From: Altibacter sp.
Lineage (GTDB): Bacteria; Bacteroidota; Bacteroidia; Flavobacteriales; Flavobacteriaceae
DNA length: 64,000 nucleotides
Assembly (NCBI RefSeq): GCF_019913785.1
Contig: NZ_JAIOHK010000011.1
Span: 1 to 64,000 of the forward strand
Direction: 5' to 3'
The notes under the pieces were generated by a model, which was not told where the DNA came from, did no database searches, and was given only the letters and a program-made list of their open reading frames with translations. Positions 1 to 64,000 of this stretch are shown one piece after another. The position numbers were made by a program, and so were the translations under genes. Numbering within the stretch: position 1 is the stretch's first letter; each line of letters starts with the position of its first letter.

Positions 1-79
1 GAACGGCAGCGGGTAAGAGAAGTGCCAGTGTTAGTACAACTGCCGACGTAATTTTAAGTATGTTGCTTTTACAATACAT
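1..79 (-). CDS. Start of a truncated protein with a signal-peptide-like N-terminus
   Basis: Only the first 26 codons are inside the window; the gene runs off the left edge. The ATG (79-77) follows directly on the TAG stop of the upstream gene at 82-80, so the two are very likely co-transcribed. The visible start, MYCKSNIL followed by a hydrophobic run ending ALLLPAAV, looks like an export signal or first membrane helix. No function can be read from so short a piece. It would be the third gene of the operon that begins at 780. Confidence 0.55.
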   Translation of the reverse strand, partial: MYCKSNILKITSAVVLTLALLLPAAV

Positions 80-382
80 CTATTCACCTACTAAAAAGCC
101 CAATCGCATACCGCGAAGCATTTTCTTTTCAAAATTCCAAAAGAATTGAAATTCACCAAATAGCCATCCAAAAAGCACCAGCAGCACTTGATATAACGGA
201 AAAATAATCAATATCCGAACCGGCCAATACACATACCATCCCATGTCGGCTGTGATTCCGACCAGATCTGTTACAGGCGCGGCAAATTTAGCCGACGTAC
301 TTCCCGTAATAGCAAACACCAAAAAAATTATAAAAAGCTGCCAATTGGATTCAATATTCCAACGCTGTTTTAATTTATTCAC
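80..382 (-). CDS. Small membrane protein, DUF6787-like
   Basis: This is a 100-residue protein with two hydrophobic segments, at about residues 15-40 and 53-75, separated by a short loop. The C-terminal tail is basic and aromatic (FWNFEKKMLRGMR). Length and sequence resemble the small flavobacterial family DUF6787, whose function is not known. Its ATG overlaps the stop of the upstream lipoprotein gene by four bases (ATGA, 382-379), a sign of translational coupling. The family assignment is from memory; the membrane topology is inferred from hydrophobicity. Confidence 0.75.
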   Translation of the reverse strand: MNKLKQRWNIESNWQLFIIFLVFAITGSTSAKFAAPVTDLVGITADMGWYVYWPVRILIIFPLYQVLLVLFGWLFGEFQFFWNFEKKMLRGMRLGFLVGE

Positions 383-780
383 CTGAGTTTCTGCTTGTAT
401 TTTTCTTCAAAGTATTTGAAGTAATTGTACAATAAGTAATTCACTTCCAGTCCATAATGTATGTTTGGGTCGTAATTAATTTCCTGAGGATACAATATCG
501 AGGAATAAGATCTATTGTACACGCGGTTGTTATATTCCAAAACGTATTGGTAATTTCTTGTTTCCAGATAATCCACACCGTAATAGCCACGGGGTGGTTG
601 CGAATGAATCCAGGAATCAAATCCGGGCTCTATGATCAATATCTCGTATTCCAAGCTATCGTTGGCAATACGTAAGGTGTCTGAAGCGCTCGCGGAGGGA
701 TCTCCCTGTATAACCGACTTGCTTGAATCACAGCTATACACTCCCAATGCGACGATTAAAAATGCTACTATATATTTCAT
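379..780 (-). CDS. DUF6146 family lipoprotein
   Basis: A 133-residue protein with a lipoprotein signal peptide: a hydrophobic stretch ends in the lipobox LGVYSC, so Cys17 should be lipidated after cleavage. The mature part carries the conserved run EYEILIIEPGFDSW and a PRGYYGVDYLETRN segment, which I recognise as the flavobacterial family DUF6146. Function is unknown; it should sit on the inner leaflet of the outer membrane or on the cell surface. It is the first gene of a tightly packed minus-strand operon with the small membrane protein that follows. Confidence 0.85.
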   Translation of the reverse strand: MKYIVAFLIVALGVYSCDSSKSVIQGDPSASASDTLRIANDSLEYEILIIEPGFDSWIHSQPPRGYYGVDYLETRNYQYVLEYNNRVYNRSYSSILYPQEINYDPNIHYGLEVNYLLYNYFKYFEEKYKQKLR

Positions 781-845
781 GATGCAAATTTTTATAAAGT
801 TACAAAACTATTCAGTTTCAGGAGACTTCTTTAACCGTCTTTAAC

Positions 846-876
846 AAAAAAAGCCACGTAAAACGCAGCCTTTTTT
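846..876 (-). terminator. Terminator after the DUF937 gene
   Basis: On the minus strand the RNA can form a ten-pair stem (AAAGGCUGCG with CGUGGCUUUU, three G-U pairs) around a short loop and ending in a run of U. It lies about 20 bases beyond the stop codon at 897. Confidence 0.55.
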
Positions 877-896
877 AAGTATATGGTTTTCAAAAA

Positions 897-1529
897 TTAT
901 CTTCCGAATAAACTGCCCAATAATCCGCCTCTCTTTTTACCTCCGCCTAACACCATTCCTGCAATATCATCAACTACACTACCGTCATTATCACCGTCCA
1001 GAAGTGTTTCAATTAGACTTTGTTGTTTTTGTTGTTGCCTTCTTCCACCACCTAACATGCCACCGAGTAAGCCTTCAAGTCCGGACTGAGATTGCACATT
1101 TTGCTGTTGTTTTTGCTTTCCGAGATATCCTAATACAATGGGCGCCAATACAGAGAGTATTTGCATTACCGTGCCGCTGTCCATTCCCGATTTTTTTGAA
1201 ATGGCCCCAACAACATTGTCCTGAGATCCACCTAATACGTGCCCTAAGATACCTAAACCATCAATTTTCACATCCTCATTAACGCCGCCTCCAAAAAGAC
1301 CTCCTAAATTGTCGAGTATACTCCCGTCATGTTTACTATTAAGGGCATGCATTAATCCGGCGGCACCATCGGGTGATGACGCATTGCGCTTCATAGCGCC
1401 CATTAACAGAGGTAGGGCCATTGACACTACCGCTGCGGTTTTATCTTCAGGTTGACGTGATTCATTACTCACACCACTAATTAATTGTTTCCCTAAATCA
1501 CTATTTAATAAATCCAGTAATCCTGCCAT
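897..1529 (-). CDS. DUF937 domain-containing protein
   Basis: A 210-residue protein starting MAGLLDLLNSDLGKQLISG. The N-terminal 100 or so residues match the DUF937 family, a helical domain of unknown function seen in many bacteria. The middle and end are rich in Gly and Gln (LGGLFGGG, KQKQQQ, LGGGKKRGG), probably flexible. There is no signal peptide or membrane segment, so it is likely cytoplasmic. It stands alone, with a terminator behind it. Confidence 0.82.
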   Translation of the reverse strand: MAGLLDLLNSDLGKQLISGVSNESRQPEDKTAAVVSMALPLLMGAMKRNASSPDGAAGLMHALNSKHDGSILDNLGGLFGGGVNEDVKIDGLGILGHVLGGSQDNVVGAISKKSGMDSGTVMQILSVLAPIVLGYLGKQKQQQNVQSQSGLEGLLGGMLGGGRRQQQKQQSLIETLLDGDNDGSVVDDIAGMVLGGGKKRGGLLGSLFGR

Positions 1530-1574
1530 TGTATTTGTTTTAAAAATTGTAGTTCAATATATGAAATTATTAAA

Positions 1575-2531
1575 TTAAGCCGGCTTTAAAATTGAGACTA
1601 TTTGTTGCGCCAGCTCAGTCCCTATACGGTCCTGGGCTTCCCCGGTAGCGGCACCAATATGCGGACTCAAAGATATTTTGTGATTCATGAGTACTTTAAC
1701 CGCAGGGGTTGGTTCTTGTTCGAAGGTATCCAACCCAGCAAAAGAAAGTTTCCCACTATCCAGCGCTTCAATTAAAGCCACTTCATCTATAATTCCACCA
1801 CGAGCTGCATTGATGATTGCTGCACCCTCCTTCATTTGTTCAATTTCTTTTTTGCCTATTACATACTCTTTTTGAGCAGGTACGTGTAGCGTAATAAAGT
1901 CACTGTGTTGAATTAATTCTGAAACGGGTGCCGTCTTTATTTTTAAGGTAACCTGCTGCCCGTCGTAGAAATCTAGCGTAATGTCTGCTTCACCCACCTG
2001 ATTGTCACTAGCAATTACTTTCATACCACAACCCAGCGCAATTTTTGCAACCTCACGGCCAATGCGGCCAAAACCAATTATACCAATAGTTTTTCCACGG
2101 AGTTCACTGCCTTGCGCATACGATTTTTTGAGATCTTTAAAGCGACTATCTCCATCCAAAGGCATGTTGCGATTGGCATCGTGCAAAAACCGTACACCTC
2201 CAAATAAGTGCGCAAAAACCAACTCGGCTACCGAAGCTGAAGAAGCCGCCGGAGTATTAATCACATGTAATCCTTTTCCCCGAGCATAGGCCACGTCAAT
2301 ATTGTCCATTCCAACCCCACCACGGCCTATAACTTTTAAACTAGGACAGGCGTCGATTACCTCTTTACGGACCTGTGTGGCACTGCGTACTAAAACTACA
2401 TCGATTTGATGTTCGTTGATAAAATTGATGAGTTGTTCCTGCGCTACCTTGGTAGTGATCACTTCAATCCCCGCCTTCTCTAAGGCATCAATCCCGCTTT
2501 GTGAAATCCCGTCGTTTGCTAATACTTTCAT
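1575..2531 (-). CDS. serA: D-3-phosphoglycerate dehydrogenase (short type)
   Basis: A 318-residue D-2-hydroxyacid dehydrogenase. The NAD-binding Rossmann motif GFGRIG lies at residues 153-158. The catalytic elements are visible: the Arg in NAARGGIID, and the His in SPHIGAATGEAQ near the C-terminus. It starts 25 bases after serC, so its role is almost certainly the first step of serine synthesis, oxidising 3-phosphoglycerate to 3-phosphohydroxypyruvate for SerC. It lacks the C-terminal ACT domain that makes longer SerA enzymes sensitive to serine, so feedback control must differ or be absent. Confidence 0.88.
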   Translation of the reverse strand: MKVLANDGISQSGIDALEKAGIEVITTKVAQEQLINFINEHQIDVVLVRSATQVRKEVIDACPSLKVIGRGGVGMDNIDVAYARGKGLHVINTPAASSASVAELVFAHLFGGVRFLHDANRNMPLDGDSRFKDLKKSYAQGSELRGKTIGIIGFGRIGREVAKIALGCGMKVIASDNQVGEADITLDFYDGQQVTLKIKTAPVSELIQHSDFITLHVPAQKEYVIGKKEIEQMKEGAAIINAARGGIIDEVALIEALDSGKLSFAGLDTFEQEPTPAVKVLMNHKISLSPHIGAATGEAQDRIGTELAQQIVSILKPA

Positions 2532-2556
2532 GTTTACTCTTTAATATCAATTGTGA

Positions 2557-3624
2557 TTATGCAATTCTTTCTAATTCTTTCAATGTATCGACCAATACCT
2601 GAACGCTTTCCACAGGTAACGCATTATACATGGACGCTCTGTAGCCTCCTACGCTTCTATGACCATTTAAGCCATTGATTCCTGCTGTTTTCAAAATTGT
2701 GTCAAATGGTTCCTTTAGTTCTGCTCTTGTAAGATTAAAGGTTGCGTTCATTTTGGAACGATCCTCTTTATTGGCAACAAAGCCCTGAAATAATGGATTT
2801 CGGTCAATTTCGGAATAAAGGAGTGCTGCCTTCTGCTTGTTAATTTTTTCAATGGTTGACACCCCGCCTAATTCTTTTAACCAGACTAAGGTTAGCATGG
2901 AAACGTATACAGGAAATACGGCCGGTGTATTAAACATGCTGTCCTTGCTAATATGCACGCTGTAATCCAGCATGGATGGAATCTTACGTGAAACCTGACC
3001 TAAAATTTCTTCTTTAACGACCACCAGCGTTGTTCCTGCCGGACCCATATTTTTTTGAGCTCCTGCATAAATAAGATCGAATTTTGAAAAGTCCAAAACG
3101 CGGGAAAATATATCACTGCTCATATCACATACCAAAGGAACAGTTGTTTCTGGAAATTCATGCATTTGAGTTCCGAAGATGGTATTGTTGCTGGTGCAGT
3201 GGAAATAATCGACGTCGTTGGAAATTGTATATCCTTTCGGTATGTAGTTGAAATTAGCATCTTTAGAGGATGCAACTTCAACAACTTCTCCAAGTAATCT
3301 AGCTTCTTTAATCGCTTTATCAGACCAGGTGCCGGTATTCAAATAAGCAGCCTTCTTTTCCAATAAGTTAAACGCTACCATAAGAAATTCTAAACTGGCC
3401 CCTCCTTGTAAAAATAATGCCTTATAGCCCTTGTTTTGAAGTCCAAGATGCTCCAATGCCAGTTCACGAGCCTGTTCCATAACATCTACAAAATCCTTGC
3501 TGCGATGGGAGATCTCAATTAATGAAAGATCTAAACCATTAAAATTAATAACAGCTTCCGATGCTTTTTTCAAAACTTCTTGCGGTAAGATACATGGACC
3601 GGCGCTAAAATTGTGTTTTTTCAT
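2557..3624 (-). CDS. serC: Phosphoserine aminotransferase
   Basis: A 355-residue class V aminotransferase that converts 3-phosphohydroxypyruvate and glutamate to phosphoserine and 2-oxoglutarate using PLP. The N-terminus MKKHNFSAGPCILP is the family signature, and the PLP lysine is Lys191 in GAQKNMGPAG. The C-terminal GHRSVGGYRASMYNA contains the phosphate-binding Arg and His. Length is normal. It is the upstream partner of serA on the minus strand. It can also act in pyridoxine synthesis in some bacteria; that is family knowledge, not visible here. Confidence 0.95.
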   Translation of the reverse strand: MKKHNFSAGPCILPQEVLKKASEAVINFNGLDLSLIEISHRSKDFVDVMEQARELALEHLGLQNKGYKALFLQGGASLEFLMVAFNLLEKKAAYLNTGTWSDKAIKEARLLGEVVEVASSKDANFNYIPKGYTISNDVDYFHCTSNNTIFGTQMHEFPETTVPLVCDMSSDIFSRVLDFSKFDLIYAGAQKNMGPAGTTLVVVKEEILGQVSRKIPSMLDYSVHISKDSMFNTPAVFPVYVSMLTLVWLKELGGVSTIEKINKQKAALLYSEIDRNPLFQGFVANKEDRSKMNATFNLTRAELKEPFDTILKTAGINGLNGHRSVGGYRASMYNALPVESVQVLVDTLKELERIA

Positions 3625-3693
3625 GACATGTAATTATTACGGTGCAAAGATGTAAATTCTGCTAGCAAAATGGACTAAATAATTGATATTTTA

Positions 3694-4743
3694 TTAAGAT
3701 AATTTCAACAAAAAGGCTACAGTATCAACTCCATCGGCATAGTCCCATAATTGTGGAGATTGTGCCGCGCCAAATTGAATATGATCTTCGGAAACAATAC
3801 ATTGAATTTGGTCACTGTCAGCACGAAGCTTTTCAGTTAAAGTCTCGATGTCGCGATAATACTCATAAAAAAGCACCGCTATTGGAGAGGCGTAGGCTTC
3901 GTCTTGCTTCAGCAGCATAAATTCATTGTCTAATAAGTCCAAATTGCTCATTAGGTACACCGCTTTGTTATAATCGTAGTTATTAATATACTTGTTGTTA
4001 TTAATAATCTCTTTCCAAGCGTACATTCCGTTAAAAAAGGCATCAAAGTGATAGCCTTGGGGTACAAAAATTTTCGAAACATTCCTACAACCCAATCCGA
4101 AATATCGAAATACATCATTCGCTAAGGCTTCCAATTGTTCAGAAGTTTCACTTCCGGTGAGAATGGCAACCGAATTTCGGTTCTTACGAATGATATGTGG
4201 GTATTTACCAAAATAGTAATCGAAATAACGCGCTGTATTGTTGCTGCCGGTCGCTATAACAGCATCGAAATTTACTAGTTTTTCTTCGGAAAAAGAAATA
4301 GCCTCTTTAAAAGCAGGTTCAATAGCGACCAAATAGTTGGCAAGAAAGGGGAGTAACTGGGTATCGCTTGATGATAATTTTACCAATACCTTATTTCCTG
4401 TAAGCAATACCGAAAGAAAATCGTGAAACCCTACCAGTGGGACATTTCCGGCCATAATAATGGCTACTGTTTTCGGCTTGGTTTCAGAAAAAGTATACTG
4501 AGAGACCCATCGATGCATGTTTTTTTCTGAAAGGGCTTCATACCAACTTTTACAAGCAAACTGGACATTCTTTTTGGTAAACCACCCATTGTAATGTTCG
4601 GCGGTATCCAAAAGTTGCAACATCCCTTCAAAAAAGTTGTCATTTTGAAGAATTCCTTCCTGTTTTTTGATATGTTCTAAGCCGAATTGCCCTAAAAACC
4701 TGCCCAATTCGGTAAATGCGTTAATTCTTTGTTGTAAATGCAT
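3694..4743 (-). CDS. Acyl-CoA reductase, LuxC-like
   Basis: A 349-residue aldehyde-dehydrogenase-fold protein related to the LuxC acyl reductase family. Visible are the segment [11 protein letters not shown], the [12 protein letters not shown] segment and the probable catalytic Cys219 in [10 protein letters not shown] chose the ATG at 4743 ([14 protein letters not shown]) over the in-frame ATG at 4773: the likely -7 box at 4785-4792 would leave almost no leader for the longer form, and family members as I recall them begin at this point. It lies upstream of serC and divergent from a ferredoxin. The substrate is unknown. Confidence 0.82.
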
Positions 4744-4749
4744 ACTAAG

Positions 4750-4781
4750 TTTGGAGATGCCCTTTATAGGCATTAAATTTG
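4750..4781 (+). promoter_or_regulatory. Promoter for the ferredoxin gene
   Basis: TTTG at 4750-4753 and TAAATTTG at 4774-4781 are separated by 20 bases, matching the Bacteroidota consensus TTTG...TAnnTTTG. Transcription should begin near 4788, giving a leader of about 20 bases before the ATG at 4808. Confidence 0.7.
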
Positions 4782-4784
4782 CGG

Positions 4785-4814
4785 CAAAGTTAGAAAAAGA
4801 AAATCCGATGGCAA
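4785..4814 (-). promoter_or_regulatory. Promoter for the acyl-CoA reductase gene
   Basis: Read on the minus strand, TTG (4814-4812) and TAACTTTG (4792-4785) are 19 bases apart, a good Bacteroidota promoter. The -7 box is only three bases away from that of the divergent ferredoxin promoter, so two polymerases could not bind at once. Confidence 0.65.
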
Positions 4815-5158
4815 TTATTATAACAGACGAATGTATTAACTGTGGTGCTTGTGAACCGGAATGCCCTAATACGGCAATCTATGAAGGAGCCGACGACTGG
4901 CGGTATGCAGATGGTACCGACCTTAGCGGGAAGGTGGTTTTACCGAATGGAAAAGCAGTAGATGCCAATGAAACCAATGAGCCTATAAGTGATGAAATTT
5001 ATTTTATAGTAGCCGATAAATGTACCGAATGTAAAGGCTTCCACGATGAGCCTCAATGTGCAGCGGTTTGCCCGGTAGATTGTTGTATCCCCGATGAAGA
5101 TAATGTGGAAAGTGAAGAAACACTCTTAGCAAAACAGGCATTTATGCACAACAAATAG
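4808..5158 (+). CDS. Ferredoxin with two 4Fe-4S clusters
   Basis: A 116-residue soluble electron carrier. The first cluster motif is [12 protein letters not shown] (Cys9, 12, 15, 19). The second is [18 protein letters not shown], with the eight-residue insertion between the second and third Cys typical of the Allochromatium-type (Alvin) dicluster ferredoxins, and CPVDCC just after. I took the ATG at 4808, next to the first cluster; an open frame extends further upstream but through the promoter. It is transcribed divergently from the acyl-CoA reductase; whether it feeds electrons to that enzyme is only a guess. Confidence 0.92.
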
Positions 5159-5180
5159 TATTTGAAGTATACTTCATAAA

Positions 5181-5211
5181 AAAAACGCTTCGGATTTCCC
5201 GAAGCGTTTTT
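5181..5211. terminator. Two-way terminator between convergent genes
   Basis: A perfect 13-base stem (AAAAACGCTTCGG with its complement) around a five-base loop is flanked by A and T runs on both sides. It serves the ferredoxin on the plus strand and the exported protein on the minus strand. Confidence 0.88.
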
Positions 5212-5230
5212 TGTTAGGTCTTATGTAAGA

Positions 5231-5755
5231 CTACATCTTATTTTTTTTGACCATTGTTTGTTCTTTCACCTGGATCTTGTACACGGTACTGATCATAACA
5301 TCGTTTACCGCGTCATAGTACTCTACAACAAAGTCACCATTTTTATCAAAGTACCCAAAAGAACTATCGCCCTTTTGTGATAGTATATAATAGCCATCTT
5401 TCGACGTGGGCTTTAATACCGCAAAATTATCTTTAGTATCATCAGTCAGCGCAACCATTCTATAACCTTTCTTATGATTTTCGAACATATAATTGGTGCC
5501 TTCATTATTATACCTCACAGAGGTATTAACGGTAGTTGGTGCGAGGGAGGTATTGAAATTCACATTGTCTATTTGTCCCTCTATTGCGATGGATTGCTTT
5601 TCGGTTTCGGTAATTGCCTTTGTTGAAACATCCACTCCTTTACTGTCCTTTACACTCGTTTTGGTAACTGTTGTTTCGGTCTTTTCATTTATATTTTCCT
5701 GTGCGAATGCGGTAGAAAACGCCGCAAAAGCTAGTACAATCAATATCTTTTTCAT
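5231..5755 (-). CDS. Exported protein of unknown function
   Basis: A 174-residue protein with a clear Sec signal peptide (MKKILIVLAFAAFSTAFAQ, cut after residue 18 or so). The mature part is hydrophilic, begins with a Thr- and Lys-rich stretch (NEKTETTVTKTSVKDS), then a region of likely beta strands (YNNEGTNYMFENHKKGYRMV, GYFDKNGDFVVEYYD). No known domain is recognised. The start of the mature part resembles the exported protein at 10453-10932 (ENKTIKEETTVKRV), perhaps by similar composition only. Confidence 0.75.
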   Translation of the reverse strand: MKKILIVLAFAAFSTAFAQENINEKTETTVTKTSVKDSKGVDVSTKAITETEKQSIAIEGQIDNVNFNTSLAPTTVNTSVRYNNEGTNYMFENHKKGYRMVALTDDTKDNFAVLKPTSKDGYYILSQKGDSSFGYFDKNGDFVVEYYDAVNDVMISTVYKIQVKEQTMVKKNKM

Positions 5756-5886
5756 TTTGGTGTGTTTTTAATATTAGTATATTTTAAATCTAATCAAGTC
5801 AAAAGTTAATTAGCGACAATGTTTTAATAATACTTTGCCAAAGTTTAGAGGATTTAACGTGTTTTATCATAAATGTTCTTAATATA

Positions 5887-5919
5887 AAAAGCCCACTCCA
5901 AATTTAGAGCGGGCTTTTC
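5887..5919 (-). terminator. Terminator after the TonB-dependent receptor
   Basis: A stem of AAAAGCCC-CTC against GAG-GGGCTTTT with one mismatch and an AT-rich loop lies 28 bases past the receptor stop codon. The U run is on the minus-strand RNA. Confidence 0.8.
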
Positions 5920-5946
5920 GGAACCATTGTAGGTTAAGAATGGTCG

Positions 5947-8634
5947 TTAAAAGCTGAAATTCAATCGGGAGTAGTAATACGCTCCTCCAAAGCCCATCTG
6001 AACTGAATCCCAGTATCCTCCCCCTTCAGTCCAATCGTCTTGCTGGTCTGGGTACACATTAAAAATATTATTGCCACCCACATTTAGCCTGAGATTCTCA
6101 CTTAGATCGAAACCAAGATTTAGGTCGAATACAAACTTGGCGGTATAGGTATCGGTCGCAGCAGCAATTTGATTTGCAAAACCACCATAATCAGCAGCAT
6201 CTTCAAAAACCTGAAAGTCTAATAATTCCACATCGCTGAAGCGCGTTGCAGTAAAGGCCGCATTAAACCAATCACGGCCGTAGGTTAGGTTTCCGGAGAT
6301 CTTACTTTCGGGAGCCGAGGCCAATAAAAAGCCTTTGTCTCTTTCTCCAAAGAAGGTTTGTTCGTCCAACGCACCGTTCTTCACCTCCTTGATCACCATA
6401 TTGTTGAAGTTGGCCAATAAAGACACCCCAATTCGGTTGTCGTTGATATTATCATTATACGAAAGCACCACGTCCAATCCGGTGGTTTCGGTATCGGCAC
6501 CATTGGCAAAGAATTGGGCCGAATCTACCGCCGGAAGATCCGGAGCGGGGAAATTCCCCGTCAATACAATACGATCCTGTACGTCGATATAGTACAAATC
6601 GGCAGTCGCTGTGAACTTGGAGAAATTAGCGGTTGCCCCTAAACTGGCATTTACCGATTTCTCTTCTTGTAGTGGGCCAATTCCGAAGGAAGCGGTCACC
6701 GGGCTGTTGTTAGGCGACAAGAGCTGGTCGCTGGCAACGCCACCAATAAAATTGGTAAATCGTAAGTTATAATAAATCTGGGCTAAGGATGGAGCTCTAA
6801 AGCCGGTGCTCACAGAACCTCTCACGTTCAAGTTATCGGTCGCCTTAAAGCGCATCGCCAGTTTTCCATTCAAGGTGCTTCCAAAGTCGCTATAGTTTTC
6901 ATAACGTCCCGCAGCACTGATTAAAAAGGCTTCAGAAAGGTCGAATTCGCCATCCACATAGAGTGCCACATTAGATCTACTTCGATCTACCTCATTGGCA
7001 GGACCGTATCCGGGGAATCCCTGTGAACCTCCTGGGCGTACCTCTTTTGAATCCGGATCGATCGGCTGGGTTTGAGTGGTGGGATCGGTAATAAGGACTC
7101 CATTTACATCAAAAGTACCATACGAGCCGGCTTCCCCTGCGAAAATCATAAAGCGCTCGGTTCTGTATTCAGCGCCAAAGGCCAGGTTCATTCCGCTTAG
7201 AACATCTTCGTAGTATTTAGAAAAATCCAAATTCACCGTATTTTGAGATAAACTGTGTCCTCCCGCATCGAAATCGGTAGGAGAGGCATCTTCCAAGGAG
7301 GCGTTCAGCGTTCCTTTGATATAGTAATGGAAGTTATTTTTTCCGAAGGTATTACTCACATCAATATTCCATCCGCCCGAAGTTTTGGTACGTACCCCAG
7401 CCGAAACTGAGTTATCTGTAATGATAGAGGTAATTCTTGGTGTAAAACCGTTTGGGTAAATAGAGGTAACCACACGTGCACCTCCGTTTCGGGTAAATGC
7501 GTAGGCATCGGTGTCTCTGTAATTTCTTCCGCCGAAGGCATAGACTTCGGTATTGTCGTTTACCGGAATCACTGCATTTCCGAAGAAATTAAATCCTTCG
7601 ATAGCTGCTTCTCCAAATCCTTTTCTGAAGTCGAAAGCAGGGCGGAGGGTCTTTTCTTTATTTAAATATTCGGTAGTGAAGTTGGCAAATCCTCCTCGTT
7701 CCCCAATTCCGAAGCCATAGTTGGCCGCTACTTTAACGGAGCCTCCGTCAAAATTTTTATCCTCTCCAATGGCGTTTCCGTCCTTATCGGTATCTAAGCG
7801 GAAACCGTCCGTGTTCCAAACACCGTAATCACCATCTTGAAAATCACTGGTGTCTACGTCTGCATTGGTGCTGTACGCGCCATAACTAACGCTACCTGTT
7901 AATTTGTCGATATTGTCCTTTAATACAATATTGATTACTCCGGCAATCGCATCACTACCATACTGGGCAGCTGCTCCATCCCGAAGGACTTCAATACGCT
8001 TGATGGCCGAAGCGGGAATCGCATTTAAGTCGGTACCGGTATTCCCACGACCTCTAGTTCCGAAGATATTAATCAGGGAAGATTGGTGTCTTCGTTTGCC
8101 ATTTATAAGCACGAGCGTTTGATCGGGTCCTAGTCCTCTCAGCGAGGCTGGGTCGATATGGTCGGCACCATCAGATCCCGACTGCTTGTTCGCGTTAAAT
8201 GAAGGTGCAGCGTATTGCAGCAGCTCATTGATCTCTACTTTACCAATCTGAGTGGTCACCTCATCCAGATCGATAACATCAATTGGTACGGCTGTATTCA
8301 CCACGGTTCTTTTCGGACTACGAGAACCAACTAAAACGACCGTCTCCAAAGCTTCACCCTCTGTTAGGGTTACATCGATAGCGGTCATTCCGGCAACTTC
8401 AATTTCTTGTGAAGTAAAGCCAATATAGCTGAAGACAAGGGTTGCGTTTTCAGCCACCTCAATGGTATAGGCGCCATCGTCGCTTGTAATCGTGCCATTG
8501 GCGGTGCCTTTTTCAACAACGTTTACATACGGTAGGGCGATGCCGTTGGCATCGACCACAGTCCCCGTTACGGTATTTTGCGAAAACGCAGTTCCGCAGA
8601 GCACTAGAAATAATAAAAGTGAAATTTTTTTCAT
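5947..8634 (-). CDS. TonB-dependent outer membrane receptor
   Basis: An 895-residue outer membrane transporter. Order of parts: signal peptide (1-19); a CarboxypepD_reg-like domain (about 20-95, VTGTVVDANG...YVNVV); a plug domain (about 110-240, with NELLQYAAPSFN and VLRDGAAAQYGSDAIAGVINIVLK); then a 22-strand-type barrel ending in RLNFSF with the terminal Phe needed for BAM assembly. There is no SusD partner next to it, so it is not a standard polysaccharide locus. The substrate (siderophore, vitamin, peptide or other) cannot be told from the sequence. Confidence 0.92.
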   Translation of the reverse strand: MKKISLLLFLVLCGTAFSQNTVTGTVVDANGIALPYVNVVEKGTANGTITSDDGAYTIEVAENATLVFSYIGFTSQEIEVAGMTAIDVTLTEGEALETVVLVGSRSPKRTVVNTAVPIDVIDLDEVTTQIGKVEINELLQYAAPSFNANKQSGSDGADHIDPASLRGLGPDQTLVLINGKRRHQSSLINIFGTRGRGNTGTDLNAIPASAIKRIEVLRDGAAAQYGSDAIAGVINIVLKDNIDKLTGSVSYGAYSTNADVDTSDFQDGDYGVWNTDGFRLDTDKDGNAIGEDKNFDGGSVKVAANYGFGIGERGGFANFTTEYLNKEKTLRPAFDFRKGFGEAAIEGFNFFGNAVIPVNDNTEVYAFGGRNYRDTDAYAFTRNGGARVVTSIYPNGFTPRITSIITDNSVSAGVRTKTSGGWNIDVSNTFGKNNFHYYIKGTLNASLEDASPTDFDAGGHSLSQNTVNLDFSKYYEDVLSGMNLAFGAEYRTERFMIFAGEAGSYGTFDVNGVLITDPTTQTQPIDPDSKEVRPGGSQGFPGYGPANEVDRSRSNVALYVDGEFDLSEAFLISAAGRYENYSDFGSTLNGKLAMRFKATDNLNVRGSVSTGFRAPSLAQIYYNLRFTNFIGGVASDQLLSPNNSPVTASFGIGPLQEEKSVNASLGATANFSKFTATADLYYIDVQDRIVLTGNFPAPDLPAVDSAQFFANGADTETTGLDVVLSYNDNINDNRIGVSLLANFNNMVIKEVKNGALDEQTFFGERDKGFLLASAPESKISGNLTYGRDWFNAAFTATRFSDVELLDFQVFEDAADYGGFANQIAAATDTYTAKFVFDLNLGFDLSENLRLNVGGNNIFNVYPDQQDDWTEGGGYWDSVQMGFGGAYYYSRLNFSF

Positions 8635-8743
8635 GGGTAGGGTTATTAGTTACTAAATAGTTAAGCTTAGCTAAAGCTACACTTAATAATACTTACTTTT
8701 AACCCAAGCCTACTTATTTATAAACAGGGTTATTAGCATTCGG

Positions 8744-8772
8744 TTGGATGGTTTATCAACCAATTATTTTTG
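8744..8772 (+). promoter_or_regulatory. Promoter for the tandem hydrolases
   Basis: TTG at 8744-8746 and TATTTTTG at 8765-8772 with 18 bases between them match the Bacteroidota consensus. The in-frame TTG at 8744 is therefore part of the promoter, not the start codon. Confidence 0.65.
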
Positions 8773-8794
8773 TATTTTTAGAAAAAAGGAATTT

Positions 8795-9655
8795 ATGTCG
8801 GCTTGGTGGAGCATACTGATACTTGTAGTGATTATTTATATAGTCATAAGTGTGTTATTGTATTATTTGCAAGAATTCTTTTTGTTTAAACCAGAAAAGC
8901 TGCCATCCGACTTCCAGTTTTTTTATGAGAACCAGGTGGTGGAGGAATACAATCTGGAGACGAGGGATGGGGCTACCATCAACGGACTCCATTTTAGGGT
9001 TAAAAAGCCGCTAGGCGTAGTATTGTATTTAAAAGGGAATTCGAAGAGTATTAAGGGATGGGGTAAATTTGCCGTAGACTTTACCAGAAATCAATACGAT
9101 GTGATTATGGTAGATTATCGCGGGTTTGGGAAAAGTACCGGGAAACGATCACAAAAGGCTATTAAACACGATCTACAGTTCATTTATAATACGATTCGAG
9201 AACGCGTTGACGAAAAGTACATCATCTTATATGGCCGTTCTTTAGGTTCCGGATTTGCTACCAAGCTGGCGTCCATGAACAATCCCAAGTTACTTATTTT
9301 GGATGCACCCTATTACAGCCTTACCAAGGTAACAGGTCGTTATATGCCGTTTATGCCATTATCGGTTATTCTGCGTTATCCAATGCCCACTTATAAATGG
9401 CTGAAGTATGTAAATTGTCCTATTCGGATTATACACGGGACCAACGACAAGCTCATACCGTTTAAGAGCAGTGTAAAATTATCGCGTATTAAACCGAAGC
9501 AGACACGGCTATATCCGGTGATTGATGGCGGGCATAAGAACTTGAACAACTTTGAAGAATATCACAAGATCCTTGAAGAAATACTTGTCGCCAAGGAAAG
9601 TCAGATCGACCTTTCCACAACGAGTCTTCGCGTAAAACATTCGGCTAAAAAATAA
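8795..9655 (+). CDS. Membrane-anchored alpha/beta hydrolase
   Basis: A 286-residue serine hydrolase of the BEM46/FrsA-like type. One N-terminal membrane helix (about residues 4-23) is followed by the hydrolase domain. The nucleophile is Ser149 in GRSLG; the acid is the Asp in HGTNDKLIP and the base is the His in DGGHKNL. I chose the ATG at 8795, preceded by AAAAAAGGA. The next gene, three bases downstream, is a paralogue. The oxyanion segment reads YLKGNSKSI where the paralogue has YFHGNAGDL. Substrate unknown, likely an ester or lipid in the cell envelope. Confidence 0.85.
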   Translation: MSAWWSILILVVIIYIVISVLLYYLQEFFLFKPEKLPSDFQFFYENQVVEEYNLETRDGATINGLHFRVKKPLGVVLYLKGNSKSIKGWGKFAVDFTRNQYDVIMVDYRGFGKSTGKRSQKAIKHDLQFIYNTIRERVDEKYIILYGRSLGSGFATKLASMNNPKLLILDAPYYSLTKVTGRYMPFMPLSVILRYPMPTYKWLKYVNCPIRIIHGTNDKLIPFKSSVKLSRIKPKQTRLYPVIDGGHKNLNNFEEYHKILEEILVAKESQIDLSTTSLRVKHSAKK

Positions 9656-9658
9656 GGA

Positions 9659-10456
9659 ATGAAGCAGCTGAAGATTACACTTTTTTCGATAGGCATATTG
9701 GCTGTCATTGGACTATCATCACTATATTTTATGCAAAAGAAACTCATCTTTTTACCCACGAAGCTAGCTCAAGACTACGAATACACTTTTGAAGAGCCCT
9801 TCGAAGAACTATTTCTTACAGCCCCAGATGGAGCAAAACTGAATGCAATTCACTTTACGACTGAAAATCGGAAAGGCATAGTGCTTTATTTTCACGGAAA
9901 TGCAGGCGATCTGTCACGATGGGGTGAAGTGACAAGCTATTTTACCCAGTTTAACTATGACGTGCTGGTAATGGATTATCGCACCTACGGAAAAAGCACG
10001 GGTAAGCTTTCAGAAAAAGCCTTGTTCGCCGATGCGCAGTTGTTCTACGATCATATAAAGGAAGATTTTCCGGAAAGTGAAATTATTCTGTATGGTCGAT
10101 CGCTAGGGACAAGTATCGCCTCCTATATCGCTTCAGAGAATACGCCTAAAATGTTGTTATTGGAAGCCCCTTTTTACAATATGGAAGATGTTGCCAAGAG
10201 CCGATTTCCAATCCTCCCTGTCAAAAAGTTGTTGAAGTATAAATTCTCCACGAATCTGTGTATTAAAAAAGTTGGCTGCCCCATTGTGATTTTTCATGGC
10301 ACCAATGATGATGTGGTTCCAATTTCATCTGGCGAAAAGCTTTCGGAATTAATTCTTCCGGAACAATTGGAATTTATCAAGATTCCTAATGGGAATCACA
10401 ACAATTTGAAGGATTTTCGCAGCTATTCTGAAACAATAGAACGCATATTGGATTAG
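9659..10456 (+). CDS. Membrane-anchored alpha/beta hydrolase (paralogue)
   Basis: A 265-residue protein of the same build as its upstream neighbour: N-terminal helix (about residues 5-23), YFHGNAGDLSRWGE oxyanion region, nucleophile in YGRSLGTS, acid in HGTNDDVVP and base in NGNHNNL. The two are clearly an old tandem duplication, co-transcribed with three bases between them. Its stop codon overlaps the stop of the convergent gene by three bases (TTAG at 10453-10456), with no terminator between them. Confidence 0.85.
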   Translation: MKQLKITLFSIGILAVIGLSSLYFMQKKLIFLPTKLAQDYEYTFEEPFEELFLTAPDGAKLNAIHFTTENRKGIVLYFHGNAGDLSRWGEVTSYFTQFNYDVLVMDYRTYGKSTGKLSEKALFADAQLFYDHIKEDFPESEIILYGRSLGTSIASYIASENTPKMLLLEAPFYNMEDVAKSRFPILPVKKLLKYKFSTNLCIKKVGCPIVIFHGTNDDVVPISSGEKLSELILPEQLEFIKIPNGNHNNLKDFRSYSETIERILD

Positions 10457-10932
10457 TTGTCCTTCTTCAATTTCACGATTCCTTTACCGCGTTTTTCGAG
10501 TTTCTTTTTGTTTTCTTCCATGGCCTTTACGCGCTCGGCCTTTTGAGCTTCTAAGATGCGTCGTTCTTCGGCTGCCTTGGATTTTGAGGCTTCCACAGAC
10601 TTTTTAAGCTCTTCTTCCTGTCGCTTTTTTTCTGCCGCTATCAAGGCTTCGTTTTGTTCATCGATACTGGCTTCGTCCACCAATACTTTCTCATCTTTTA
10701 TTTTCTTGGTATTCTCGTTGAATTCCTGATTCACGTTTTCATCATCGGCAACGATCACAGCGCCCTTTTCAGTTTTCTTTTTTTCTACTTCCTGTACGAT
10801 CACTGTGCTTCCTTCTTTCTTGACAACACGCTTTACAGTGGTTTCTTCTTTAATGGTCTTATTTTCTTGTGCCTGCCCCGAAAAAATGATTGCGAAACAC
10901 GCTAATACGGTGAGGGTAATTTTTTTTATCAT
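10453..10932 (-). CDS. Charged exported protein, coiled-coil C-terminus
   Basis: A 159-residue protein with a Sec signal peptide (about 1-21, ending SGQAQ). The rest is extremely rich in Lys and Glu; residues 85-150 (EEQ, KKRQEEELKKSVEASKSKAAEERR) should form a long helix or coiled coil. No domain is recognised. It is probably periplasmic. Low-complexity composition makes database matches unreliable. Confidence 0.7.
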   Translation of the reverse strand: MIKKITLTVLACFAIIFSGQAQENKTIKEETTVKRVVKKEGSTVIVQEVEKKKTEKGAVIVADDENVNQEFNENTKKIKDEKVLVDEASIDEQNEALIAAEKKRQEEELKKSVEASKSKAAEERRILEAQKAERVKAMEENKKKLEKRGKGIVKLKKDN

Positions 10933-11036
10933 GACTAAACTTTATTAAATTAAAATCGATTGTTAAAAATACTTAAAATCTATCAATATTTACTGAATTG
11001 TAATGACAAAACATATGCCACGTTTTTATAAAACAG

Positions 11037-11044
11037 TATATTTG
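11037..11044 (+). promoter_or_regulatory. -7 promoter element for ychF
   Basis: TATATTTG matches TAnnTTTG exactly and lies 21 bases before the ATG at 11066. No clear TTTG is seen at -33. Confidence 0.5.
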
Positions 11045-11065
11045 CAGCCTTAAAAATTTAATATA

Positions 11066-12160
11066 ATGAAGGCAGGTATTGTAGGATTACCAAACGTAGG
11101 AAAATCAACGCTTTTCAATTGCTTATCCAATGCAAAAGCACAGAGTGCGAATTTCCCTTTTTGTACCATTGAGCCAAATATTGGAGTGGTAAATGTACCT
11201 GATAGTAGGTTGGTAAAACTGGAGGAATTGGTAAAGCCTGAACGCGTTTTACCTGCCACCGTTGAGATTGTTGACATTGCCGGTCTGGTAAAGGGGGCAA
11301 GTCAGGGTGAAGGATTGGGAAATCAGTTTTTGGGAAATATCCGCGAAACCGATGCCATCTTACATGTGTTGCGCTGCTTCGACAATGACAATATTGTACA
11401 TGTTGATGGAAGTGTAGACCCGGTTCGTGACAAGGAAACCATCGATATTGAGTTACAACTAAAGGATCTGGACACGGCCGACAAAAAACTTGAAAAAGTA
11501 AAGCGTGCGGCCCGTACCGGAAATAAGGAGGCAATCAAAGAAGAAGCCGCTCTCAATAAGGTAAAACAAGGACTGGAAGCAGGGATTTCGGTGCGCGCCA
11601 TAAATCTTTCCGAAGCAGAACGAGAAGAATTTATCGATCAGATGCAATTCATTACCGATAAACCGGTTATGTATGTATGTAATGTTGATGAAGCTGCGGC
11701 TGCTACAGGTAATGCCTATGTTGAAAAGGTAAAAGCCGCGGTTGCCGATGAAAATGCGGAGGTAGTTGTACTTGCCGTTGGTACCGAAGCCGATATCACC
11801 GAATTGGAAACTTTTGAAGAACGTCAAATGTTCTTGGAAGATCTGGGATTAAAAGAACCGGGATCTGCCAAATTGATCAGAGGCGCCTATAATTTGTTAA
11901 ACCTTCAAACCTATTTTACCGCAGGCGTAAAAGAAGTTCGGGCCTGGACCATTCCGGTAGGAGCTACGGCACCACAGGCGGCAGGTGTGATTCATACCGA
12001 CTTCGAAAAAGGTTTTATCCGCGCTGAAGTTATTAAATACGCCGATTATGTAAACTACGGCAGCGAGGCCAAAGTAAAAGAAGCCGGAAAGATGGGGGTA
12101 GAAGGCAAAGAATATGTCGTGCAGGACGGTGATGTGATGCACTTCCGATTTAATGTATAA
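11066..12160 (+). CDS. ychF: Redox-regulated ATPase/GTPase YchF
   Basis: A 364-residue Obg-family P-loop protein. The P-loop is GLPNVGKS (residues 7-14), the G3 region is [17 protein letters not shown], and the specificity loop reads NVDE where true GTPases have NKxD, as expected for YchF, which prefers ATP. A helical coiled-coil insertion (about 120-200) and a C-terminal TGS domain follow. Known roles of the family are ribosome association and stress control. Monocistronic. Confidence 0.96.
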
Positions 12161-12219
12161 GTGCTAAGTTTCTGATTTAGAATCTTTCTTATTTCTTCAG
12201 TTTGGGCTTCAAATCTTAC

Positions 12220-12245
12220 TAACAATTTTAGACTCCCAATTGTTA
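12220..12245. repeat. Inverted repeat upstream of parE
   Basis: TAACAATT and AATTGTTA form perfect eight-base arms around a ten-base spacer, about 70 bases before parE. There is no following T run, so it is not a standard terminator; it could be a binding site or a leader hairpin. Confidence 0.45.
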
Positions 12246-12316
12246 ATTACTTTAGGCAATTTGGGTTTCAATTTTGTAGGTGAACCCCTATATTTATCGA
12301 CCATTCACAAGACTTT

Positions 12317-14170
12317 ATGGCAGAAACAAAATATACCGAAGAGAACATACGCTCCCTGGATTGGAAGGAGCATATCCGTATGCGTCCCGGTATGTATATC
12401 GGGAAGCTGGGTGATGGCTCAACACCAGACGATGGGATCTATATCCTCCTCAAAGAAGTGATCGATAACTGTATCGATGAATTTGTCATGGGAGCCGGAA
12501 AGACCATCGAGATTCGTATAAAAGACAAAGAGGTGAAAGTTCGTGATTTCGGACGTGGAATCCCACTTGGGAAAGTAGTGGATGTAGTCTCTAAAATGAA
12601 TACCGGCGGTAAGTACGATTCCCGTGCCTTTAAAAAATCTGTCGGACTCAATGGTGTAGGGACCAAAGCCGTGAATGCGCTATCGGCCTATTTTCGGGTG
12701 GAATCGGTACGGGACAATCAGTTGAAATATGCCGAATTCAGTCAGGGGGAACTTACGGAAGATTCAAAAATAGAAGAGTCGTCTAAGCGCAAGGGAACGA
12801 AGGTTGTTTTCATTCCGGACGAGTCCATTTTCAAAAATTACAAATACCGAAGCGAATACGTAGCGAAAATGTTGAAGAACTACGTATACCTCAATCCGGG
12901 ATTGACCATCGATTTTAACGGGGAGAAGTTCTTTTCTGAAAACGGTTTAAAAGACCTCTTGGAGGATAATATTTCTTCCGAAGATATGTTGTATCCCGTT
13001 ATTCACCTTCGAGGAGAGGATATAGAGATCGCCCTTACACATAGCAAAACCCAGTATAGCGAAGAATACCACAGTTTTGTTAACGGTCAGAACACCACGC
13101 AGGGAGGAACCCACTTGGCGGCATTCCGTGAGAGCTTGGTAAAGACCATACGCGAATTCTACGGAAAGAATTACGACGCCAGCGATGTACGAAAATCGAT
13201 CGTTTCGGCAATCTCTATCAAAGTGATGGAGCCCGTATTTGAGAGTCAGACCAAAACAAAACTCGGTTCCACCGATATGGGAGGAGATTTACCCACGGTG
13301 AGGACTTTTATTAATGACTTCATAAAAACACAGCTCGACAACTATTTGCATAAGAATCCCGAAGCCGCCGAAAAGATCCAACGAAAGATCATGCAGGCCG
13401 AAAGGGAACGCAAGGAGCTTTCCGGAATACGTAAACTGGCGAAGGATCGTGCGAAAAAAGCAAATCTGCACAACAAAAAACTCCGCGATTGCCGCGTACA
13501 CCTTGGCGATTTGAAAAACGAACGAAACCTAGAGAGTACCCTGTTTATCACAGAGGGAGATTCGGCGAGTGGGAGTATAACCAAGAGCCGGGATGTCAAT
13601 ACCCAGGCAGTTTTCAGCTTAAAGGGAAAACCGCTGAACAGCTATGGACTTTCAAAAAAGATAGTCTATGAGAATGAGGAATTCAATTTATTACAGGCGG
13701 CCTTAAACATTGAAGAGTCGTTGGAAGACCTTCGGTACAACAATATTGTGATTGCAACCGACGCCGATGTGGACGGGATGCACATCCGACTGCTATTAAT
13801 CACCTTCTTTCTTCAGTTTTTTCCTGAAGTGATAAAGGAAGGACATCTGTATATTTTACAAACGCCCTTATTCCGAGTAAGAAACAAGAAGGAAACTATT
13901 TATTGCTATTCCGAAGAAGAACGAATCAACGCCATTGAAAAATTAAAACCCAAACCGGAAATCACTCGGTTCAAAGGCCTTGGTGAGATTTCTCCCGATG
14001 AATTCGTTCATTTTATCGGTGCCGATATTCGCTTAGATCCGGTCATGCTGGATAAATCGATGAGTATTGAAGAGCTCTTGTCATTTTATATGGGCAAGAA
14101 CACTCCGGACAGGCAGGAATTTATTATTAATAATCTAAAAGTTGAATTGGACAGAGTGGAAGAAGTATGA
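12317..14170 (+). CDS. parE: DNA topoisomerase IV subunit B
   Basis: A 617-residue type IIA topoisomerase ATPase subunit. The GHKL ATP site is visible in [11 protein letters not shown] and GRGIPLGK, and in [16 protein letters not shown]. The TOPRIM domain has EGDSASGS near residue 412 and the Mg-binding DADVDG near 482. It pairs with ParC, whose ATG overlaps its stop by four bases (14167-14170), so the two are made in step. The parE/parC (not gyrB/gyrA) naming rests on this adjacency and on the short ParC-type partner. Confidence 0.95.
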
Positions 14171-16842
14171 GTGAGGAGCTTGACAAGAACGATGAAATAA
14201 AGGACGTTCCCGATTATTTAGGCGAAAACGAAGATACCAGTGGCGATACTATAACCAAGGTCACCGGGATGTATCGTGACTGGTTTTTAGACTATGCCAG
14301 CTACGTAATTTTAGAACGGGCTGTTCCTGCCATAGAAGACGGTTTTAAGCCCGTGCAGCGGCGTATTATGCAGTCCATGAAAGATCTGGACGATGGACGT
14401 TATAATAAAGTGGCTAATATTGTTGGGCACACCATGCAGTACCATCCCCATGGAGATGCCAGTATTGCAGATGCCATGGTGCAAATTGGGCAGAAGGACT
14501 TACTCATCGATACCCAAGGAAACTGGGGAAATATTTATACAGGTGATAGTGCCGCTGCGTCGCGATATATCGAAGCACGACTGTCTAAGTTTGCCTTGGA
14601 CGTGGTTTATAACCCAAAGATTACAAGTTGGCAAGCCTCGTATGATGGCCGTAAAAAAGAGCCTATCAACCTTCCAGTCATGTTTCCCTTGTTGCTTACG
14701 CAAGGAGCCGAAGGGATTGCGGTGGGACTTTCCACAAAGATCCTTCCGCATAACTTTATCGAATTGATAGACGCTTCAGTCAAACACCTACAGGGCAAGC
14801 GATTTACCTTGTACCCTGATTTTCCAACGGGCGGGATCGTAGATGTTGAGAACTACAACGACGGACTGCGTGGCGGGAAGATACGCAGCAGAGCGCGAAT
14901 CAATCAGTTGGATAAAAATACCTTGGTAATAACCGAAATCCCCTTCGGGTCTAATACCTCCTCCTTGATAGATTCTATCTTAAAAGCAAATGACAAAGGG
15001 AAGATCAAGGTCAAAAAGATAGAGGACAATACAGCTGCTGAAGTGGAGATCCTGATTCATTTACCCGGCGGAATCTCCCCGGACAAGACCATTGATGCCT
15101 TGTATGCCTTTACCTCCTGTGAAACTTCTATTTCACCTTTAGGATGCGTTATTGAGGATAACCGTCCGTTATTTATAGGTGTTTCTGAAATGTTGCGACG
15201 TTCAACGGATCGCACGGTTCAACTACTGAAAAGTGAATTGGAGATCCAATTATATGAATTGGAAGAACAGTGGCACTACGCTTCGTTAGAACGTATTTTT
15301 ATTGAAAACCGAATCTATCGCGATATAGAAGAAGAAGAAACTTGGGAGGGCGTTATTTCGGCAATAGACAAGGGATTGCAACCGCATATTAAACATTTAA
15401 AGCGTGCAATTACCGAAGAGGATATCGTACGGCTTACTGAAATTCGGATTAAAAGAATTTCAAAATTCGATATAGACAAAGCGCAACAAAAGATTGATTC
15501 GCTGGAAGATCAGATAGCAAAAGTAAAGAATCACTTGAACAACTTGATCGAATATGCCATCGATTATTTTAAGCGTTTGAAAAAGGAATATGGCGCAGGG
15601 AAAGAACGCAAAAGTGAGATTCGGGTCTTCGATGATATCGAAGCGACCAAGGTGGTCATCCGAAATACGAAGTTGTACGTGAATAGGGCCGAAGGCTTTG
15701 TGGGAACGAGTTTAAAACGCGATGAATATGTCACCGACTGTAGCGATATCGATGATATTATCGTCTTCACTGAAGATGGAACCATGATGGTGACCAAGGT
15801 CGATGCGAAGACCTTTGTGGGTAAGGGAATCCTGCACGTATCAGTGTTTAAGAAGAAAGACAAGCGCACTATTTACAATATGATCTACAAGGACGGTCCT
15901 CGCGGTGCTACCTATGTGAAGCGCTTTGCGGTGACATCTATCACTAGAGATAAGGAATACGATCTTACGGCAGGAAATAAAGGCTCTAAAGTGCTTTATT
16001 TTACAGCAAATCCCAATGGTGAGGCCGAAGTGGTTACCGTATTGCTCCGTCAATCGGGAAGTATTAAAAAATTGAAATTTGATCAGGATTTTGCAGACGT
16101 TCTAGTGAAAGGGCGTGCTTCCAAAGGAAATATTGTTACCAAACACACGGTAAAGCGAATTGATTTAAAGGAAAAAGGATTGTCTACGTTAAAGCCGCGT
16201 AAGATTTGGTTCGACGATACGGTCCAACGCTTAAATGTGGACGAGCGCGGCGAGTTATTGGGTGAATTCACCAAGGAAGACCGCTTGTTGATTATCAATC
16301 AGAAAGGTATTGTAAAGACTGTGATTCCCGAACTTAGCCTGCGTTTTGATGACGACATGATCGTTTTGGAGAAATGGGATCCCAAGAAACCTATTTCCGC
16401 CATCTATTGGGAAGGCGAAAAGGAGTTGTTCTACGTAAAGCGGTTCTTAATTGAAAACCCCGACAGGGACGAGTCTATCATTACAGAACACCCGAAATCG
16501 TATTTAGAACGTGTCTTTACCGATTATCGCCCGATGGCCGAAGTGGTCTTTGTAAAAGATCGCGGTAAAGAGCGAAAGGACAATCTGGAGGTGAATCTTG
16601 AAGAATTTATTTCGGTAAAAGGGATTACAGCCATGGGCAACCAGTTGACCAAAGAAAAAGTATTAGAGATCAATGCATTGGATTCGTTGTTATACGAAGC
16701 TCCAGCGCCTGTTCCGGCTGAAGATATAGACGTGGTTGATGAAGAAAATGTGGTTGCTGAAAACACTTCAGAAAAGCATAAGAACGCATCAGGCGATCCC
16801 GAACCTCCCATAGACGAGGAGGGTCAAACCATGCTGTTTTAA
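14167..16842 (+). CDS. parC: DNA topoisomerase IV subunit A
   Basis: An 891-residue DNA-cutting subunit. Catalytic Tyr134 is in [21 protein letters not shown] upstream is the conserved winged-helix part. A coiled-coil tower (about 400-480) is followed by a C-terminal domain with beta-pinwheel-like repeats, but without a typical GyrA box. An acidic tail of about 60 residues ends the protein. Together with ParE it unlinks daughter chromosomes. The stop is two bases from the end of the convergent TerC gene, with no terminator hairpin between. Confidence 0.95.
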
Positions 16843-16843
16843 A

Positions 16844-17674
16844 TCAGTTATCAAGTTCATCTTCCTCCTTCACACTCGATACAATCTTACTGGTTGTCTT
16901 GCGGTACCGCATGTTCAGGAATTCAATAAATAACGAAAACGCAATGGTAAAGTAGAGATATCCCTTTGGAATCGCTCCAATTTCATTTCCGAAAACCACT
17001 AAATGGGAGAGGTGGGCTCCTTCGGTAATTAGCATGAATCCAATTAGAATTAAGAAAGCGAGTCCGAGTAATTGCACCGTTGGATGCTCAGTAACAAATC
17101 TGCCTACTGGTGCGGCAAACAGCATCATGATTAGTATTGAAATAACAACAGCGATCACCATAATCACTAATGCATCTGTGGGATTAGGACTAATTCCGCT
17201 GGTCATCCCGACAGCTGTTAATATCGAATCGAATGAGAATACAATATTAATAAGGCATATTTGAATAATTGCCTTATTCAACGATGTCGTACGAGCTTTC
17301 TTCACTTGCCGTTCGTCATGCCCTTTGTCTTCGACTTTTTCATGAATCTCGCTGGTGCTTTTGTACAGGAGGAAAAGTCCACCTACAAATAAAATAACTC
17401 CCTGCCCGCTAATGCCGGCCTTTAACCACGACAGATTGATATGCCAAAAAGGTGCTTCCATAGCGACTAGCCAGGAGATACCGAAAAGTAGGATAATCCG
17501 AATGAGCATTGCTAGGAAAAGCCCAATATTTGTCGCTTTTTTTTGATGTTTTGGAGGCAGTTTACTTGCTGCCAAGGAGATAAATATAATGTTGTCGATT
17601 CCTAGAATGATCTCTAAGAAGGTAAGTGTTAAAAACGCTACAAGCCCGTCGGCAGTAAATAAAATATCAAACAT
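16844..17674 (-). CDS. TerC family integral membrane protein
   Basis: A 276-residue protein with seven or so hydrophobic helices. The family signature is clear: LTFLEIILGIDNIIFIS near residue 20 and a second acidic helix FSFDSILTAVGM near 150, with membrane-embedded Asp and Glu. TerC proteins are linked to metal export (manganese) and tellurite resistance; which applies here is unknown. It is convergent with parC. Confidence 0.9.
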   Translation of the reverse strand: MFDILFTADGLVAFLTLTFLEIILGIDNIIFISLAASKLPPKHQKKATNIGLFLAMLIRIILLFGISWLVAMEAPFWHINLSWLKAGISGQGVILFVGGLFLLYKSTSEIHEKVEDKGHDERQVKKARTTSLNKAIIQICLINIVFSFDSILTAVGMTSGISPNPTDALVIMVIAVVISILIMMLFAAPVGRFVTEHPTVQLLGLAFLILIGFMLITEGAHLSHLVVFGNEIGAIPKGYLYFTIAFSLFIEFLNMRYRKTTSKIVSSVKEEDELDN

Positions 17675-17725
17675 GGTGTTCAGTCTAGTTTTTTATACTT
17701 CCTTTTATTTCTGAAATAATGTATG

Positions 17726-18109
17726 TTAGTCCTTTACCTTGAGGACAGTTCCTTTTTGTTTCTTCGTTTCTCCAACGATATTGTATTCAAAAACATAGGT
17801 ATCGGCCTTGGTGGTCAGAATTTTCATATGGATCGCTTTTTCTTCGGAACGATTTTTAGGATGGCGTTTTTTTACAATATACTCACACGCATTGATCCAT
17901 CGAATCGAGGAGGTGTCCGCCTTTCCTCGAAAGTAGTCAATTTCAAGAGAATCGCTGCGTTCAAACGTAGTGGTAAGGATTTCGGTGCCTACCATGGCCT
18001 CAAATGTAAAGGTCCCGGTTCTGAAATTTTCACAATTCCGCTCTGGCTGGTAGCAACTCAACATAAAAAAAAGGGTGCATAGCACGGAAACAATTCGCAT
18101 GTAATTCAT
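17726..18109 (-). CDS. Small lipoprotein next to parC
   Basis: A protein of about 127 residues with a lipoprotein signal: MNYMRIVSVLCTLFFMLSCYQPERNC, lipid Cys in MLSC. I place the start at 18109 (or the second ATG, 18100) because the longer frame would run into the upstream regulator gene and has no signal. The mature part contains TGTFTFEAMVG, SLEIDYF and KADTSSIRWINACEYIVKK, a conserved flavobacterial family. From memory, homologues are sometimes labelled DNA topoisomerase IV, which the sequence does not support. Function unknown; probably follows the XRE gene in one transcript. Confidence 0.78.
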   Translation of the reverse strand: MNYMRIVSVLCTLFFMLSCYQPERNCENFRTGTFTFEAMVGTEILTTTFERSDSLEIDYFRGKADTSSIRWINACEYIVKKRHPKNRSEEKAIHMKILTTKADTYVFEYNIVGETKKQKGTVLKVKD

Positions 18110-18143
18110 TTTTTGCGAATTTCCGAAAATTTCCTGAAAATCC

Positions 18144-18542
18144 TCAATTTTCATAGGTTTTAAAACGACCGTCCTTGTAAAAAATAACGATTCGTTCAAT
18201 GTCTGAAGGATTAACTCCCTTCTCTTGAGGTGAAAGATTTTCCTTTTTTTTGAGGATTTCCGGTTTGGCTAGTTTTTCAGAGCCTTTAATAGTGGGAAGA
18301 GGGGATGTGGTATTTTCGGCCGGAAAAGTTCCTTTGCCGTTTAACAACCAATACAATTCTACCTCCGGAAATTTTTGCACCACCTTCATCACGAATTCCA
18401 AACTGGGTTTATTTCGACCCGAAATCAGATGTGAAATAGTAGAGCGATTAAAGTCAATTTCTTCCGAAAAAGCAGTGGCAGACAATCCGTAAAAATCTAG
18501 GATTTTTTGAAGTCGTTCTGCAAAATCTGCACTGTTTACCAT
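18144..18542 (-). CDS. XRE-family helix-turn-helix regulator
   Basis: A 132-residue protein. Residues 6-65 form an HTH_3/XRE domain (AERLQKILDFYGLSATAFSEEI, then STISHLISGRNKPSLEFVMKVV). A Lys- and Pro-rich linker leads to a conserved C-terminal tail (SDIERIVIFYKDGRFKTYEN). The promoter region holds copies of a palindrome, GTTTAC-N4-GTAAAC, one of them covering its own -7 box, so it is probably an autorepressor that also controls the divergent M14 peptidase gene. That link is inference from the sites. Confidence 0.85.
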   Translation of the reverse strand: MVNSADFAERLQKILDFYGLSATAFSEEIDFNRSTISHLISGRNKPSLEFVMKVVQKFPEVELYWLLNGKGTFPAENTTSPLPTIKGSEKLAKPEILKKKENLSPQEKGVNPSDIERIVIFYKDGRFKTYEN

Positions 18543-18573
18543 TGTAACTTACCTTAAAACCATAAAACGTTTA

Positions 18574-18604
18574 CAAATGTAAATTATTATATCAGAATGT
18601 ACAA
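18574..18604 (-). promoter_or_regulatory. Promoter of the XRE regulator gene
   Basis: Minus strand TTG (18604-18602), 20 bases, then TACATTTG (18581-18574). The -7 box is wholly inside a GTTTAC-N4-GTAAAC-type palindrome. The leader would be about 24 bases. Confidence 0.6.
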
Positions 18605-18809
18605 TAAAAACATTCGATATCGGTAAAATATATTCAATATAAAGTTTATATAAGATATGTTAAAACATTGAAAAATAATTAAATAAGTCCTAATTTATAT
18701 AATGAGTTAACATTATCGACCTGTACAGGGTTGCTCAGCGGTAAATTGTTTACAATAGTATACGAAAATAACATAAAAAGATGTTTACAAATGTAAACAA
18801 CGCAATGTT

Positions 18810-18817
18810 TACCTTTG
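18810..18817 (+). promoter_or_regulatory. -7 element of the M14 peptidase gene
   Basis: TACCTTTG fits TAnnTTTG and lies 19 bases before the ATG. It is inside the palindrome 18807-18822; the perfect palindrome 18783-18798 covers the -33 position, where no TTTG is seen. Confidence 0.55.
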
Positions 18818-18836
18818 TAGACACATCAGAAAAACT

Positions 18837-19988
18837 ATGAACATCTCCTCGTGGTATGCTTCTCATTTTGAGCCTCAACTCAGGGGTCGTTATGTTAGCT
18901 TGGAATCCATTTTCCCCCTCCTGGATGTATATCGTAATTTTTATGAAATTTCAATTTTAGGAGAATCAGAAAAACATCGGGACATTCCTTTAATCAAATT
19001 AGGTTTCGGCAAAAAGAAGGTATTGGCATGGTCGCAAATGCACGGAAATGAAACCACCACCACCAAGGCAATCTTCGATTTTTTAAAGTTTCTGAGTCAG
19101 AAAACCCATTTTCAAGACGAAATAAGGGTGTTTTTAGACCGGTATACACTTTTTATTATACCAATACTCAATCCGGACGGAGCCGAGCGCTATATACGTG
19201 AAAATGCGAATTCAATCGATTTAAACCGCGATGCCCAAAATCTTTCACAGAAAGAGAGTGTTGTTTTACGTACTGTTTTCGATTTGGTGCAACCCGAACT
19301 GTGTTTAAATCTGCACGATCAACGCACTATTTATGGGTTGGATTCCGGTTTACCGGCCACGGTCTCTTTTTTAGCGCCCGCGGCAGATGAACATTGTAGT
19401 GTGACTTTGGGGCGTAAAACTGCCATGGAGCATATTGTAAGAATGAACCAGCTGTTGCAGGAGTTCATTCCTGGGCAGGTAGGTAGGTATGACGATGCTT
19501 TTAATATTAACTGTGTGGGTGATACCTTTCAGAATGCCGAGGTCCCTACGATACTATTCGAAGCCGGGCATTTTCAGAAGGATTACCACCGCGAAAAAAC
19601 AAGGGAATATATTTTCTACGCGTTCTTAAGTTTGTTTGAGATAATAAAACCCACTGAATCGGTTGTTACTTATAAGGACTATTTCCATATTCCTGAGAAC
19701 AAGGTGAATTTTAAGGACATTATTCTTCGAAATGTTCGCATAAATCATAAAAGTGAACCTACTTCCATAGCAATTCAATACGTTGAAGTATTGGATTCAA
19801 ATGAAATTCAGTTTGAAGGAATAGTTGATGCCATGGGTAATTTAGATGGATTTCGAGGTCATTATGAGAGGGATTGCAACGGAAATATAATTTTGATAAA
19901 TTCTCAAAAAAACGTTGGCGTAGGTGAGAAAGTTGTAAAAATAATTGCAGAAAACAACGAATCGGTTGTTTATTTCCCTGTTAAATAG
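18837..19988 (+). CDS. M14-type zinc carboxypeptidase
   Basis: A 383-residue metallopeptidase-fold protein. Zinc ligands are His69 and Glu72 in QMHGNET and a His in LNLHDQ near residue 160; the catalytic Glu is in LFEAGHF near 242. IPILNPDGAERY and SIDLNRDAQ carry the substrate-binding Asn and Arg of the family. There is no signal peptide, so it is probably cytoplasmic, perhaps acting on murein peptides or amidated amino acids. The C-terminal 120 residues are an extra beta-rich domain. Its promoter appears to be controlled by the neighbouring XRE protein. Confidence 0.85.
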   Translation: MNISSWYASHFEPQLRGRYVSLESIFPLLDVYRNFYEISILGESEKHRDIPLIKLGFGKKKVLAWSQMHGNETTTTKAIFDFLKFLSQKTHFQDEIRVFLDRYTLFIIPILNPDGAERYIRENANSIDLNRDAQNLSQKESVVLRTVFDLVQPELCLNLHDQRTIYGLDSGLPATVSFLAPAADEHCSVTLGRKTAMEHIVRMNQLLQEFIPGQVGRYDDAFNINCVGDTFQNAEVPTILFEAGHFQKDYHREKTREYIFYAFLSLFEIIKPTESVVTYKDYFHIPENKVNFKDIILRNVRINHKSEPTSIAIQYVEVLDSNEIQFEGIVDAMGNLDGFRGHYERDCNGNIILINSQKNVGVGEKVVKIIAENNESVVYFPVK

Positions 19989-20041
19989 TTTTTTTCTGAT
20001 AAAAACATATTATTTTTACAGCCTAAAATAACATTCCAACC

Positions 20042-20524
20042 ATGGCAAAATTTAAATTGGATGCGACCGACCATCAAATACTGGATATGCTTATCGAGAA
20101 TACCAGAACTCCTTTTACCGATATCGCGAAAAAGCTAGAGATATCTGCTGGTACGGTGCACGTTCGGGTAAAGAAAATGGAGGAGGCCGGAATTATTACA
20201 GGCTCATCACTAACCCTCGATTATAAAAAATTAGGCTATTCCTTTATCGCGTATGTGGGTGTTTTTCTGAATAAAACATCACAAACACAATTCGTGCTGG
20301 AACGCATCAATGAAATCCCTTATGTGACGGTGGCACATGTGACGACCGGTAAATTCAATATTTTCTGTAAGATTCGAGCCAGAGATACAAGTCATGCCAA
20401 AGAGATAATCTATCAAATCGATGATATTGAAGGCGTGACGCGTACCGAAACAATGATCTCATTAGAAGAAAGCATCAACGATAAGAAGCGATTGATGCAT
20501 TCTGTTTTTAAGAACATTAAATAG
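20042..20524 (+). CDS. Lrp/AsnC family transcriptional regulator
   Basis: A 160-residue protein: N-terminal winged helix-turn-helix (residues 6-65, ILDMLIENTRTPFTDIAKKLEIS...VHVRVKKMEEAGII) and C-terminal AsnC/RAM ligand-binding domain (about 75-150, containing VAHVTTGKFNIFCKI). Such proteins sense amino acids as octamers. The DinB gene follows after five bases. Its targets are not visible, but amino acid genes (proline dehydrogenase, alanine dehydrogenase) lie nearby. Confidence 0.92.
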   Translation: MAKFKLDATDHQILDMLIENTRTPFTDIAKKLEISAGTVHVRVKKMEEAGIITGSSLTLDYKKLGYSFIAYVGVFLNKTSQTQFVLERINEIPYVTVAHVTTGKFNIFCKIRARDTSHAKEIIYQIDDIEGVTRTETMISLEESINDKKRLMHSVFKNIK

Positions 20525-20529
20525 TTGGT

Positions 20530-21048
20530 ATGAAAATTTCGGAAGTAGCCCTCACCGAATACAACCCCTATTACAAACCGTATATTGATAGGGTAGGAGA
20601 TACAAACTTGCTAGCTGCGCTTCAGGAAGGCTTACAGACCACGAAACAATTTTTTAGTGGAATCCCGGACCACAAGCTGGAATACCGGTATGCAGACGGC
20701 AAATGGACTCCCAAGGAGATCTTACTTCATCTAATAGACACCGAACGTGTTTTTTGTTATCGCGCCATGACCTTTGCTCGTTCGGAGGGGGCAGTATTGA
20801 TCGGATTTGACGAAAATGAATTCACAAACAATTCCATGGCCAATACGCGAACCATTCAAAATATATTAGAAGAATACGATGCGGTGCGCAAGGCGACGAT
20901 TGCTTTATTTTCGAGCTTTACGAAGCCTAGTTTGCTAAAAACAGGAGAGGCAAATAACAGTGTCATGTCTGTTCGAGCTTCGGGCTTCGTGATCTGCGGG
21001 CATGAAAAACACCATAAAGAGGTGATTCAAAAAAGATATCTAAACTAA
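20530..21048 (+). CDS. DinB family protein
   Basis: A 172-residue four-helix protein of the DinB/YfiT superfamily. Candidate metal-binding histidines are in EILLHLIDTERVF (about residue 62) and ICGHEKHHKEVI near the C-terminus, the usual spacing for this fold. Members are thiol-dependent transferases or metal-dependent hydrolases; the reaction here is unknown. It shares an operon with the Lrp regulator and ends at a terminator. Confidence 0.88.
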   Translation: MKISEVALTEYNPYYKPYIDRVGDTNLLAALQEGLQTTKQFFSGIPDHKLEYRYADGKWTPKEILLHLIDTERVFCYRAMTFARSEGAVLIGFDENEFTNNSMANTRTIQNILEEYDAVRKATIALFSSFTKPSLLKTGEANNSVMSVRASGFVICGHEKHHKEVIQKRYLN

Positions 21049-21074
21049 AAAAGAGGCCTATCGCCTCTTTTTTT
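21047..21074. terminator. Two-way terminator
   Basis: AAAAAAGAGGC and GCCTCTTTTTT pair around a five- to six-base loop, with the stop codon of the minus-strand gene at its edge. Serves the convergent DinB gene and the acidic protein gene. Confidence 0.85.
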
Positions 21075-21366
21075 ATTCTTCTTCGTCCAATTTCTTTTTA
21101 TCCGGAATTTCAACGATTGGCTCAGTAAATTCGGCTTCTTCATAATCGTCTTCATCAAAGTTTGCCATGCTAATCTCTAATCGGGAGCTTACTTTCACCA
21201 AGTAAATGGCATCATCGGTGCGCACTTCCACAGCCTCTACGGTTTCATTTTTTGCATTCTTAAAGGTTATTACGTGATCATCGTCGTATCCGTCGGGATA
21301 TTTTTCAACGAGGAGTGAGAGTATTTCCGGGGTGAGTTTTTTAAAATCGACTATTATTCGTTTCAT
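21073..21366 (-). CDS. Small acidic protein downstream of aroB
   Basis: A 97-residue soluble protein starting MKRIIVDFKKLTPEILSLLVEKYPDGYDDDHVI. The second half is strongly acidic (NFDEDDYEEAEFTEP, ending LDEEE). No motif of known function; I recall similar proteins in other flavobacteria. It follows aroB by 71 bases on the same strand and may be part of that transcript. Confidence 0.75.
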   Translation of the reverse strand: MKRIIVDFKKLTPEILSLLVEKYPDGYDDDHVITFKNAKNETVEAVEVRTDDAIYLVKVSSRLEISMANFDEDDYEEAEFTEPIVEIPDKKKLDEEE

Positions 21367-21437
21367 AAGCTTGGAGGCTGTTGATGGTTTTCGATTTTAA
21401 AACTACTAAAAAATAGAAACCAACAAATTAATTTGCA

Positions 21438-22517
21438 TTAATATTTTTTTAAATTTTCATAATACTCGAAAGCTTTGTAAAGCAAGTCGTTAGTTACTTC
21501 ACAGTCAATTTTACAATTACCAATATCTTTCAGCAGTACAAAAAGGACCTTTCCGTTAGCATTTTTTTTGTCAAACTTCAGCAATGCGATTATGGCGTCA
21601 ATCTCATTTTTAGCAAAGGAAATCTTCTCGAAATGCTTCAAAATTGTACGAGCTATTTGGTCTAATTTTTCCTTCGGAAAACCAATCATTTCAGAAGAAA
21701 TATAGGTTGCTAAAATCATCCCAATGGCAATAGCTTCGCCATGTAATAGAGCTTTTTTTTCTGCTGAAGTCAAACAATGCGATTCAATAGCATGTCCCAA
21801 TGTATGGCCATAATTGAGTGTTTTTCTATGGCCTTTTTCGAAGGGATCTTCAGCAACTACTTTTTGCTTTATTTCTACAGATTCCCAGATAAGTTTGGCC
21901 GCTTCGGTGGTTTTGGAAACATCAAAAAGGGCTACACGATTCCAGTAATCTTCTGAAGAAATTAAACCGTGTTTGAGCATTTCAGCAAAACCAGAAATAA
22001 CTTCCTCCTCCGGAAGCGTTAGTAAGAAGTGTGTATCGATCAGTACCGAATACGGATCTTTAATCAGGCCAACCTGATTTTTTATATGTCCCAAGTCCAC
22101 ACCATTCTTACCACCCACGGAAGCATCTACCATGGCGAGTAGGGAAGTGGGTATGTTGATAAACTCGATACCGCGCTTGAATGTACAAGCCACAAAGCCG
22201 CCCAGGTCGGTAACAACACCGCCTCCTAAATTAATGAGCAGACTTTTCCTGTCGGCTCCCTTTTCGGAAAGTGCTGACCAAAGCTGAAGACAGGTAGTGA
22301 TGTTTTTGTGGGATTCTCCTACGGGAATTTGAAGTACTTCCCATTGAATAGTTGGCTGAATCTTGCCTAAAAAATAGGGAAGGCAGAGTTTTTCCGTATT
22401 CGTATCGGTCAAAACAAAAATCGAAGACGGCTGCAGTGCTTGGAGGTTGGATTCGAATATGCTCCAAACGTCCTCATTGCAATAAACAGCTCCGCGATTT
22501 TCGGTATTCGTATTCAT
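21438..22517 (-). CDS. aroB: 3-dehydroquinate synthase
   Basis: A 359-residue enzyme of the shikimate pathway, converting DAHP to 3-dehydroquinate with NAD and a divalent metal. Visible are the NAD-binding GGGVVTDLGGFVA, the metal/substrate region DASVGGKNGVDLGHIKNQVG, and the zinc ligands in FAEMLKHGLI and NYGHTLGHAIE. Length is normal. It is divergent from the proline dehydrogenase gene. Confidence 0.96.
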   Translation of the reverse strand: MNTNTENRGAVYCNEDVWSIFESNLQALQPSSIFVLTDTNTEKLCLPYFLGKIQPTIQWEVLQIPVGESHKNITTCLQLWSALSEKGADRKSLLINLGGGVVTDLGGFVACTFKRGIEFINIPTSLLAMVDASVGGKNGVDLGHIKNQVGLIKDPYSVLIDTHFLLTLPEEEVISGFAEMLKHGLISSEDYWNRVALFDVSKTTEAAKLIWESVEIKQKVVAEDPFEKGHRKTLNYGHTLGHAIESHCLTSAEKKALLHGEAIAIGMILATYISSEMIGFPKEKLDQIARTILKHFEKISFAKNEIDAIIALLKFDKKNANGKVLFVLLKDIGNCKIDCEVTNDLLYKAFEYYENLKKY

Positions 22518-22561
22518 AGCGATGAAATGTAATTAGTTTTAAAAGAGAGATCAAAACTAAC

Positions 22562-22569
22562 TATATTTG
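22562..22569 (+). promoter_or_regulatory. -7 element of the proline dehydrogenase gene
   Basis: TATATTTG, an exact TAnnTTTG, 19 bases before the ATG at 22589. No strong -33 element. Confidence 0.5.
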
Positions 22570-22588
22570 TACACATTATTCTCAATTT

Positions 22589-23761
22589 ATGATATCAAAA
22601 GATCTTTTCAACAATACGGAGGTTGCTTTTAAGCTTAAAAGTGACTCTGAGCTAGAACGTGCCTATTTTTTGTTTAAGATGATTTCTAAAGAACCTTTGG
22701 TTCGCATAGGAACTGCTGCCACCAAGTTTGCACTTAATTTAAACCTACCTGTAGAAGGACTTATTCGTTCAACCGTTTTTGATCATTTTTGTGGAGGGGT
22801 CAATGAAAAAGATTGTTTAAATACGGTGGACCAGCTTGAAGCTGAACATGTGAATTCGGTCTTGGATTTTTCGGTGGAGGGCAAGGAAGACGAAGGTCAG
22901 TTCGACACGACCATGGAAATGGTGGTTTCGCTTACGCGTTTTGCTGAAAAGCGATCGGCTATGCCTTTTTCGGTATTTAAGCCTACCGGATTTGGACGGC
23001 TTAAGATTTGGCAGAAAATGAGCGAAGCCCAATCGCTAACTGATTCGGAAAAAAACGAGTGGAAACACCTAGTCGAGCGCTATGAAAAGGTGTGCAAAAC
23101 TGCCTCCGATTGTGATATAGCTTTGTTGATAGATGCTGAAGAATCCTGGATGCAGGATGCCGCTGACAGCCTTTGCGAGCAGATGATGGAAAAGTACAAC
23201 ACCGAAAAACCGGTTGTTTTCAATACATTACAGTGCTATCGTTGGGATCGTTTAGATTATTTAAAGAAGGCACATATGCGTGCCAAGGCCAAGGGATATA
23301 AGTTAGGCTTCAAAATAGTACGCGGGGCGTATTTGGAGAAGGAGAACGAGCGGGCAGAAGACAAGGGATATCCTACACCTATTTGTAAAAACAAAGCCGC
23401 CACCGATGCTAATTTTGATGCCGTTACCAACTATATTCTTGAACACTTAGACGATATTTCCTTGTTTCTGGGAACCCATAATGAGGAAAGTACGTATTTG
23501 ACCATGGAAACAATGGAGGAAAAAGGCTTGGATACAAATGATCCGCGGGTTTGGTTTGGACAATTATACGGTATGAGTGATCATATAAGTTTTAATTTGG
23601 CGCAGGCAGGATACAATGTAGCCAAGTATATTCCGTTTGGCCCGGTAAAAGACGTGATGCCCTACCTAATACGCCGCGCGGAAGAAAACACCTCGGTGGC
23701 GGGACAGACGAGTCGTGAATTAACCTTACTTAAAAAGGAGAAGGCGCGTAGGGGGTTATAA
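22589..23761 (+). CDS. Proline dehydrogenase
   Basis: A 390-residue FAD-dependent enzyme oxidising proline to pyrroline-5-carboxylate, the first step of proline breakdown. The beta/alpha barrel shows LIDAEESWMQ, FNTLQCYR, KIVRGAYLEKENERA and the C-terminal FGPVKDVMPYLIRRAEEN, whose two Arg bind the proline carboxylate. It is a single-function protein, not a PutA fusion; the aldehyde dehydrogenase must be encoded elsewhere. Confidence 0.94.
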   Translation: MISKDLFNNTEVAFKLKSDSELERAYFLFKMISKEPLVRIGTAATKFALNLNLPVEGLIRSTVFDHFCGGVNEKDCLNTVDQLEAEHVNSVLDFSVEGKEDEGQFDTTMEMVVSLTRFAEKRSAMPFSVFKPTGFGRLKIWQKMSEAQSLTDSEKNEWKHLVERYEKVCKTASDCDIALLIDAEESWMQDAADSLCEQMMEKYNTEKPVVFNTLQCYRWDRLDYLKKAHMRAKAKGYKLGFKIVRGAYLEKENERAEDKGYPTPICKNKAATDANFDAVTNYILEHLDDISLFLGTHNEESTYLTMETMEEKGLDTNDPRVWFGQLYGMSDHISFNLAQAGYNVAKYIPFGPVKDVMPYLIRRAEENTSVAGQTSRELTLLKKEKARRGL

Positions 23762-23855
23762 TCCGTATGGAAAGAGAAGTCAACTAATGGGCTTCTGCTT
23801 AATGAACTCCCCAGTTTATATTTACAAAAACCCATAGTTGATTTTATTAGAATAC

Positions 23856-24041
23856 CTAAAGTTGGATGCTTTTTGGCGAATGCGCAAGCGAGGATTTACG
23901 CAATTCTTGAATGAGAGGTCGTAATTCTTGAAATGCGAGACGACGGAAAGCGCTTAAGTAGCTTATAACCAAGTACTTAGTATTGCATTTTAGGCTTTTA
24001 CAGGAAACACGACCGTCCCCTGATCGATTCCCTTCATTTTT
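23856..24041 (-). other. Cryptic open frame and imperfect tandem repeat in a gene-free stretch
   Basis: The 313 bases between proline dehydrogenase and the AraC-type gene hold no normal gene. On the minus strand there is an open frame of 61 codons between two stops with no ATG (a TTG lies in the middle). It would read YLSAFRRLAFQELRPLIQ, then ELRKSSLAHSPKSIQL. The FQELRPLIQELR repeat reflects two copies of AATTCTTGAA-type DNA (23902-23922 and 23923-23945). It may be a remnant, a repeated intergenic element or a micro-gene. Confidence 0.4.
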
Positions 24042-24074
24042 TTAATAACTTTAAGTTGTCGTAATACCTTTCGT

Positions 24075-25820
24075 ATGAGGCTCTTAATTATATCTGTAAT
24101 TTTGTTTATGCTATCCGGCCATGTGGTTATCGGACAAGGTTTTACGGACCAACAATTGCGCGGCTTAGAAGACGAAGAGCTGCTAAGTCTTTTTAACGAG
24201 GTAGGGGCAGACTCGATCAGGCAGGAACGCATTGCCAGAGTCTATTTAGACCGAGGGAGAAAGCAAAAAGACACCATTAAAATGGCGCGTGGCTATGATC
24301 GCCTGGCACGTATTTTTCACCCTGAGAAAAATATCCGGTTTGCAGATAGTGTAATTGCCCTTACCAAGGATATGGACCATATTACTTATCCGGCATTGGG
24401 GTATATGATTAAAGGTTGTGAGTTTAACATACTCAATGATCTGGAATCTACATCAGAAAATTTCATACTACTATACGAAACTGCGAAGAAGAATAATAAC
24501 CTAACTCATCAGGTGTTTGCCTTAGACAATTTAATTTATTTTAAATCAATTTGGGGCAATAAGAAGGATGCGTTAGATATGCAAAAACAGCGACATGATA
24601 TAATTCTAAATCAAGATTTTTTGGAAAGTATTGTTTTGTCATCAAGAGAAGGAATTGATTATGATGATTTATATATTGGATATCAATTGGTGTCGTTGCA
24701 AAATTTTGCATTTTGTTATTTGAATCTCCAAGAATTGGATTTGGCTAAGCTAAATATTGATAAAGGAGTTGAACTGCTTAAAACGTATAATGGCGAGTTT
24801 AATAATCCTCGAAGTTTTTTTTCAAACTGGTTTTTGGAGGCATCAATGGAGATTGATTACTATAAAGGCGACTATGAATCTTCTATTAAGAAAAGCGATA
24901 GTTTGTTTAAAGAATTAAAAGGTGAGGAGAAGGTTTCAACATTAGTCAACATTAATTTCTTTAAAGGACTTTCATATAAAAAATTAAATAATTATTCAAT
25001 GAGTATGCAATATTTAAAAATTGCGGATTCATTGGTAGAAAAAAATAATTACACAATACACCCATATCAACATGTATTATATGAAAATCTTTTAGATTAC
25101 TATAAACAAAATAATAATATTGGGAAGCAATTAAAATACCTGAACAAACTAATACAAGTCGATAGTATTTTTATAAGAAACTATCAATATTTTGATCCAA
25201 ATTTAATTAAGAATTTTGAAACACCTGGACTCCTGGCAGAAAAGGAAATTTTAATTTCTAACCTGACAAAAAAGAATCATAATACCAATTTGTTTGGATG
25301 GACTTCTGTCGTGCTTTTTATACTAAGCCTTTCGGGCTTGTTCTATTATTTTAAGCGGCAGCAATTGTTTAAAAAACGGTTTGAACTATTGATGGAGCAG
25401 GGGTCGAAGCCGGTGATGGTATTGGATAATGTTGAAAAGAAAAATGAGATATCCTCGGAGGTTATCAAGGAGATATTGGATCAATTGGATGTCTTTGAGC
25501 AAAGTGATGAGTATATCTCTCAAGACATCAACTTACACGAGTTGGCCAAGCTGTTTGGAACCAATTCAAGATATCTGTCGCGAATCATCAATCTTGAAAA
25601 GGAAAAGAACTTTTCGCAATATATCAACGAGCTCCGCCTTGATTACGCTTTAAAAGAATTGTCAGAAAATCCGGTGTTCAGGAAGTATACCATCAAGGCC
25701 ATTGCCAACGAATGTGGTTTTAACAGGGCAGAGGTCTTTTCGAAGGCCTTTTATAAGAAATTTGGCATCTATCCTTCCTTTTATTTAAAGAAATTAGAAG
25801 CGCGAAAACAAAAAAGTTAG
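24075..25820 (+). CDS. TPR sensor with membrane helix and AraC DNA-binding domain
   Basis: A 581-residue one-protein signalling system. Order: signal peptide (1-20), a helical TPR-like region (about 30-390) that should be periplasmic, one membrane helix (about 413-430, FGWTSVVLFILSLSGLFYYF), a short linker and a C-terminal AraC-type double helix-turn-helix (about 475-575, INLHELAKLFGTNSRYLSRIIN and ANECGFNRAEVFSKAFYKKFG). The TPR part is clearly more AT-rich than both ends. Ligand and targets are unknown. The ATG at 24075 has almost no visible leader signals. Confidence 0.88.
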   Translation: MRLLIISVILFMLSGHVVIGQGFTDQQLRGLEDEELLSLFNEVGADSIRQERIARVYLDRGRKQKDTIKMARGYDRLARIFHPEKNIRFADSVIALTKDMDHITYPALGYMIKGCEFNILNDLESTSENFILLYETAKKNNNLTHQVFALDNLIYFKSIWGNKKDALDMQKQRHDIILNQDFLESIVLSSREGIDYDDLYIGYQLVSLQNFAFCYLNLQELDLAKLNIDKGVELLKTYNGEFNNPRSFFSNWFLEASMEIDYYKGDYESSIKKSDSLFKELKGEEKVSTLVNINFFKGLSYKKLNNYSMSMQYLKIADSLVEKNNYTIHPYQHVLYENLLDYYKQNNNIGKQLKYLNKLIQVDSIFIRNYQYFDPNLIKNFETPGLLAEKEILISNLTKKNHNTNLFGWTSVVLFILSLSGLFYYFKRQQLFKKRFELLMEQGSKPVMVLDNVEKKNEISSEVIKEILDQLDVFEQSDEYISQDINLHELAKLFGTNSRYLSRIINLEKEKNFSQYINELRLDYALKELSENPVFRKYTIKAIANECGFNRAEVFSKAFYKKFGIYPSFYLKKLEARKQKS

Positions 25821-26197
25821 TCGGAATTCTTTATAATCGCCGATATAATTTTTGCTTTGGTTTCGCAATTTTCGGCGGTTATTTTTAGGTATTTTTCTTG
25901 CACTTCTCCTTCAATCACATAGCGTTTGCAGGAATCTAATTTTGTTTCACTTTCAGAGAACAGTACGTCTCCGTTGCGAAGGAGGACTGAAATTGCAGAA
26001 GTGTCCATATTATGTTGTGAGAGTGATTGTAATACATTTTCAGAAAAGATACGTTCCTTGATCCGAATGTTTTTGAGGGTACGTGCGTTTGGGGTATAAT
26101 CACAAGAGGCTCTTTTTCCGCCCAAAAAAAAGAATAATAGAAAAAGACCAATTGTAAATCCTCCCAAATAGTAGGCAATACGGGTAATGAGTTTCAT
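25817..26197 (-). CDS. Membrane-anchored small protein, DUF4258-like
   Basis: A 126-residue protein with one N-terminal membrane helix (about 8-26, YYLGGFTIGLFLLFFFLGG) and a small mixed domain (TLKNIRIKERIFSEN, then CKRYVIEGEVQEKYLKI). It resembles small flavobacterial proteins filed under DUF4258, but I am not certain. It follows alanine dehydrogenase by eight bases on the same strand and overlaps the end of the AraC-type gene by four bases. Confidence 0.7.
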   Translation of the reverse strand: MKLITRIAYYLGGFTIGLFLLFFFLGGKRASCDYTPNARTLKNIRIKERIFSENVLQSLSQHNMDTSAISVLLRNGDVLFSESETKLDSCKRYVIEGEVQEKYLKITAENCETKAKIISAIIKNSD

Positions 26198-26205
26198 GTA
26201 GGTGT

Positions 26206-27405
26206 TTAAAAAATAAGCAGGTTAATGTCGCTGTATGACATATCAAACCAATCGGATACGGCTTTATTGGTTAAAATGCCGCGGTAAAAGTACAAACCAT
26301 TCCGCAAACCATTGTCAAAACGAATGGCATTTTCCAATCCGCCACCCTCTGCTATATCCAATAAATAGGGTGTAAAAATATTACTAATTGAAATAGAGGC
26401 TGTTTTTGGGTATCTGGCCGGGATGTTTGGGACTCCATAGTGAATGACGTCGTACTTAATATGGGTTGGTTTATCATGCGAAGTCATTTCGGTAGTCTCA
26501 AAACAACCTCCCATATCAACACTCACATCGATGATCACGGCACCTCTCTTCATGTTTTCCACCATGGTCTTATGTACCACTATTGGAGAGCGGTTGGTCC
26601 CGCGTACGGCACCTATAGCAACATCGCATCGCCTGAGTGCCTTGATCAGGTTTTTAGGTTGAATGGTAGATGTGTATAAAGGTCGTCCTACATTGGTTTG
26701 TAAATTTCGCAGTTTGGTAATTGAACTATCAAACACCTTTACATTGGCGCCTAGGCCTAAAGCGGAACGAACCGCAAATTGTCCAACGGTTCCGGCACCT
26801 ATCACCACCACTTCAATAGGGGGTACCCCGCTTATATTTCCAAAGAGGAGTCCATTTCCCTTTTCGGCATTCACCATCAATTCGGCTGCTATAAGGACCG
26901 ATGCAGTACCCGCAATTTCGCTCAATGCCTTTACCACCGGGTAACTGTGATCTTCATCCTTGATAAATTCAAAGGCCAGAGCGGTGATCTTCTTTTTGGC
27001 CAAGGCCTGAAAATAGCTTTTTTGTTGGGTTTTAAGTTGTAAGGCCGATATAATGACGGTCTTGGGTTTCATGAGTTCGACTTCACCAATAGTGGGGGGT
27101 TCCACTTTTAGAATGATGGGGCATTCAAATACCTTTTTGGTGTCCTTTGTAATTTGCGCTCCCGCTTCGCTATAATCAGTATCTGCAAAACCGGCAGCAA
27201 GACCTGCACCACTTTCCAAAAGTACTCTATGCCCATGCGCCACGATAGCGCCAACGGCGTCGGGGGTAAGGCAAATCCGCTTTTCCTGAAAATAAGTCTC
27301 CTTTGGCAAGCCAATAAAGAGCTCTCCTTTTTGCCGGGTGATTTCAAGAGTTTCTTCTTGAGGAAGCAGTTGTGCTTTGGTAAAGGGGGACATCGACTTG
27401 GCCAT
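26206..27405 (-). CDS. ald: Alanine dehydrogenase
   Basis: A 399-residue NAD-dependent enzyme interconverting alanine with pyruvate and ammonia. IGLPKETYFQEKRICLTP is the N-terminal signature with catalytic Lys and Arg; the Rossmann motif is VVIGAGTVGQFAVRSA near residue 200, followed by VKVFDSS. The N-terminal extension of about 30 residues (MAKSMSPFTKAQLLPQEE) is longer than in the Bacillus enzyme and typical of flavobacteria. The small gene behind it is co-transcribed. Confidence 0.92.
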   Translation of the reverse strand: MAKSMSPFTKAQLLPQEETLEITRQKGELFIGLPKETYFQEKRICLTPDAVGAIVAHGHRVLLESGAGLAAGFADTDYSEAGAQITKDTKKVFECPIILKVEPPTIGEVELMKPKTVIISALQLKTQQKSYFQALAKKKITALAFEFIKDEDHSYPVVKALSEIAGTASVLIAAELMVNAEKGNGLLFGNISGVPPIEVVVIGAGTVGQFAVRSALGLGANVKVFDSSITKLRNLQTNVGRPLYTSTIQPKNLIKALRRCDVAIGAVRGTNRSPIVVHKTMVENMKRGAVIIDVSVDMGGCFETTEMTSHDKPTHIKYDVIHYGVPNIPARYPKTASISISNIFTPYLLDIAEGGGLENAIRFDNGLRNGLYFYRGILTNKAVSDWFDMSYSDINLLIF

Positions 27406-27467
27406 GGAACGATTTTGGTTGGTACAGCCAAGTTACGTATTTAATTCGAAATTTTAAACCGTAAAGT

Positions 27468-27995
27468 TTACCGGAACAAATCTTTGATTTGCTGCAAGGT
27501 AGATTTTTTTTCCATTAAATCTTTTTCAAAAGATTTAAGATCATTTCCAGTTACTTTGTTAAAGAGTTTCGCGCGTACAAGATATACTGCGGGAACAATG
27601 ATTAGCATTAGGGGAACTAAGTAATACAACTCTAATTCATCAAGATTGTTACTTTCGTTAATGACACCCCATATTTGGAAGGCATACATGGCAATAGGCA
27701 CCAAAATAATCCAATGCCACCAATGCCGACAAGTAAAAAACCATAAAAGTAATAAATAAAGAGGTATTGCCTTGTTATTAAAATACCAGGCAAAAGATAA
27801 CCAGTCAGGAAAACTGGTCTTCATGGTAAATAGAGATGTCTCCCAAACCTCTGTGGTAGGGAGACTCTTATATGAATAAAATAAAAATGGTGTAATTGCA
27901 ATTAGTAATACAACTATCCCACCAACAACGAGTGCTTTCCTATCCGTTTTGTAATGGCTTGAGGGTTTTGTCGACTTGTTGTGGTGTTTGTCCAT
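27468..27995 (-). CDS. Integral membrane protein of unknown function
   Basis: A 175-residue protein with four hydrophobic segments (about 24-44, 63-86, 92-110 and 125-144), a basic His-rich N-terminus (MDKHHNKSTKPSSHYK) and a soluble C-terminal tail. No known family. The start lies inside the end of the tiny lipoprotein gene 27940-28077, overlapping it by 56 bases in another frame; no later ATG would keep the first helix, so the overlap looks real. Confidence 0.75.
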   Translation of the reverse strand: MDKHHNKSTKPSSHYKTDRKALVVGGIVVLLIAITPFLFYSYKSLPTTEVWETSLFTMKTSFPDWLSFAWYFNNKAIPLYLLLLWFFTCRHWWHWIILVPIAMYAFQIWGVINESNNLDELELYYLVPLMLIIVPAVYLVRAKLFNKVTGNDLKSFEKDLMEKKSTLQQIKDLFR

Positions 27996-28077
27996 CTTCT
28001 ACGCTTTCAGGAGTACAAGAAATAAATAATCCAGCCCCGAAAATTGCAACGATTAATAAGTACTTTGTTAATTTCAT
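27940..28077 (-). CDS. Tiny lipoprotein (45 residues)
   Basis: ATG at 28077 to TAG at 27942-27940 encodes MKLTKYLLIVAIFGAGLFIS-C-TPESVEDGQT..., a textbook lipoprotein signal with Cys21, followed by only 24 polar residues (ending KPLQNG). A good -7 box lies 30 bases upstream. The 3' end overlaps the start of the next membrane protein by 56 bases. Too small for default gene callers. Function unknown; co-expression with the membrane protein is likely. Confidence 0.68.
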   Translation of the reverse strand: MKLTKYLLIVAIFGAGLFISCTPESVEDGQTPQQVDKTLKPLQNG

Positions 28078-28106
28078 AATATTTGTCTTTTGTGAGGTTT
28101 ATCATA

Positions 28107-28114
28107 CAAACGTA
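28107..28114 (-). promoter_or_regulatory. -7 element for the tiny lipoprotein gene
   Basis: On the minus strand TACGTTTG fits TAnnTTTG; a TTG lies 22 bases further upstream (about 28137-28139). The leader would be about 25 bases. The rest of the gap 28078-28259 shows nothing recognisable. Confidence 0.5.
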
Positions 28115-28259
28115 ACACGAAAAAAGACAAGTATTTCAACTAAGATCTCCGTATCTTTATTAGTTCGCCTTTTGGCAAATAAATACCTCTTAAAAGTACT
28201 GCAATTTGGGGCGCAAGCATTTAAAAGTTGACTTAGTTTTTATGAAATTTCGTTGCAAT

Positions 28260-28673
28260 CTATTTCACTGGCATCATATTTAATGTTCGACTTCCGTTTT
28301 GGTTTTTCGTTAGTTTAATCGTTGTTTTTTCTGTTGGCAAAAAGCGTTCTGCCTTCTGCGGCCATTCAATGAAATTCCAGTGTCCGGCCGACATATAATC
28401 TTCAATTCCCAGATCCAAAATCTCCTCTTCATTGTTCACGCGATAAAAATCGAAGTGATACAACACATCGTCATTTGTTTTGTGTTCATTAACAATAGAG
28501 AAGGTGGGACTGTTTATTGTTTCCTTAACGCCCAAAAGCTTTGCGAGCTCTTTAATTAGCGTGGTTTTTCCAACTCCCATATCTCCATAAAACAAGAGGG
28601 TCTTATTCGTAATATCGGATAACACCTTACCGGCTACTTCCGGGAGCTCCTGCTTTGAATATGTTAACTGCAT
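28260..28673 (-). CDS. tsaE: tRNA threonylcarbamoyladenosine biosynthesis ATPase TsaE
   Basis: A 137-residue P-loop ATPase of the TsaB/D/E complex that makes t6A37 in ANN-decoding tRNAs. Walker A is GDMGVGKTTLIKEL; SPTFSIVNEH and YHFDFYRV follow, and FIEWPQKAERFLP is the conserved C-terminal motif. I start at the ATG at 28673 (MQLTYSKQEL) because the longer frame would contain the promoter. Length is then normal. It lies between porX and the lipoprotein gene. Confidence 0.93.
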   Translation of the reverse strand: MQLTYSKQELPEVAGKVLSDITNKTLLFYGDMGVGKTTLIKELAKLLGVKETINSPTFSIVNEHKTNDDVLYHFDFYRVNNEEEILDLGIEDYMSAGHWNFIEWPQKAERFLPTEKTTIKLTKNQNGSRTLNMMPVK

Positions 28674-28689
28674 ACTTATGAATTGCGAA

Positions 28690-28721
28690 CAAATATAAAC
28701 TAATTTACCGATTATTAACAA
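28690..28721 (-). promoter_or_regulatory. Promoter of tsaE
   Basis: Minus-strand TTTTTG ending at 28719, 21 bases, then TATATTTG (28697-28690). The start codon is 17 bases downstream of the -7 box. Confidence 0.6.
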
Positions 28722-28764
28722 AAAATATCGATTATCTGCACCCATGTAAGAGAATACTTACAAA

Positions 28765-30315
28765 TTATTTAGGCTCCAGTACCGCAAAGGGAATTATCAT
28801 TTCTTCGAGTGATACACCGCCATGTTGATAGGTATTCCTGTAATAACCAACATAGTGGTTGTAATTATTAGGATAGGCAAAGAATAAATCGCCTTTGGCA
28901 AAAATATACGAACTACTCATATTGATAGTTGGTAAATGGATGGACTTAGGTGACTTTGCAGCCAATACATCCTTGTCGTCATAGGTTAAACTCTTGCCCG
29001 TTTTATAGCGCAGGTTTAGGCTGGTATTCTTGTCGCCAATTACCTTCGAAGGGTTTTTAACGTTGATGGTGCCATGGTCTGTCGTAATGATCAATTTAAA
29101 ACCGAGTTGCGCCGCCTGTTGAATAATTTCCATCAATGGTGAATTCTTAAACCAACTCTGCGTCAAGGAACGATACGACTTGTCATTAGAGGCGAGTTCT
29201 TTAATCACTTCCATTTCGGTCTTGGCATGAGAGAGCATATCTACAAAGTTGTAGACGACCGCTATCAGGTTTTCGTCCTTATGACTCTTAAAACTTTCTA
29301 CCAACCGTTTACCCTGCTTTATACTGGATATCTTATGGTAGCTCCAATTCAAATCTAGTCCCAAACGCTTTAGCTGGGCCTCTAAGAACTTATCCTCATA
29401 CATATTCTTACCGCCATCTTCGGTGTCATTTAGCCAATACTCCGGATGCAACTTTTCCATCTCACTTGGCATAAGCCCCGAAAATATGGCATTTCGAGCG
29501 TATTGCGTAGCCGTGGGTAAAATACTATAAAACAATTCTTCATTTGTTTTTTTGTAAATACTGCTCAAAAAGGGTTCGAATGCCTTCCACTGGTCGTAGC
29601 GCAAATTGTCAATTACTACAAGTAGTGTTCGCTCGCTGTTTTTAAGCTGGGGTACCACTTTATCCCGAAATAAGTTATGGGACATGGTTGGTGCATCGGC
29701 GTTATTCTCAAACCAAGAGGGATAATTTTTATCTATAAATTTGCAAAATTGATTATTCGCTTCGGTCTTTTGAGATTCTAAAATTTCAAACATTCCGGAA
29801 TCTTCTATCCCTTCCAACTCAAGTTCCCAATACACCAACTTCTGATACAATTCGGCCCAACCTTCATAGGTGTTGATCATGGACATGTCCATGGCAATCT
29901 TTCTGAATTCCTGCTGGTAATTGGAAGTTGTCTTTTCTGAAACCAAACGAGATAGGTCCAAATTCTTCTTCAGACTTAATAATATTTGATGCGGATTCAC
30001 AGGTTTTATAAGATAGTCGGCAATTTTTGATCCAATGGCCTCTTCCATAATATATTCCTCTTCACTTTTGGTAATCATTACAACCGGAAGTGTGGCGCGA
30101 TACTCTTTTATTTCGGCCAAGGTCTCGAGTCCTGTAAGTCCGGGCATATTCTCATCCAGGAATACGATATCGAAATTCTGATTCTTTATTTCTACAAGCG
30201 CTTCTGTACCACTTTGGGCGGTTGTTACTTTGTAGTTCTTATTTTCAAGGAAGATGATATGTGGTTTTAATAAATCAATTTCATCGTCTACCCAAAGTAC
30301 TTTAATGTCGCTCAT
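28765..30315 (-). CDS. porX: Response regulator PorX with PglZ/alkaline-phosphatase-like domain
   Basis: A 516-residue regulator. Residues 1-120 form a CheY-like receiver with phosphorylated Asp54 (FLDENMPG). A helical linker leads to a PglZ domain of the alkaline phosphatase superfamily (about 220-516) with metal-ligand motifs LLVVIDNLRYDQW and ITTDHGTINV. In Porphyromonas and Flavobacterium, PorX with the kinase PorY controls type IX secretion. No por/gld genes are in this window, so it acts at a distance. Confidence 0.93.
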   Translation of the reverse strand: MSDIKVLWVDDEIDLLKPHIIFLENKNYKVTTAQSGTEALVEIKNQNFDIVFLDENMPGLTGLETLAEIKEYRATLPVVMITKSEEEYIMEEAIGSKIADYLIKPVNPHQILLSLKKNLDLSRLVSEKTTSNYQQEFRKIAMDMSMINTYEGWAELYQKLVYWELELEGIEDSGMFEILESQKTEANNQFCKFIDKNYPSWFENNADAPTMSHNLFRDKVVPQLKNSERTLLVVIDNLRYDQWKAFEPFLSSIYKKTNEELFYSILPTATQYARNAIFSGLMPSEMEKLHPEYWLNDTEDGGKNMYEDKFLEAQLKRLGLDLNWSYHKISSIKQGKRLVESFKSHKDENLIAVVYNFVDMLSHAKTEMEVIKELASNDKSYRSLTQSWFKNSPLMEIIQQAAQLGFKLIITTDHGTINVKNPSKVIGDKNTSLNLRYKTGKSLTYDDKDVLAAKSPKSIHLPTINMSSSYIFAKGDLFFAYPNNYNHYVGYYRNTYQHGGVSLEEMIIPFAVLEPK

Positions 30316-30433
30316 ATATGTATATTTGTTTTATTGTTGCAATTATGCTGAAGGATTGTAAATTTTAGATTATCAAATTTAATTCCGAAGTGTCCCTTTT
30401 AAATAGAAGTCACTATTAATTAAAAGTTAAAGT

Positions 30434-31663
30434 TTGGATTACAAAAGCAAACTCAAGATTATAAACGACCCCATCTATGGTTTTATTACCATACCCAACC
30501 CGTTCTTATTCAAATTAATTGAACATCCCTATTTTCAGCGGCTACGGCGGATCTCACAAATGGGGATGTCGTACCTGGTGTATCCCGGAGCACACCACAC
30601 TAGATTTCAGCATGCATTGGGAGCGATGTTCTTGATGCAGCGAGCCATTCAAGTGCTTGGCATGAAAGGGGTAACAATTTCTGAAGAGGAAGAGGAAGCG
30701 CTCTGTGTCGCAATTTTGCTACACGATATTGGGCATGGTCCGTTTTCGCATGCCATGGAACACAGTATTGTTGAAGAAGTGAGCCACGAACATATTTCAT
30801 TGTTGTTCATGGAACTTTTAAACAAAGAATTCAAGGGCAGGCTTTCGCTGGCGATCTCCATTTTTAAAAATGAATACGACAGGAAATTCATGCATCAGCT
30901 TATTTCTGGTCAATTGGACATGGATCGATTGGATTATCTGCGAAGGGATAGTTTTTATACGGGTGTTCAAGAGGGAACGGTGAATTCACAGCGCCTTATA
31001 ACCATGCTCAATGTATACGATGATCGTCTCGTAGTTGAGGAAAAGGGTGTATATTCTGTTGAAAAGTTTATCATTGCCAGGCGATTTATGTACTGGCAGG
31101 TGTATTTACACAAGACGGGCATAGTTGCCGAGCGGTTGCTTATGAATTTGCTTCGGCGTGCAAAAGCGCTTAGCCAGCAAGGAATACAGCTCCACGCAAG
31201 CACGGCATTATCTTTTTTTCTGAAGCATTCCATAAGTCTCGATAAATTTAATTCTGAAATACTAAACCGTTTTTCAAAATTGGACGATTACGATATTATT
31301 TCGGCCATGAAGTCCTGGACAGCGCATGAAGATTTTGTGCTTCGGAACCTTTCAGAAATGCTATTAAACAGAGAATTGTTAAAGATAAAAGTGCGGGAAA
31401 CCCCTTTTTCGGAAGTGCAACTTACAGAGAAACGAGAATCTTTCAGAAAAAAACACCAGCTAAGTATGGAAGAAGCTTCCTATTTTGTGTTCGATGGAAT
31501 CATTGAAAACTTGGCATACCGGATGGATAAGGACGCAATTTTCTTGCTGACCAAGAATGGGAAACTGGTTGATGTTGCCAGTGCCAGCGATCAATTGAAC
31601 CTAAAGGCACTTTCAAAAACCGTAGTCAAATATTATCTCTGTTATCCAAAGCCAACATACTAA
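30434..31663 (+). CDS. HD-domain phosphohydrolase (dNTPase-like), TTG start
   Basis: A 409-residue HD-superfamily protein. Metal ligands are the His in HHTRFQHALGAM, HD in LLHDIGHGPFSH near residue 97, and Asp in QLDMDRLDYLRRDS. It resembles YdhJ/SAMHD1-type dNTP triphosphohydrolases. The start must be TTG at 30434 (MDYKSKLKIINDPIYG): a TAA stop lies just upstream in frame (30428-30430), there is no ATG before residue 40, and the conserved INDPIYGFI segment begins at residue 10. It opens the run of lipid A genes. Confidence 0.88.
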   Translation: MDYKSKLKIINDPIYGFITIPNPFLFKLIEHPYFQRLRRISQMGMSYLVYPGAHHTRFQHALGAMFLMQRAIQVLGMKGVTISEEEEEALCVAILLHDIGHGPFSHAMEHSIVEEVSHEHISLLFMELLNKEFKGRLSLAISIFKNEYDRKFMHQLISGQLDMDRLDYLRRDSFYTGVQEGTVNSQRLITMLNVYDDRLVVEEKGVYSVEKFIIARRFMYWQVYLHKTGIVAERLLMNLLRRAKALSQQGIQLHASTALSFFLKHSISLDKFNSEILNRFSKLDDYDIISAMKSWTAHEDFVLRNLSEMLLNRELLKIKVRETPFSEVQLTEKRESFRKKHQLSMEEASYFVFDGIIENLAYRMDKDAIFLLTKNGKLVDVASASDQLNLKALSKTVVKYYLCYPKPTY

Positions 31664-31675
31664 TCCTTTTTTTTC

Positions 31676-31683
31676 TATTTTTG
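31676..31683 (+). promoter_or_regulatory. Possible -7 element upstream of lpxD
   Basis: TATTTTTG fits TAnnTTTG, about 95 bases before lpxD, so the leader would be long. No clear -33 element; tentative. Confidence 0.35.
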
Positions 31684-31779
31684 CAAGTATGCAAAAGAGG
31701 CATTAAACAGATTCTGCTTTTTAGTTTATATGTTTATATAGTACTCGATTGGATGTTCTAAAAAGAAATAAATCTTTTA

Positions 31780-32805
31780 ATGAAATTTACAGCAACCCAA
31801 ATAGCAGGGATCTTACAAGGTGAAGTAGAAGGTAATGGTGATGTTGAAGTGTCGAAGCTTGCAAAGATCGAGGAAGGTACCGAAGGGAGTTTGACCTTTT
31901 TAGCCAATCCTAAGTACACACATTATATTTATTCTACGGAAGCCTCTATCACCATAGTCGATAAAGATTTTATTGCTGAAAATTCCATATCAACAACCTT
32001 GATACGCGTAGAGAATGCTTATAAGGCATTTTCACAGTTGTTGGAATATTACAATCAGGTAAAGATGAACAAGACAGGTATCGAACAGCCAGTTTTTGTT
32101 TCAGAAACGGCTTCGTATGGTGACAATGTGTATATAGGTGCCTTTGCCTATGTGGGAGAAAATGTGCGCATAGGTAACAATGTAAAAATTTATCCGAACG
32201 CGTATATTGGTGATAATGTCGCGTTGGGAGATAATGTAGTTGTATTTGCAGGAGCCAAAATATATTCTGAAAGTATTATTGGTAATCATTGTGTCATTCA
32301 TAGTGGTGTGATTTTAGGCGCCGATGGTTTCGGTTTTACACCGAATGAAAAGGGGGAATTCACCAAGGTGCCCCAAACAGGGAATGTGGTTCTCGAAGAT
32401 TATGTAGATATTGGTGCCGGAACCACGATTGACCGAGCAACTTTAGGCTCGACGGTTATTCGCAGAGGTGTTAAATTGGACAATCAGATTCAGATAGCAC
32501 ATAATGTAGAAATTGGAGAAAACACAGTGATAGCAGCACAAACCGGCATTGCCGGATCTACTAAAATAGGAAAGAATTGTATGATTGGAGGCCAGGTTGG
32601 GATTGTGGGGCATATTATTATTGGTGACAATGTTCGTATACAAGCCCAAAGTGGAATTGGCAGGAATGTCAAGGACAATGAGACATTGCAAGGTTCTCCG
32701 GCTCTAAATTATGGCGATTTCAACAAGAGTTATGTACACTTTAAAAACCTTCCAAAAATTATAGAACGATTTAATATTTTTGAAAAAAATAATAATAATG
32801 AGTGA
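31780..32805 (+). CDS. lpxD: UDP-3-O-acylglucosamine N-acyltransferase
   Basis: A 341-residue left-handed beta-helix enzyme that adds the second 3-hydroxyacyl chain in lipid A synthesis. An N-terminal uridine-binding domain (1-100) precedes many hexapeptide repeats ([20 protein letters not shown]). The catalytic His is in [14 protein letters not shown] near residue 240. The C-terminal helix ends in a run of Asn. Its stop lies inside the start of lpxC/fabZ (eight-base overlap). Confidence 0.95.
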
Positions 32806-34207
32806 TAGTATGGTGAAACAACGCACAATAAGGAAAGAGGTGTCGCTTACCGGGGTTGGATTACATACGGGAAAGCAGGTGACTATTACTTTTAAGCCGG
32901 CACCTGAAAATACGGGATACGCATTTGTTCGTGTCGATCTAGAGGGAAGCCCGGTGATTGAGGCCGATGCCAATTATGTAGTAAACACGCAAAGAGGAAC
33001 CAACCTTGAAAAATTGGGCGTTAAGATCCAAACTTCGGAGCATGTTCTTGCGGCTTTGGTTGGTATGGAAGTAGACAATTGTCTTATTGAACTCAATGCC
33101 TCCGAGCCACCCATTATGGATGGTTCGTCCAAATTCTTTGTAGAAGCCATACAGAAAGCGGGAATAGTAGAGCAAGATGTGCCAAGAGAGGAATACATTG
33201 TTAAAGAGGTAATTTCCTATTTAGACGAAGAATCGGGTAGTGAAATTACGGTTATTCCAGCCGATGAGTACCAAGTCACAACCATGGTCGATTTTGGCAC
33301 CAAAGTCTTGGGAACTCAAAATGCCTCCTTAACACGTATATCCGATTTTAAAGATGAAATCGCCGATGCACGCACCTTCAGTTTTTTGCATGAAATTGAA
33401 ATGTTATTGGAACACGGACTAATAAAAGGAGGTGACCTAAACAATGCGATAGTCTATGTAGACAAAGAGCTGTCTCCAAAAACCATGGCGAAACTACGTG
33501 AGGCTTTTGGCAAGGATAAAATTTCGGTAAAACCAAATGGAATTCTCGATAATCTTACCTTGCATTACCCCAATGAAGCAGCAAGACACAAGCTTCTGGA
33601 CGTTGTAGGCGATTTAGCACTGGTTGGTACGCGTATCCGTGGAAAAGTAATTGCCAATAAACCCGGGCATTATGTCAATACACAATTCGCAAAAAAACTT
33701 TCGAAAATTATTAAGATTGAAAGTCGGAATAAAATTCCACAATTCGATCTATCGCTACCACCTGTAAAGGATGTTATCCAAATCATGGATATGTTGCCTC
33801 ACAGACCTCCCTTTTTATTGGTCGACAAGATTTTGGAATTATCCGATTCTCATGTAGTGGGTCTTAAGAACGTGACCATGAATGAACCTTTCTTTGTGGG
33901 TCACTTTCCCGGCGCTCCGGTCATGCCCGGAGTACTCATAGTAGAGGCTATGGCGCAGACAGGAGGGATTTTGGCTCTTAGTACGGTGCCAGATCCGGAG
34001 AATTATCTTACGTTCTTTATGAAGATCAACAATGTTAAGTTCAAGCAGCAAGTGAATCCGGGTGACACTTTGGTTTTTGTGTTGGAATTGATAACGCCTA
34101 TTCGTCGTGGGATTGTACATATGCAAGGAAATGCTTACGCCAATAACAAACTTGTTACAGAAGCCGAACTCATGGCGCAAATTGTTAAAACAAAAAATAC
34201 CGAATGA
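32798..34207 (+). CDS. lpxC: Bifunctional UDP-3-O-acyl-GlcNAc deacetylase / 3-hydroxyacyl-ACP dehydratase
   Basis: A 469-residue fusion found in Bacteroidota. Residues 1-305 are LpxC, the zinc deacetylase ([33 protein letters not shown] and [13 protein letters not shown] hold the ligands and catalytic residues). Residues 320-469 are FabZ, the hot-dog dehydratase ([14 protein letters not shown], catalytic Glu in [13 protein letters not shown]). I chose the ATG at 32798, overlapping lpxD; the TTG at 32780 is unlikely. The fusion couples lipid A commitment to fatty acid supply. Confidence 0.96.
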
Positions 34208-34989
34208 ATCAACCACTAGCATACGTCCATCCGGGCGCTAAAATTGCAAAAAACGTAGTAATTGAGCCATTTACGACCATTCATAACAATGTGGTTATTG
34301 GCGAGGGAACTTGGATTGGTTCGAATGTAACCATCATGGAAGGTGCCCGAATTGGAAAAAACTGTAATATATTTCCGGGTGCTGTTATTTCGGCGATTCC
34401 GCAGGATCTAAAATTTCAAGACGAAGAAACGACCGCCGAAATAGGAGATAATACGACCATTCGTGAGTACGTTACGGTGAACAGAGGTACCGTAGATCGA
34501 GGGAAAACAGTTATTGGAAATAATTGTCTAATTATGGCGTATTGCCATATTGCTCATGATTGTTTTGTAGGGGATAATTGTATTTTTTCCAACAATAGTA
34601 CGCTGGCCGGACATATCACCGTAGGGGATTATGTGATTTTAGCGGGAATGACCGCTGTACATCAATTTTGTATGATAGGAAATCACGCCTTTGTAACCGG
34701 TGGATCCTTGGTTCGGAAAGATGTACCGCCTTTTGTTAAAGCAGCTCGCGAGCCATTGTCGTATGTTGGAATTAATTCTATTGGGCTTCGGAGAAGAGGA
34801 TTTACACCTGAAAAAATTCGCGAGATTCAGAATATTTACAGAATATTATATCAGAAAAACTACAACAATACCCAAGCGGCTGAAATTATTGAAGCCGAAA
34901 TGGAAGCAACCCCCGAACGCGACGAGATCCTTCAGTTTATTAAAAACTCAAAAAGAGGGATTATGAAGGGCTACTTCAGTTCAAATTAA
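34204..34989 (+). CDS. lpxA: Acyl-ACP--UDP-N-acetylglucosamine O-acyltransferase
   Basis: A 261-residue left-handed beta-helix enzyme for the first lipid A step. Hexapeptide repeats fill residues 10-190, the catalytic His is in YCHIAHDCFVGDNC near residue 120, and the C-terminal helical part begins at about 190 (GLRRRGFTPEKIREIQ). The ATG overlaps the stop of lpxC/fabZ by four bases. Confidence 0.96.
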   Translation: MNQPLAYVHPGAKIAKNVVIEPFTTIHNNVVIGEGTWIGSNVTIMEGARIGKNCNIFPGAVISAIPQDLKFQDEETTAEIGDNTTIREYVTVNRGTVDRGKTVIGNNCLIMAYCHIAHDCFVGDNCIFSNNSTLAGHITVGDYVILAGMTAVHQFCMIGNHAFVTGGSLVRKDVPPFVKAAREPLSYVGINSIGLRRRGFTPEKIREIQNIYRILYQKNYNNTQAAEIIEAEMEATPERDEILQFIKNSKRGIMKGYFSSN

Positions 34990-35019
34990 TTCATTTCAGA
35001 AAAAATAGTAAAAATATAT

Positions 35020-35586
35020 ATGGCTACAAGTTCAGATATTAGAAAAGGGTTGTGCATTCGGTACAACAACGATATTTATAAGATTATCGAGTTTTTACAT
35101 GTAAAACCGGGGAAAGGACCTGCCTTTGTAAGAACAAAATTAAAAAGTGTAACATCCGGCAAGGTGATTGACAATACCTTTTCGGCAGGTCACAAGATTG
35201 AAGATGTTCGTGTTGAGACACATAAATTTCAGTATTTGTACAACGAGGGAGAAATGTATCACTTCATGAATACGGAAGATTACACTCAAATCCGTTTATT
35301 AAAAGAAGCCTTAGACACGCCCGAATTGATGAAGGAGGGTGAAATTGTAACGGTGATCATTAATGCTGAAGACAATGCACCTTTGTCTGTTGAAATGCCG
35401 GCGCATGTTATTTTGGAAGTGATTTCTACCGATCCCGGGGTGAAAGGAAATACAGCCACCAACGCGACGAAACCTGCGAAAGTAGAAACCGGAGCCGAAG
35501 TAAACGTACCGCTTTTTATCAATGAAGGGGATAAAATACGTATCGATACCGAAAAGGGACAGTATCAGGAACGTATGAAAGAGTAA
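35020..35586 (+). CDS. efp: Elongation factor P
   Basis: A 188-residue three-domain translation factor that relieves stalling at proline runs. The loop VKPGKGPAF carries Lys32, the residue that enters the P site and may be modified. The C-terminal domain ends with the signature VPLFINEGDKIRIDTEKGQYQ, as usual. It sits 30 bases behind lpxA. Confidence 0.96.
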   Translation: MATSSDIRKGLCIRYNNDIYKIIEFLHVKPGKGPAFVRTKLKSVTSGKVIDNTFSAGHKIEDVRVETHKFQYLYNEGEMYHFMNTEDYTQIRLLKEALDTPELMKEGEIVTVIINAEDNAPLSVEMPAHVILEVISTDPGVKGNTATNATKPAKVETGAEVNVPLFINEGDKIRIDTEKGQYQERMKE

Positions 35587-35593
35587 GGGCTGC

Positions 35594-36358
35594 ATGAAGA
35601 GGAGTATAGAGGAGATTGCGAAAACCGAAGCCGAATATTGGGATGAAAACAAACTGGACCGCAGAAAGATAAAAAAGCTGCGACGCCATGCCTTTTATTA
35701 CTCTTATAAGCGGGAAGCCAAGATTTTAAATGAAAAAGTAGCAACTTTTAAGGACAAAGAACTGCTTGAAATTGGCTCTCATTCCTGGATTGGATGGATC
35801 AAAAATAAGGTAGTTCCAAAGAAGATAACCTGCATCAATATTTCGAAAGTTGAATTGGAAAAAGGGGCTGTGAATGCGAAAGACCTTCCTTTTCCAATCG
35901 ATTTTCATCTTATGGATGCCAACAACCTAACCTTCCCCGACGAATCGTTTGATATTGTCTACGGAGGTGCCATTCTGCATCATCTTGATATTGAGAAATC
36001 CATAGGGCATATTCATCGCGTATTAAGGCCGGGAGGGTATATTTTATTTACAGAGCCTTTAAATATGAATCCTCTGTATAAAATATATCGGAAGTTAAAC
36101 AAGAAGGAGCGAACTCCCGATGAACACGCCTTGGTAACAAAGGATTTTAAACTAATTCGAAGTAAATTCACCTTCGATCATTACTTCTTCGATTTCTTTA
36201 CTGTGGGATTCGGATTTCTTGCTCTCAAGATTTACGGGGACAAGAACTACGACAATTGGATCAATCGCCTGGGGTATAATTTGGATGTTTTTTTCTCTAA
36301 AATTCCCTTGCTACATTTTTTATTCGCCCGAGTTATCATTTATGGAAAAAAGAGGTAG
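35594..36358 (+). CDS. SAM-dependent methyltransferase
   Basis: A 254-residue class I methyltransferase (Methyltransf_11-like). Motif I is unusual: LLEIGSHSWIGW in place of ExGxGxG. The post-motif region is normal: DANNLTFPDESFDIVYGGAILHHL and VLRPGGYILFTEPLN. The C-terminal part has hydrophobic stretches (VGFGFLALKIYG, PLLHFLFARVIIYG) that may touch the membrane. It lies seven bases after efp and before the second lpxD-like gene; a lipid, quinone or glycan substrate is possible but not shown. Confidence 0.82.
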   Translation: MKRSIEEIAKTEAEYWDENKLDRRKIKKLRRHAFYYSYKREAKILNEKVATFKDKELLEIGSHSWIGWIKNKVVPKKITCINISKVELEKGAVNAKDLPFPIDFHLMDANNLTFPDESFDIVYGGAILHHLDIEKSIGHIHRVLRPGGYILFTEPLNMNPLYKIYRKLNKKERTPDEHALVTKDFKLIRSKFTFDHYFFDFFTVGFGFLALKIYGDKNYDNWINRLGYNLDVFFSKIPLLHFLFARVIIYGKKR

Positions 36359-36423
36359 CTTTATACTTTAAAATTTTTGAGGCATCTATAATAGTTTCAG
36401 ATTATAAGTAATATATTTAAAAT

Positions 36424-37362
36424 ATGAAATTTGCATACCCCCAAACCCTAGAAGAAATTGCTTCCATACTTAATTGTGATTATGTTGGGGATGCCAGTTT
36501 CCCTGTTTTGGGTATGAATGAAATTCATGTGGTACAACCGGGAGATATTGTATTTGTTGATCACCCGAAATATTACGACAAAGCCTTACAATCTCAGGCC
36601 ACGGTAATATTGATCAATAAAGAAGTAACATGCCCAGCGGGTAAAGCCTTGCTAGTATCGGACGATCCCTTCCGGGATTTTAATACACTTACCAATTATT
36701 TTAGACCGTTTAAACAGGCTACGGCAATTATTTCCGAATCGGCGATCATTGGTGAGAATACAGTAATTCAACCCAACGCTTTTGTGGGTAATCACGTAAA
36801 AATAGGGGATAATTGTACCATTCATTCCAATGTATGTATTTACGACCATACAGTAATAGGTAATAATGTTACCATTCACGGTGGTACTGTTTTGGGGGCG
36901 GATGCCTTTTACTATAAGAACCGACCCGAAAAATTCGATAAATTACTCAGTGGAGGTAATGTAGTGGTTATGGATGATGTAGACATAGGGGCCCTATGTA
37001 CTATCGATAAAGGCGTAAGTGCTTCCACAATTATTGGAGAAGGCACCAAACTGGATAACCAGGTTCATGTTGGACATGACACGGTGATAGGGAGACGTTG
37101 TTTAATTGCATCACAGGTGGGTATTGCCGGCTGTGTACTTATTGAAGACTTTGTAACCATTTGGGGACAAGTTGGAATTACCAGCGGAATTACAATCGGG
37201 GAGAAGGCGATCATATCGGCTCAAAGTGGTGTAAGCAAGTCATTACCCGGTCATAAATCGTATTTTGGTACGCCAGCCGACGAATTCAGAAAGAAATACA
37301 AAGAATTAGCCTCTATTAGGTTGATTCCCGATATTATAGATAAATTGGATAAAATACAATGA
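36424..37362 (+). CDS. LpxD-like N-acyltransferase (second copy)
   Basis: A 312-residue left-handed beta-helix protein with the LpxD layout: N-terminal domain (1-95), hexapeptide repeats, catalytic-type His in NQVHVGHDTVIGRRCLIASQ. It is diverged from lpxD at 31780; the segment after VLGADAF reads YYKNRPEKFDKL instead of [10 protein letters not shown]. It may acylate a different sugar nucleotide, or act as an alternative LpxD. Its stop overlaps the next ATG by four bases. Confidence 0.85.
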   Translation: MKFAYPQTLEEIASILNCDYVGDASFPVLGMNEIHVVQPGDIVFVDHPKYYDKALQSQATVILINKEVTCPAGKALLVSDDPFRDFNTLTNYFRPFKQATAIISESAIIGENTVIQPNAFVGNHVKIGDNCTIHSNVCIYDHTVIGNNVTIHGGTVLGADAFYYKNRPEKFDKLLSGGNVVVMDDVDIGALCTIDKGVSASTIIGEGTKLDNQVHVGHDTVIGRRCLIASQVGIAGCVLIEDFVTIWGQVGITSGITIGEKAIISAQSGVSKSLPGHKSYFGTPADEFRKKYKELASIRLIPDIIDKLDKIQ

Positions 37363-37772
37363 AAAATAAAGCAAAGGAGGTGGTGCGAAGCTTTTACCGC
37401 TCCGATATTCTAAAAGACCCTACCGTTTTAAATACACATTTCCACCCGGAGTTAGTGCTTATTTGGAACAGTGCGAACGGACTTACCATTATGAACTTCG
37501 ATGATATAGTGAAGTTTTTTACCGAAGTACGACGCACCTACTATGATCTTCGTATCGAAGTAAGTCATTTATTGGCAGACGACAATCATGTGACGATCCG
37601 ATACAAGTACTATATCCGTACCATTGAAAACCCCGATGAAGAACTAGGAATTGCCCACTTCATAGCAATTTGGGAGGTTAAGGATGGAAAAATGTACCGC
37701 GGATATCAAGTGAGTCAGCCGGTGACCGACAAAGACGATACGACGGAGTCTTACCACAAGGTTAAAGTGTAA
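37359..37772 (+). CDS. NTF2-like (SnoaL-type) protein
   Basis: A 137-residue protein with the NTF2-like fold: an N-terminal helix (KEVVRSFYRSDILKD), TVLNTHFHPELVLIWN, and a final sheet with IAIWEVKDGKMYRGYQVSQP. No catalytic residue can be named. It is translationally coupled to the LpxD-like gene, which suggests a related role, possibly in the cell envelope. Confidence 0.82.
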   Translation: MKNKAKEVVRSFYRSDILKDPTVLNTHFHPELVLIWNSANGLTIMNFDDIVKFFTEVRRTYYDLRIEVSHLLADDNHVTIRYKYYIRTIENPDEELGIAHFIAIWEVKDGKMYRGYQVSQPVTDKDDTTESYHKVKV

Positions 37773-37800
37773 TTTCTTTTAAAAGCTTCCCTAAAAAGGC

Positions 37801-37808
37801 TATATTTG
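37801..37808 (+). promoter_or_regulatory. -7 element of sucD
   Basis: TATATTTG, exact TAnnTTTG match, 57 bases before the chosen ATG. No clear TTTG at -33. Confidence 0.5.
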
Positions 37809-37865
37809 CCCGGTCTTTCAACGCGTAGATTGAGGCAAAATTCATTATTAAATTCAGCAAGAAAC

Positions 37866-38738
37866 ATGAGTGTTTTAGTCAATAAGGATTCAAAAATAAT
37901 AGTTCAAGGATTTACAGGAAGTGAAGGTACCTTTCACGCTCAGCAAATGATCGAGTACGGTACCAATGTAGTAGGTGGCGTAACCCCCGGAAAAGGAGGT
38001 CAAACGCATCTGGACAAACCGGTTTTTAATACAGTGGAAGATGCTATAAAGAAAACAGGTGCCAACACATCTATCATTTTTGTACCTCCGGCCTTTGCTG
38101 CCGATGCAATCATGGAAGCCGCTAACGCTGGGATTAAGGTGATTATTACAATTACCGAAGGTATTCCGGTGGCCGATATGATTAAGGCTTCAGATTACCT
38201 AAAAGATAAAGATTGTCGCTTGATAGGACCTAATTGCCCGGGTGTAATTACTCCCGATGAAGCCAAAGTGGGTATCATGCCCGGATTTGTATTCAAAAAA
38301 GGGAAAGTAGGTATAGTTTCAAAGTCGGGGACACTTACCTACGAAGCCGCCGATCAAGTGGTAAAACAAGGCCTTGGAATTACCACGGCCATAGGTATTG
38401 GTGGAGATCCTATTATTGGAACCACTACCAAGGAAGCTGTTGAATTATTGATCAATGATGCCGAAACTGAAGCCGTTGTTATGATAGGTGAAATTGGAGG
38501 TCAGTTAGAGGCTGATGCTGCGTATTGGTATAAAAACAGTGGAAGCAAGAAACCAATTGTCGGCTTTATTGCAGGCGAAACGGCTCCAGCCGGACGTACT
38601 ATGGGGCATGCGGGAGCTATAGTAGGAGGTAGTGACGATACAGCGCAGGCTAAGAAAAAGATCATGCGTGAGTGCGGTATTCATGTGGTAGAATCACCTG
38701 CAGAAATAGGAAAACGCGTCGCAGAGGTGTTGCGATAA
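37866..38738 (+). CDS. sucD: Succinyl-CoA synthetase subunit alpha
   Basis: A 290-residue TCA cycle enzyme subunit. The CoA-binding Rossmann part starts GFTGSEGTFHAQQMIEYG; the phosphorylated His is His248 in GRTMGHAGAIVGG. I chose the ATG at 37866 because the frame upstream would cover the promoter. sucC is not adjacent, as usual in this group. A terminator follows. Confidence 0.96.
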   Translation: MSVLVNKDSKIIVQGFTGSEGTFHAQQMIEYGTNVVGGVTPGKGGQTHLDKPVFNTVEDAIKKTGANTSIIFVPPAFAADAIMEAANAGIKVIITITEGIPVADMIKASDYLKDKDCRLIGPNCPGVITPDEAKVGIMPGFVFKKGKVGIVSKSGTLTYEAADQVVKQGLGITTAIGIGGDPIIGTTTKEAVELLINDAETEAVVMIGEIGGQLEADAAYWYKNSGSKKPIVGFIAGETAPAGRTMGHAGAIVGGSDDTAQAKKKIMRECGIHVVESPAEIGKRVAEVLR

Positions 38739-38767
38739 AATTTTATAATCTCATTTAGTAAAATAGT

Positions 38768-38800
38768 AAAGCCTTCCGGCAAAGTTGGAAGGCTTTTTTT
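38768..38800 (+). terminator. Terminator of sucD
   Basis: AAAGCCTTCC and GGAAGGCTTT pair around a nine-base loop and end in seven T. Confidence 0.9.
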
Positions 38801-38823
38801 ATGGCAAAGCCGAAGTGATTTCC

Positions 38824-38831
38824 TATATTTG
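38824..38831 (+). promoter_or_regulatory. -7 element of fabG
   Basis: TATATTTG, exact TAnnTTTG match, 37 bases before the ATG. Confidence 0.5.
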
Positions 38832-38868
38832 AATGTATTCAGAAATTATTTAAAATATTGAGCGACTC

Positions 38869-39615
38869 ATGAAACTATTAGAAGGAAAAACAGCAATCAT
38901 AACAGGAGGTAGCCGTGGTATCGGAAAAGGAATCGTAGAAGTTTTTGCCAAACACGGCGCAAACGTTGCCTTTACATACAGTTCGTCTGCCGAAGCTGCC
39001 AACGCACTGGCCGATGAGGTTTCAAAGGAAGGCGTAAAAGTAAAGGCATATCAAAGTGATGCCGCCAACTTCCAACAGTCGCAAGATCTCGCTAACAAAG
39101 TACTGGAAGATTTCGGCAGTATCGATATCTTGGTAAACAATGCCGGAATTACTAAGGATAATCTGCTCATGCGTATTTCTGAAGAAGACTTCGACAAGGT
39201 AATCGAAGTAAATTTAAAATCGGTTTTCAATATGACGAAGGCGGTACAGCGCGCCATGCTCAAACAGCGCAAAGGCTCCATAATCAATATGAGCTCGGTG
39301 GTGGGAGTGAAGGGTAATGCCGGACAGACCAATTACGCGGCTTCGAAGGCAGGAATCCTTGGTTTTACTAAATCGGTTGCACTCGAATTGGGTTCTCGTG
39401 ATATTCGTTGCAATGCAATAGCTCCCGGGTTTATTGAAACGGAGATGACCGGGAAATTGGACGAGGCCACGGTACAATCTTGGCGCGATGCGATACCTTT
39501 AAAGCGCGGAGGTTCCCCCGAAGATATCGCCAATGCCTGTGTTTTTCTGGCGAGCGACCTTTCTGCATATATTACCGGCCAAACATTACACGTTGACGGA
39601 GGGATGTTAACCTAA
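38869..39615 (+). CDS. fabG: 3-oxoacyl-ACP reductase
   Basis: A 248-residue short-chain dehydrogenase of fatty acid elongation, NADPH-dependent. The cofactor motif is GGSRGIGKG; the catalytic tetrad includes Ser142/143 in NMSSVVG, Tyr156 and Lys160 in YAASK. NNAGIT and IAPGFIETEMT are typical of FabG. The C-terminus GQTLHVDGGM is complete. Confidence 0.95.
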   Translation: MKLLEGKTAIITGGSRGIGKGIVEVFAKHGANVAFTYSSSAEAANALADEVSKEGVKVKAYQSDAANFQQSQDLANKVLEDFGSIDILVNNAGITKDNLLMRISEEDFDKVIEVNLKSVFNMTKAVQRAMLKQRKGSIINMSSVVGVKGNAGQTNYAASKAGILGFTKSVALELGSRDIRCNAIAPGFIETEMTGKLDEATVQSWRDAIPLKRGGSPEDIANACVFLASDLSAYITGQTLHVDGGMLT

Positions 39616-39678
39616 GGGTGCACCATTAATCCTGATTGATGGATCGTTTTAATCAGACCGCTCCTTGTTACTTCATTT

Positions 39679-41712
39679 ATGACAGCAGAAACCATACTTT
39701 ATATCGTAATTGCCGCGGTTATCTCCCTGGCCTTGACACTGTTTATGTATGGATACAAGTCAAAATACGCCACAACATTGCGCTGGATTTTTGGAGGGCT
39801 GCGGTTTTTAACCCTGTTTTCCATCTTAGTGCTATTGATCAATCCGAAATTTAGAAGTGAGACCTATACCATTGAGAAGCCAAAGCTTCCGGTGTTGGTC
39901 GATAATTCAGCTTCGGTAAAGGAACTAGGCCAAGAAACAAATGTAACGGAGCTTATAAGGAGACTAAAGGAAAATTCAGAATTAAACGAAAAATTTGAGC
40001 TTTCCTTTTATACCTTCGGAAGTGATTTTAGTGATACCGATTCGCTGTCCTTTTCAGAAAACAATACCAATATTTCAAAGGCATTGACCACGGCCAATCA
40101 ATTGTTTAAAAATGTTACATCTCCTCTCATTCTTATTACCGATGGAAACCAGACGTTGGGTAACGATTACGAATTTTCGGTGGCTGCGTTTAAAGACGCG
40201 ATCTATCCGGTGATCTTAGGGGACTCCACCAAGTATACCGATTTAAAGATCGAACAGCTCAACACCAACCGATATGCCTTTTTGAAAAACAAATTTCCGG
40301 TAGAAGTGATTCTAACCTATAGTGGCGTGGGCACGGTTAATAGCGAATTTGTGATCACACAAGGGGCGACTGTAGTACATCGCGAAGCGATTTCTTTTTC
40401 TGAAAGTAATAATGCAAAAACCTTGTCTTTAACACTGCCGGCTTCCAGTGTGGGGCTTCAAAAATTTACAGCGCAGCTCATTCCCTTGTCCGAAGAAAAG
40501 AACAAGGTCAATAATAGCAAACAATTTGCCGTTGAAGTAATCGATCAGGCGACCAATGTTTTGATAGTGAGTGAAATATTGCACCCTGACCTTGGAGCGC
40601 TGAAAAAGGCCATTACAACCAATGAGCAGCGAACGGTTACCCTTAAAAAGCCGACTGATGCCGTATCGGGTTTACATGATTTTCAATTGATTATACTATA
40701 TCAACCCAACCGTACATTTGCTTCGGTTTTTCAAGAGATTGATAGGTTAAAGAAAAACACCTTTGTTATTTCGGGATTGCAGACCGATTGGAATTTTTTA
40801 AATTCCATTCAGAATAACTACAATAAAGAGGTTACCAACCAGACCGAATACGTATCGTGTAATTTAAATCCAAACTACGGAACTTTTGCAGTTACGACCA
40901 CGGGGTTTGATGGTTTTAGACCTTTACAAACGCTCTTTGGCGGTCTCGAAATCACCTTGCCTCACGAAGTGATGTTGGAACAATATATCAACGGGATCTC
41001 CAGTGAAAGCGCCATGCTTGCCACGATGGAGTTAAATGGAAAGCGCGATGCCATCTGGGACGGCGAAGGCTTATGGAAATGGAGAGCCGAATCCTATTTG
41101 GATCATACCAGCTTTCAGGAATTTGACGATTTTATTGGTAAATTGATTCAGTATTTGGCATCGAATAAACGACGTAGCCGACTTGAGGTGAACAGTGAGT
41201 CCTTTTATTATAACAATTCGATGGTGCGGATCAATGCGCAGTTTTTCGATCAGAACTATGTATTCGACGCAAGGGCTTCATTGAACATACAGATTACCAA
41301 TACCCAAACCAGCGTTCGAATGGAGTTTCCATTGCTGCTTCGAAATAACTTCTACGAGGTTGACCTGAACAGTCTTCCGGCGGGCGAATACCGTTATACG
41401 GTTACGGCCCGGGATGAAGCAATTTCCCGAAGCGGGAGTTTTACCATTCTCGATTTTAATGTAGAACAACAATTTCTGAATGCCAACGTAACAAAACTTA
41501 ATAGTATAGCGACTCATACTAACGGAAGGGCATTTTTTATTTCTGAAAGTAATGGATTGATCGAAACGCTTTTGGAAAACGACCAATTTCAACCCATTCA
41601 AAAAAGCGAAGAAAAAGTAGTACCTTTAATCGATTGGAAATACCTGCTGGCATTTATAGTGCTGGTGTTGGCTTCAGAATGGTTTATTCGAAAATATAAC
41701 GGACTTATCTAA
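39679..41712 (+). CDS. Membrane-anchored von Willebrand A-like protein
   Basis: A 677-residue protein. Two N-terminal helices (about 5-23 and 35-54) and one C-terminal helix (about 653-668) place the main body outside the cytoplasm. The segment LPVLVDNSASVKELG and then PLILITDGNQTLG resemble the metal site and core strands of a vWA domain. The rest is beta-rich, with a late region like Ig or bacterial surface domains. The prohibitin gene follows 19 bases later. Confidence 0.75.
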   Translation: MTAETILYIVIAAVISLALTLFMYGYKSKYATTLRWIFGGLRFLTLFSILVLLINPKFRSETYTIEKPKLPVLVDNSASVKELGQETNVTELIRRLKENSELNEKFELSFYTFGSDFSDTDSLSFSENNTNISKALTTANQLFKNVTSPLILITDGNQTLGNDYEFSVAAFKDAIYPVILGDSTKYTDLKIEQLNTNRYAFLKNKFPVEVILTYSGVGTVNSEFVITQGATVVHREAISFSESNNAKTLSLTLPASSVGLQKFTAQLIPLSEEKNKVNNSKQFAVEVIDQATNVLIVSEILHPDLGALKKAITTNEQRTVTLKKPTDAVSGLHDFQLIILYQPNRTFASVFQEIDRLKKNTFVISGLQTDWNFLNSIQNNYNKEVTNQTEYVSCNLNPNYGTFAVTTTGFDGFRPLQTLFGGLEITLPHEVMLEQYINGISSESAMLATMELNGKRDAIWDGEGLWKWRAESYLDHTSFQEFDDFIGKLIQYLASNKRRSRLEVNSESFYYNNSMVRINAQFFDQNYVFDARASLNIQITNTQTSVRMEFPLLLRNNFYEVDLNSLPAGEYRYTVTARDEAISRSGSFTILDFNVEQQFLNANVTKLNSIATHTNGRAFFISESNGLIETLLENDQFQPIQKSEEKVVPLIDWKYLLAFIVLVLASEWFIRKYNGLI

Positions 41713-41731
41713 CTTAAAACATACTAATCTC

Positions 41732-42547
41732 ATGGAAAAATTACCAAAAATCGGGATCCCCGTAATTATTGTGCTTATCATCCTTATTATAATCATTGCA
41801 AAGTCAGCAGTGACTATCGGCTCCGGTGAAGCAGGAGTATTGTATAAAACCTTTGACAATGGGGTAGTGACCGACAAACCGCCTTTGGGAGAAGGCTTTC
41901 ATATAGTAGCTCCATGGAATAAGGTAATCATATATGAAGTTCGGCAACAAGAAATCTTTGAAAAATTAAGAGTACTATCTTCAAACGGACTTGAAATTCA
42001 GATTGATGCTTCCGTATGGTATCTGCCGGTGTATAAAGATCTGGGAAATTTACACCAAACATTGGGAGAGAATTATTTGCAACGAGTTATTCAGCCTGCA
42101 ATACGCAGTGCCGCTAGAAGTGTGGTAGGACGCTATACACCAGAGCAGCTGTACAGCAGCAAACGAGATGCCATCCAAGAGGAAATTTTTGAGGAAACAA
42201 AAAATATCTTGGAAAAGCAGTACGTACAATTAAACGAGGTGTTGGTACGAGACGTCACACTACCTGCAACAATCAAAGAAGCTATCGAGCGTAAATTGAG
42301 ACAAGAGCAGGAATCATTGGAATATGAATTTAGATTGGTTACAGCAGCCAAGGAGGCCGAAAAAGTAATTATCGAAGCACAGGGTAAAGCAGATGCCAAC
42401 CGAATTTTAAGCGCTTCTTTGACCGATAAAATTTTGCAAGACAAGGGTATTGAAGCTACTTTAGAGTTAGCAAAATCACCTAATTCGAAGGTGGTAGTCG
42501 TTGGATCGAGCAAAGACGGGCTGCCGCTTATCTTGGGCAATAACTAA
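41732..42547 (+). CDS. Prohibitin family (SPFH) protein
   Basis: A 271-residue SPFH/Band 7 protein. One N-terminal membrane helix (about 8-28, GIPVIIVLIILIIIIAKSA) is followed by the SPFH domain (VLYKTFDNGVVTDKPPLGEGFHIVAPWNKV begins it, split here by residue groups) and a helical part rich in Glu and Ala (AAKEAEKVIIEAQGKADANR). Such proteins form large rings that organise membrane proteins and proteases. It is probably co-transcribed with the vWA-like protein. Confidence 0.9.
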   Translation: MEKLPKIGIPVIIVLIILIIIIAKSAVTIGSGEAGVLYKTFDNGVVTDKPPLGEGFHIVAPWNKVIIYEVRQQEIFEKLRVLSSNGLEIQIDASVWYLPVYKDLGNLHQTLGENYLQRVIQPAIRSAARSVVGRYTPEQLYSSKRDAIQEEIFEETKNILEKQYVQLNEVLVRDVTLPATIKEAIERKLRQEQESLEYEFRLVTAAKEAEKVIIEAQGKADANRILSASLTDKILQDKGIEATLELAKSPNSKVVVVGSSKDGLPLILGNN

Positions 42548-42569
42548 ATAGTTGCTTAAAAAAATCAAG

Positions 42570-42600
42570 AACCGCTTCAGCAATGTAGCGGTTTTTTTTA
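42570..42600. terminator. Two-way terminator
   Basis: AACCGCT and AGCGGTT around a ten-base loop, with a run of eight T on the plus strand; the minus strand has a broken T run (CTTGATTTTTTT). Lies between the convergent prohibitin and symporter genes. Confidence 0.8.
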
Positions 42601-44349
42601 TTTCTTTTTCCAAAGTTTAAAAATCAAGAAGCCCGAAAGTACCGCAATTACAATAAGCACCAAGGCGCCTATCATATTGCCATAGATCACGTATCCTGTT
42701 GCGAATAAAGAGGCATATACAAACAAAATACCAAGAAGCATGGACGCCAGGTCAATTGTAAATACATCATGCGTCTTTTTGAGTTCGATATTTTCTTTCG
42801 AGGCAATCTTTTTAAAAGGTTTCCAGCCGTTTCCATAAGGCGTTACCGCATTGTAGAAGCTGGAGAGTGTTTTGGTATTGGTAGGGCGGGTGAGAAGCGT
42901 TACCGCAATCCAGCTAATCGTTGTAATGGCCACACCATAGATGAGTTTCTCATAGTCTTCCAATCCTAAATTGGTAAACTCGAAGAAAAGTGCCATTACA
43001 AACGAGACAACCATACCGGTAATCTCACTATAGGCGTTCACACGCCACCAGAACCATCGTAGGATAAAGATAAGTCCGGTACCGGCACCAATTTGCAATA
43101 AGATGGCAAAGGTACTTAGGGCACTACTTAGCGCCAATGCCAAAAGGGCAGCTAGTATCATTAAGATAATTGTTGAGAACCTCCCTACAGCTACCAGTTC
43201 TTTTTCGGAAGCCTCCGGTTTTACAAATCGCTTGTAAAAATCGAGCGAAATATAGGAAGAACCCCAATTTAAATGTGTCGAAATGGTACTCATAAATGCT
43301 GCAATCAATGATGCCACCACAAGGCCTAGTAGTCCGGCCGGTAAATTGGTGAGCATGGCCGAATAACCCAAATCATGACCCAAAACCGCATTTGGAAATT
43401 CATTACCTATATCCGAAAGTTGTGGGTAGAGTACCAAGGAAGCCAAGGCAATGATGATCCAGGGCCAGGGGCGAAGCGCATAATGCGCCACATTGAACAA
43501 TAGGGTAGCTCCGATGGCATTTTTCTCATCTTTTGCTGAAAGCATCCGTTGTGCGATATAGCCACCGCCACCAGGTTCAGCTCCCGGATACCAGACACTC
43601 CACCATTGAACCGCTATTGGGATAATCAGTAACACAAGCAGCGATTTCGTATCGTTAAAGTCGGGTAAAAAATGCAACTTATCCGAAACATTTTCATGCG
43701 CCAGTAAATTCTCTAAACCACCGATCTCGGGAAGGTTTACAATATAATAGGCGGCCCATATCGATCCTATCATGGCAACTATAAACTGTAAGAAATCTGT
43801 AAAGATTACACCGCGCAGCCCGCCAATCGAACTGTAAATTACGGTCACGACCGATGCATATAGAACACATTCCCAGGGTGCCAAACCGAACATGATTCCA
43901 CCAATTTTTATCGCGGCGAGGCATACCGATGCCATGATCATGACATTGAAGAATACACCCAAATAAATAGCTCTAAAACCTCTTAGAAAAGCCGCTTCTT
44001 TACCGCTGTAGCGCAGTTCATAAAACTGAAGATCGGTAAGTACTTTTGATCGCCTCCATAATTTGGCATATACGAATACAGTCAGCATTCCGGTGATTAA
44101 AAAAGTCCACCAGACCCAGTTTCCTGAAACTCCGTTCTGGCGTACAATATCGGTAACTAAATTTGGTGTATCGGCCGAAAAGGTAGTGGCCACCATTGAA
44201 ATTCCTAAGAGCCACCACGGCATATTTCGCCCCGACAGGAAGAATTCCTGAGTGTCTTTTCCGGATCGCTTGGCGACGATGATCCCAATTATTAAAAAAA
44301 CAAGAAAAAAGGATAGGATTAAGACCCAATCGAGACCCGCTAGTTTCAT
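42598..44349 (-). CDS. Sodium:solute symporter
   Basis: A 583-residue SSS-family transporter with 13-15 hydrophobic helices. FLSGRNMPWWLLGISMVATTFSADTP is the N-terminal signature, with a Na+ site formed in helices 1 and 8 (AAFMSTISTHLNWGSSYISLDFYKRF, given in parts). The substrate cannot be told; relatives carry sugars, amino acids or sialic acid. It starts one base behind the helix-hairpin gene, so it is the last gene of a three-gene operon. Confidence 0.9.
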   Translation of the reverse strand: MKLAGLDWVLILSFFLVFLIIGIIVAKRSGKDTQEFFLSGRNMPWWLLGISMVATTFSADTPNLVTDIVRQNGVSGNWVWWTFLITGMLTVFVYAKLWRRSKVLTDLQFYELRYSGKEAAFLRGFRAIYLGVFFNVMIMASVCLAAIKIGGIMFGLAPWECVLYASVVTVIYSSIGGLRGVIFTDFLQFIVAMIGSIWAAYYIVNLPEIGGLENLLAHENVSDKLHFLPDFNDTKSLLVLLIIPIAVQWWSVWYPGAEPGGGGYIAQRMLSAKDEKNAIGATLLFNVAHYALRPWPWIIIALASLVLYPQLSDIGNEFPNAVLGHDLGYSAMLTNLPAGLLGLVVASLIAAFMSTISTHLNWGSSYISLDFYKRFVKPEASEKELVAVGRFSTIILMILAALLALALSSALSTFAILLQIGAGTGLIFILRWFWWRVNAYSEITGMVVSFVMALFFEFTNLGLEDYEKLIYGVAITTISWIAVTLLTRPTNTKTLSSFYNAVTPYGNGWKPFKKIASKENIELKKTHDVFTIDLASMLLGILFVYASLFATGYVIYGNMIGALVLIVIAVLSGFLIFKLWKKK

Positions 44350-44350
44350 T

Positions 44351-44923
44351 TTAGTACACTTTTAATGATTTGGCTTGACCCACCCAATTATCCCGTTCTA
44401 TACGACCCGGGAAAAAATCGATCAATTCGGTTATGGTTCGAATGTCCTCTTCCTGTAAGCGACTTATTTGTTCATAGGTATAAATACCAATTTCATTTAG
44501 TTTTTGTTCTATATATGGTCCAATTCCGTTGATTTGAGTAAGATCTTGCTTTTCTTCAAAGGTGGCATGTCCAAAATTGTCAAAATTCAACTCGGGTGTG
44601 GACTTGGTATACGTCACATAACTGGTCCTGGCCTTTTCGATGATCTTTTCAGGGGGAGTAGCAGTCTTCATTTCCTCCCTGTTTTCTTTCATTACTTCGA
44701 TGATCTTGGGTTTAATTTCAGTAAAAATGGTATCGATGTCGTGTAGTTGTTTCGGACTTTTTAGTGTGTTGATCTCTTGTTTAAGCCGATTGATGGTTTT
44801 TCGATTCTTTGATTTGTGTAGCCACCATGATGAAAAATAACCAATTAAAAATGTGCTAAACATCAAAATAAAAATTCCTGCAAATTCAGGTAATTGGTTT
44901 AAAAAATCGGTCTGGTTCATCAT
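44351..44923 (-). CDS. Membrane protein with helix-hairpin-helix-like domain
   Basis: A 190-residue protein with one N-terminal membrane helix (about 14-32), a helical middle with coiled-coil character (NRKTINRLKQEINTLKSPKQ) and a C-terminal domain DLTQINGIGPYIEQKLNEIGI...IDFFPGRIERDNWVGQAK. This last part matches the helix-3-turn-helix domain of flap endonuclease-like proteins, often found fused in envelope proteins. No nuclease active site is visible. The ATG overlaps the stop of the OmpA gene by four bases. Confidence 0.8.
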   Translation of the reverse strand: MMNQTDFLNQLPEFAGIFILMFSTFLIGYFSSWWLHKSKNRKTINRLKQEINTLKSPKQLHDIDTIFTEIKPKIIEVMKENREEMKTATPPEKIIEKARTSYVTYTKSTPELNFDNFGHATFEEKQDLTQINGIGPYIEQKLNEIGIYTYEQISRLQEEDIRTITELIDFFPGRIERDNWVGQAKSLKVY

Positions 44924-45921
44924 TTGCTCAAATAAAATTTTACTTCAATTCTGCGGTTTGCATTTCGGCCACTATCGGTTTGATTGGTATCGAGAGGTTC
45001 GGCTTCTCCCCGTGAGATGGCTCTAATTTTTTTACTGTCAATATTGCCTCGGTTAATCAGGTACCAGCGAAGCTGTCGCGCAAACTGGAGTCCCATGATA
45101 TAGTTGTCATTTGCATTGCCAACATTATCTGTATGACCGATTACCTCGATATTTATTTCGGGGTTTTCGGCTAGAATCTTAACCACTTCGTCCAAAAGTA
45201 ATTTTAAATTTTCATTGACCATGATACCCGTATCTGCAAAATCGGGGTATACTATTCTCGATTCAGGAATCCTGCTTTTTAAAGCTTCAATTCTTTCAAT
45301 ATCCAAGGGTTTTATCGAAAAGGTGAAACTGTTTGAAAAGGTATTATCACTATTAAAATCAATTTCCTTAATAAAGGGTTTTATAACGATCTTTTCTTGT
45401 GGAATTCCGGTTTTTACCAGAATATCCTTTATTTTTTTGCCTCTTTGAATTCCTAAATTGGGCGATTCGATATTCTCTGTTGCACTGTATAACGATGAGA
45501 TATGAATTTCACGATTTGGATGCTCCAAGAGGTATGAATTCAATTTGTATTTAAAGTCAATTGTCTTTGGCGGAATAATAAGCTCGTTGCTATTTTTTGT
45601 AATGGTTATTCCTTCGGGGTACAGAAAAATAACATCCCCTTCATGTGTAATCGCTTTTAACCCCGATGCAACCGCTGCAATTTCTTTGTGGTTTTCTTGG
45701 GTGACAAACAACGAATCCTCTATAGCAATGGTAGGTATTACCGCGTCATTATCAATAATAGACGAAACACTTTCAGTCAATGAATCGGTATTTTGTGTAT
45801 TGTCAATTATTTCACCCCCAACTTTTGCCGTATCGGTATTCGGTTGAAGCCAAGAATACAACCACAGACCAAATAAGGACCACAACAAAAAGACAGCAAA
45901 GGCTATTAAAAATTTTTTCAT
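44920..45921 (-). CDS. OmpA-family peptidoglycan-binding protein
   Basis: A 333-residue protein. An N-terminal membrane anchor or uncleaved signal (4-24), a region with an incomplete OmpA-like copy (about 120-190, PNREIHISSLYSATENIESPNLGIQRGKKI), and a full OmpA C-terminal domain (about 230-333: EVIGHTDNVGNANDNYIMGLQFAR, NANRRIEVKF). It should tether the membrane to peptidoglycan. First gene of the operon with the helix-hairpin protein and symporter. Confidence 0.86.
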   Translation of the reverse strand: MKKFLIAFAVFLLWSLFGLWLYSWLQPNTDTAKVGGEIIDNTQNTDSLTESVSSIIDNDAVIPTIAIEDSLFVTQENHKEIAAVASGLKAITHEGDVIFLYPEGITITKNSNELIIPPKTIDFKYKLNSYLLEHPNREIHISSLYSATENIESPNLGIQRGKKIKDILVKTGIPQEKIVIKPFIKEIDFNSDNTFSNSFTFSIKPLDIERIEALKSRIPESRIVYPDFADTGIMVNENLKLLLDEVVKILAENPEINIEVIGHTDNVGNANDNYIMGLQFARQLRWYLINRGNIDSKKIRAISRGEAEPLDTNQTDSGRNANRRIEVKFYLSK

Positions 45922-45975
45922 TTTGGAGTAAAAGACTGATTTATTACGGGTTGAGGTTTAAATAGGGTCTTCTAA

Positions 45976-45983
45976 CAAATCTA
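45976..45983 (-). promoter_or_regulatory. -7 element of the OmpA operon
   Basis: Minus-strand TAGATTTG fits TAnnTTTG; a TTTTG lies 24 bases upstream (46012-46008). The spacing is a little long. Confidence 0.45.
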
Positions 45984-46128
45984 TAAAAATTATTGACCTT
46001 TTACTTACAAAACCTTACATCTTTTCCACATAATAATGTGTATAAAGTTTTGCCAAAGGAAGTGGCTTCAATTGGGGCAGCTTACCTTATTTTTTTTCTA
46101 TCTTTAAAAGGTAATTATCATTTTTATT

Positions 46129-47217
46129 ATGGCGAAAAGAAAAACGCGCAACAAATGGCTTCCAAATAAAAAGCCAAAGACCTTTAAGAACTTGTCTCCG
46201 GGGACCGTTGCCTACACAGGGAAGAAGCAAGCTGCTGTTACAGAACTGGAAATTATGGACTATTCTAAAGATGAATTCCATAAGATTGAGACAAACAATG
46301 TAGAGGATGGTTTTAAGTTTAAGGGGACTGACCTTATAACATGGATAAATGTAAATGGCTTAAATCATGCCAATGAAATTATTAAACTTGGAAATCACTT
46401 TGGTCTTCATGTTCTAATTCAAGAAGATATTGTAAGTACCTATCAGCGACCTAAAATCGACGAGTACGATGAATATCTCTTTATCGTATTTAAAATGCTC
46501 CGTTATACCGATAATGGAGAGTTTCTTTCCGAACATGTCAGTTTGGTGTTGGGGAAAGATTATGTGTTGACATTTCAAGAAGCAGACGGTGATGTTTTTG
46601 ATGGAATTAGAGAGCGAATCAAGTTGCCGGCAGGTAGAATACGCAATTTTGGCCCCGACTACCTGATGTTTGCCCTACTTGATGCCGTAGTGGATAATTA
46701 CTTTAGCGTACTAGAATTTTTAAGTGTAAAAATTGAAGAATTAGAGGATCAATTGTTTGAAACAAAAGTGGAACGCGATATTTCACAGGACATACAAGAT
46801 CTCAAAAAAGAAATATTAAAAATTAGAAGAGCCGTTGTTCCTTTGCGAGAGGTCATTAGTAAGCTAGATAAAATGGAGAGTCCATTAATTGAGGAGCGAA
46901 CTCAAACTTATATAAAAGATCTGTATGATCATATTATTCAAGTAAGTGAAAGCGTCGACCTCCATCGAGAGATGATCTGGGGGCTAATGGACATGTATAT
47001 GACTACAATTAGTAATAAAATGAACGAGGTGATGAAGGTACTTACCATAATGGCCTCCATCTTTATTCCTTTGACATTCATGGCCGGGATCTATGGTATG
47101 AATTTCGATCATATGCCCGAATTGCACCTAAGACATGGCTATTATTATTTATGGGGAGCCATGATTTTGGTATTCTTGGTTATGTTGTTTTATTTCAAGC
47201 GAAAGCGCTGGTTATAA
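46129..47217 (+). CDS. corA: Magnesium/cobalt transporter CorA
   Basis: A 362-residue channel subunit. The N-terminal cytoplasmic funnel (1-295) ends in two membrane helices (about 300-320 and 338-356). The signature GMN is in YGMNFDHMPE near residue 323. The protein has a basic N-terminal start (MAKRKTRNKWLPNKKPK). It forms pentamers that import Mg2+ and some Co2+. Confidence 0.95.
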   Translation: MAKRKTRNKWLPNKKPKTFKNLSPGTVAYTGKKQAAVTELEIMDYSKDEFHKIETNNVEDGFKFKGTDLITWINVNGLNHANEIIKLGNHFGLHVLIQEDIVSTYQRPKIDEYDEYLFIVFKMLRYTDNGEFLSEHVSLVLGKDYVLTFQEADGDVFDGIRERIKLPAGRIRNFGPDYLMFALLDAVVDNYFSVLEFLSVKIEELEDQLFETKVERDISQDIQDLKKEILKIRRAVVPLREVISKLDKMESPLIEERTQTYIKDLYDHIIQVSESVDLHREMIWGLMDMYMTTISNKMNEVMKVLTIMASIFIPLTFMAGIYGMNFDHMPELHLRHGYYYLWGAMILVFLVMLFYFKRKRWL

Positions 47218-47232
47218 ACCGTTTTAAAAATG

Positions 47233-47264
47233 AAAAGGGATGACCTATAGATCACCCCCTTTTT
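47233..47264. terminator. Two-way terminator
   Basis: AAAAGGG-TGA and TCA-CCCTTTT pair with small bulges around an AT-rich loop. Lies between convergent corA and the membrane protein gene. Confidence 0.65.
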
Positions 47265-47282
47265 ATTATAGCACCTTGTCCC

Positions 47283-47714
47283 TTATCGCAACCAAGTTTT
47301 CTTGGCAGCTCCCTTACTGTAGAAATAAAGAAATATGGCGACAATGATAACGATGGCCGGCATTACAACAGCCTCCGTGCCATACACTTCCATTGCATCG
47401 GTGGCAAATAGCCAGTAGCCCATTTGCACGATCACAGCGAGCATAGAAATTAAGAAAAGTGAGACGGCCCACTTTCGTCGCATCAAGAGTAAAAGACTGG
47501 CTAATAAACCAGAAAATACGGCAATGGCAAATACACCGGTATACCATGATGGTAATCCGCTCATAAGCGCTAATTGTTCCTCGGTTAAGGCCTGTTCCAT
47601 TTCTTCTTTTAATAGGGTCGTGGAGAGGTATTGAAACACGCCCATAATGTTCCATAAAAGAGCGATGACGCCAATAATCCAAAATCCGGCTTTGGGTTTG
47701 ATAGGAGTTGTCAT
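47283..47714 (-). CDS. Four-helix membrane protein of unknown function
   Basis: A 143-residue protein with four membrane helices (about 11-32, 58-78, 83-103 and 115-133). The segment between helices 1 and 2 reads EEMEQALTEEQLALMSGLPSWYTG and is typical of a conserved family in Bacteroidota and Proteobacteria whose function is unknown to me. Monocistronic. Confidence 0.78.
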   Translation of the reverse strand: MTTPIKPKAGFWIIGVIALLWNIMGVFQYLSTTLLKEEMEQALTEEQLALMSGLPSWYTGVFAIAVFSGLLASLLLLMRRKWAVSLFLISMLAVIVQMGYWLFATDAMEVYGTEAVVMPAIVIIVAIFLYFYSKGAAKKTWLR

Positions 47715-47791
47715 AATTAATTGGTTTTAAGGTTGTACCATATAAAAATACATATTTTAATTTATCTTTATGTTTTTAAACCAATTCCCAC

Positions 47792-48475
47792 ATGAGTGTT
47801 AGGATTCCTAGAAGTGCTTTTTCTTTTTTAAACAATCTCAAAGCAAACAATCACCGCGATTGGATGCAGGAACATAAAAAAGAATATCAGGCGAATGAAA
47901 AAATGTTGAAAACATTTTATGCTGCGGTAGCGGAGGGACTCAACAAGACCGATAAGATTTCAAAAACAAAGGTGTTTCGTATCAATCGGGATATTCGGTT
48001 TAGCAAGGATAAGACTCCATACAATGTTCATAGGAGTGTTAGTTTTAGCAGAGCAGGTGAGGACCGTCGCGGGGGCTATTACCTACGCCTAGAACCGGGA
48101 AATTCTTTGATGGCAGGTGGTTTTTTTGACCCCAATCCGGCTGATTTGTTGCGAATCCGTAAGGAATTTGAAATGGACGCCACAATGATTCGTAAGATTT
48201 TAAGCGCAAAAGCGTTTGAGGCTGCTTTTGGAGGATTTGTACAAGAGCATAGGGTAAAGACCGCTCCGAAAGGCTTCAGTAAGGACGATCCCAATATCGA
48301 TCTAATTGGGTTAAAGAATTATTTTGTAGTGCATAAATTTACCGATAATGAGGTGTTTTCCGAAGACTTTAAAGAAAAGCTTTTACAGCACTACGAGCTG
48401 CTGCGACCCTACTTTAACTATATGAGTGAGGTTTTGACAACCGATCTCAATGGTGTTTCATTGTTGAAGAAATAA
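47792..48475 (+). CDS. DUF2461 domain-containing protein
   Basis: A 227-residue soluble protein. FLNNLKANNHRDWMQEHKKEYQ, RINRDIRFSKDKTPYNVH and GYYLRLEPGNSLMAGGFFDP are the family hallmarks. DUF2461 proteins are widespread in bacteria and fungi; their function is not established. The start at 47792 gives the usual length. Confidence 0.92.
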   Translation: MSVRIPRSAFSFLNNLKANNHRDWMQEHKKEYQANEKMLKTFYAAVAEGLNKTDKISKTKVFRINRDIRFSKDKTPYNVHRSVSFSRAGEDRRGGYYLRLEPGNSLMAGGFFDPNPADLLRIRKEFEMDATMIRKILSAKAFEAAFGGFVQEHRVKTAPKGFSKDDPNIDLIGLKNYFVVHKFTDNEVFSEDFKEKLLQHYELLRPYFNYMSEVLTTDLNGVSLLKK

Positions 48476-48502
48476 TCGAAATAGTACATTTTTGTTGTAA
48501 TT

Positions 48503-48578
48503 ATAAGTATTTTAGCTTATAATTGCACTATATAAGTCCATAGGCTTATTAAAATTATAAATAAGGATACAGGCTTAT
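48503..48578 (+). promoter_or_regulatory. Three palindromic sites with a 29-base period
   Basis: ATAAG-N8-CTTAT occurs three times: 48503-48520 (arms extend to nine bases), 48532-48549 and 48561-48578 (six-base arms). The starts are exactly 29 bases apart. The last ends 13 bases before the ATG of the SatD-like gene. Sites 2 and 3 share GGCTTATTAAA. The layout is that of an operator array for the downstream pair. Confidence 0.7.
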
Positions 48579-48591
48579 TAAACTGAAAGCG

Positions 48592-49260
48592 ATGAAAAAC
48601 CTAACCGTAATTAGTGGCGATTTTATCAATTCTTCGCAATACGAGACGAATTTGTTAAAATCAATTCTGAAGCATTTAAAGGCCGAATTTACTATGATCG
48701 AAAATCAACTTTCAGCCGAAGGGGTACATTTTTCCATATATCGCGGAGATAGTTTTCAAGGCGTCCTAGAGAACCCCGTCAGGGCCTTGTCTGTAGCACT
48801 TCAAATTAAGGCATTCGTGAATAAAACGGTTTCAAAAGCCGTCCAGACAAAATCGAAAACGCCCATTGCAGACATTCGTATTTCCATTGGAATAGGGGAG
48901 GCAGACTACGACAAGACCTCCATCACCGAAAGCAACGGCGCAGCGTTTCACTTTTCGGGGAGAACATTGGATAAAATGAAGTTGGAAGGTTCCAAAATGG
49001 CACTTACAACAGCCAATAAAGAAATAAATGCCGAGTTTTTAGTGAGCTTTGCTTTTTTGGATGCCATTACCAACCGCTGGTCGACAGCTTCTGCCGAGGT
49101 GGTGTATTACCTGCTAAAAGGGTATACCGAACAACAGATTGCCAACGAAATTGGACGTAGTCAAGCGGCCATCAATCTTCGTAAAAAGGCGGCAGGTTGG
49201 GAGGAAATTCAGCTGTTATTAAAACGCTATGAGCAAGTAGCCAAAAAATATTTTGTATGA
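48592..49260 (+). CDS. SatD-like protein with C-terminal helix-turn-helix
   Basis: A 222-residue protein. The N-terminus NLTVISGDFINSSQ matches the SatD family (ISGDxxNS); the middle (IADIRISIGIGEADYDKTSI) resembles a nucleotide-cyclase-like fold, as in this family. The end has a probable helix-turn-helix (YYLLKGYTEQQIANEIGRSQAAINLRKK), so it may bind the palindromes at its own promoter. It overlaps the DUF3307 gene by four bases; the pairing is recurrent as I recall. Function is unknown. Confidence 0.8.
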   Translation: MKNLTVISGDFINSSQYETNLLKSILKHLKAEFTMIENQLSAEGVHFSIYRGDSFQGVLENPVRALSVALQIKAFVNKTVSKAVQTKSKTPIADIRISIGIGEADYDKTSITESNGAAFHFSGRTLDKMKLEGSKMALTTANKEINAEFLVSFAFLDAITNRWSTASAEVVYYLLKGYTEQQIANEIGRSQAAINLRKKAAGWEEIQLLLKRYEQVAKKYFV

Positions 49261-49988
49261 CTTCCGAAATCATTATCGCCTTACAATTACTCTTAGCACA
49301 CGTTGTGACCGATTTTCTGTTACAGTCCAAAGCCTGGATCAAACAGAAGCGAAAGAAAAAGACAAGATCTCCCTTTTTGTATATACACGCGTTTACCGCG
49401 GGCTTATTGACCTACCTGTTCCTTCAAGACTGGAGTGGCTGGCAAATACCTGTCATTATTAGTGTTTCGCACTTTTTCATCGATCTTTGGAAACTATACC
49501 AGCCCAAAAATTCCTTGGTATATTTTTTATGGGATCAGCTATTTCACCTATTGGTGCTGCTTGGGGCCTGGCTATACCTTACCGACGCGTTTGCTTCGGT
49601 AGTACCGTTTATGGCTTCGTTTATCACTTCAGAAATGACATTGGTGTTATTAACGGGTTATTTGGTTGTTATTTTTCCAATTGGATTCATTATTGGAATG
49701 GCAACCCAACAGTGGCAGGATGAAATTGCTAAAGACGGCGGTTCCACCAGCTTAAAAAAGGCGGGGCGCTATATCGGAATTTTTGAACGAATTTTGGTAC
49801 TCACTTTTATCCTTACGAATAACTTCTCTGCGATCGGGTTTTTAATCGCAGCCAAATCTATTTTGCGATTTAGTGATAAAAGTAAAAGCGGCGCCAGAAA
49901 GCAAACCGAATACGTACTTATTGGGACGCTTATGAGCTTTGCACTTACTATTGTGATTGGAATATTAATGCGCGTACTCGTATTCTAA
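49257..49988 (+). CDS. DUF3307 membrane protein
   Basis: A 243-residue protein with six or so hydrophobic segments. LLLAHVVTDFLLQSKAW is the DUF3307 signature, followed by HAFTAGLLTYL and ISVSHFFIDLWKLY; the His and Asp in these helices suggest a metal or proton role. It is translationally coupled to the SatD-like protein. Its 3' end overlaps the convergent gene by 24 bases. Confidence 0.85.
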   Translation: MTSEIIIALQLLLAHVVTDFLLQSKAWIKQKRKKKTRSPFLYIHAFTAGLLTYLFLQDWSGWQIPVIISVSHFFIDLWKLYQPKNSLVYFLWDQLFHLLVLLGAWLYLTDAFASVVPFMASFITSEMTLVLLTGYLVVIFPIGFIIGMATQQWQDEIAKDGGSTSLKKAGRYIGIFERILVLTFILTNNFSAIGFLIAAKSILRFSDKSKSGARKQTEYVLIGTLMSFALTIVIGILMRVLVF

Positions 49989-50372
49989 GAGTTGAATATT
50001 ACTCTTGAGACGGTCTTTTACAATATTCATCATGCGTTTATTCAAGGCCGAAGAATTCTCTATATACAGTTCGTATTCTTCAAGCGTAAACTGTCCAATG
50101 ATGATGCCCTTGAGCGAATTGCGAAACTTCATGTCCTTGTGGATCGCATTTTCAATATAATCGAGGCGTTTTTCAATCGTGAGGTCGTAAAAAACGTTCT
50201 TGTGTTTCCGAACATAATTGGTAAATACAGCAACCAGCAGGTCGTTCTGTAATTTGGCTACCGGTCTAAGGGTTTGGTTCTGAAATTGTTCTTCGGAAGA
50301 CATTGAAGGTGTAACAGTGGCCGAAGTGATGTTGGGGCGTAAACTCAATAGCGTGGTATCGCGGGCGTCCAT
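49965..50372 (-). CDS. Conserved small soluble protein
   Basis: A 135-residue protein, MDARDTTLLSLRP at the start, then a mostly helical body (FQNQTLRPVAKLQNDLLVAVF, HKDMKFRNSLKGIIIGQFTLEEY, SSALNKRMMNIVKDRL). I recognise it as a conserved flavobacterial protein that databases sometimes label glyoxalase; I see no vicinal-oxygen-chelate motif that would support that. Function unknown. Confidence 0.8.
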   Translation of the reverse strand: MDARDTTLLSLRPNITSATVTPSMSSEEQFQNQTLRPVAKLQNDLLVAVFTNYVRKHKNVFYDLTIEKRLDYIENAIHKDMKFRNSLKGIIIGQFTLEEYELYIENSSALNKRMMNIVKDRLKSNIQLLEYEYAH

Positions 50373-50470
50373 GATCTTTTGGTTTTATTAAAAATAACCA
50401 ATGTTTTGTAGGATTTTTCAGAAAAATCCATCGAGTTATAAACGTGGTTGTCAACAATTTTAATCCATAA

Positions 50471-50492
50471 AAAAACCCGCTAATTAGCGGGC
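50471..50492 (-). terminator. Terminator of the BNR-repeat protein gene
   Basis: AACCCGCTAATTAGCGGGCT is a nearly perfect hairpin; the minus-strand RNA ends in eight U. Confidence 0.85.
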
Positions 50493-50518
50493 TTCTTTAT
50501 AATCTGGCACTTTAATGC

Positions 50519-53500
50519 CTATCCCTTTTTTAAGAATTCTTCTTTCGACTTAATATCCGGCTTTGCGATTTCATTCGATTCTAAGAAGCTTAAAAACTTC
50601 TTTCCTTCCTTGGCAAGGATGGTGTTGTAATTTTTCTTTTCTTGCTGAAATTCTTCGAAGATCAGTTCGAAGTTTTCTTTTAAGGCTCCCGAAACCCTGT
50701 CATAGCTAGTCGCGACATTGCTGTACAGGCTTCCCATTTTCTCCCGAAGCTCCGGTTCGGCCGATGCTACGTAGTTGTCACCGGTTGTAATCACCAAATC
50801 GGCTCGTAAACCTTCTAAGGCATCGTACAGTTTTTGGGCTACTTTCTTGCCTTTTGGATGCTTTGCTATCACCTCTTGCGCAGTTTTTTGAGTTTCAGTG
50901 ATTTCATGCACCATATAGGCTAAATCCTCCACCATCGTATACATGGTTCTTGTCAAATCCTCTTGTTCTTTGCGTTCTGCCAGGGTACCCAAGGAGTTTT
51001 CGTCATAAACAACTTCAATAATGTGCTCAAAAACATCTTTTCCTTTCGTGAGTACAATTTTGTACTTTCCGGCTGGAACTCTCGGTGCTGTGAATCCTGA
51101 AAAGTTTAAGGTTTTACCTTCCGCCATTTTTGGAGCATAGGTATTAAAGCCCCAGAAAACTACATTTATTCCTTTTGATTTACCCGGCGCTAAATTGAGT
51201 ACCAGCTTGCCTTGCATATCTTGCACCTCCATCGTCATTTTTCCAAACGTATGACGCTTTTTCAAATAGTAAACGATTCTTGCGGCTGTATTTTTATTGG
51301 CACCTACAAACTGGGTTTCGGCACCAAAACTTCCGGAAAATCCACTTTCCTCAGTCATTGTAAAAGGTTTCGTTTTAAAAAAATGCACGTCCTTTTCCTG
51401 TACTTCGGCATTCAATTCGCGTAGCGGGCTTATATCATCAATAATGATAACACCCCTGCCATGTGTTCCCATGACCAAATCGTTGGTTTGTTTCTGAAGC
51501 TCAATAAAATGAACTGCTACGGGAGGCATATTGTTGGTAAACTGTGACCAGTTTTTTCCTCCATCAATGGTTACATACAATCCGAATTCGGTTCCTAAAA
51601 ACAACAAGTCTTCATTTTCATAATCTTCTTGTATATTTCGGACAAAGGCGTTTTCCTGAATGTCTTCAGAAATAATCGACTTCCAAGTCTTTCCGAAATC
51701 GGTAGTTTTTAATGCATACGGCTTCATATCGCCACTTGTATGACCATCGAAAACAGCATAGGCGGTTCCTTTTCCATGCACGCTTGCCTCAATGTGATAC
51801 ACCCATGTATTGGTGGGAATTCCAACCAGATTAGGAGTCACATTACTCCAGTTTTTTCCGCCATCGGTAGTAACCTGTACATTACCATCATCTGTTCCTA
51901 CCCATAATACGTTTTTGTCTAAAGGTGATTCGGCTATGGTGAAAATGGTGGTGTGATTTTCGGCACCGCTGTTGTCCACAGATAATCCACCCGACTTTGT
52001 TTGATCCTGCTTGACTGGATCGTTGGTCGTAAGGTCAGGAGAAATAATAGTCCAGGTATCGCCCATATCGTCCGACATGTGTAAAAACTGACTTCCCATA
52101 AAAAAACGATCCGGAACATGGGCACTTACAGCCATGGGCGCATTCCAATTGAAGCGCAGTTTTACATCGCCCTTTTTTCGCATGGGTTGAATGGTCTTGG
52201 TGCGATTCTTTGTAACATCGTATCGCCAAACATTATCGGCGCCTTGCATTTCGGAATAAATAATATTCTTGGTCGGGTGCTTCAACACCCGAAAGCCATC
52301 GCCGTATCCCACACTGTTCCAATCACGAGCATTCACACCTCCTGGCGAAGAGGAGGGACCGTACCAGGAGCCATTGTCCTGTAAGCCACCATAGACATTA
52401 TAGGGTTCGGCATCGTCCACACTAATGTGGTAAAACTGGGAAAGGGGTAGGTTTTCCACTATTTCGAAAGTAGCACCGGCATCCCAGGAACGATACACAC
52501 CTCCGTCGGTACCCGAAACAATATGATCGCTGTCATTGATACCAAATACGATGTCGTGAATGTCACTGTGCATATTACCCAGGTCTTTAAAGGTTTTTCC
52601 TCCGTCACGGCTAATCGATCCGTTTAGGCCTCCTTTTACTACGATATCCGGATTCTTTGGATCTACTGTAATTCTTGAAAAATAGAAAGGACGAACGGTT
52701 AGTCCGAAATCATTGTTTAGGTGTTCCCAACTTTGACCGGCATTGGTAGATTTCCAGAGTCCGTTCTTCTTTGGGTCGTTGGTCTCCAAAACTGAATAAA
52801 GAATAGATCCGTCGCTAGGTGCCACGGCCACAGCAATTCTACCCAATTTTCCGGATGGAAATCCATTGTGAATTTTATTCCAGGTTTGGCCTCCATCTAC
52901 AGATTTGTACAAGGCACTGTGTTCTCCACCCGAGTTGAAGCCCCAGCCGGTTCTTCGGAATTGCCACATGGAGGCATACAAAATTGCCGGATTCTTAGGA
53001 TCCATAATAACATCGGCGGCTCCGGTGGAAGTATTTACGTATAAAATTTTCTTCCAAGTTACACCGCCATCGGTTGTTTTATAAACGCCTCGGTCTTCAC
53101 TATCACTCCACAGGGCACCTAAGACGCCCACATAAATTTCTTTGGTATTATTTGGATTAATCACAATGGAAGCAATCCGTTCGCTCTTTTCAAAGCCGGG
53201 GATCTCTTTCCAGGTTTTTCCGCCATCTGTTGACTTGTACAATCCATCGCCAACAGAAACCGAGTTTCGCGTCCAAGTTTCCCCGGTACCTACCCAAATT
53301 GTGTTGTCCGGATCCTTCGGATCCAGTGTTACAACACCAATAGATTGTGCGTGGTCATCGAAAATAGGAACAAAGGTGGCACCGCCGTCATTCGATTTCC
53401 AAACACCACCACCGGCTGCTCCAGCATATATTATACGGGCGTTGGTAGGGTGATTCTCCAAATCGTTAATACGTCCGCTCATGAGTGCCGGACCAATATG

Positions 53501-53611
53501 GCGGGCATTCATATCGCCAAACAGTTCTTTGCCTTTTAGGGATGTCTCTTGAGCTTCACCCATAAATGGAATCAGGGCAAGACTTAAGAAGAGGGTGACT
53601 AATTTCTTCAT
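50519..53611 (-). CDS. Exported sortilin-like BNR-repeat protein
   Basis: A 1030-residue protein. Signal peptide 1-20 (MKKLVTLFLSLALIPFMGEAQ); I start at the ATG at 53611, since the upstream ATG would add a charged piece before the signal. Many Asp-box repeats follow (WKSNDGGATF, YKSTDGGKTW, YKTTDGGVTW, WKSTNAGQSW), predicting one or two beta-propellers like VPS10/sialidase folds to about residue 750, then a beta domain and a helical C-terminus. No type IX sorting domain is seen. Probably a periplasmic or surface protein; no catalytic residues can be named. Confidence 0.88.
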   Translation of the reverse strand: MKKLVTLFLSLALIPFMGEAQETSLKGKELFGDMNARHIGPALMSGRINDLENHPTNARIIYAGAAGGGVWKSNDGGATFVPIFDDHAQSIGVVTLDPKDPDNTIWVGTGETWTRNSVSVGDGLYKSTDGGKTWKEIPGFEKSERIASIVINPNNTKEIYVGVLGALWSDSEDRGVYKTTDGGVTWKKILYVNTSTGAADVIMDPKNPAILYASMWQFRRTGWGFNSGGEHSALYKSVDGGQTWNKIHNGFPSGKLGRIAVAVAPSDGSILYSVLETNDPKKNGLWKSTNAGQSWEHLNNDFGLTVRPFYFSRITVDPKNPDIVVKGGLNGSISRDGGKTFKDLGNMHSDIHDIVFGINDSDHIVSGTDGGVYRSWDAGATFEIVENLPLSQFYHISVDDAEPYNVYGGLQDNGSWYGPSSSPGGVNARDWNSVGYGDGFRVLKHPTKNIIYSEMQGADNVWRYDVTKNRTKTIQPMRKKGDVKLRFNWNAPMAVSAHVPDRFFMGSQFLHMSDDMGDTWTIISPDLTTNDPVKQDQTKSGGLSVDNSGAENHTTIFTIAESPLDKNVLWVGTDDGNVQVTTDGGKNWSNVTPNLVGIPTNTWVYHIEASVHGKGTAYAVFDGHTSGDMKPYALKTTDFGKTWKSIISEDIQENAFVRNIQEDYENEDLLFLGTEFGLYVTIDGGKNWSQFTNNMPPVAVHFIELQKQTNDLVMGTHGRGVIIIDDISPLRELNAEVQEKDVHFFKTKPFTMTEESGFSGSFGAETQFVGANKNTAARIVYYLKKRHTFGKMTMEVQDMQGKLVLNLAPGKSKGINVVFWGFNTYAPKMAEGKTLNFSGFTAPRVPAGKYKIVLTKGKDVFEHIIEVVYDENSLGTLAERKEQEDLTRTMYTMVEDLAYMVHEITETQKTAQEVIAKHPKGKKVAQKLYDALEGLRADLVITTGDNYVASAEPELREKMGSLYSNVATSYDRVSGALKENFELIFEEFQQEKKNYNTILAKEGKKFLSFLESNEIAKPDIKSKEEFLKKG

Positions 53612-53632
53612 GTTTTTTGGTTTATGGTTAAA

Positions 53633-53661
53633 AAAAATCCCCAAACAAGTAGGGGATTTTT
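53633..53661 (-). terminator. Terminator of the LolA-like gene
   Basis: AAAAATCCCC and GGGGATTTTT around a nine-base loop; U run on the minus-strand RNA. Confidence 0.88.
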
Positions 53662-53674
53662 AAGGTTGTATATG

Positions 53675-54430
53675 TTATTTTCCTTCCGGATAGGCAAACA
53701 TTGCCTTGTCTAGTTCACCGTTTAAAGTAATATCCGTAAGTGTTATTAGTTGTCCACCCGGTTGGTCCTTTATCCCTTGATTCATCGAAAACGGAAAATA
53801 GATACCATCTACTTCCTGATAATCACTATACTTCATCTGAATAATCATTCCTTTTCCCTGCCCCGATTTTAATTCTTCTTCATACACAATGGGTACGAAA
53901 TTTTCGGTATCAAAATAATAGAAACTAATATCATCCGTTTGTTGCCCGTCGACCATAATAGGCTCTTTTACTAATTTAATTTTATAGGTATCGGTTCCCT
54001 CAACGGTTTCATTTCCAATTAATTCTACCGTGTAGCCTTTTGCCTTATAGTCGAGAAAAGGGTCTGGGAAATCGTTGATATTTTTTTTGAAATTTTCGGT
54101 GGCTTCGGCATCGCTTTTTTCGGCAGCCATGGTCATTTGATTGGTACCCCAAAGCGTTTCACCATCGTATACTTCCTGATAGAATGTTTGCCCTTGGACA
54201 TCGGCTTTGGTCATTCGATATCCTTCCGTAGTTTGAATCATTTCAACAGGTAGCACCATACTTCCAAGATCCACACTTCCAACAAACTTGGCGGAAATGA
54301 CCTTTTTTAAATTTTCTTCACCTCCAATATTTTCAAGATAGGTAGCGATTATCTCTTCTGCAGTTTGAGCATTGGCAGGAGCTAATGCCGCAAATAATAG
54401 TAAAATAAATAGGGTTTTAATAGTCTTCAT
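53675..54430 (-). CDS. LolA-like outer membrane lipoprotein-sorting protein
   Basis: A 251-residue exported protein: signal peptide 1-21 (ending PANAQ), then a single-domain LolA/LolB-type fold (TAEEIIATYLENIGGEENLKKV; YRMTKADVQGQTFYQEVYDGETLW; YFPFSMNQ). Proteins of this type bind lipid or lipid-anchored cargo in the periplasm; this one is longer than classic LolA (about 200) and is of the family found next to peptidases in flavobacteria. Actual cargo unknown. Confidence 0.82.
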   Translation of the reverse strand: MKTIKTLFILLLFAALAPANAQTAEEIIATYLENIGGEENLKKVISAKFVGSVDLGSMVLPVEMIQTTEGYRMTKADVQGQTFYQEVYDGETLWGTNQMTMAAEKSDAEATENFKKNINDFPDPFLDYKAKGYTVELIGNETVEGTDTYKIKLVKEPIMVDGQQTDDISFYYFDTENFVPIVYEEELKSGQGKGMIIQMKYSDYQEVDGIYFPFSMNQGIKDQPGGQLITLTDITLNGELDKAMFAYPEGK

Positions 54431-54550
54431 GGTGTTAAATTTATTGTTTTACGTAAAGGTAAGACTCAAGAAGTTTACTTCTGTTACATGGAGTCATATT
54501 TTTTTTTGAAATTTAACAGTACTGAAAAAAGTACCATTCGGGTGGTTCTT

Positions 54551-55813
54551 TTACAATTTGGCATTAAAATCGGCCCCGGTGGGCAGTTCAAAGATCTCTA
54601 GATCGAAATAGGGAACGGAGGCCAATAAATGATCGAATATGTCGGCTTGAATATGTTCGTAATTCTCCCATGTCTTGTCGTAGCTGTAACAAAATATTTC
54701 AATAGGAATCCCCTTGTCTGTTGGTGCTAGATGGCGCACCATTAGAAACATGTCCTTATTGATAGCCGGATTTTCGTGCAGTATGGCATCGGCGTATTTT
54801 CTAAAAACACCTAAGTTGGTTTGATTTCTACCGTTTATCAGTAAGCTTTTGTCCGCTTCGTTGTTCTTGTTGTATTTTGTCACTTCTTTTTCTCGGTGTT
54901 CTATATACGGCTTTATCAGCTGAATATGCTTCATCTTTTCGATCTCGTCTAGAGATAAAAACTTAATAGAACTCTGCTTGATAAAAATAGCCCGTTTGAT
55001 TCGCCGTCCTTTGGATTCCTGCATTCCACGCCAGTTCTGGAATGAATCTGCGATCAAACTATAGGTTGGGATGGTGGTATAGGTATTGTCAAAGTTTTGC
55101 ACGCGTACGGTAGCCAGATTAATTTCTGTTACATAACCGTCGGCTCCAAATTTACTGAAGGTAATCCAGTCACCAATTCGTACAATGTCGTTCACCGAAA
55201 CCTGAATACTGGCAACAAAACCTAAGATAGTATCTTTGAAGATTAGTAAGAGTACAGCCGAAGCTGCGCCTAAGGTTGTTAAACTCGCTACAGAATATCC
55301 TGTTATCTGATTTATAATCAGGAAGATGCAAATCCCCCAAACAAAAATCATCATTACCTGTATATAACTATCTAAGGGCTTGTCGTTGTATTTTTCTTTT
55401 CCTTCGAGGTAATTCCTTGTCGTACGCAAAACACTACGAGTTACCAAGGCGAACAGAAAAATAAAATAAACATTTATGATGGTAAGCGCAAAACTGCTAA
55501 TGGCCGGATATTCAGCAAACAGAGTAGGGGTCAAGTACCAAATGATAGATAAGGGGACAAAATGCGACACGAATCTCGGAAAATTACTCTTCACCAAATA
55601 ATCATCAAACTTTGTTTCGGTCTTGGTGCTGAAAGCCTTAAAGGTCTGTACAATAATTTTTCTTGTCGCAATATCAAGTATAAGCACCGAAAGGCCTACA
55701 ATAATAACATTCAAGATGGTACCCAAGGCAACAGCCCAGAATAACTTCATCCCTTCCTCCAAGAAAACATTTTGAAGCCAACAATTGTAAAAATCTAAGG
55801 TTTCTTGATCCAT
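54551..55813 (-). CDS. Mechanosensitive ion channel (MscS family)
   Basis: A 420-residue protein with four to five membrane helices (first at about 23-45) and the MscS pore/beta domain at about 165-260 (SLTTLGAASAVLLLIFKDTILGFVASIQ, then DIVRIGDWI). The cytoplasmic part ends with a region typical of the YbdG-like group (MVRHLAPTDKGIPIEIFCYSYDKTWENYE). It protects against osmotic shock. Its ATG shares one base with the stop of the DUF3817 gene (TAATG). Confidence 0.9.
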   Translation of the reverse strand: MDQETLDFYNCWLQNVFLEEGMKLFWAVALGTILNVIIVGLSVLILDIATRKIIVQTFKAFSTKTETKFDDYLVKSNFPRFVSHFVPLSIIWYLTPTLFAEYPAISSFALTIINVYFIFLFALVTRSVLRTTRNYLEGKEKYNDKPLDSYIQVMMIFVWGICIFLIINQITGYSVASLTTLGAASAVLLLIFKDTILGFVASIQVSVNDIVRIGDWITFSKFGADGYVTEINLATVRVQNFDNTYTTIPTYSLIADSFQNWRGMQESKGRRIKRAIFIKQSSIKFLSLDEIEKMKHIQLIKPYIEHREKEVTKYNKNNEADKSLLINGRNQTNLGVFRKYADAILHENPAINKDMFLMVRHLAPTDKGIPIEIFCYSYDKTWENYEHIQADIFDHLLASVPYFDLEIFELPTGADFNAKL

Positions 55814-56091
55814 TATAAATATTTACGTTCAGCGTAAAAGGGCCCTAACGGAAGTACCGAGCATAGTATCACAATACCCAATGTTTGAAACGACCAGTTT
55901 AACTTTTGATACATAACATACGCCCCGGCGATGTACAGGATAAATAGAATTCCATGTGCCATACCTACAACTTGTACATACTGCGGCATGTCCCAAATAT
56001 ATTTTAACGGCATGGCAATGCCCAACAGGACTAAAAATGATATTGCCTCTAGGGTGCTTATTATTTTAAATGTTTTAACTGAAGTGTCCAA
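55813..56091 (-). CDS. DUF3817 membrane protein
   Basis: A 92-residue protein with three membrane helices. TFKIISTLEAISFLVLLGIAMPLKY and VVGMAHGILFILYIA are the DUF3817 hallmarks (the His in the second helix is conserved). Function unknown. Translationally coupled to the MscS channel. Confidence 0.88.
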   Translation of the reverse strand: MDTSVKTFKIISTLEAISFLVLLGIAMPLKYIWDMPQYVQVVGMAHGILFILYIAGAYVMYQKLNWSFQTLGIVILCSVLPLGPFYAERKYL

Positions 56092-56108
56092 TTTTCTAAA
56101 TTTTTATG

Positions 56109-56116
56109 CAAAGATA
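56109..56116 (-). promoter_or_regulatory. -7 element of the DUF3817-MscS operon
   Basis: Minus-strand TATCTTTG fits TAnnTTTG, 17 bases before the ATG at 56091. Confidence 0.5.
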
Positions 56117-56166
56117 CAGGATGTAACTATGTAGCATACATTTTAAGAAGATTTTAATGAATCTCT

Positions 56167-56784
56167 TTAATCTTCGCAAGGGAAAGGAGTGTTCAACGTG
56201 GGATAGGCCCAGTTCTTCTTATAACTATAATGCCACCATTCGGTACGAACGGTGTTGAAGCCAAAAAGGCGCATCCCTTCGATAAGTAGTTTTCGATGGT
56301 TTAAAATCTCCTCCGAAAAATTATAATTATCAATATGTGCCTCACGTCCGAAGTAATCATAATCACTGCCCATTTCCACATAGCAGCCCTCCAGAGTCAC
56401 CAGGGTAATATCAACTGCGGCCCCTTTGTTGTGGACAGAGCCATTTCCGTAAGGATTGCCAACATAGGTAGGTCGTGGTACCTTGGCCCACATCTTTTTC
56501 TGGACATCAAGAGGACGGTAACAATCGTATATTTTAATATAATATCCGCGTTCGCAAAAATACTGATTGGCAAGTAACAGTGCCTTGGCCACTTCGGGTC
56601 GAAGTAGACATTTGGCACAGTCGTACAAGGTTTCCCCAATAAAATTATCTGGAGTAGCATAACGTATTTCGTAATGAAACTCAGATGATAATTCGGATAG
56701 ATCGACCAACTCTTCTTGTGAAAAAAGCATCGGACAATAACCGAAGCAGGCTAAAAGATACGAGATGGTAACAATTCTTTTCAT
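56167..56784 (-). CDS. D-alanyl-D-alanine dipeptidase (M15D, VanX/DdpX-like)
   Basis: A 205-residue zinc peptidase with a short N-terminal signal peptide (1-22). Zinc ligands and catalytic residues are in GSVHNKGAAVDITL (His, Asp) and RTEWWHYSYK (catalytic Glu, His). IKIYDCYRPLDVQKKMW carries the conserved Arg. It cleaves D-Ala-D-Ala, most likely for cell wall recycling, since no other van genes are present. Extra Cys pairs (YDCAKCLL) are visible. Confidence 0.9.
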   Translation of the reverse strand: MKRIVTISYLLACFGYCPMLFSQEELVDLSELSSEFHYEIRYATPDNFIGETLYDCAKCLLRPEVAKALLLANQYFCERGYYIKIYDCYRPLDVQKKMWAKVPRPTYVGNPYGNGSVHNKGAAVDITLVTLEGCYVEMGSDYDYFGREAHIDNYNFSEEILNHRKLLIEGMRLFGFNTVRTEWWHYSYKKNWAYPTLNTPFPCED

Positions 56785-56846
56785 TTAAAAATAGGTGTAG
56801 GTAACACAAGCGCCATTCAAATTTCAAGATACTCAATTTTGAGCAT

Positions 56847-56877
56847 AAAAAAAGCGGCTTGTGGGGAAGCCGCTTTT
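56847..56877 (-). terminator. Terminator of the OmpA lipoprotein gene
   Basis: AAAAGCGGCTT and AAGCCGCTTTT around a six-base loop; seven U on the minus-strand RNA. Confidence 0.9.
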
Positions 56878-56900
56878 CGCATAGTTGTTTACTTTCTTTG

Positions 56901-57743
56901 TTAATTGGCAGAAAGCAAGGCCAAAAACTTATCTAAGTTAGGTAAGATAACAATTCGGGTTCTACGATTGGTAGCACGGCCGTCCTTGGTCTCATTTTCG
57001 GTGAGGGGATGGAAACTACTTCTTCCGGCAGCTATCAATTTTTCAGGAGCTACGCCGTATTTGTCCTGTAGCGTTCTAATAACCGCTGTTGCACGCTCTA
57101 CGCTTAACTCCCAGTTGTCCTTAATATACGATCCCGGTTTAACAGTTTGAGAATCGGTATGACCTTCAACCATCACTTCCAGAGCCGGCTCGCTATTGAT
57201 TACATTGGCAAGTCGTTCAAGCAGATTGTTAGCGTCCGGGTTTACTTTATAGCTACCCGATTTGAACAATAATTTATCAGAAATAGTGATCATAACAACT
57301 GTTTCATCAATATCAATCTGAATATCATCTTCTTCACCTTCAGCAATCAAACTGTTGTCTAAATTCTTCTTTAAGTTATGGGAGATAATAAGGTTCATAG
57401 AGTCTTGTAAGGTCTTTGCCTGGGCTAATTCGTTTTGATCGACATTGGCTAAGGCTGCCTTCATCTTTTCCTTGTCGTCGTTGGAGATTACTACATTCTC
57501 AAATTGTTGCAATCTGTTGTTGTTAGAACTCGTCAACGACTGGATCTTGGTGTTGTAACTGGCAACACGTTCTTCGATCTTAGCATACTTTGCTTCAATC
57601 TCTTCTTTTTCAAGTTGGGTTTTGGCTAATGTTGAACGCGTATCGTTATACTGTCCTTCCAATTCAACATACTTTTTTTTCGAAACACATGAGGTGGTTA
57701 GAAATACCCCGGAGAGCAGGGTTAGTGCAATTAGTTTTTTCAT
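56901..57743 (-). CDS. OmpA-family lipoprotein with coiled coil
   Basis: A 280-residue protein with lipobox TTSC (Cys19), a coiled-coil region (about 25-75: YVELEGQYNDTRSTLAKTQLEKEEIEAKY) and an OmpA C-terminal domain (about 155-280: VEGHTDSQTVKPG, ELSVERATAVIRTL, ATNRRTRIVI). It anchors the outer membrane to peptidoglycan, like Pal. Monocistronic. Confidence 0.9.
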   Translation of the reverse strand: MKKLIALTLLSGVFLTTSCVSKKKYVELEGQYNDTRSTLAKTQLEKEEIEAKYAKIEERVASYNTKIQSLTSSNNNRLQQFENVVISNDDKEKMKAALANVDQNELAQAKTLQDSMNLIISHNLKKNLDNSLIAEGEEDDIQIDIDETVVMITISDKLLFKSGSYKVNPDANNLLERLANVINSEPALEVMVEGHTDSQTVKPGSYIKDNWELSVERATAVIRTLQDKYGVAPEKLIAAGRSSFHPLTENETKDGRATNRRTRIVILPNLDKFLALLSAN

Positions 57744-57771
57744 TTTACTAAGTTTAATGGTTTATGTACGG

Positions 57772-57779
57772 CAAATATA
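57772..57779 (-). promoter_or_regulatory. -7 element of the OmpA lipoprotein gene
   Basis: Minus-strand TATATTTG fits TAnnTTTG, 28 bases before the ATG. Confidence 0.5.
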
Positions 57780-57889
57780 ACCGCATGTGTCACCAAAAAA
57801 TTAGTTAAGGTCTGCTATTGTTTTGTTAAATAAAAACCACATTACGGCCCTAGTGTTAAATGTATCAGAAAAAGCAAGTATGGCACAAA

Positions 57890-57916
57890 AAAAAAGGATG
57901 CAACTGCATCCTTTTC
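57890..57916 (-). terminator. Terminator of rpoD
   Basis: AAAAGGATGCA and TGCATCCTTTT separated by two bases; minus-strand RNA ends in ten U. Confidence 0.85.
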
Positions 57917-57925
57917 GTTTTTCTG

Positions 57926-58792
57926 TTATCCTAAGAATTTTTTCAGAATATGACTTTTCGACTCCTGTCGTAATCTTCGTATGGCTTTTTCCCGAATTTG
58001 CCGAACGCGTTCCCGACTCAATTCGAAGGTATCTCCAATTTCCTGAAGCGTCATTGGCGGGTGTCCGCTAAGGCCGAAGTTCAGCTTTACTACATCACCT
58101 TCACGTGGCGACAGTGTTTCTAAGGCGCGGTCTATTTCAATTCGCAAGGATTCATGCATTAATTCCTTATCCGGATTTGGACTTTTAGAGGAACTCAATA
58201 CATCGTATAGATTGTTATCGTTTTCACCTTCCTGAAAGGGCGCATCCATCGATAAGCTTCTGCTGGCGTTCTTCATGGATTGCTTTACGCTACTTATGGT
58301 CATGTCTAGTTCCTGCGCAATTTCTTCGGCAGATGGTGGTCTTTCGTGTACCTGTTCTAAATGTATAGAGGCCTTTCGGATCTTATTGATATCTCCAATC
58401 TTATTAAGCGGCAACCGTACAACTCGAGATTGTTCGGCTATAGCCTGCAATATTGCCTGACGTATCCACCAAACGGCGTACGAGATAAATTTAAATCCTC
58501 TGGTCTCGTCAAATCGCTTGGCAGCTTTTACCAAACCAACATTCCCTTCATTAATAAGGTCGGGCAGACTTAGACCCTGATTTTGATATTGTTTTGCAAC
58601 CGAAATAACAAATCTAAGATTTGAACGCGTTAGTTTATCTAGCGCTCTTTGATCACCTTCGCGTATTCGTTGGGCAAGATCAACTTCTTCTTCAGCGGTT
58701 ATCATATCAATTCTACTTACATCCTGTAAATAGGTGTTTAAAGATTTGGTTTCTCGATTGGTAACCTGCTTCGTAATTTTAAGTTGTCTCAT
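57926..58792 (-). CDS. rpoD: Primary RNA polymerase sigma factor
   Basis: A 288-residue sigma-70 factor. It lacks region 1.1 and the long non-conserved insert, as usual for Bacteroidota. Visible: region 1.2 ([15 protein letters not shown]), region 2 ([43 protein letters not shown]), region 3 and region 4 with [12 protein letters not shown] and [21 protein letters not shown]. It is the factor that reads the TTTG...TAnnTTTG promoters found throughout this window. Confidence 0.97.
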
Positions 58793-58879
58793 ATAGGTGT
58801 TTCTGTTTTAAATTCGTTAACATGGCATAATATCATTTAAGATCCACAATTCCAAATTCTTAACACTATTTGTTAAATT

Positions 58880-58887
58880 TATTTTTG
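58880..58887 (+). promoter_or_regulatory. -7 element for the 69-residue membrane protein
   Basis: TATTTTTG fits TAnnTTTG; leader of about 30 bases. Confidence 0.45.
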
Positions 58888-58924
58888 AAATAGAGAATTT
58901 GAGTATCTTATAATAAAAATTACA

Positions 58925-59134
58925 ATGATTTATATTTTTCATTTTTCAATAGGTATCGTTTCTTTATTTCTGAAGTTTTTTGTGATCCAAATTCCGAAAG
59001 AAGTACCGCATCCCGACAATAATTCGCCCTTAGACCTTAGCAATCCGGCCGATATTATTATCTACATTGTTATTCCTATTATATTTGTTGCACTTTATTT
59101 TCTGTCCCGAAAACGGAAAAAGAATAACAATTAA
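58925..59134 (+). CDS. Small membrane protein (69 residues)
   Basis: Two hydrophobic segments (about 4-22 and 45-60) flank a polar loop with IPKEVPHPDNNSPLDLSNPAD, and a basic tail (RKRKKNNN) ends the protein. I recall similar short proteins (with DNNTPLDLS) in many flavobacteria. The first segment might be an upstream extension; a start inside it is not available as ATG. Function unknown. Confidence 0.7.
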   Translation: MIYIFHFSIGIVSLFLKFFVIQIPKEVPHPDNNSPLDLSNPADIIIYIVIPIIFVALYFLSRKRKKNNN

Positions 59135-59202
59135 ACCTTACTGAAAAAAATGTGTCATATGTTTGGTGCAATTGTTGCTAAGATATTGCAAAAAATTGAT
59201 TT

Positions 59203-59853
59203 ATGAAACTGAAGTTGAGTTTGGCAATCGCCATGATTATTTGGACGGCAAATGCTGTGTTTTCGCAAATTGAAAATCCAAGCACTACGGTACAATTCGA
59301 ATCGACCGAAACAAATACGACCGACCCAACGGGTTATGAATTACCCGCCATTAAGACACCCAGCTTAAGTAAGCCCGACACACCTTCTAAGTATAGTGAA
59401 AAAGCCGAGGACGACCCGAAGCCTCTGGATATGACCAAGGGGGATGGCTTGTTGGAATTTAATTCGGGGACAGCTCCCAAATATTTTACCAAGGACAAAC
59501 CCGTCACCGATGCTGTGGGTGGCGATCAATATCTGGGCGATATAAAAACGGGATCCAAAATTGTGAGTGTGCAATACCGAGATCACGAATATGTGGATGG
59601 CGATCAGATCCGTATTTTTGTAAATGACGATATGATCCAGTCCAGTATTACACTGCAAGGAGGATTTAGAGGATTTAATCTAACTCTGGACAGCGGCTTT
59701 AACCGCATTGAATTCGTTGCTTTGAACCAGGGTTCTTCCGGGCCAAACACTGCCGAGCTACATATCTATGACGAAAAGGGCCAACTAATCTCAGCAAAAG
59801 AGTGGAACCTGTTAACCGGTGATAAGGCCACCTTTGTAATTGTAAAAGAGTAG
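59203..59853 (+). CDS. Exported protein of unknown function
   Basis: A 216-residue protein with a signal peptide (1-21, ending AVFSQ), a Thr/Pro-rich low-complexity stretch (about 25-85) and a C-terminal beta-sandwich-like domain (about 105-216: SVQYRDHEYVDGDQIRIFVND, SGFNRIEFVALNQGSSGPNTAEL, then HIYDEKGQLIS). I recall flavobacterial homologues without a named function. Surface or periplasmic. Confidence 0.75.
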   Translation: MKLKLSLAIAMIIWTANAVFSQIENPSTTVQFESTETNTTDPTGYELPAIKTPSLSKPDTPSKYSEKAEDDPKPLDMTKGDGLLEFNSGTAPKYFTKDKPVTDAVGGDQYLGDIKTGSKIVSVQYRDHEYVDGDQIRIFVNDDMIQSSITLQGGFRGFNLTLDSGFNRIEFVALNQGSSGPNTAELHIYDEKGQLISAKEWNLLTGDKATFVIVKE

Positions 59854-59896
59854 CTGCAATACAAACTGTTGGAACTGCAATAAAAATATTTTATAA

Positions 59897-59932
59897 TGTA
59901 AAGCGTACTTTACAATATAATAACTATATTTG
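59897..59932 (+). promoter_or_regulatory. Palindrome and promoter of the membrane protein/XRE pair
   Basis: TGTAAAG-CGTA-CTTTACA (59897-59914) is a perfect 18-base palindrome placed where the -33 element should be; the -7 box TATATTTG follows at 59925-59932. A regulator bound there would block the promoter. Confidence 0.65.
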
Positions 59933-59960
59933 TCATATTGTTAAATAAACTTATATTGAT

Positions 59961-60413
59961 ATGACGCTATTAAAAAATATTTGGGAATGGGATAAGCGCA
60001 ATTTTGAGCGTCTTCGACGTTTTCAATTACCCCACCGGTTTAAGCAGATTGGATTCGCACTTTTTTTAGTGGCCTTCCTGGCGCTACTCGCTTTTCGTTT
60101 CGTCAATAACGACGCAACCGTGATAAAAACAAGCCTCAAGTATATATTATTGATTGGTTTGTTGATTATTTCGGTGTCTAAGGAAAAGATAGAGGATGAA
60201 CGTATCGTACAGTTGCGGCAACAATCCTATCAAGTTGCATTTGTAGTAGGAGTGCTGTATTCCATCCTAATACTTCCTCTTGTGAATTATATGGCAGATG
60301 TGATCTTTAAAAAAGAATCTCTTGGATTCGAAGTGAATTCCTGGGAAGTTCTGTTCATTATGTTACTTATGCAGTGGTTCATTTTTAGAATGATGCGAAA
60401 AAAATGTTCCTGA
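59961..60413 (+). CDS. Four-helix membrane protein, DUF2178-like
   Basis: A 150-residue protein with an amphipathic basic start (WEWDKRNFERLRRFQLPHRFKQ) and four hydrophobic helices (about 29-48, 58-75, 90-108 and 128-142). The motif KEKIEDERIVQLRQQSYQ between helices 2 and 3 is typical of the small membrane proteins encoded with YozG-like XRE regulators. The XRE gene overlaps its stop (TGATG). Function unknown. Confidence 0.8.
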   Translation: MTLLKNIWEWDKRNFERLRRFQLPHRFKQIGFALFLVAFLALLAFRFVNNDATVIKTSLKYILLIGLLIISVSKEKIEDERIVQLRQQSYQVAFVVGVLYSILILPLVNYMADVIFKKESLGFEVNSWEVLFIMLLMQWFIFRMMRKKCS

Positions 60414-60613
60414 TGAAAAACACACTGAAAGTTGAACGCGCCATCTTGAATCTTACACAGGACGAACTCGCTAAGGAAATAGGGGTGTCGCGACAGACCA
60501 TAAATTCTATTGAAACCAATAGGTATGTGCCATCAACAGTACTTGCGCTGAAGCTGTCCGAACTTTTTAAAAAGCCGGTTAACGATTTTTTTACCCTGGA
60601 AGAAAATGATTAG
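60413..60613 (+). CDS. Small XRE-family regulator (YozG-like)
   Basis: A 66-residue protein that is just one helix-turn-helix: VERAILNLTQDELAKEIGVSRQTINSIETNRYVPST, then ALKLSELFKKPVNDFF. The ATG at 60413 overlaps the previous stop; an ATG nine bases upstream is also possible. It likely binds the palindrome at 59897-59914 and controls its own operon, acting with the membrane protein. Confidence 0.88.
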   Translation: MKNTLKVERAILNLTQDELAKEIGVSRQTINSIETNRYVPSTVLALKLSELFKKPVNDFFTLEEND

Positions 60614-60681
60614 TTTTCTGCGGTACCTCGTTTTACAACTTAGCCTATTTCTGCTGAAGTTATTTTTTTAACTTTGAAAAC

Positions 60682-61296
60682 TTATTCCTCTTCCTTGCGA
60701 AGATATTCCAATAAGCCCTCATAGTCTTCGATCTCGGTATATAGCTTACCCGCCAAACTTATAACCGGGTTTTGTACCGAATCCAATGGGGTTCTAGTAT
60801 TTGCCAATGCCATGGCAATTTGTTTTCTGATTTCAGGCTTTTCGGCAAGCGAGTGCGAATTAAAGATATATTTACTCTGTGTAAGACTACTCATTATAGT
60901 ATCACAGGTTGTGCAGTTTTCAGTAAGATATAAGGTGATCTGCTTTTTTGGCTTTATTTTGATGGCCTCGACTGGTTTTCTAAGGGAACGTCTCGAAATA
61001 CTGTCGTTTAATTGTAACTCGTATTTGTAATTCGCTCTTTTCCCTCGTTCCACAATCAGGGTATTGATAAGCACTTTTGAAGCACTAGGTACAAAAAACC
61101 ACCTAGGCTTACCTGCGCGTTGTTTGAATCCCGAACCCGATACGGTCATTAACACATCATAGTCGGTTTCAGACTCGTTTACCGCATACAGCATAAGTCG
61201 GTTGCGATCTTCCTCGTCCACTATCTTAACAGGTTCTTCCTGAGCATAGGCCTGGCTTACAAATACAAGGAGTACAAAAACTAATTTTCTCAACAT
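60682..61296 (-). CDS. Exported glutaredoxin-like protein
   Basis: A 204-residue protein with a signal peptide (1-19, ending AYAQ) after the ATG at 61296; the longer frame has no reason to be used. An N-terminal beta domain (about 30-115) is followed by a thioredoxin-fold part with a redox pair Cys128-Thr-Thr-Cys131 in LYLTENCTTCDT and a later PVISLAGKLY, which supplies a cis-Pro-like position. It may handle disulphides in the periplasm. Confidence 0.78.
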   Translation of the reverse strand: MLRKLVFVLLVFVSQAYAQEEPVKIVDEEDRNRLMLYAVNESETDYDVLMTVSGSGFKQRAGKPRWFFVPSASKVLINTLIVERGKRANYKYELQLNDSISRRSLRKPVEAIKIKPKKQITLYLTENCTTCDTIMSSLTQSKYIFNSHSLAEKPEIRKQIAMALANTRTPLDSVQNPVISLAGKLYTEIEDYEGLLEYLRKEEE

Positions 61297-61393
61297 AATT
61301 TGGAGTTTTAACAAGGGGTCAATATATGAAATAATCCTAGGAATAGAAACGATTCTGGTCAGTAATAGCCCTGTTTTTTTTACAAAAAAAACG

Positions 61394-61984
61394 CTAAAGC
61401 GAATTAGGATTGATCTCGTTAATTTCTGAAACTGCACCGTGGTTTAAATCATCTAAAAAAATAGTGCCAATACGCACCCGAACCAGTCGAAGGGTTGGAA
61501 ATCCAACAGCCGCCGTCATCTTGCGAAGCTGTCTAAACTTCCCTTCAGTAACACAAATGGAGATCCAGCAGGTGGGGCCGTGTCGATCGTCCCTTATTTT
61601 CTTCGTCCGGTTCGGAAAATCGGGGAGGGGAATCCTACGAACTGTTGCGGGTTTGGTTGTATACCGTATTCCGCTAAATCCAATTTCCACCCCATTTTCC
61701 ATGGCCTCCATGGCTTCGGAGGTAATCTCACCATCCAATTGCACATAGTATTCCTTTTCGATGGCACTGCTGTTTATGGTATCACTTAATTTTCCATCGC
61801 TGGTAAGTAATAATAAGCCCTCGCTCTTTTCATCCAATCGACCAATTACCATGGTTCCTTCCGGGAAGGAATATAACTCGGATAGTAATTTCTTTTTATG
61901 AGGCTTCACGTCGTTGGTTACCAACTGACTCAAATATCCAAAGGGTTTATTGATTTTAAAATGTCGGTGCTTTACGAGTTTCAT
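61394..61984 (-). CDS. 23S rRNA pseudouridine synthase (RluE/RsuA type)
   Basis: A 196-residue enzyme without an S4 domain. The catalytic Asp51 is in VIGRLDEKSEGLLLLTSDG; KPFGYLSQL, IEKEYYVQLDG and EGKFRQLRKMTAAVGFPTLRLVRVRI are the other family motifs. Closest in layout to RluE, which modifies U2457 in E. coli 23S rRNA; the exact target here is not shown. Confidence 0.9.
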   Translation of the reverse strand: MKLVKHRHFKINKPFGYLSQLVTNDVKPHKKKLLSELYSFPEGTMVIGRLDEKSEGLLLLTSDGKLSDTINSSAIEKEYYVQLDGEITSEAMEAMENGVEIGFSGIRYTTKPATVRRIPLPDFPNRTKKIRDDRHGPTCWISICVTEGKFRQLRKMTAAVGFPTLRLVRVRIGTIFLDDLNHGAVSEINEINPNSL

Positions 61985-62068
61985 CTAAGGAATAGGAAGG
62001 TGAGAAATGGTTTCAGCAAAAATAGGTGTTTACGAGTAGAAATTGTGCTTTTACGGTATAATTAGCAG

Positions 62069-62076
62069 TATCTTTG
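62069..62076 (+). promoter_or_regulatory. -7 element of the DUF1456 gene
   Basis: TATCTTTG fits TAnnTTTG; a TTG lies 23 bases upstream (62043-62045). ATG 34 bases downstream. Confidence 0.5.
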
Positions 62077-62110
62077 TGCCATTCAAAAACACTTCAAAAC
62101 CAATCTAAAC

Positions 62111-62389
62111 ATGGGACTTACAAACAACGATATCATGAAAAAGCTGCGCGTTGCACTTAAGTTGCGCGATGACGATATTGTAAAAATATGCAGTTTGGTC
62201 GATTTTGCTGTGACTAAAAGCGAAATAGGCGCCATTTACAGAAATCCGGACCACCCAAAATATATGGAGTGCGGGGATCAATTCTTACGAAATTTCTTAA
62301 ACGGTTTAGTGATTCATCTTCGCGGTCCAATGCCTCCCAAAAAAGCCGCAGGCTCAACGCATAAAAAAACTGAAACTAAGGGGTCTTAA
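62111..62389 (+). CDS. DUF1456 protein with a single repeat
   Basis: A 92-residue protein. NNDIMKKLRVALKLRDDDIVKI and FLRNFLNGLVIHLRGP match DUF1456 (YehS). YehS-type proteins usually have two copies in about 150 residues; here there is one copy and a basic tail (PPKKAAGSTHKKTETKGS). It could be a natural short form or a shortened gene. Function unknown. Confidence 0.85.
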   Translation: MGLTNNDIMKKLRVALKLRDDDIVKICSLVDFAVTKSEIGAIYRNPDHPKYMECGDQFLRNFLNGLVIHLRGPMPPKKAAGSTHKKTETKGS

Positions 62390-62419
62390 TTTCAGCTTTA
62401 CTTTTAGGTCGGTTCACTT

Positions 62420-62557
62420 TTAAAGCAGATTCCATGCGAGTCGGATGGGTTTTGCATCTTCGTGTAGGTACTGGATGCTATCGGAAAATCGGATTAAGTT
62501 ATCGCGTTTTTCTGAAGCGATCTTTTTAATTTTCTGAATATTCCGTAAAGGTCTCAT
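62420..62557 (-). CDS. Possible small basic protein (45 residues)
   Basis: ATG at 62557 to TAA at 62422-62420 encodes MRPLRNIQKIKKIASEKRD..., ending PIRLAWNLL. It lies in the 500-base stretch 62390-62890, which has no other clear gene. The composition looks protein-like (basic, amphipathic), but no family is recognised and no strong start signal is seen. Confidence 0.35.
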   Translation of the reverse strand: MRPLRNIQKIKKIASEKRDNLIRFSDSIQYLHEDAKPIRLAWNLL

Positions 62558-62594
62558 AATAGTATGATTTTGTTTTTGATGCTATCTGTTACAC

Positions 62595-62681
62595 TTAACG
62601 GAAACGTCTTTTCGAGTTCCACGCGTACGCTTTTGATGTACTTACTCTTTCTGTGATTTGATTGCTGTTTAATGTTCTCAT
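62595..62681 (-). CDS. Possible micro-ORF (28 residues)
   Basis: ATG at 62681 to TAA at 62597-62595 encodes MRTLNSNQITERVSTSKAYA..., ending RRFR. It lies upstream of the 45-codon frame on the same strand, and both begin MR-x-L with a nearby N-x-Q. The A-rich stretch AACAAAATAAA just before the ATG is a typical Bacteroidota start context. Speculative. Confidence 0.28.
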   Translation of the reverse strand: MRTLNSNQITERVSTSKAYAWNSKRRFR

Positions 62682-62739
62682 TTTATTTTGTTTTTTGTTT
62701 TGTTATACCTAGTAGACGAGCAGGCTTATATTTTGTTAC

Positions 62740-62764
62740 AGTACTATGTATTGCAAAGTACTAT
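62740..62764. repeat. Direct repeat of AGTACTAT
   Basis: AGTACTAT at 62740-62747 and 62757-62764; 17 bases from start to start. Lies upstream of the possible micro-ORFs and could be a binding site. Confidence 0.35.
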
Positions 62765-62814
62765 TTTAACAAATATTTAACCAAATACGGTTTAATGGGG
62801 GAGTGCAATAGTCC

Positions 62815-62846
62815 AAAAAAAAGGATGATACTTAGTATCATCCTTT
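62815..62846 (-). terminator. Terminator of the exported protein gene at 62891
   Basis: AAAGGATGATAC and GTATCATCCTTT with a three-base loop; the minus-strand RNA ends in eight or more U. Confidence 0.88.
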
Positions 62847-62890
62847 AAATGGTACCGAAGTACCGTGTATATGCATAACGCAAAAAAATA

Positions 62891-63547
62891 TTAAAACCCT
62901 GCGGGCAAGGGGGCTGTACCCGTTGCAGTGTCTCCCATATCAACTGTAATTGAATTTATTGATTTTGTTATGAATCCTTTTCTGTAAATAATTAAATTTA
63001 GATAAAGATCGATTGGGGTATTAGAAAAGACACCCGATATTCTTGTTTTAAACTTCCCATTATTAATAAACGCTCTAATAAACCAGGTTTGGGTGACCGG
63101 ATTTGGATAGGCGTAAATTTGATATCCTTCTATACGGTCATTGTGAATATTGCTAGAGGTCATAATATCGGTATCTCCGGTACCTGCTTCAAGAAAATAA
63201 TATCCTTGAACCGTCACCATATAATTATCTGTTGATATTTTGGTGTCGTAATCCTGTAAGCCATTTGTAGACGTATTCTGAAAAATAAATTGTGCATAGT
63301 TTATTGGCCCATATTTACTTTGTGCTATGTCGTAACGAAGAATCTCATCTCCTGTTGACTTAATCAAAAGTTTTGAATCTCGAATCTGGGGATAATCTCC
63401 CGGGTTTTCAAGAAACAGACTATTGTCTATTTTTACATCACCAACAACGTCTAGAGTTGTTGCGGGGTTAGTCGTGTTTATTCCTACCTGTCCCCAAAGT
63501 GATACTACACAAATAAAATGCAGTATTAGAAGTAGTGTTTTTTTCAT
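62891..63547 (-). CDS. Exported protein with fibre-type head motif
   Basis: A 218-residue protein: signal peptide (1-19), then VGINTTNPATTLDVVGDVKID, the short repeat that begins many Bacteroidota surface and tail-fibre-like proteins. The rest is beta-rich. Its C-terminal 40 residues (LNLIIYRKGFITKSINSITVD...TGTAPLPAGF) resemble those of the upstream neighbour. The end is not a type IX sorting domain. Possibly an adhesin or surface fibre subunit. Confidence 0.75.
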   Translation of the reverse strand: MKKTLLLILHFICVVSLWGQVGINTTNPATTLDVVGDVKIDNSLFLENPGDYPQIRDSKLLIKSTGDEILRYDIAQSKYGPINYAQFIFQNTSTNGLQDYDTKISTDNYMVTVQGYYFLEAGTGDTDIMTSSNIHNDRIEGYQIYAYPNPVTQTWFIRAFINNGKFKTRISGVFSNTPIDLYLNLIIYRKGFITKSINSITVDMGDTATGTAPLPAGF

Positions 63548-63577
63548 ATTCTTATGTATATGTTCTTAGATACTTTT

Positions 63578-64000
63578 TTAGTACAAATTTGGAACTGAGG
63601 AGGCTATGCCCGTATTTGACCCCCCAAGGTCTGTATTGATAGATGGCATATTTCTAAAAAAAGACTTGTTGTAAATTATTAGCGTTACATAATAATCCAA
63701 TGAATCACCAACGTTCAAGTCTAAATCCCTGTTTTGTATTTCTAAATGCCATGATCCACCGCTAACAAAAGTTCGGACCACAAAGGTGCCAATGGTTTTT
63801 GTACCACCTATCGTGGCCTTATCGATAGCATCGCCTACATACCTGAAGTTAGCAACCCCAACCACATAATTATTCGCATCGTACTGTAAATTAACATCAC
63901 TTAAATTATCTAGGTGAATGTTTGTAAATTGATAATCGACCACATTGACGGGGGCTACACTTAGTGAATTCACATCGAGTACGGTGATTTCACCAACGGG
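63578..64000 (-). CDS. Partial protein, paralogue of its downstream neighbour
   Basis: The frame is open to the right edge of the window; 140 residues of the C-terminal part are seen, from PVGEITVLDVNSLSVAPVN. The end reads VTLIIYNKSFFRNMPSINTDLGG...TGIASSVPNLY, matching the end of the protein at 62891. Most likely a second exported fibre-like protein in the same operon (30 bases apart). The N-terminus is missing. Confidence 0.72.
   Translation of the reverse strand, partial: PVGEITVLDVNSLSVAPVNVVDYQFTNIHLDNLSDVNLQYDANNYVVGVANFRYVGDAIDKATIGGTKTIGTFVVRTFVSGGSWHLEIQNRDLDLNVGDSLDYYVTLIIYNKSFFRNMPSINTDLGGSNTGIASSVPNLY

Follow-up and report, generated by a model that had tools for sequence, protein, structure and literature searches.

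A phased palindrome array overlaps the promoter of a satD-membrane protein gene pair and is very probably read by SatD itself

The locus studied here lies in a window of 64,000 nucleotides (the whole stretch of DNA that was analysed) from Altibacter sp., and it consists of satD, a gene for a membrane partner whose start overlaps the end of satD, and three palindromes of the form ATAAG-N8-CTTAT in front of the pair, which we refer to as operators (Table 1). The positions of the three palindromes, their common arm spacing and their 29-base step were reproduced exactly as given in a preliminary description of this DNA, and so were the nine-base arms that it claimed for the first of them (AATTATAAG/CTTATAATT). 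The end of operator 3 is separated from the start codon of satD by 13 bases.

Table 1 Features of the satD locus, in positions of the window
Feature	Position	Strand	Remarks
TTG, -33-like promoter element (inferred)	48495..48497	+	20-base spacer to TATAATTG
Operator 1, ATAAG-N8-CTTAT	48503..48520	.	nine-base arms 48499-48524; kept in orthologues
TATAATTG, -7-like element (inferred)	48518..48525	+	one mismatch to TAnnTTTG; overlaps end of operator 1
Operator 2, ATAAG-N8-CTTAT	48532..48549	.	five-base arms; kept in orthologues
Operator 3, ATAAG-N8-CTTAT	48561..48578	.	six-base arms; kept in orthologues
satD, 222 aa	48592..49260	+	predicted palm-fold domain, about residues 1-142; C-terminal helix-turn-helix, helices within 165-221
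Asp10 codon	48619..48621	+	first presumed metal-binding position of palm; Asp in 130/130 SatD and in Ma1120
Asp53 codon (RGDSF hairpin)	48748..48750	+	second presumed metal-binding position; 130/130 SatD; GDGF Asp in Ma1120
Predicted recognition helix, residues 191-200	49162..49191	+	from DSSP of the model; residues 193 and 196 co-vary with operator letters
Membrane partner, 243 aa	49257..49988	+	PF11750; 4-base overlap with end of satD
C-terminal partner domain, about residues 131-243	49647..49985	+	common to short partners without DUF3307

Single ATAAG-N8-CTTAT sites are not rarer than chance. An exact match is present five times in the whole genome (G000, 2,979,763 bases), compared with 11 occurrences of a backward control pattern, and within the 64-kb window seven matches were found when up to one mismatch was allowed, compared with 3.4 expected. 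Three of the five exact sites in G000 are the satD array and the remaining two (L004 and L005) both lie within reading frames; no dispersed exact site was found outside reading frames in this genome, the array aside. The signal therefore lies in the way the sites are grouped and phased, and by our own arithmetic from five sites in 2.98 Mb the chance of two further sites falling at fixed offsets from one site is of the order of 1e-11 to 1e-12. A wider regulon was also considered, using TATAAG-N8-CTTATA with two mismatches, and was rejected, because the 212 places found per strand, against 412 for the backward control, could not be separated from chance.

With the window SatD as the query, 116 of 199 Flavobacteriaceae genomes yielded a satD relative, and eight loci were added from a named genome collection; from these sources 98 loci were used for the study of arrays, 95 of them with distinct SatD proteins. 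The preliminary description had named a lack of similar palindromes before orthologues as a refuting result; this was not what we found, as orthologues in other genera have palindromes upstream in the same phase. In close orthologues the palindromes are identical and mostly follow a step of 29 bases, and in more distant orthologues they differ in sequence and keep a similar phase at a step of 28 or 29 bases, with half-sites such as TATTCC, TATCAC, TATCTG, TATCG, TATTAG, TATATG or TATAGG. The architecture of the array is constant and the arm letters vary by lineage (TAT followed by three variable bases). Because a caller with a free period chose false first sites at many loci, tests with a fixed 28/29 period and 200 dinucleotide shuffles per upstream region were used instead, and three palindromes at this period were significant at p ≤ 0.05 in 76 of the 95 distinct Flavobacteriaceae upstream regions and at p ≤ 0.01 in 58, leaving 19 of the 95 without a significant array. 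A control stretch further upstream was significant at none of the 95 loci, albeit with fewer shuffles (60 each) than in the main test.

Arrays of this kind were also found outside the family. In an extended set of 36 phylum-wide and plasmid loci, several of which are close relatives of one another, the fixed-width test gave 16/36 with two copies and 14/36 with three; when the widths were allowed to vary, p ≤ 0.05 was reached by 18/36 with three copies (control 4/36) and by 16/36 with two (control 1/36). Eight satD loci from other groups were tested individually. Vibrio lentus and Sphingomonas have three copies before satD (p 0.005 each), and the haloarchaea Halorientalis, Haloplanus and Natronosalvus have two (p 0.010, 0.005 and 0.005, with the three-copy test giving p 0.050, 0.060 and 0.338), while the arrays of Salinivibrio (L135), Pseudoalteromonas (L137) and Agrobacterium (L143) were not significant. 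Outside Bacteroidota, 28/29 was not always the top period, and at some loci another period scored equal or higher. Upstream of the haloarchaeal satD genes at L141, L142 and L144 the palindromes follow a 29-base step, and at L141 and L142 a second pair, noted by eye, seems to lie nearer the start codon.

The array overlaps a promoter of the Bacteroidota type. According to PMC9723704, TAnnTTTG is the -7 box of sigma-A in flavobacteria, and this motif begins two bases before the end of a site at 28 of 95 loci; among 27 other offsets, one (two bases further in) has 10 loci, six have 1-5 and the rest have none. When pairs of TTTG and TAnnTTTG with spacers of 10-32 bases were collected, the spacer was 20 in 26 of 35. 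In the window, the TTG and TATAATTG flank operator 1 with a spacer that is likewise 20; these elements are imperfect and are themselves inferred. Such a regular promoter (TTTG-N20-TAnnTTTG, a 28-base step, with the spacer at exactly 20 in most pairs) could in itself set the period of 28/29 without any contribution of SatD. However, haloarchaea, Vibrio and Sphingomonas, whose promoters differ from the Bacteroidota type, also show this period in front of satD, and some Flavobacteriaceae clades have a period of 29. The archaeal and proteobacterial arrays therefore lead us to reject the promoter as the sole cause of the period, and we regard this explanation as improbable.

The SatD family (PF16264) takes its name from the sat operon of Streptococcus mutans. 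The window SatD meets the gathering cut-off of this family only marginally (29.6 bits against 29), and 42 of 52 diverse SatD members match at E ≤ 0.1. The model of SatD, which was built with nine sequences (pLDDT 89.7), shows a beta-alpha-beta-beta-alpha-beta palm followed by the helix-turn-helix that the preliminary description had placed at the C-terminus; the predicted palm fold had been missed there. Foldseek with this model returned cyclases and GGDEF domains (66 matches at E ≤ 0.001, E about 1e-4), and VIA gave Z 9.7-11.0 over 116-166 residues among the 50 entries listed, which include Cas10/Cmr2 subunits and GTP cyclohydrolase III. A profile of 52 SatD N-terminal domains found the adenylyl cyclase Ma1120 first (E 0.005) and aligned D10 with an Asp and D53 with the Asp of its GDGF motif, while a search of solved structures with a single SatD sequence yielded one insignificant match (E 0.11). 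The fold predicted for residues 1 to about 142 is thus common to the palms of class III cyclases, GGDEF proteins and Cas10/mCpol, from which SatD differs by its fused helix-turn-helix. Our searches of the open-licence literature brought up no account of operators, DNA binding or a fold for SatD; the name SatD does occur in PMC10326533, PMC5786311 and PMC12005413.

Four residues, D10, S14, D53 and G116, are invariant in 130/130 aligned SatD proteins, an alignment that excludes one short fragment (L106). The counterparts of D10 and D53 presumably bind metal in cyclases, and a metal role of the two aspartates in SatD is inferred. The hairpin around D53 reads RGDSF in the window protein and LGDEF in members of the same family such as L104, L108, L111 and L118. 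Residues 120 and 124, the by-eye counterparts of the catalytic/transition-state Asn and Arg of cyclases, are variable across the aligned SatD proteins. Assignment of SatD to the class III nucleotidyl cyclases was considered, and the predicted fold and the two Asp residues agree with it, but the transition-state Asn/Arg pair does not; because this defining feature fails, we do not file SatD as a cyclase.

Evidence on which protein binds the array comes from co-variation between SatD and the operators, which could be called at 77 of the 95 loci after quality filtering. On a tree built on SatD residues 1-160, residues 196 and 193 show the strongest co-change with bases 4-6 of the half-site among all 222 columns of SatD (p 0.0012 each, uncorrected, a value that would not survive correction for 222 columns), and by normalised mutual information with the operator residue 196 ranks first and residue 193 fourth. 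Among near pairs, with an N-terminal identity of at least 55%, residue 196 leads the 188 columns and residue 193 comes next, and operator similarity is 0.85 if residue 196 is shared and 0.25 if it is different. Among distant pairs residue 196 is only 8th of 198 columns and residue 193 falls outside the first twelve, and the deep background therefore matters. Convergences were also seen, K196 occurring with TTCC in two clades and T193 plus E196 with TCG in two clades.

A rule leading from residues to operator was fixed in writing before the new genomes were seen. For residue 196 it assigns K to TCC, E with T or S at 193 to CG[TG], E with N193 to CTG, Q to [AT]A[GT], R to TAC or GT[AG], and a small residue with A193 to CA[CT], and there are two further rules; the Q class is easier to meet because four triplets are allowed. 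The rule fits 69 of its own 77 training loci, most poorly for K196 (11/16). For the hold-out, 75 loci were examined in genomes that had not been part of the first set. After the exclusion of 16 weak arrays and 6 loci without an applicable rule, the rule was correct at 50 of the 53 scorable loci (K 10/10, Q 23/24, E 11/13, small 5/5 and R 1/1), compared with a mean of 14.5 and a maximum of 26 after shuffling. It was also correct at 6/7 in a secondary set of eight loci, one of which was dropped. The nearest N-terminal relative shares the operator in only 30/53, and at the eight hold-out loci whose nearest relative belongs to another recognition class the operator tracks the residue in 7/8 and equals that of the relative in 0/8.

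The co-variation, the hold-out and the nearest-relative control argue strongly, albeit indirectly, that the array upstream of satD is read by SatD itself, and the palindromes very probably serve as landing sites for the protein encoded by the first gene. The proposal in the preliminary description that SatD is the binder is supported to this extent, while physical binding has not been shown. In the absence of binding data, and with a window SatD barely above its Pfam cut-off, one might still assume that some other regulator binds the array and controls the pair. It would then have to be explained why the operator letters track SatD residues at nearly all scorable hold-out loci and match the nearest relative at none of the discordant ones, and why the exact sites in G000 are confined to the satD promoter, bar the two in reading frames, and we hold this to be very improbable. 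The palindromes may also be thought to act at the RNA level, as hairpins or a leader riboswitch, because the leader RNA folds better than shuffles (z -3.2). However, any palindromic sequence is bound to fold, and in the predicted structure site 1 is paired with itself but sites 2 and 3 with one another; no Rfam match up to E 1 was found in 48300-48800, the arrays overlap promoter elements, and the partner in co-variation is the predicted DNA-recognition helix. A function as RNA is thus scarcely credible to us, and SatD remains the preferred reader of the array.

The two genes also belong together. A DUF3307-like protein is encoded directly downstream of satD at 94 of 95 loci, and at 128 of 131 an open reading frame of 80 codons or more begins near the end of satD. 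Among 199 genomes, both genes are present in 113, satD only in three (G057, which is 8% contaminated, G106, and G150, which is 86% complete) and DUF3307 only in one, where the match is weak and lies in a 120-codon frame; 113 of the 114 genomes bearing DUF3307 therefore also have satD. The two-gene unit put forward in the preliminary description is confirmed by this neighbourhood and co-occurrence. At L059, the satD locus of G106, operator-like palindromes are present and no partner was found downstream.

The partner in the window scores above the cut-off of PF11750 (DUF3307; 86.4 bits against 23), over residues 9-116 only, and no Pfam family lies above the cut-off for its C-terminal half. A literature search on DUF3307 brought up a single phage paper. 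Nineteen partners have a length of only 104-137 aa. A profile built from these short forms detects the C-terminal region in 104 of the 109 long partners, and it also matches 8/8 haloarchaeal, proteobacterial and Segatella partners. The N-terminal DUF3307 part is therefore optional, and, judged by these profile matches, the element shared by the partners is not DUF3307 but an unannotated C-terminal membrane domain of about 100 residues, which the preliminary description had missed. The model of the partner is poor (pLDDT 66.5, helices only) and too weak for an interpretation of its fold. On the Sphingomonas plasmid (L140, 289-1076) genes for a holin and for a glycosyl hydrolase 108 lie near satD and are possibly phage remains. 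On the Agrobacterium plasmid pAt (L143, 3322-3594) the partner is annotated with only 90 aa, seemingly without the start of the domain, and its start or frame may be wrong.

We consider it highly likely that SatD is an autoregulator that binds an array of two or three operators over its own promoter, most likely repressing it, with a palm that is most likely nucleotide-sensing. The C-terminal helix-turn-helix would bind each palindrome as a dimer, which is inferred, at operators spaced by 28 or 29 bp over the promoter of the gene pair, and residues 193 and 196 would read half-site bases 4-6 (TAT + NNN). Sites between or over the -33 and -7 elements are the usual place for repression, and because the array overlaps promoter elements we infer that repression, by the blocking of RNA polymerase by bound SatD, would be the likeliest outcome. 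Some sites in two- and three-site arrays appear to lie upstream of the putative -33 box (by eye, not counted), which would suit a SatD that binds the array but mainly activates, or merely fine-tunes, the promoter; given the sites between and over the two elements, we find this unlikely. As an autorepressor, SatD would most likely bind or turn over a nucleotide with its palm domain, which carries the two invariant aspartates at cyclase metal-binding positions, and this would set its DNA-binding state, so that a change in the inferred nucleotide signal would induce the two-gene operon. The preliminary description had inferred a self-regulating unit, of which the link between SatD and the array is now supported by co-variation, whereas the choice of repression over activation, like physical binding, has not been shown.

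Panoptes consists of mCpol and 2TMbeta, and Pycsar of PycC and a membrane effector. Both resemble the present pair in having two genes, one for a palm/cyclase-fold protein and one for a membrane protein, but SatD differs in having its own DNA-binding domain and an operator array. PADLOC, run on five proteins, returned only weak matches to PycC, for the window SatD (E 0.0026). Toxin-antitoxin operons are similar in that a small regulator precedes the partner gene, operators lie over the promoter and the partner rarely occurs without the regulator, as in the genome counts above; SatD differs from them by its enzyme-like fold, and toxicity of the partner has not been shown. An antitoxin-like guard role for SatD remains, by analogy, an open possibility. 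In Panoptes, the product of mCpol restrains a toxic membrane protein (PMC12657230). By extension, SatD may be a nucleotide-reading or -making palm-fold autorepressor that restrains a toxic membrane partner; the pair would then form a guard module with a range from Bacteroidota to haloarchaea, and losing the nucleotide signal would both release the partner and de-repress the operon. We think this conceivable, though on balance doubtful. In S. pyogenes, satD is reported from transposon sequencing to be essential although accessory, with no other accessory gene in the top essentiality quarter (PMC11323703), which is what one might expect if satD restrains something harmful.

With these results, a widespread and functionally unknown gene pair gains a testable mechanism. 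The combination of a palm/cyclase fold with a DNA-binding domain suggests that SatD may be a direct nucleotide-to-transcription sensor, and the results could also bear on the question why satD, although an accessory gene, is reported to be essential in S. pyogenes (PMC11323703). If the guard role were true, the system would be comparable to Panoptes, but with transcriptional control residing in the palm protein. For the family, SatD would represent regulators whose operator letters shift between lineages while the architecture stays fixed, and for which a simple residue-to-base rule is already predictive.
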